From NCBI GenBank assembly GCA_945483525.1, contig CALYRV010000025.1, forward strand, positions 1 through 18,648: a stretch of DNA of 18,648 bases, read 5' to 3'. A model generated the notes under the pieces. It did no database searches and was not told the DNA's origin. It saw only the letters and a program-made list of their open reading frames with translations. Each line of letters begins with the position of its first letter. The stretch's first letter is position 1. This document shows, piece after piece, positions 1-18,648 of this stretch. The position numbers and the translations under genes are program-made. The DNA is from an uncultured Verrucomicrobiota bacterium. GTDB lineage: Bacteria; Verrucomicrobiota; Kiritimatiellia; RFP12; UBA1067.

Positions 1-240
1 TCCGACGCGGATTTAGCGAGCACCAGCGCCGAATCGCCCCCGGCTCGAAAGCTTTACGTGCATCAATTCAAAAAGTGGGATAAGGGTGCGGAAGTTTCGG
101 CTAAAAACCGTAGGAAATTACAGCTAAAAGACACACGGGGACTTCAACGCGAAAAAGATGACGGTTCTAAATCGATCTGCCATGTCTTCGTAAAACGCAC
201 TGGGCACACCCCATCCGAATGGCGCGCGATGCATTCTTGA
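1..240 (+). CDS. C-terminal tail of an AraC-family transcriptional regulator (partial, possibly degenerate)
   Basis: The frame is open from the left edge to a TGA at 238-240, so the gene begins outside the window. The last 25 or so residues (ICHVFVKRTGHTPSEWRAMH) match the end of the second helix-turn-helix of AraC regulators, whose typical form is FxRxFKxxTGxTPSEWR. Upstream residues do not show the usual recognisable linker and first helix-turn-helix (IAxxxGF), so the copy may be frameshifted or decayed, or may simply be divergent. A GTG at 58 could be an internal start but would leave too little for a working DNA-binding domain. The gene converges on the LysM protein with only 3 bases between stop codons. 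Its regulatory target is unknown. Confidence 0.45.
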   Translation, partial: SDADLASTSAESPPARKLYVHQFKKWDKGAEVSAKNRRKLQLKDTRGLQREKDDGSKSICHVFVKRTGHTPSEWRAMHS

Positions 241-243
241 CAA

Positions 244-1080
244 TCACCGAAAATCAGCGATTGTCATGTTAGCACCTTTGGGAAGCAACAACTCTAATTC
301 GGCAAGATCGGACTTAGTAAATTTTACCCCGTTATCGTATAGTAAATCACGAATCCTTGCAGCAAATCTATAACTTCCGTTGGCGCCGCTAACTTTGCCT
401 TGAAGATAATACCGCTTAAAGAAGCGTCCGTTTAGATATAAGTCGGCAATGCCTGTCTTGGTATAGACCGAGAGACGGAACTGCGGATGATTCATAACCT
501 TAAGCTCCTGCCCCGCCTTCAAGGATGAAACATCGCCATTCAACTTCTCTAAACACTTTAATGTAGTACCGTATTCTGCCGCAATACGACTGGCAGAAAT
601 GCCATGGGTGACCGTAATAAACTTCACCCATTCATTACGCATCCCAGCTCCAAAAAGCATATGCAATTTGAGCGGACCAAGCATTTGGGCGAGAGCATCA
701 TCCAAATCCGCAGCCGGAGAGCCAGGCAACGAACGGATCTCCTCAATAGTCGCGACTTGCAATGCGATATTGGTAGTTGCGATAGCTCGCTCAAGGCGCA
801 TCAAGAGATTGCTGACACGACGCGGACGATCACCGCGGAGCTTTAGTTCCGGCGCCAACACAACCGGACCCACCAACGGGCCAGACTCCGCAACACAAAC
901 CTGCGATTCGACTTTGGGGTGCTCATCAATCCAACAAATCACCCGCTTGTAGATAGCAGTAGATCCGTAACCCACCGCAAGCAAGACGGCAATGCCTATC
1001 GCCCAAAGAAGCCACGGCGTCTCTTCCGATGGCTCCTCGGGACGATATTCAATGCCGAACCTTCCGCGTTGGTATGCCAC
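244..1080 (-). CDS. Membrane-anchored LysM protein with a degenerate YkuD-like C-terminus
   Basis: The 278-residue protein has one transmembrane segment at about residues 23-44 (LLWAIGIAVLLAVGYG) and a helical stretch at about 88-145. A LysM peptidoglycan-binding repeat follows at about 153-197 (FITVTHGISASRIAAEYGTT ... LKAGQELKVM). Residues 200-278 resemble the two ends of an L,D-transpeptidase (YkuD) domain: an opening strand with DLYLNGRFFKRY and a closing ELELLLPKGANMTI. The central part carrying the catalytic His and SHGC motif is absent, and no Cys occurs after residue 176. It probably binds cell wall without transpeptidase activity. The start is a GTG six bases after the yajC stop, so it is the last gene of tgt-yajC, where secD would often be. 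The Shine-Dalgarno is weak. Confidence 0.75.
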   Translation of the reverse strand: MAYQRGRFGIEYRPEEPSEETPWLLWAIGIAVLLAVGYGSTAIYKRVICWIDEHPKVESQVCVAESGPLVGPVVLAPELKLRGDRPRRVSNLLMRLERAIATTNIALQVATIEEIRSLPGSPAADLDDALAQMLGPLKLHMLFGAGMRNEWVKFITVTHGISASRIAAEYGTTLKCLEKLNGDVSSLKAGQELKVMNHPQFRLSVYTKTGIADLYLNGRFFKRYYLQGKVSGANGSYRFAARIRDLLYDNGVKFTKSDLAELELLLPKGANMTIADFR

Positions 1081-1086
1081 TCTTGC

Positions 1087-1461
1087 TTACTTCGCAGCCG
1101 CATCCGCTTCGGCGACAACGCCGGAAACGCAGCTACGCGCGATTTCAATTACAGTACCGGGGGCGACCTCAACGAAGAACGTCTTCTCTGTGGCACGCTC
1201 GATCGTGCCCATAAGCCCGCCAGCGAACACAATTTTCGCTCCGGCGCGGAGCTCATCGATCATCTTCCGACGCTCCTTCTCCTTACGCTGCTGAGGACGG
1301 ATCATCATAAAATAGAAAATCGCAAGGATCAGCAGCATCGGGACAAGCATCCCGAACCCTCCCTGCTGCGTGGGCGCGGCAGGCTCAGAGGCGCCATCAA
1401 CGGGCTGTACTTCAGTAGCGACAGTTGCAGGGGCGGCTTCGTTTACGGTTGTTTCGTTCAT
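1087..1461 (-). CDS. yajC: Preprotein translocase subunit YajC
   Basis: YajC is a small inner-membrane accessory of the SecDF complex, which helps drive protein export through SecYEG. The 124-residue product has an Ala/Pro/Gln-rich N-terminal extension of about 35 residues, then one transmembrane helix (FGMLVPMLLILAIFYFMMI) followed by the family signature RPQQRKEKERRKMI. A small beta domain comes next (GAKIVFAGGLMGTIERATEKTF ... GTVIEIARSCV). The family usually has about 85-115 residues, so the N-terminal extension accounts for the extra length. It lies 50 bases after tgt, the classic neighbour, but secD/secF do not follow. No clear Shine-Dalgarno precedes the ATG. Confidence 0.93.
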   Translation of the reverse strand: MNETTVNEAAPATVATEVQPVDGASEPAAPTQQGGFGMLVPMLLILAIFYFMMIRPQQRKEKERRKMIDELRAGAKIVFAGGLMGTIERATEKTFFVEVAPGTVIEIARSCVSGVVAEADAAAK

Positions 1462-1511
1462 AACTATTTGTGGTTAGGTTGTTGGTTTGTTAGTCAAAAT
1501 CAGAATTCTCG

Positions 1512-2639
<1,128 letters not shown>

Positions 2640-2647
2640 AAAAACGG

Positions 2648-2676
2648 TTGCATTTTGCGCTGAAAAAGAGTATCAT
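2648..2676 (+). promoter_or_regulatory. Sigma-70-type promoter for the coiled-coil gene operon
   Basis: TTGCAT at 2648-2653 and TATCAT at 2671-2676 are separated by exactly 17 bases. Transcription would begin near 2683, giving a leader of about 24 bases that holds AGGAA (2693-2697) before the ATG at 2707. The element lies in the divergent 85-base region shared with the tgt promoter. Confidence 0.6.
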
Positions 2677-2706
2677 TCCCCATAGTTGAATCAGGAAACT
2701 AATCTT

Positions 2707-3840
2707 ATGAATAAAGCCCTTCACGTTCTGGTATATTCTTTCCTCATCCTTTCCGGTGCGGCGCTGTTCTTTGAAATACAGCTCAACGCCAAGCGCACGT
2801 TGCTCACCGATCGTAACCGCATGCAGGAAGACTTCTTCGTCAGCATCGCGAAAACAATCGAAAAGGCTGAAGCCGAGAAAGCCACAGCGCTTGAGCTCAA
2901 GAAGGATTCAGATCCTGTAGAGGCGAAGATTATCGACATCCCCAACACCGACAATGTCCTTGAGGATTACAACAATACCCTTGAGACAGCGAATCTTGAC
3001 ACATTCCAATGGGATAACCAACGTGATCGCGGTCAGCTCCGCATGGTCTACGTGCTCGACAGCGAGGGCAAGCCGGTAATGGATGGCAATCAGCCGCTAA
3101 AGACTGGCAAGGGCACCGAGCACGAAATGCTCTCCACGCTTTTTGAGGCCGCCAAGGGCCAGCAGACGCGGCTTAACACCACCCGTGCCGAGCTCGTCGC
3201 GCTCCGCGGCAAACTTGAAGATGCGATCGCCGAGATCAACAAACTGAAACCGATCATGCGACAGGACAAGGTCACGATCGAGGAAAAGAAGGCCGAGATA
3301 GCCAAGCTCGAAGAAGCAAAGGCCGCGCTTGAGAACGAGATCGTCAGGCTGAAAAGCCACATTGAAGAGCTCAACACCGAAATCACCTCGCTTAAAGATC
3401 AGGTCGTAAACTGCCAGAACGAGATTGAGCAGTGCAAGGAAGAGCTGGCGAAGAAAGACAAGATCATCGAATCGCAGAAGAAGATCATCAAGGAGTCTGT
3501 CCAGACCGGCGGCGGCAAGGCGCAGGTCGGCACCGCCGTCGCCTCAATCCCCGCTGGCGACAAAGGCGAAGTGGTCGAAGCCGACAACGAAAATATGTTC
3601 GCGATCGTCAAATTCTCCGACCATGCGCTCAAACAGCTTCATGGCGGAAACATGGATTCGCCGCTTCCAGCGCTGGAACTCGGCGTAAAGCGTAAAGGCT
3701 TTAACGGCCCCGCTGGCGAGTTCGTCGGCCGCATCAAGATCCGCCAGGAAGTCAAGGGCAAGCCCTACGTGATTTGCGACATCATCGGCAGCTGGGAACA
3801 GGATAAGCTCGCTACTGGCGACATCATCTTCGCCGACTAA
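2707..3840 (+). CDS. Membrane-anchored coiled-coil protein with C-terminal beta domain, function unknown
   Basis: The 377-residue product has an N-terminal transmembrane anchor (about 6-24) and a short acidic region. A long charged coiled coil spans about 141-266 (heptads rich in Glu, Lys, Leu and Ile). The C-terminal domain of about 105 residues, probably beta-rich, ends in FVGRIKIRQ ... GDIIFAD. The architecture suggests a periplasmic or envelope spacer with a terminal beta module; I do not recognise the family. A TTG at 2686 opens the frame earlier, but the ATG at 2707 has AGGAA nine bases upstream and begins directly with the anchor, so it is preferred. It leads a plus-strand set with the tiny lipoprotein and the pseudouridine synthase (gaps of 38 and 19 bases). 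Confidence 0.8.
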   Translation: MNKALHVLVYSFLILSGAALFFEIQLNAKRTLLTDRNRMQEDFFVSIAKTIEKAEAEKATALELKKDSDPVEAKIIDIPNTDNVLEDYNNTLETANLDTFQWDNQRDRGQLRMVYVLDSEGKPVMDGNQPLKTGKGTEHEMLSTLFEAAKGQQTRLNTTRAELVALRGKLEDAIAEINKLKPIMRQDKVTIEEKKAEIAKLEEAKAALENEIVRLKSHIEELNTEITSLKDQVVNCQNEIEQCKEELAKKDKIIESQKKIIKESVQTGGGKAQVGTAVASIPAGDKGEVVEADNENMFAIVKFSDHALKQLHGGNMDSPLPALELGVKRKGFNGPAGEFVGRIKIRQEVKGKPYVICDIIGSWEQDKLATGDIIFAD

Positions 3841-3878
3841 TCACTTGGCTGGTTGGAGTCTTTGGGGCTAAATCTAGA

Positions 3879-4040
3879 ATGGTTAAAAAAATTATTCAAG
3901 CGACTTTCGGTATCGGGCTTCTCGCTCTCGCGGGGTGCATTGCCGATACCGCCGAGGATACCGATCTTCCCTGGGCCAGCGGGCAGAGCTGGGAAGGCAT
4001 GGCACCGATCGCCCCCTCCATGATGGATAGATACGAGTAA
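3879..4040 (+). CDS. Very small lipoprotein (53 residues)
   Basis: The frame opens with ATG at 3879 and ends with TAA at 4038-4040. The first 20 residues form a lipoprotein signal: MVKK, a hydrophobic core, and the lipobox LAGC with Cys20. The mature peptide would be only 34 residues, acidic then Trp/Pro-rich (DLPWASGQSWEGMAPIAPSM). I recall similar short lipoproteins with a DLPW ... WEG core in PVC genomes, but cannot check this here. It lies 38 bases after the coiled-coil gene, and its stop codon touches a four-unit heptamer array leading into the pseudouridine synthase. The Shine-Dalgarno is poor (GGGG about 11 bases upstream). The function is unknown; it is presumably lipid-anchored in the envelope. 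Confidence 0.7.
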   Translation: MVKKIIQATFGIGLLALAGCIADTAEDTDLPWASGQSWEGMAPIAPSMMDRYE

Positions 4041-4067
4041 GTGAACAGGGAATAGGGAATTGATAGA
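4040..4067 (+). repeat. Heptamer array A (four units, degenerate)
   Basis: Four 7-base units, AGTGAAC, AGGGAAT, AGGGAAT and TGATAGA, lie between the small lipoprotein stop and the first codons of the pseudouridine synthase. They belong to the same RGTGMAN family as the arrays at 4697, 10012, 10093 and 12115. The purine-rich units supply the only Shine-Dalgarno-like bases before the TTG start. Confidence 0.6.
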
Positions 4068-5010
4068 GAACAGAATATTCACAAACAAGAAGAGCGGCGT
4101 TCGGTTGGACGCCGCAATTCTTTTGGCCTGCCCTTCCTCCACGCGATCCTTCATCAAAGAGGCGATTGCGACAGGCGACATTCTCGTAGGCGCGCAAGAA
4201 TCCGCTCCTTCAGGCGCTAAACGTGCATCAAAAGGGCTCAAGCTGCGCGGAGGAGAGGTCGTCGTTATCAGGCGTCTGGCAGAGGCCGCGGACAATACGG
4301 TCCTTCCCGATGGGGACTGTCCCCCTCCTGTTTTCGAAGATGATGCTTTGCTTGCATTCGACAAGACCGCTGGCATGCCGGTGCAGCCACTATCCCATAG
4401 CGAAACCGGCACATTAATGAATGCTGTCGTTACCCGCTATCCAGAATGCATCCCGCTTGGGGACAGGCCCCTAATGGCTGGAGCATTACATCGGATAGAC
4501 GCAGATACGTCTGGACTCGTCCTCGTCGCCAGAACCGCAGAAGCCTTTAACGAACTGCGTGCGCAATTCACAGCCCAAACCGTTGAGAAAACCTATCTCG
4601 CCCTCGTGGAAGGGTCCGTCGCCGTCGGCGGCACCCTTGAAAACGACCTCGTTCACGACCCGACACTCCCCTTTTGCCGTATGATTGACGTCAGAAGATG
4701 CAGGGTACAGGGTGCAAGATGCAAGGTTTTGCACGCCGTAACCAAGTTCAAGCCGATCGCGCATACGACAATGGAAAACGAGGAACGGACCCTGCTTGAA
4801 GTGAAGATCTTCACTGGAGTGACCCATCAGATTCGTGCTCAACTCGCACTCGCAGGAATGCATATCATCAACGATCGTCTTTACGGAGCATTCGCGATCG
4901 AACACCAAACTGGTCACTGTCTCCATGCACTCGCCGCAAGATTCGTCCACCCGATCTCCGGCATCCCCATGGAAATAAGAACGCCGTACCCATCATGGGC
5001 ACGGCTGTAA
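4060..5010 (+). CDS. RluA-family RNA pseudouridine synthase
   Basis: The enzyme isomerises uridine to pseudouridine in rRNA or tRNA. An S4-like RNA-binding region occupies about residues 14-72 (RLDAAILLACPSSTRSFIKE ... LKLRGGEVVVI). The catalytic domain carries HRIDADTSGLVLVA with catalytic D147 and the late motif GVTHQIRAQLA. Length (316) suits the RluA/RluD family, but the exact target cannot be told. The only usable start is TTG at 4060: an in-frame stop lies at 4042-4044 and no ATG or GTG precedes the conserved region. The gene carries three repeat insertions: array A at its start, a GGGGAC-T-GTCCCC palindrome at 4312, and array B in frame at residues 213-222, in a loop that varies among relatives. 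Confidence 0.88.
   Translation: MIENRIFTNKKSGVRLDAAILLACPSSTRSFIKEAIATGDILVGAQESAPSGAKRASKGLKLRGGEVVVIRRLAEAADNTVLPDGDCPPPVFEDDALLAFDKTAGMPVQPLSHSETGTLMNAVVTRYPECIPLGDRPLMAGALHRIDADTSGLVLVARTAEAFNELRAQFTAQTVEKTYLALVEGSVAVGGTLENDLVHDPTLPFCRMIDVRRCRVQGARCKVLHAVTKFKPIAHTTMENEERTLLEVKIFTGVTHQIRAQLALAGMHIINDRLYGAFAIEHQTGHCLHALAARFVHPISGIPMEIRTPYPSWARL
4312..4324 (+). repeat. GGGGAC-T-GTCCCC palindrome inside the pseudouridine synthase
   Basis: This is a perfect inverted repeat with 6-base arms and a 1-base centre. It encodes GDCP in the linker between the S4-like and catalytic domains. The form resembles REP-type palindromes seen in many bacterial genomes, but only one perfect copy is present here. 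Confidence 0.5.
4697..4724 (+). repeat. Heptamer array B (four units) inside the pseudouridine synthase
   Basis: The four units are GATGCAG, GGTACAG, GGTGCAA and GATGCAA. They are read in frame as part of RRCRVQGARCKV, in place of the short, variable loop that normally precedes the strand leading to the late motif. This is the same class as array D at 10093 (unit RGTGCAG). Confidence 0.65.
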
Positions 5011-5038
5011 CCGCGCAACAAACGACGGGAATACGCCA

Positions 5039-5068
5039 GCGCGGCAAACGGCGAACTCCTTGCCGCGC
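5039..5068. terminator. Stem-loop between convergent genes, likely bidirectional terminator
   Basis: GCGCGGCAA (5039-5047) and TTGCCGCGC (5060-5068) form a perfect 9-bp stem around a 12-base loop. It lies in the 61-base gap between the convergent pseudouridine synthase and ktrA genes. No strong T-run follows on either strand, so it may act as an RNA end-protecting hairpin or need Rho. Confidence 0.5.
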
Positions 5069-5071
5069 CGA

Positions 5072-5728
5072 TTACGACAGCGCGTCCAGCTTGCGCGTCT
5101 CTCCGAAGACTATCAATTTGTCATCTGGCTCAAGCTTGTCACTCGCCTGCGGAATCACGATTATACGGGGCTTCTTCGGATCTTCGCCCACACGGCGAAT
5201 GCAAAGCACCGTCACACCGCTCTTCTTACGTAGATCCGCCTCGGCCAGCGTCTGACCACGCACCCCGTCCGGCACATCAATCTCGGCAATCGAATATCCC
5301 TCGGACACCTCGAGGAAATCAACTACCGCATGGTTCGCAATCGCCCGCGCAAGACGATGGGCGCTATCACGGTCAGGATAAACAACAGAATCAGCACCGA
5401 TCTTGCGAAGAATCTTACCATGCAATTCGCTAGTAGCCTTCGCCACTACATTCGGAACGCCGAGCTCCTTACAATTAGCCGTCGCCATGATCGAAGCCTC
5501 CATGTTAGATCCGATCGCGACGATCACTACATCGCACTCCGCAAAGCCGGCCTCTTCCAACACGTGTTCCTGGGTTGCGTCGCCCTGCAACGCAGTCGCG
5601 AATTCCGACGCATTCTGCATGGCTGGACGATTACGATCGATAAGTAGCACCTCTGCACCGGCATTGGCTAGCGACTCCGCAAGCGACATACCAAATCGTC
5701 CGGCACCTATGATTCCAATTCTCTTCAT
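5072..5728 (-). CDS. ktrA: KtrA/TrkA-type potassium channel regulatory (RCK) protein
   Basis: Cytosolic RCK proteins bind nucleotides and gate a membrane K+ transporter (KtrB/TrkH). The 218-residue length equals one RCK_N plus one RCK_C unit, as in KtrA rather than the doubled TrkA. RCK_N begins with the Rossmann motif GIIGAGRFG, an acidic residue ends strand 2 (LLIDRN), and GDAT follows. RCK_C is at about 135-215 (YSIAEIDVP ... DKLIVFG). The ATG has a good GAGGAG upstream. It is the last gene of a four-gene minus-strand set, 29 bases after the acyl-CoA ligase. No transporter partner is in the window, which is unusual, so the partner must be elsewhere. Confidence 0.88.
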   Translation of the reverse strand: MKRIGIIGAGRFGMSLAESLANAGAEVLLIDRNRPAMQNASEFATALQGDATQEHVLEEAGFAECDVVIVAIGSNMEASIMATANCKELGVPNVVAKATSELHGKILRKIGADSVVYPDRDSAHRLARAIANHAVVDFLEVSEGYSIAEIDVPDGVRGQTLAEADLRKKSGVTVLCIRRVGEDPKKPRIIVIPQASDKLEPDDKLIVFGETRKLDALS

Positions 5729-5757
5729 ACTCTCCTCACCTCTCCGTCATCCAACGA

Positions 5758-7410
5758 TTAATAACTGATCCCGTTCTGCTGAGCGACGAGCCCCGCCGCC
5801 CCGTACATCTTGCGAAGCTTAGGCTTTTCGATCTTGCCAGTGGGATTGCGCGGCACCTCGGCAAAGATGATCTTGCGAGGACGCTTGTAACGCGGCAACG
5901 CGAGACAGAAGTCGTTGACCTGCTGCTCCGTCAACGACATCCCTTCCTTTACCGAGATAATCGCCGTGGCGATTTCGCCGAGACGCGCGTCGGGAAGCCC
6001 GATGACGGCCACATCCTTGATCGCCGAATTGGACCGGAGGAAATCCTCGATCTGCACCGGATAAAGGTTCTCACCTCCAGTGATGATCACGTCCTTCGCG
6101 CGATCGACGAGATAAATAAACCCGTCACGCTCCTCTGCCATATCTCCGGTAAGTAGCCAGTCCGGTTCCTTCTTGATCTCGGCCGTGGCCTTCGGATTCT
6201 TATAGTACTCCTTCATCACGCCAGGACCCTTGAGAGCCAGTTCTCCAACCTCGCCTGGCCTGACCGGAGTGATGCCGTCGGAGCCGACGATCTTCGTCTC
6301 CCAGCCGTAGCCGGCGACACCGATCGCGCCAACATGATCAATATTCTCAATGCCGAGATGCACAGCGCCAGGCCCAGTCGACTCGGAGAGCCCGTAATTG
6401 GTATCATAGGCATGATGCGGGAAGACGCTCTTCCAACGCTTAATGAGCGACGGCGGCACCGGCTGCGCGCCGATATGCATAAGCCGCCACTGATCCAGCT
6501 TGTAATCGGCGAGCTTCACGTCGCCGCGATCAATCGCGTCCAGAACATCCTGAGCCCAAGGGACCAGCAGCCACACGATCGTACACTGCTCCTCCGAAAC
6601 TGCTCGGATGATGCAATCAGGCTTCACACCTTTCAACAGCACCGCCTTTGAGCCAACGAGCAACGAACCGAACCAGTGCATCTTCGCTCCGGTATGATAA
6701 AGCGGCGGAATACAGAGGAAGCAGTCGTTCTTCTGCTGACCGTGATGCGCCTGCTCAACCTTGCAACTGTGCACGAGACAACGGTGCTGAAGGACTATCG
6801 CCTTCGGGAAACCGGTAGTGCCGGAAGAGAAATAAATGGCCGCCTCATCCTCTGGAAACATCCGAATGCCGGGATTCCTCGACACGCAGAAATCAACAAG
6901 ACGGTAGTACGATTCGGCGAACACGGGACAGTCTCCGCCGACATACAGCCGCGCCCTGACCATCGGCATCTGATCCGCAATCTGCTCAACACGCCCGATG
7001 AATTCGGGACCAAACACCAGCCCCACCGCATCCGAAAGCTCAAGGCAGTACTTGATCTCATCGGCGGTATAGCGGAAATTCAGCGGCACCGCCATGCATC
7101 CCGCCTTGAGGATGCCGAAGTAGATCGGCAACCACTCGAGGCAGTTCATCAACAGGATTGCAATCTTGTCCCCCTTGTTGTAACCGCGGGATAGCAGGAA
7201 GTTGGCGAAACGGTTGGACTTCTCCTCGAACTCCTGCCAGGTCAGTTCCTTGCGGAACGCCTTGTCGGGCACCGATTCGACGAGCTCCGCCTCCTTCCAG
7301 GTCTTATGCCTGCCGACATCGGGAGTGTCGATTTCAACAAGCGCCACGTCATCCGGCCACTCACGCGCATTTCGCTCCAGTATCTCCGTTATATTGTCGA
7401 ATTCCGGCAT
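5758..7410 (-). CDS. AMP-forming acyl-CoA synthetase / acid-CoA ligase
   Basis: The 550-residue protein belongs to the adenylate-forming (ANL) family, which activates a carboxylic acid as acyl-AMP and then usually transfers it to CoA. Visible motifs are the P-loop SSGTTGFPKA (about 195-204), YGLSEST (339-345), TGDMAEERDGFIYLVDRAKD (421-440), the hinge/GGEN region, and catalytic Lys526 in NPTGKIEK. An insert of about 30 residues precedes the first core strand (residues 28-57), which I recall from a subgroup found in anaerobes. The substrate is not evident. A GTG at 7425 is in frame, but AGGTGG six bases before the ATG at 7410 decides the start. It lies 11 bases after the thioredoxin-like gene, so it is clearly co-transcribed. 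Confidence 0.9.
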   Translation of the reverse strand: MPEFDNITEILERNAREWPDDVALVEIDTPDVGRHKTWKEAELVESVPDKAFRKELTWQEFEEKSNRFANFLLSRGYNKGDKIAILLMNCLEWLPIYFGILKAGCMAVPLNFRYTADEIKYCLELSDAVGLVFGPEFIGRVEQIADQMPMVRARLYVGGDCPVFAESYYRLVDFCVSRNPGIRMFPEDEAAIYFSSGTTGFPKAIVLQHRCLVHSCKVEQAHHGQQKNDCFLCIPPLYHTGAKMHWFGSLLVGSKAVLLKGVKPDCIIRAVSEEQCTIVWLLVPWAQDVLDAIDRGDVKLADYKLDQWRLMHIGAQPVPPSLIKRWKSVFPHHAYDTNYGLSESTGPGAVHLGIENIDHVGAIGVAGYGWETKIVGSDGITPVRPGEVGELALKGPGVMKEYYKNPKATAEIKKEPDWLLTGDMAEERDGFIYLVDRAKDVIITGGENLYPVQIEDFLRSNSAIKDVAVIGLPDARLGEIATAIISVKEGMSLTEQQVNDFCLALPRYKRPRKIIFAEVPRNPTGKIEKPKLRKMYGAAGLVAQQNGISY

Positions 7411-7421
7411 TCCATCCCACC

Positions 7422-8255
7422 TCACTTAGATGTCTTCTTTAACTCCGCCGCCTTCGTCTTGAGCTCAACGAGTTTATCCTTGTATTCCGCTGCCTCGTCA
7501 GGAAAGCTCTTCACGTACTGGGTAAGCAACTTCAGCGCCGCATCTGGATTGATGTCGGCAAGCGCAATAATATTATCACGGATCTCCGACTTGGCGTCCT
7601 TGATTGCAGAAAGGATGCTCGACGCCTCCTCAGCCTTGGCCTTATCCATCACCGTCGCCGTCTTCCTGTCCGCCTTAGCGACATCCTTCTCAAGCGCCTT
7701 GATTGTACCCTTGAGATTGACACCGAGCTTCAACTTGTTCGCAAGCGACTTGTATTTCTCCAGCGTGACGCCAGGAATAATATTCGGCGGCATACCGACC
7801 GAAGTGATAGCACCCACCAGAATCTCCTCATCCTCCTTCTTTAATCCCATGCCCATGGTTGTCGACACGAGCACCTTGCCGAACTGACTGATGACGGCGA
7901 CACTTCCAGATTCACGCTCCTTAGCATCGGTCGCGAGTTTCGCCCCCTTATACACCGGGAACGTCGTCTTGAGCTTCGGCAGTTCCGCCGCGGCCTTCTC
8001 CTTCTCCCCTGCCCAAGAACCGAGTACACAAAAGCGCTTCTTGTCATACGCCTTGTACAGCTCCTCCACACGAGGCGTCTGCTTCTCCGTCTGCTCGTTG
8101 GCATTCATGATGAACAACAACACGACCTTACCTAACAGATCTCGTTCAGTGATCTTGGGACCACCAACATGGTTCTCGTCCGTAATTCCCTCCCACAACC
8201 CGGCGTTAGCCACAGCAGCAACCACCATTATGGCACCAGCGATAATTCGTTTCAT
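7422..8255 (-). CDS. Exported thioredoxin-like protein without CXXC (paralogue 2)
   Basis: The 277-residue product has a typical signal peptide (MKRIIAGAIMVVAAVANA). It then has LWEGITDENHVGG, and GKVVLLFIMNANEQTEKQTP at the place where a TlpA/AhpC-like thioredoxin fold would carry its WCxxC. No Cys pair is present; the only Cys in that region is C76 (FCVLG). A helical Lys/Ala-rich C-terminus (about 165-277) follows. The neighbour at 8308 shares the order and the signature WxGxTxENHxGG, so the two are tandem duplicates. AGGAGG six bases before the ATG at 8255 selects this start over an adjacent ATG at 8258 and an earlier in-frame codon at 8294. The function is unknown, probably a periplasmic binding or scaffold role rather than a redox enzyme. 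Confidence 0.72.
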   Translation of the reverse strand: MKRIIAGAIMVVAAVANAGLWEGITDENHVGGPKITERDLLGKVVLLFIMNANEQTEKQTPRVEELYKAYDKKRFCVLGSWAGEKEKAAAELPKLKTTFPVYKGAKLATDAKERESGSVAVISQFGKVLVSTTMGMGLKKEDEEILVGAITSVGMPPNIIPGVTLEKYKSLANKLKLGVNLKGTIKALEKDVAKADRKTATVMDKAKAEEASSILSAIKDAKSEIRDNIIALADINPDAALKLLTQYVKSFPDEAAEYKDKLVELKTKAAELKKTSK

Positions 8256-8307
8256 CATGACCCTCCTGAATTTGAACTTTCCTGCGCCAAGCACCTAGCG
8301 ACAGGCA

Positions 8308-9111
8308 TTACATCTCCGCCATCGCCCATTTGAGGTCTGCGATGCAGTTCTTAGCCTCTTGAACAATGAGCGGATTTTCACTCTCCTTGAGCGGCGCCGC
8401 CGCCTCAATCAGAGCCTCGATCTTCTTCTTACTCACCTTGACCGTCTTGCCGCCCTTCTTGGTATTCGGATCGAAATCCTTCACTCGGCGGGCGATCTCC
8501 TCAAGTTTGGAGACCTTCTTCACCTCCTCGTCCGCATCCAATTTCTTGAATGCCGCGGCATAATACTGAGCATCGGAGGGAAGCGCCTTCTGCATATCCT
8601 TGATATGAAGATACGCCTTGCCGGGCAACACCTCCAATTCGTAGTCGATAAGCTTACGGTACTGCCCGACGGTTGACGGCACCGCACCCCAAGTAAGCGC
8701 ACTGATCACCGCTTCAAAGGCACGATTTAGGTCCTTTGTCTTAATCGCCATCTTGCCGCCCTGATGAATCACATAGATAAGCCCGTTTTGCGCCTCAAAA
8801 GTCTGAGACTCAAAAGTAGCTCCCGCATAAACAGAAAACGATATGTCGGCAGACTTGATATTCTCCTTTGCAGCCGCCACATCGCCACCACAATGAGATC
8901 CGAGCATCACAAACGGCTTACTCTTGTAACTCAGCCAGAAGTCCTCCAGCCGCTCCAGATCGGCCTTGTTTTTGGAATAATCGCGGCAATCCACAAGAAA
9001 AACCTTGCCCTGAAGATAACCAGGGGACGCGGGACGGCCGCCAAGATGGTTCTCGGGCGTGACCCCACCCCAGACAATCCCAGCTGCCAGCATAATCGTT
9101 ATACCGAACAT
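8308..9111 (-). CDS. Exported thioredoxin-like protein without CXXC (paralogue 1)
   Basis: The 267-residue protein has a short hydrophobic N-terminus (about 1-14), then GGVTPENHLGG and GKVFLVDCRDYSKNKADLER, matching its downstream paralogue. The predicted thioredoxin-like segment (about 35-150) has no CXXC. C42 and C74 are isolated. The C-terminal half is helical and charged, with KKGGKTVKVSKKK near 220. Its ATG follows an extended -10 element by 9 bases, and an in-frame stop lies at 9127-9129, so no longer start exists. The signal sequence therefore lacks the usual basic n-region, which makes export less certain. It is the first gene of the set with paralogue 2, the acyl-CoA ligase and ktrA. 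Confidence 0.7.
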   Translation of the reverse strand: MFGITIMLAAGIVWGGVTPENHLGGRPASPGYLQGKVFLVDCRDYSKNKADLERLEDFWLSYKSKPFVMLGSHCGGDVAAAKENIKSADISFSVYAGATFESQTFEAQNGLIYVIHQGGKMAIKTKDLNRAFEAVISALTWGAVPSTVGQYRKLIDYELEVLPGKAYLHIKDMQKALPSDAQYYAAAFKKLDADEEVKKVSKLEEIARRVKDFDPNTKKGGKTVKVSKKKIEALIEAAAPLKESENPLIVQEAKNCIADLKWAMAEM

Positions 9112-9120
9112 ATTAACTGA

Positions 9121-9129
9121 ATTATATCA
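9121..9129 (-). promoter_or_regulatory. Extended -10 promoter, minus arm of a divergent pair
   Basis: On the minus strand this reads TGATATAAT, a perfect extended -10, ending 9 bases before the ATG at 9111. No -35 match and no Shine-Dalgarno are seen, so the transcript would be leaderless or nearly so. Confidence 0.65.
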
Positions 9130-9145
9130 CAATCGGACGAGGTTG

Positions 9146-9154
9146 TGGTATAAT
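9146..9154 (+). promoter_or_regulatory. Extended -10 promoter, plus arm of a divergent pair
   Basis: TGGTATAAT is a perfect extended -10 that ends 7 bases before the ATG at 9162. The expected start of transcription (about 9161) falls on the start codon. No -35 or Shine-Dalgarno is visible. The opposite arm is only 16 bases away. Confidence 0.65.
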
Positions 9155-9161
9155 AAGACCC

Positions 9162-9644
9162 ATGAAAATAACGGGAACGATAGTCATCTCCGCATTCTTA
9201 TCGTTGTCCTGCGCCGCATCCACCAACGCCACCAAGAAGGCGGCGTCCCCGTTAATTCCCACCAACGAATGGACCATGATTCGACAGGTCGCCAGCAACT
9301 ATCAGTTGAGCGACGACGCCACCTGGCTGCTGGCGGCGATCAGAAGGCATGAGAACGGACGCCCCGGACTCGAATTCGGAATCGGCGGTCCGATGAATTC
9401 CGGGCATCCCGCACATCGTTATCAAGATGGTGTAAAAAGCTTCTATATCCAGGCCATGTGGGCTGCCGGGACCATCCGTAAACACTACACCGGCGACATT
9501 CACAAATTCGCAAAGCGATACAATCCCAACCACGCCAAGAAATGGAAATCCGGAATCATATCGCTGATCACTCGGCTAAAGAACGAAAACCAGCAAAAGC
9601 TTCCCGGCGCCAAGCCCGCGAAAAAGACCATCTCCTTCCCCTGA
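9162..9644 (+). CDS. Exported lysozyme-like (transglycosylase-fold) protein
   Basis: The 160-residue product has an N-terminal signal (MKITGTIVISAFLSLSCAAS). Cys17 could be lipidated, but the lipobox is poor, so SPase I cleavage is equally possible. The region 37-140 looks like a small lysozyme/SLT fold: AAIRRHENGRPGLEFG, with E64 as the likely catalytic acid and E71 nearby. AMWAAGTIRKHYTGD and FAKRYNPNHAKKWKSGI follow, close to the pattern in small muramidase-like domains that cut or bind peptidoglycan. A basic tail ends the protein. It is transcribed from the divergent extended -10 with essentially no leader. The hydrolase at 9675 follows by 30 bases. Substrate assignment is inference. Confidence 0.7.
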   Translation: MKITGTIVISAFLSLSCAASTNATKKAASPLIPTNEWTMIRQVASNYQLSDDATWLLAAIRRHENGRPGLEFGIGGPMNSGHPAHRYQDGVKSFYIQAMWAAGTIRKHYTGDIHKFAKRYNPNHAKKWKSGIISLITRLKNENQQKLPGAKPAKKTISFP

Positions 9645-9674
9645 TCACCACCCCGCGTCCATCCACATTCTCTT

Positions 9675-10337
9675 ATGCAACGTCACACCATTCAGGTCGG
9701 ATCCTTTGAAGTCAACTGCTCAATCCTCGAAAACGATGGCAAAGCGCTTATCATCGATCCCGGACAAGAACCCGATCGCATAATCGCAACGCTGGAAAAC
9801 AAAGGCTGGGTCCCCGAGGCAATTCTCCTCACCCACGGACACTTCGACCACATCAACGGCATCCCCGGTCTCCTCAAGCGCTTTCCTGACCTCCCAGTCT
9901 TCGTTTCTCCCGAAGACGCCAAGGTGATGTCCAACCCAATGAACACATTTCCTCCGGAGTACCTCCCCGTCACCATCCCCACGAAGAACTTGAGAACCGA
10001 CCTCCACAACTCTTCACTTCTCACTATTCACTTTTCACTCATCCCGACCCCCGGACACACTCCCGGCGGCGTCTGCTACCTCTTCCAAAACCCTGCACCC
10101 TGCACCCTGCACTCTGCACTCCGCTCTTCCCCACACCCAACCCCCATCCTCTTCTCCGGCGACACCCTCTTCGCGGGCTCCGTCGGTCGCACCGATCTCC
10201 CCGGCGGCGACATGGCGACCCTGATGCGCTCCCTTGATTCCCTGCGCACACTCCCCGAAGACACGGTGGTCATTCCGGGACACGGAATGACCACCACGAT
10301 TGGACGCGAACTCGCCTCCAACCCCTTCCTGCAGTAA
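9675..10337 (+). CDS. Metallo-beta-lactamase-fold hydrolase, glyoxalase II-like
   Basis: The 220-residue cytosolic hydrolase has the full MBL metal set: THGHFDH (H54, H56, D58, H59), PGHTPGG with H128, SGDTLFAGSVGRTD with D163, and PGHG with H203, followed by the common tail TTIGRELASNPFL. The family includes hydroxyacylglutathione hydrolase-like thioesterases; the natural thioester is unknown. Two heptamer arrays lie inside the gene. Array C encodes residues 113-122 just before the PGHT strand. Array D encodes 140-149 between the CYLF strand and ILFSGD, where relatives have a tight turn. Both keep the frame and leave all metal ligands intact. No Shine-Dalgarno is seen; translation may be coupled to the lysozyme-like gene. 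Confidence 0.88.
   Translation: MQRHTIQVGSFEVNCSILENDGKALIIDPGQEPDRIIATLENKGWVPEAILLTHGHFDHINGIPGLLKRFPDLPVFVSPEDAKVMSNPMNTFPPEYLPVTIPTKNLRTDLHNSSLLTIHFSLIPTPGHTPGGVCYLFQNPAPCTLHSALRSSPHPTPILFSGDTLFAGSVGRTDLPGGDMATLMRSLDSLRTLPEDTVVIPGHGMTTTIGRELASNPFLQ
10012..10039 (+). repeat. Heptamer array C (four units) in the MBL-fold gene
   Basis: The units CTTCACT, TCTCACT, ATTCACT and TTTCACT are, on the other strand, AGTGAAG, AGTGAGA, AGTGAAT and AGTGAAA. The array is read in frame as part of SSLLTIHFSL. It is the same class as arrays A and E. Confidence 0.7.
10093..10120 (+). repeat. Heptamer array D (four units) in the MBL-fold gene
   Basis: CTGCACC twice and CTGCACT twice make a nearly perfect array (unit RGTGCAG on the minus strand), only 53 bases after array C. 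It is read in frame as PAPCTLHSAL, extending a surface turn between two core strands. Confidence 0.75.
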
Positions 10338-10342
10338 TTTTC

Positions 10343-11512
10343 TCAGATACCCTTGAAGGCGTATTTGAGGCCGATTTCAAGGCCGCGGAGTTCGGCAAGT
10401 CCGATAATGCGGCCGCCGTATGAATAACCGCAGTAGCACTTGCGACCCTTGTCGATCTCCATGAAGCGTCCGTGATCGGGACGCACCACGATGCCAGCCT
10501 TACGGCGCTTCTCCTCCTTAAGGAATTCAAGCATCAACGACGGCAGATCGGTATTGCCCACGAGATGACACTGCGACTCGTGGAAGATTCCCTTCCCGGT
10601 ATACTCAAGATTGCGGAAGTGACAGAAATAAACGCGCTCGCCGAACTCCTTGAAGATCTTCACCGCATCGTTCTTCGGATCGCCGCCGAGGGAGCCCGTG
10701 CAGAGCGTAAGGCCGACGTGCTTCGACGGACACTTCCTGTACATCTCGCGGATGTCCTTCGCGTTCGAGAGAATGCGTGGAAGCCCGAAGATCGGATGCG
10801 GCGGATCGTCTGGATGAATGCACATGTCGACGCCGTACTTGTCGAGCACCGGACTGATTTCGTTCAGGAACCAGTACATGTTCTCGCGGAGCTTCTTATC
10901 ATCAATCCCCGCATAGGTCTTGAGCTCCTTCAGGAACTGCGACGGAGTGAGATCATCGACCGTTCCGGGAAGTCCCGTAAGAATCGACTTCTGCACCCGC
11001 ATCCGCTCCTTCGGCGAATACTTCTTCCAGAGCGCTTTCGCTTTTCTCCTCGTGTCCGCGTCGTAGTCATTCTCAGCCCCCGGACGCTTCAGCGCGAACA
11101 TATCAAACGCCGCAACCTCGTACTCGTTGTACTCGAGACACGTAGAGCCGTCCGGCAAGGCGTACTCAAGATTCGAACGCGTCCAGTCGAGGATCGGCAT
11201 GAAGTTATAACAGACTGTCTTGATCCCGCACTTCGCGAGGTTGATCAGCGTCTGCTTGTAGTTCGCGACGTACTTGAGATAGTCGCCCGTATGCTTCTTG
11301 ATGTCCTCGTGAATCGGCACCGATTCGACAACAGACCAAGTCATACCCGCGTCTTTAATCTTCTTCTGCCGCGCCTTGATCTCCGCAACCGGCCACACTT
11401 CGCCGGGCTTGCGTTCGTAAAGCGCCGCGACAATATCAGTCACACCAGCCTGACGAATCTCCTTCAACGTGATCGCGTCGCGATCACCGTACCAGCGCCA
11501 TCCCTGCTTCAT
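10343..11512 (-). CDS. uxuA: Mannonate dehydratase
   Basis: UxuA dehydrates D-mannonate to 2-keto-3-deoxygluconate in hexuronate catabolism. The 389-residue length and sequence fit the family from the N-terminus (MKQGWRWYG) to the end. The metal site of the TIM barrel is complete: H233 in CIHPDDPP, C271 in LCTGSLGG, H298 in CHFRN and D346 in RPDHGR. The start ATG overlaps the TGA of the preceding lipoprotein gene as ATGA, with AAGGGG upstream, so the two are translationally coupled. It is the last gene of the carbohydrate operon and ends 5 bases from the convergent MBL-fold gene. UxuB (fructuronate reductase), KdgK and KdgA are not in the window. Confidence 0.96.
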   Translation of the reverse strand: MKQGWRWYGDRDAITLKEIRQAGVTDIVAALYERKPGEVWPVAEIKARQKKIKDAGMTWSVVESVPIHEDIKKHTGDYLKYVANYKQTLINLAKCGIKTVCYNFMPILDWTRSNLEYALPDGSTCLEYNEYEVAAFDMFALKRPGAENDYDADTRRKAKALWKKYSPKERMRVQKSILTGLPGTVDDLTPSQFLKELKTYAGIDDKKLRENMYWFLNEISPVLDKYGVDMCIHPDDPPHPIFGLPRILSNAKDIREMYRKCPSKHVGLTLCTGSLGGDPKNDAVKIFKEFGERVYFCHFRNLEYTGKGIFHESQCHLVGNTDLPSLMLEFLKEEKRRKAGIVVRPDHGRFMEIDKGRKCYCGYSYGGRIIGLAELRGLEIGLKYAFKGI

Positions 11513-12096
11513 CTGTTTATCCCCTTCATTTCGGACGCCACCATCTTGGCGAAGTCACTTACGGCCTTGGATCCGGATTTGTTTCCGATCGCCAGCACGC
11601 GGTCAGCCTGCGCACTCTTCCCGCACCAGCGAAGCTGATCGAGGAAGAACATCTTACGATAATCGTCCGGCGCCTTCTCCGCCGCACCCAGGAGCGCACA
11701 CGTCCAGATCTCGCGGGCCGCCGGCGCCTTCTCCCACTTCTGACACATCACAATCTGCGACACGCCCGCGATCTTCGTCGCTACCATCGGATCGGTCTTG
11801 TACGCCTTCTTCACCTGCGATAGGAGACCATCCGCGTTCTTCGGCAGCATCACGTATTGCTGAAGCGCCTTGAAATCAGCCTCCTTCGTCAGCGCCTCAG
11901 CATTCTTGTTGTGCCACTCGACCGCCATCGGCAAATCCCTGTCCGAAGCCATACCCTTGCCATAATCGGCGAACGGGTTCGGATCGCCGGCCATCTCCGG
12001 CAGCTCTGGTTCGACAGACACCTGTGTGGTCGTGCACCCGCCGATAATCACCGCCAGCGCCACCGCCGCCAGCCCCTTGATAATCCTGCAATTCAT
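11509..12096 (-). CDS. Lipoprotein of unknown function in the uxuA operon
   Basis: The 195-residue product starts with a lipoprotein signal (MNCRIIKGLAAVALAVIIGG followed by the lipidated Cys21). The mature part has an acidic/proline segment and then a mostly helical body with two conserved-looking Trp-Cys pairs (REIWTCALLGA and DQLRWCGKSA) and a Lys-rich end. I do not recognise a family. GGAGG at 12104-12108, seven bases before the ATG at 12096, decides the start over an in-frame codon at 12120. Its stop overlaps the uxuA start by four bases. Heptamer array E and a hairpin separate it from the oxidoreductase gene. It could be a surface or periplasmic partner of the DUF1080 lipoprotein; this is inference from context only. 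Confidence 0.7.
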   Translation of the reverse strand: MNCRIIKGLAAVALAVIIGGCTTTQVSVEPELPEMAGDPNPFADYGKGMASDRDLPMAVEWHNKNAEALTKEADFKALQQYVMLPKNADGLLSQVKKAYKTDPMVATKIAGVSQIVMCQKWEKAPAAREIWTCALLGAAEKAPDDYRKMFFLDQLRWCGKSAQADRVLAIGNKSGSKAVSDFAKMVASEMKGINR

Positions 12097-12114
12097 AAAT
12101 CTACCTCCGTAATT

Positions 12115-12142
12115 CTTCACTCTTCACTTCTCACTCTTCACT
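12115..12142 (-). repeat. Heptamer array E (four units) between oxidoreductase and lipoprotein genes
   Basis: On the minus strand the units read AGTGAAG, AGTGAGA, AGTGAAG and AGTGAAG. The array fills the intercistronic gap in a transcribed position, directly after a 10-bp hairpin. Confidence 0.75.
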
Positions 12143-12168
12143 CGGAATTCAACCTTTGTTGAATTCCG
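12143..12168 (-). other. Perfect 10-bp hairpin at the end of the oxidoreductase gene
   Basis: CGGAATTCAA (12143-12152) and TTGAATTCCG (12159-12168) pair perfectly around a 6-base loop. The stop codon (12149-12151) lies within the stem. No T-run follows in the direction of transcription; array E follows instead. It is therefore more likely an mRNA-stabilising or differential-expression hairpin than a strong terminator. Confidence 0.6.
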
Positions 12169-13477
12169 TCGCCCAAGGCTCGCGCATGGACTGATAGAGG
12201 AAGCGGTCCGCAGCCGGATCGTTCTTCGCGCGAAGCGTGACAGGATCAAACTCAAAGCCCCGCCCGAGACGCTCGGCGACAATGCCGAGGTTAAACATGG
12301 TCGAGGAGCGGAAACCGTTGGACTCGTTGAGCGCGAAAGTTTTGCGTTCCTTGCAGCATTCGATGAAGTCGGTGTTCTGCTTCGCCGGTTTCGGGAGCTC
12401 TGCCAGCGTCTTCAGCACCTTCTCTTCCGACCACCAGCCGTTCGCATCCTTGATCCGGAGCGTCTTGCCGTCCGGCGCCTTCTTGTAAACGCAGAGTCCG
12501 TTCGATCCACGCAGCAGCGGCTCCTCCTTCAGCGACTCGTCCCCGTCAAGATCGACTGTCGTACCGTCATCATAGGTCAGTGTCAACCGGTCGAAGCGCC
12601 CGACCGCCTCAGGGTGCTGTTTCGGACCAATGTAATCAATCTTCACCGGCGACGTCTCATCCTTGCAGAGAAGATACTGCAGCGGATCAAGATAATGCTG
12701 CGCCATATCCCCGAGCCCGCCAGAATCGTAATCCCAATATCCGCGGAACGAGGTGCCGACACGATGATCCGAGTACGGACGCCACGGCGCGGGACCGAGC
12801 CACATCTCGTAATCGAAGCCCTTCGGAATCGGATCGACCTTCGTGTTGACGCGTCCAGACCAGCCAAACTTCCAGCTGAAACCCTGCCCAGCGCCAAACG
12901 TGCATTTGATCGGACCCTTACCAAGCATGCCCGCCTCCACGATCTGGCGGATCGGCTCAACCGTCGTCCCAAAGCCGTAAAACGTCCCCTGAAAGCGAAA
13001 CCAGGTGTTGAGGCGGAAGATCCGCTTCTTCGCCTTAATAACCTCCATCACGCGCTTGCCTTCCCCCACCGTGCGAGTCATCGGCTTCTCGCACCAAATG
13101 TCCTTGCCGGCGTTGGCGGCCATGACGGACTGCACTGCATGCCAGTGCGGCGGCGTGCAAATATGAACGATATCGACATCCTTGTCCGCCAACAACTCCA
13201 TGAAGTTCCTATACGCCTTGATCTTGCCCCAGCCCACCTTCTCGGCGCAGTCGAGTCCGGCGGCAACACGGTAGTCAAACGGATCGCAGAGTCCAATCAG
13301 CCGCGAGCCCCTGAACGGCAAATGATTGTCCGAATGCGCGATACAGCCGAAGCCGATCAGCGCGCGCGTAAGCTGATTGGAAGGCGCAGTAGCGCCCCAC
13401 AGCACCTTAGCCGGAATCAGATTGAACGCCCCGATTGCCGCCGCACCTTTAAGGAATTCTCTTCTGGTGTTTTTCAT
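12149..13477 (-). CDS. Tat-exported Gfo/Idh/MocA-family oxidoreductase
   Basis: The 442-residue protein begins with a twin-arginine signal (TRREFLKG in MKNTRREFLKGAAAIGAF), so it should be exported folded with its NAD(P) bound. The Rossmann domain follows, with IGFGCIAH (41-48), CTPPHWH (107-113) and the family Glu-Lys-Pro motif in WCEKPMTRT (E130-P132). The C-terminal domain carries GGLGDMAQHYLDP with D257, H261 and D264, the usual active-site pattern. Members oxidise or reduce a sugar hydroxyl, often at C3. It lies 36 bases after the DUF1080 gene in the same direction. AAAGGA lies 13 bases before the ATG, longer than ideal. A periplasmic sugar oxidation coupled to the DUF1080 protein is a reasonable inference. 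Confidence 0.9.
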   Translation of the reverse strand: MKNTRREFLKGAAAIGAFNLIPAKVLWGATAPSNQLTRALIGFGCIAHSDNHLPFRGSRLIGLCDPFDYRVAAGLDCAEKVGWGKIKAYRNFMELLADKDVDIVHICTPPHWHAVQSVMAANAGKDIWCEKPMTRTVGEGKRVMEVIKAKKRIFRLNTWFRFQGTFYGFGTTVEPIRQIVEAGMLGKGPIKCTFGAGQGFSWKFGWSGRVNTKVDPIPKGFDYEMWLGPAPWRPYSDHRVGTSFRGYWDYDSGGLGDMAQHYLDPLQYLLCKDETSPVKIDYIGPKQHPEAVGRFDRLTLTYDDGTTVDLDGDESLKEEPLLRGSNGLCVYKKAPDGKTLRIKDANGWWSEEKVLKTLAELPKPAKQNTDFIECCKERKTFALNESNGFRSSTMFNLGIVAERLGRGFEFDPVTLRAKNDPAADRFLYQSMREPWATEFNKG

Positions 13478-13513
13478 AAGATCAATTCAATCCTTTCTTC
13501 AACTTCGACTGTT

Positions 13514-14647
13514 TCACAACTCCTTGATGAAGATGTTTCGCCATTCAGTCGGATCTCCGTGACACTGCAGCTCGATCTGCTCGATCGGGAAGATCGGCTT
13601 CGAACGGTCCCAGTAATTCTCCAGCGTGACCTTGTCGACCACGAGCACACCGTTAAGCCAGACCGTCACTTTGTCGCCGCGCATAATCACATGGAAGCGG
13701 TTCCAGTCGCCGACGAGGTTGTCCGCGATCGCAAGCGCCTTCGACGGATTCTTCTGATTGTTATAGAGTCCACCGGATCCGATGTGCCACTGGTTGTGCG
13801 CATCCCAGATCTGCACCTGCGGGCTTCCGCGGAGATAGAAGCCGGAATCGCCGGTGATCGACATGATGCGCCAGTCGGCCCACATCTCGAAATCACCGTA
13901 GTCCTTCTTCGTCGCCAGCGAATACCCGCCCTTGAAACCGTCGAAGTAAAGCACTCCGTTGCGGATGTGCCAGTGCTCGTCGCGTCCCTTGTCCGCAATG
14001 ACCTGCATCCGCTCGCGCTCCTCCTTCGTCGCCGCCTGACGGACGAACGGGTTGTCAAATTTCCCCTCGGTCGTCACGCCCTTCCACATCGTCTTGAGCT
14101 GTTCAGGATTGCCGTTGTAATACGCGGTGAAGCCGGCGGGACACGGAAGGTGCTGACAGGGGCATCCCCCGAGCTTCGCACACTCGGGAAGCACCTTCGC
14201 ACGGATGTTGCGATACTGCTCTTTCCCCTGGAAGCCGATCCACTTCGTATTCGCGGAGACCTTGTCCGCCGTCGTCACGAGATAGCCGTTGACATAGACC
14301 TCGAGTTTGCCGTCAATGAGCTTCACCTCGGAGAAGTTCCACATTCCGTCCTTACGGACATAGCTGCCGTTGCCGGCGTAGTTCTTGTCCTTGCCCCAGA
14401 TCTGCTTGCCCGTGTTGTCCGCCAGCGCAGGCAGCACGCCTTCGCCGCCGAACGGAGCAGTGGTGAGGAACTCGTAGCGCAGCACGATATTCTCACCGGC
14501 AGCGATCTTCGCCCGCATCGCGGACTCGTCCGCCAGCGAAACGAAACCCTCGTCAATCGTCTCAGGATAGGGATCACCGAAAAAGGAACAACAACCGGAG
14601 AGCGCCAGGGCGCAACTCACGACCGAGAGGACATTACACATTTTCAT
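13514..14647 (-). CDS. DUF1080 (3-keto-disaccharide hydrolase-type) lipoprotein with two LamG-like halves
   Basis: The 377-residue protein has a lipoprotein signal (lipobox LSGC, Cys19). The C-terminal half, about 170-377, is a DUF1080/PF06439 domain: FTAYYNGN, WHIRNGVLYFDG, DFEMWADWRI, DSGFYLRG, WNRFHVIMRGDKVTVWLNG and WRNIFIKEL. The N-terminal half, about 50-153, seems to repeat the end of this jelly-roll fold (NFSEVKLIDGKLEVYVNG, YRNIRAKVLP). A linker with four Cys (156, 162, 164, 169) joins the halves. PF06439 is described as acting on 3-keto-glycosides, which suits the adjacent Gfo/Idh enzyme. The ATG at 14647 follows an extended -10 by 7 bases; ATG 14641 is an alternative. It leads the operon to uxuA. 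Confidence 0.85.
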   Translation of the reverse strand: MKMCNVLSVVSCALALSGCCSFFGDPYPETIDEGFVSLADESAMRAKIAAGENIVLRYEFLTTAPFGGEGVLPALADNTGKQIWGKDKNYAGNGSYVRKDGMWNFSEVKLIDGKLEVYVNGYLVTTADKVSANTKWIGFQGKEQYRNIRAKVLPECAKLGGCPCQHLPCPAGFTAYYNGNPEQLKTMWKGVTTEGKFDNPFVRQAATKEERERMQVIADKGRDEHWHIRNGVLYFDGFKGGYSLATKKDYGDFEMWADWRIMSITGDSGFYLRGSPQVQIWDAHNQWHIGSGGLYNNQKNPSKALAIADNLVGDWNRFHVIMRGDKVTVWLNGVLVVDKVTLENYWDRSKPIFPIEQIELQCHGDPTEWRNIFIKEL

Positions 14648-14654
14648 GTTGAAG

Positions 14655-14663
14655 ATTATATCA
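14655..14663 (-). promoter_or_regulatory. Extended -10 promoter of the carbohydrate operon
   Basis: On the minus strand this reads TGATATAAT, identical to the element at 9121-9129. It ends 7 bases before the ATG at 14647 and overlaps the stop codon of the helicase gene. No -35 or Shine-Dalgarno is seen. It would make the sugar operon independent of the helicase transcript and leaderless. Confidence 0.65.
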
Positions 14664-16938
14664 AAAAATCATTGACGCGCGACAGAAGTTCCGGGAGATC
14701 GGTGACCGTATGGACAGAGGCCGGAATCGAACGGCGGAAGATCGCGCCGTAGCCCTTGGTCGCAATGCGCGGATCGGTGATGACCACGATGCCACGGTCA
14801 CGCTTCGTGCGGATGAGACGTCCGAATCCCTGACGAAACCGAATCACCGCCTCGGGAAGATAATAGTCGCGGAAGGAACTGCCGCCTTCACGTTCAATCT
14901 TCTCGCTACGCGCCTCCACGATCGGATCCATCACCTGCGCAAACGGCAGCCTCGCGATGACGACACACGAAAGCGCCTCGCCGGCGACATCCACTCCCTC
15001 CCAGAAGGAGTTGGCCCCGAAGATCACCGTGCGGCTGCTTGCCGCCTTGAGTTGTTCGGTCATCCGCTCGCGCGAAAGTCCTTCGCCCTGCACCAGCAGC
15101 TTGACCCCAGCGGACTCGAGATCGATGCGCGCGTGATCCGCCACCGCGTTCATCATCTCGTAGGAGGTGAAGAGCACGAGGGCTCGTCCGTCGGTCGCCG
15201 AAAAGAGATCCTTCATGATCGCCGCAAGCGCTTCCGAATACTTCAGCGGATCGGCGGATGGATCAGGCAGGCAGTCCGGCGCCAACACTAGCGCCTGCCT
15301 AAGATAATCAAAAGGGGAAGCCGCCGTAAGGCACCTGAAACGATCCTGCGGAAGCTCAGAATCACCTGGCGCCGGCAGTGGAGCCGAAAAACCGAGGCGC
15401 TTAGCCATATACTTGAAATCATTACCGACGCGCAATGTCGCCGACGCCAGAATAACTGAATCACGGGCGTCCCAAATGTACTTCCGCAAGTCGTCCGCCA
15501 CCGACAAGGGGGCGGCTACCAGCCGCACGTGCACACGCCGTTTTTCAACCCGTACCTTTTCACCCCAAAAAGCGTGAGTCGGCTTATCTCCGGCAAGCAC
15601 AAAAGCCGCTTCATTCGCGAAAGCGGTAAGGCTGGCTGCGAGTCCATCCAACTGCACGATAAGGTCTCCGAAGAAATTAAGCTCGTCCTCAGCCGTGGAA
15701 TCCTCCAGCGTATCGCGAAGATCGTGCAATGTATTGACCAGAGCAATTACCGCATTGTCGAACTCGCCCTCTAGCCTTTGCGCCGCGAGCGGCTGCCGGA
15801 AACGGACCGAAGACTGCTTCTTCGCCCCATCCTTGAACAGCTCCTTCTCCGCCATCTCGACAATCTCCTCGGCGGCATTGGTTATCCGTACAAAATGATG
15901 CGGCACCGCATTCAAAATCTCGCCGACACGCAACGCTATGGTCCGATCCCGCAGCACACCTTTCTGCAACTGACGCTGCACCGAAGCGATGATTCCGCCT
16001 GCCTGCGACCGCTTACCCTTTCCGCGCCGGAGTAGCCGGTTAAGAATCCTCGTCAGCGCCGGCACCGAAAACTCGTAACTCAGATATTCGGTGGCGATCT
16101 CCTCGAGATTGTGCGCTTCGTCCAACACGAGTCGTCCAGCATTCGGTAGGATGTTCCCGCCCTCCGCTACCGAGTCCGCCAGCACCAACGCGTGATTCGC
16201 AACAACAAGATGCGCTTCTGCCGCGGCACGACGGGCTCGATAAAGGAAGCACCGAGAATAGAACGGACACCTGCGCCCGCCGCATTCCTCGCCAGGACAT
16301 GTCAGCAGACTTCTAGGCAGTCCATCATATCCGTCAAGATCGCCGTCCTCCGTGTGCTTAAGCCACTCGATAAAGCCGGGCATCGCCGCCTGCTCCTCTT
16401 CGGACATCGTCCAGTAGCCCGCGGAAAAGAAATCTCCAACCGCTCGAAGACAAAGATAATTGCCGCGCCCCTTCAACAACGCCACCTTGAATCCAGACGT
16501 AGACTTACCGTGCGGGTCGACGGCCGACGATCTCAGAGTTTTCAGGGCCTTCGGAATATCCGAGTTAACAAGCTGGGACTGTAAATTACGGGTCGCGGTG
16601 GAAACGATCACTGGTGTGTCATTAGCCCATGCCCACTGAACGGCCGGTACAAGATACGCGAGCGACTTACCAACTCCCGTCCCCGCCTCAATCATCAAAT
16701 GTTCCTGCGCGTTGAAGGCACGAACTATCGCGCGGGCCATATCAATCTGGCCCTGACGTTCCTCATAACCATCCATCAATCCGAGCGTTCCACCCTTCAT
16801 CAGATGTCCGGCGACACACTCCTCATCCAGTCTGGTACAGTCGTCATGACTGGGTAGATGACGGACCTTCTGATTCCCCGTCATCTCGGGAAGGAAATTC
16901 GCCCAATTGGGATCGTCGATAAATTCCGCGGGATTCAT
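14656..16938 (-). CDS. DinG/YoaA-family ATP-dependent DNA helicase with 4Fe-4S cluster
   Basis: This is an XPD-like superfamily 2 helicase of 760 residues, about the size of DinG, acting in DNA repair or replication-fork rescue. Motif I/Walker A is IEAGTGVGKS (83-92). Cys163, Cys214, Cys219 and Cys224 (Cys230 spare) supply the iron-sulfur cluster. The DEAH box is in VLDEAHNLEE (271-280). Later motifs are LFTSYEMM, NSFWEGVDVAGE and the final QGFGRLIRTKRDRG. The ATG at 16938 shares its A with the upstream TGA (TGATG), so translation is coupled to the GHL10 gene. A GTG at 16941 is the alternative. DinG versus YoaA cannot be settled from the window. Confidence 0.93.
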   Translation of the reverse strand: MNPAEFIDDPNWANFLPEMTGNQKVRHLPSHDDCTRLDEECVAGHLMKGGTLGLMDGYEERQGQIDMARAIVRAFNAQEHLMIEAGTGVGKSLAYLVPAVQWAWANDTPVIVSTATRNLQSQLVNSDIPKALKTLRSSAVDPHGKSTSGFKVALLKGRGNYLCLRAVGDFFSAGYWTMSEEEQAAMPGFIEWLKHTEDGDLDGYDGLPRSLLTCPGEECGGRRCPFYSRCFLYRARRAAAEAHLVVANHALVLADSVAEGGNILPNAGRLVLDEAHNLEEIATEYLSYEFSVPALTRILNRLLRRGKGKRSQAGGIIASVQRQLQKGVLRDRTIALRVGEILNAVPHHFVRITNAAEEIVEMAEKELFKDGAKKQSSVRFRQPLAAQRLEGEFDNAVIALVNTLHDLRDTLEDSTAEDELNFFGDLIVQLDGLAASLTAFANEAAFVLAGDKPTHAFWGEKVRVEKRRVHVRLVAAPLSVADDLRKYIWDARDSVILASATLRVGNDFKYMAKRLGFSAPLPAPGDSELPQDRFRCLTAASPFDYLRQALVLAPDCLPDPSADPLKYSEALAAIMKDLFSATDGRALVLFTSYEMMNAVADHARIDLESAGVKLLVQGEGLSRERMTEQLKAASSRTVIFGANSFWEGVDVAGEALSCVVIARLPFAQVMDPIVEARSEKIEREGGSSFRDYYLPEAVIRFRQGFGRLIRTKRDRGIVVITDPRIATKGYGAIFRRSIPASVHTVTDLPELLSRVNDFLI

Positions 16939-18518
16939 CACCAGATGCCAAGACGCAGATACGGAAGAATGTTCTTTTCCAATGTCGTATCAAGATCAAA
17001 AAGCGATACTCCGGCAAATCCATATTTGCGCGAAAGATTGATCTGCCGAATCACTTCTTTCGGACCTAGACGCGACTCGTTCGCGGTAACCCCGATGCCG
17101 ACGATCGTCTTCGCCGCGTTGCGACGGTTGACGGACTGCCATACAAGCAGTTCCACGAACTTGTCCTCATTCTCACAGTAATCCATCGGCACCACGTAAT
17201 CAACAAGCCTTGCATCCAACCATGCCTCCCAGTCCTGCGCAACAGTATTGACACAACGCGGATATTTGCCGTAGACTGCGGTCGTGAACCAACACGGCCG
17301 CTTCACCCGAAGACGCGCCTTAGCGACGAATCCGGACACGTTATCCACGGCATCTGACGGCTTCACCGCACTCTCGCCGTAACGGATGAAATCGAGATGC
17401 ACACCTGCGATCTCTGGATATTTCGCCTGCACCTCGTCAATCGCCGAAAGCATCATCTGCTGCACTTGTCCGTTGCCAGGATCAACATACTCAGTAAGCG
17501 CCCCCTTGGAATTCCTGAGTCGCCATCCTCGTTTCGCATAATCCTCCATGACAGACGGCGAAGAACGAGAAGCTGAAAAAGTCAGAAACCAGACGTGAAT
17601 GCGAATGCCGCTACCGGACGCAGCCTTAAGGCAGGCGGCAAGCTGATCCCCCTCGTCCGTACAGATTCTTGATTGCGGCAGAACGGACGACGCGTAATGC
17701 GCAAATCCCGCCCCTGCAACATTCACGAACAAATCCGTAACCCTCGATTCGCGCAGCAGCTTGATCGTCTTCGCCCAGTTGCCAGGATAAAGCCCACAAC
17801 CCGAATGATCCCACACCGCTCTGATCTCATCCTTCTTGGGGACCTGCTTCAGCGCAAACGCCCGGATCTCCGCAAGCGACCGCTTCTCGCGCTCCTGGTA
17901 CTTCGTGTAATTCCAAAGCGACGGATCCACACTACCGCACATCGCCGCCGCCAACCGCGCCTTCAAATCCTCATCGCCGTCCGCCAGCAACACATGCGAC
18001 ATCCACCAACCGCGATCGGACTCGATCCACGCGGGCTCACTCGAAATCTTACCGGTCCGATCAGCCCAAGTGGCGATCACCTTCGAACGCCCCGCAACCG
18101 GAGCAATCCGATTCAATACGCCAGAAGTCTGAAGTATTAGCTCCGGACATCCTTCAAACGGCGCGCCCTTGAAACACATCTTACTCCACGCCCCAGGATA
18201 CGGAGCCGCCGAATATCCGGCGCTTCTCACCCCCATCAGCGTCGCAAGTCTCCGAGCTGCAGAATGGAAGACGACCAACTTCCCGCCATTATCGGAAAAC
18301 CTGCCGATCGCCGCCATCTCCGCATCCGTCGGATTGGAAAAGCCGACGAGAAACGCGATCTTCTCGCCAGCCAAAGCGGACTCCATCTCCTTCGGCGTAA
18401 CCACCTTCGCTGCAATTGACTCGTCCTTCAACCAACGTTGAAGATGATTAGCCAACGAGGTGTTGTAACCCGGGTCATGGGCCACAATCGCAACCGCCAA
18501 TAACAAAGAGGAAAACAT
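16938..18518 (-). CDS. Two-domain ThuA/GATase-like plus GHL10 glycoside hydrolase-like protein
   Basis: The 526-residue product has two parts. Residues 5-200 form a Rossmann-like, ThuA/GATase1-like domain (AIVAHDPGYNTSLANHLQ, KIAFLVGFSNPTD, GGKLVVFHSAARRLATLMGV). Residues 230-525 match the GHL10 (DUF187, PF02638) TIM barrel: AVWDHSGCGLYPGNW, GIRIHVWFLTF, GVHLDFIRYG with a likely catalytic Asp, AQDWEAWLDARLVDYVVPMDY and GVSLFDLDTTL. A hydrophobic start may be a signal or simply the first strand. ATG 18518 is preferred to an in-frame TTG at 18524. A TGGTATACT element lies about 28 bases upstream. The gene overlaps the helicase start by one base. A role in glycan breakdown is inferred. Confidence 0.82.
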   Translation of the reverse strand: MFSSLLLAVAIVAHDPGYNTSLANHLQRWLKDESIAAKVVTPKEMESALAGEKIAFLVGFSNPTDAEMAAIGRFSDNGGKLVVFHSAARRLATLMGVRSAGYSAAPYPGAWSKMCFKGAPFEGCPELILQTSGVLNRIAPVAGRSKVIATWADRTGKISSEPAWIESDRGWWMSHVLLADGDEDLKARLAAAMCGSVDPSLWNYTKYQEREKRSLAEIRAFALKQVPKKDEIRAVWDHSGCGLYPGNWAKTIKLLRESRVTDLFVNVAGAGFAHYASSVLPQSRICTDEGDQLAACLKAASGSGIRIHVWFLTFSASRSSPSVMEDYAKRGWRLRNSKGALTEYVDPGNGQVQQMMLSAIDEVQAKYPEIAGVHLDFIRYGESAVKPSDAVDNVSGFVAKARLRVKRPCWFTTAVYGKYPRCVNTVAQDWEAWLDARLVDYVVPMDYCENEDKFVELLVWQSVNRRNAAKTIVGIGVTANESRLGPKEVIRQINLSRKYGFAGVSLFDLDTTLEKNILPYLRLGIW

Positions 18519-18546
18519 TGTCAAAAGAAGATACTCTGTCTTAAAT

Positions 18547-18555
18547 AGTATACCA
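18547..18555 (-). promoter_or_regulatory. Extended -10 promoter of the GHL10-helicase operon
   Basis: On the minus strand this reads TGGTATACT. It ends 28 bases before the ATG at 18518, giving a leader of about 20 bases without a clear Shine-Dalgarno. No good -35 is seen. The remaining bases to the window end (about 93) show no gene. Confidence 0.5.
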
Positions 18556-18648
18556 AAATATCCAGCTTGTACCCGACCTAGAGTTTCACCCCCGTGCTTT
18601 GCCAGAGTGAACGCAACTTTAGATTTTGTTTAGTTGGTCAAAGTGGGA

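What the first reader, a model, noticed from the sequence alone, without database searches (positions are those of the whole stretch)
4040..12142. A family of dispersed four-unit heptamer arrays (RGTGMAN)
Arrays at 4040-4067, 4697-4724, 10012-10039, 10093-10120 and 12115-12142 each hold four 7-base units (28 bases). Put in one strand and register, the units are AGTGAAN (A, C, E) or RGTGCAG (B, D), differing mainly at one base. They occur in both orientations, in intercistronic gaps and inside genes. Five copies in 18.6 kb of coding DNA is far more than chance. The fixed copy number suggests a mobile or templated unit rather than free slippage. Heptanucleotide repeats (STRRs) are known from heterocystous cyanobacteria; an equivalent in this kind of genome would be noteworthy.
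Basis: partly seen in the sequence, partly recalled or inferred. Interest (0 to 1): 0.72.

Follow-up and report, generated by a model that had tools for sequence, protein, structure and literature searches.

The report
Fast-changing seven-base repeat arrays
A gut bacterium's DNA is dotted with short runs of a seven-letter word, and in related species some of the same spots, even inside enzyme genes, carry runs of a different seven-letter word, so the spacing can outlast the wording.

Summary
The arrays are real. C, D and E are clear (TRF); A and B are worn but above chance. A has three units, not four, and copy number is not fixed: 4-5 units are commonest, range 3-18, in the two relatives counted. 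The window belongs to a Kiritimatiellae relative; its own genome is not held, so counts come from relatives.

There, period-7 arrays exceed a Markov null (41 against 3 in 1.75 Mb) and motifs follow lineage. Sites can outlast words. In the window's metallo-hydrolase family, site C can be encoded with 7-nt periodicity in 33 of 50 proteins and site D in 5, against 0 of 6,908 background windows; some peptides imply other heptamers. Between two sister genomes, 6 of 17 array loci hold a heptamer array at the orthologous place (1 of 205 controls), four with a clearly different motif. One hairpin element keeps its core while both arms differ.

Verdict: a new variant of the known heptanucleotide-repeat class, most likely made by 7-nt-step duplication with fast turnover. 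A mobile unit of fixed copy number is not supported for the window.

The parts
4040..4060 (+). Array A: three units AGTGAAC AGGGAAT AGGGAAT, filling the gap between a 53-codon ORF (stop 4038-4040) and the TTG start at 4060 of the pseudouridine synthase ORF
   Evidence: start codon as listed by the ORF tool, not proven
4697..4724 (+). Array B: four worn units of RGTGCAR inside the pseudouridine synthase gene
   Evidence: purer in ortholog P0143 by its peptide
4060..5010 (+). RNA pseudouridylate synthase gene (RluA-type) that holds array B
   Evidence: Pfam PF00849, E 5.1e-24
10009..10039 (-). Array C (site C): four units of AGTGARN, read on the coding strand as TTCACTN
   Evidence: many orthologs have 7-periodic-codable peptides here
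10090..10120 (-). Array D (site D): four units of RGTGCAG, read on the coding strand as CCTGCAC
   Evidence: 16 residues here are missing from the 85% identical ortholog P0002
9675..10337 (+). MBL-fold metallo-hydrolase gene that holds arrays C and D
   Evidence: Pfam PF00753, E 2.5e-29
12114..12143 (-). Array E: four units of AGTGARN in the gap between an oxidoreductase gene and a lipoprotein-like gene
   Evidence: lipoprotein start taken as ATG at 12096 behind GGAGG, by eye; the ORF tool lists a GTG start at 12120
11509..12096 (-). Lipoprotein-like gene downstream of array E, no Pfam match

Best explanation
The five arrays belong to a class of short, degenerate heptamer tandem arrays that these genomes keep making and remaking. 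Shown: excess over nulls, motif families bound to lineages, presence and absence between relatives, a different heptamer at some orthologous places, open reading frames through arrays in two enzyme genes. Inferred: new arrays arise by tandem duplication in steps of 7 nt (polymerase slippage or unequal exchange), at least sometimes from a chance seed of about two units; spread of one motif over a genome comes from copying between arrays (ectopic conversion) or from dispersal of hairpin elements; turnover can replace the unit along an array before the array is lost. They persist where extra DNA does little harm: spacers and variable protein segments, in an orientation without stop codons. The window's copies need no function of their own.
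For: Chance excluded. Motif bound to lineage: GATAAGY x3 in 3 of 114 genomes, 44 of the 56 matches in one. Array D absent in the 85% ortholog, array B shared by P0143. Sites B, C, D stand out for 7-nt codability: 10 of 51, 33 of 50 and 5 of 50 proteins reach 0.80, against 2 of 13,529 and 0 of 6,908 background windows. Heptamer array at the orthologous place in 6 of 17 loci against 1 of 205 controls. A gain of exactly 21 bp next to two near-units (G062:C14:18944). Slippage proposed for heptanucleotide repeats by Mrazek 2007, as told in PMC4679880 section 3.
Against: No step of the mechanism was seen happening. In 11 of 17 sister loci no array passed the threshold in the other genome, so persistence of sites is partial. 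At site C most peptides are variants of one kind and only P0029 is clearly different. Orthologous arrays of the window are known as proteins, not DNA. Other periods are in excess too: 9, 12 and 15 (probably coding repeats) and 8. Local slippage alone does not explain one motif at many loci.
Confidence: 0.55

Rival explanations
1. The arrays are arms or remnants of mobile hairpin elements (MITE- or REP-like): inverted heptamer arms around a core, spread by a transposase or by template switching; single arrays are half-elements.
For: In G062 and G061 a 37-nt core occurs 12 times with arms in register; 18 of 81 arrays have an inverted partner, 0 of 81 in shuffles; RGTGAAN-type arrays also occur as inverted pairs in G061.
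Against: 13 of those 18 paired arrays are from G062 and 63 of 81 are unpaired, the window's three included. No core was seen beside the window's arrays. Target-site duplications were not established: the sister sites compared are not clean empty sites. Arms change motif, which fits a transposase-bound end poorly.
Confidence: 0.2
2. The arrays are regulatory sites, for example translation or transcription elements in front of genes, as suggested for TAACTGA repeats.
For: A abuts a start codon and E lies just upstream of a GGAGG and start codon, as many TAACTGA arrays do (PMC4679880).
Against: Three of five arrays are inside genes; motif and presence change between sister species, which a conserved binding site should not do.
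Confidence: 0.1
3. Chance or assembly artefact.
For: A and B are worn and below the TRF threshold; most DNA here is from MAGs.
Against: 10 matches against 0.04 expected; protein clusters with 34 and 23 member sequences, 98% identical to the window's proteins, carry sites C and D and site B.
Confidence: 0.03

Closest known systems
GGGNATC heptamer repeats of Xanthomonas and Nostoc (Rehm et al. 2015, PMC4692102; abstract and sections 3, 10, 14 read)
   Same: Dispersed degenerate 7-nt arrays, preference for four units, many inverted pairs, length differences between related species.
   Different: One G-rich motif able to form G-quadruplexes, 89-93% intergenic, and 83% of repeats of one species present with the same motif in the other; here many motifs, no G-tracts in C and E, intragenic arrays in the window, and change of motif at some orthologous places.
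TAACTGA direct repeats of Beggiatoaceae, Cyanobacteria and Bacteroidetes (MacGregor 2015, PMC4679880; abstract and sections 3, 10, 15 read)
   Same: Two to six (in places more) heptamer copies, many next to start codons, some in genes in the stop-free orientation, patchy distribution, indels in 7-nt steps between related strains.
   Different: One fixed heptamer; the paper reports related heptamers to be rare as repeats in that genome; here units are degenerate and motifs differ between species.
Long simple sequence repeats with heptanucleotide units (Mrazek et al. 2007; not read, known through)
   Same: Tandem 7-nt units beyond chance in non-pathogens.
   Different: Units here are degenerate; the original definition was not checked.
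STRR heptanucleotides of cyanobacteria (recalled; Calothrix case mentioned in PMC4692102 section 3)
   Same: 7-nt tandem units, dispersed.
   Different: Other phylum; sequences not compared here.
Rickettsia palindromic elements (recalled, no source read)
   Same: Repeat DNA surviving in frame inside genes.
   Different: Palindromic; the window's arrays are not.

Membership tests
Heptanucleotide long simple sequence repeats | Tandem 7-nt units beyond statistical expectation | tested here: met
   Window. Relatives: 41 against 3 in a Markov-3 null.
Heptanucleotide long simple sequence repeats | Copy-number change in whole 7-nt units between related genomes | tested here: inconclusive
   One clean 21-bp difference (G062:C14:18944); other sister loci differ by more than units.
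GGGNATC repeats | Unit GGGNATC with four G-tracts | tested here: not met
   Units in C and E are AGTGARN; A holds two AGGGAAT units, D has some GGG runs.
GGGNATC repeats | Preference for four units | tested here: inconclusive
   4 and 5 units are equally common in G062, 4 is commonest in G061; threshold needs about three.
GGGNATC repeats | Inverted pairs | tested here: not met
   Not for C, D, E; met for 18 of 81 arrays of the whole sample, 13 of them in G062.
TAACTGA repeats | Unit TAACTGA | tested here: not met
   Sequences.
TAACTGA repeats | Position just upstream of start codons | tested here: inconclusive
   A and E yes, B, C and D inside genes.
Mobile element (MITE- or REP-like) | Inverted ends or shared core around the window's arrays | tested here: not met
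   for C, D, E; A and B not tested for partners.
Mobile element (MITE- or REP-like) | Target-site duplication | not tested
   No empty site at DNA level for the window; sister sites of G062 are not clean.
Cyanobacterial STRR | Sequence relation to published STRR units | not tested
   Paper search for heptanucleotide + STRR + cyanobacteri returned 0 papers.

The most novel reading that the evidence does not exclude
In this bacterial family the 7-nt step and the site of an array can be inherited while the word is rewritten: homologous spacers, hairpin arms and even enzyme segments hold unrelated heptamers in related species. That calls for a process, copying between arrays or active writing, that replaces many units, and in one element both inverted arms, while core and flanks stay.
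Probability: 0.3. Interest if true: 0.78.

Novelty: new variant of a known kind. Interest (0 to 1): 0.55.

Why it matters
Why longer bacterial microsatellites favour 7 nt is open. A lineage in which some arrays keep place and period but change word between species of about 90% identity makes it testable: one locus can be followed through birth, change of motif and loss, and proteins record it, because a heptamer runs through all three frames in 21 nt. It also suggests that repeat DNA becomes part of ordinary enzymes: array C encodes the residues just before the TPGHT motif of a metallo-hydrolase.

Tried and rejected
Fixed copy number of four: rejected. A shared 3' flank of B and D (GGTTTTG): dropped, because in B the TTG is the conserved leucine codon before HAVT in relatives (by eye). 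Mirror copying between the arms of one hairpin element: with all 12 elements p = 0.065 (0.015 if shifts of one unit are allowed), but without the one switched element p = 0.42 (0.18), so not supported. A known RNA family: none in the window at gathering scores; the G062 element gives only hits far below gathering scores to miRNA models, which I take as long-hairpin artefacts. My first idea that site C was array-free in P0039 and P0042 (SWEVEK...) is doubtful: that stretch is their most 8-periodic-codable window, 0.84. The only other-phylum control is: 806,525 bases of mostly Bacteroidota and Enterobacterales loci hold 7 period-7 and 5 period-8 runs at 17 of 21, against 43 and 26 in 1,629,714 bases of Kiritimatiellae DNA (summed from its rows); so such runs are not confined to this lineage. 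Samples were not random: genomes were chosen through a UxuA hit, an MBL hit or earlier array hits. Periods 9, 12 and 15 are also in excess over the null (131, 141 and 47 against 20, 34 and 8).
Full report
What is in the window. Searches show the five places. TRF reports C, D and E (it also lists a 2.1-copy period-7 run at 3683 and two runs of other periods). A period scan at 17 of 21 matches keeps D and E and finds nothing at periods 4-6 and 8-12. The degenerate pattern test gives 10 overlapping matches against a mean of 0.04 in 200 shuffles. A and B are real but worn.

Where they sit. A lies between the stop of a 53-codon ORF (3879-4040) and the TTG start of a pseudouridine synthase gene; B lies inside that gene. 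C and D lie inside an MBL-fold hydrolase gene, whose coding strand reads TTCACTN and CCTGCAC. The other way round AGTGAAN gives a TGA within three units, so C has the only orientation that an open gene allows (from the sequence). E takes 30 of about 52 bp between two genes on the minus strand, if the ATG at 12096 is the start.

Whose genome. Mannonate dehydratase (10343-11512) matches MAGs titled Kiritimatiellae, Verrucomicrobia or uncultured bacterium, many from ruminant guts, at up to 84% identity (only the best 80 loci were kept). The window's own genome is not held. One search covered 114 genomes of the family of the first relative; 108 hold an MBL match, the best full-length ones about 60% identical. 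Closer orthologs were found only as proteins.

Relatives hold many such arrays. In 1,752,773 bases (window included) TRF at score 36 or more gives 41 period-7 rows after removal of overlaps, against 3 in a Markov-3 null, and 25 against 3 for period 8; periods 10, 11 and 13 are near the null, periods 9, 12 and 15 are in excess too. Period-7 rows of score 40 or more have 2.9-9.3 copies, median 4.6 (31 rows). Motifs go with the genome: GATAAGY x3 in 3 of 114 family genomes, 44 matches in one. RGTGMAN x3 with one mismatch is in 65 of 114; single matches are near chance by my estimate, but 531, 265 and 79 in three genomes are not (overlapping matches within an array are each counted, and the reversed control pattern also matches often in some genomes). 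Four RGTGAAN units with one mismatch are in 45 of 288 phylum genomes, up to 349 matches (that genome also has 121 control matches). An octamer, CTCTGCGY x3, is in 87 of 114.

Same site, other word: proteins. I aligned the MBL protein with the 49 closest of 120 listed orthologs. P0002, 85% identical, lacks 16 residues at array D. For each 11-residue window I took the highest 7-nt periodicity that any synonymous coding allows. Site C reaches 0.80 in 33 of 50 proteins and site D in 5, while 0 of 6,908 background windows do. For the pseudouridine synthase (50 closest of 120 listed orthologs plus the window) site B reaches 0.80 in 10 of 51, against 2 of 13,529 background windows. At C most peptides are variants of one kind (FLTFHFSF, SLLTIHFS, SLFTLNSS); one, LPTINYQLST in P0029, implies another heptamer. 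At D there are three kinds (PCTLHSAL; TNHEPRITNH and TNRESPTTNHE; SHQEPGAKRQ). At B there are several (RCRVQGA; IRDQGSG; RGKREEG; SQISNLKS). This shows that periodic coding is possible, not that the DNA is periodic; of these genes I saw DNA only for the window and for more distant genomes. P0143 (88% identical) shares array B in a purer form. Of the 5 residues by which P0001 (98%) differs from the window, 2 fall in site D.

Same site, other word: DNA. Two sister genomes, G062 and G061, share a 10-kb block at 88% identity. Of 51 period-7 loci in the G062 sample, 17 have a resolved orthologous interval in the part of G061 that I held. Six of these hold a period-7 run in G061 (16 of 21 or more), against 1 of 205 control intervals and 1 of the 18 controls that changed in length. 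In four of the six the motif is clearly different (RGTGCYT against GAGCTTR, TAGCTTT, GATTGAR or a GGTGGTT-like run). In the other two it is related, either to the array itself or to its neighbour. In 11 nothing passes the threshold, though one search shows a shorter array of another motif at one of these and a worn array of the same length at another. Several orthologous spacers hold quite different repeats, octamers and 9-mers among them. One gain is clean: at G062:C14:18944, in what reads as coding sequence, G062 has 21 bp (three units) more than G061, which holds two near-units there.

Hairpin elements. In G062 and G061 heptamer arrays often come as inverted pairs around a core. A 37-nt core is found 12 times with arms in register, 9 in G062 and 3 in G061, at 26 of 37 matches or more; one further hit per genome, at 25, is a homologous stretch without arms and was left out; the best shuffled score is 24. 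At one locus present in both species flanks and core are kept but both arms differ: RGTGCYT in G062, GAGCTTR next to the core in G061 with GTGC-type units left at the outer ends. Two further loci with paired arms in both species also differ in motif, but their cores are not shared. Over the arrays sampled, 18 of 81 have an inverted partner within 160 bp, 0 of 81 with shuffled arrays; 13 of the 18 are from G062. Three elements fold strongly (z -5.8 to -12.4); the window's C and E do not (z 0.10 and -0.45), D weakly (-2.67).

Reading. Step and site can outlast the word. Slippage in 7-nt steps, proposed for heptanucleotide repeats by Mrazek 2007 as told in PMC4679880 section 3, explains birth and unit-wise change; one word at many loci of a genome needs copying between arrays or dispersal of elements. 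That part is inferred. The closest published cases are GGGNATC (PMC4692102) and TAACTGA (PMC4679880). Searches of the held library for Kiritimatiell + tandem repeat gave one paper, a Baltic Sea review by its title and abstract, and for Verrucomicrobi + heptanucleotide none; the library lacks most subscription journals.

Limits. Most DNA is from MAGs; samples were partly chosen after earlier hits; DNA of the window's close relatives is missing; genes are plain ORFs; the sister comparison covers one pair of species.

Noticed in passing
L219 14513-14634 and 14754-14859; L228 5083-5186; L233 15889-16025; others in G062 and G061: Hairpin element family: a conserved 37-nt core between inverted heptamer arms, 12 copies in the DNA held; at one locus both arms differ in motif between the sister genomes.
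   Followed up: partly
114 family genomes: Octamer CTCTGCGY, three units or more, in 87 of 114 genomes, up to 94 matches in one.
   Followed up: no
G062:C3 interval orthologous to G061:C2 18001+22143: A long run of degenerate 9-mers (TTAAGGTCG-like) in one sister genome where the other has a short heptamer array.
   Followed up: no
L012 3634-3667 against L034: In two genomes about 97% identical over the shared part, one has ACGAAYC heptamers and the other an unrelated palindromic-looking stretch, just before the same TATAAT.
   Followed up: no
L088 1501-1690 and 2200-2320 (G006): A 97-bp unit with AGTGAAT-type arms in inverted orientation, repeated directly, near copies of it also elsewhere on the contig.
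   Followed up: no
site C of P0039 and P0042: Where the window has a heptamer array, these orthologs have a peptide (KVGKLKSWEVE) that can be encoded with 8-nt periodicity (0.84).
   Followed up: no
window 3879-4040: Small ORF (53 aa) with a lipoprotein-like start (LALAGC) whose stop codon touches array A.
   Followed up: no
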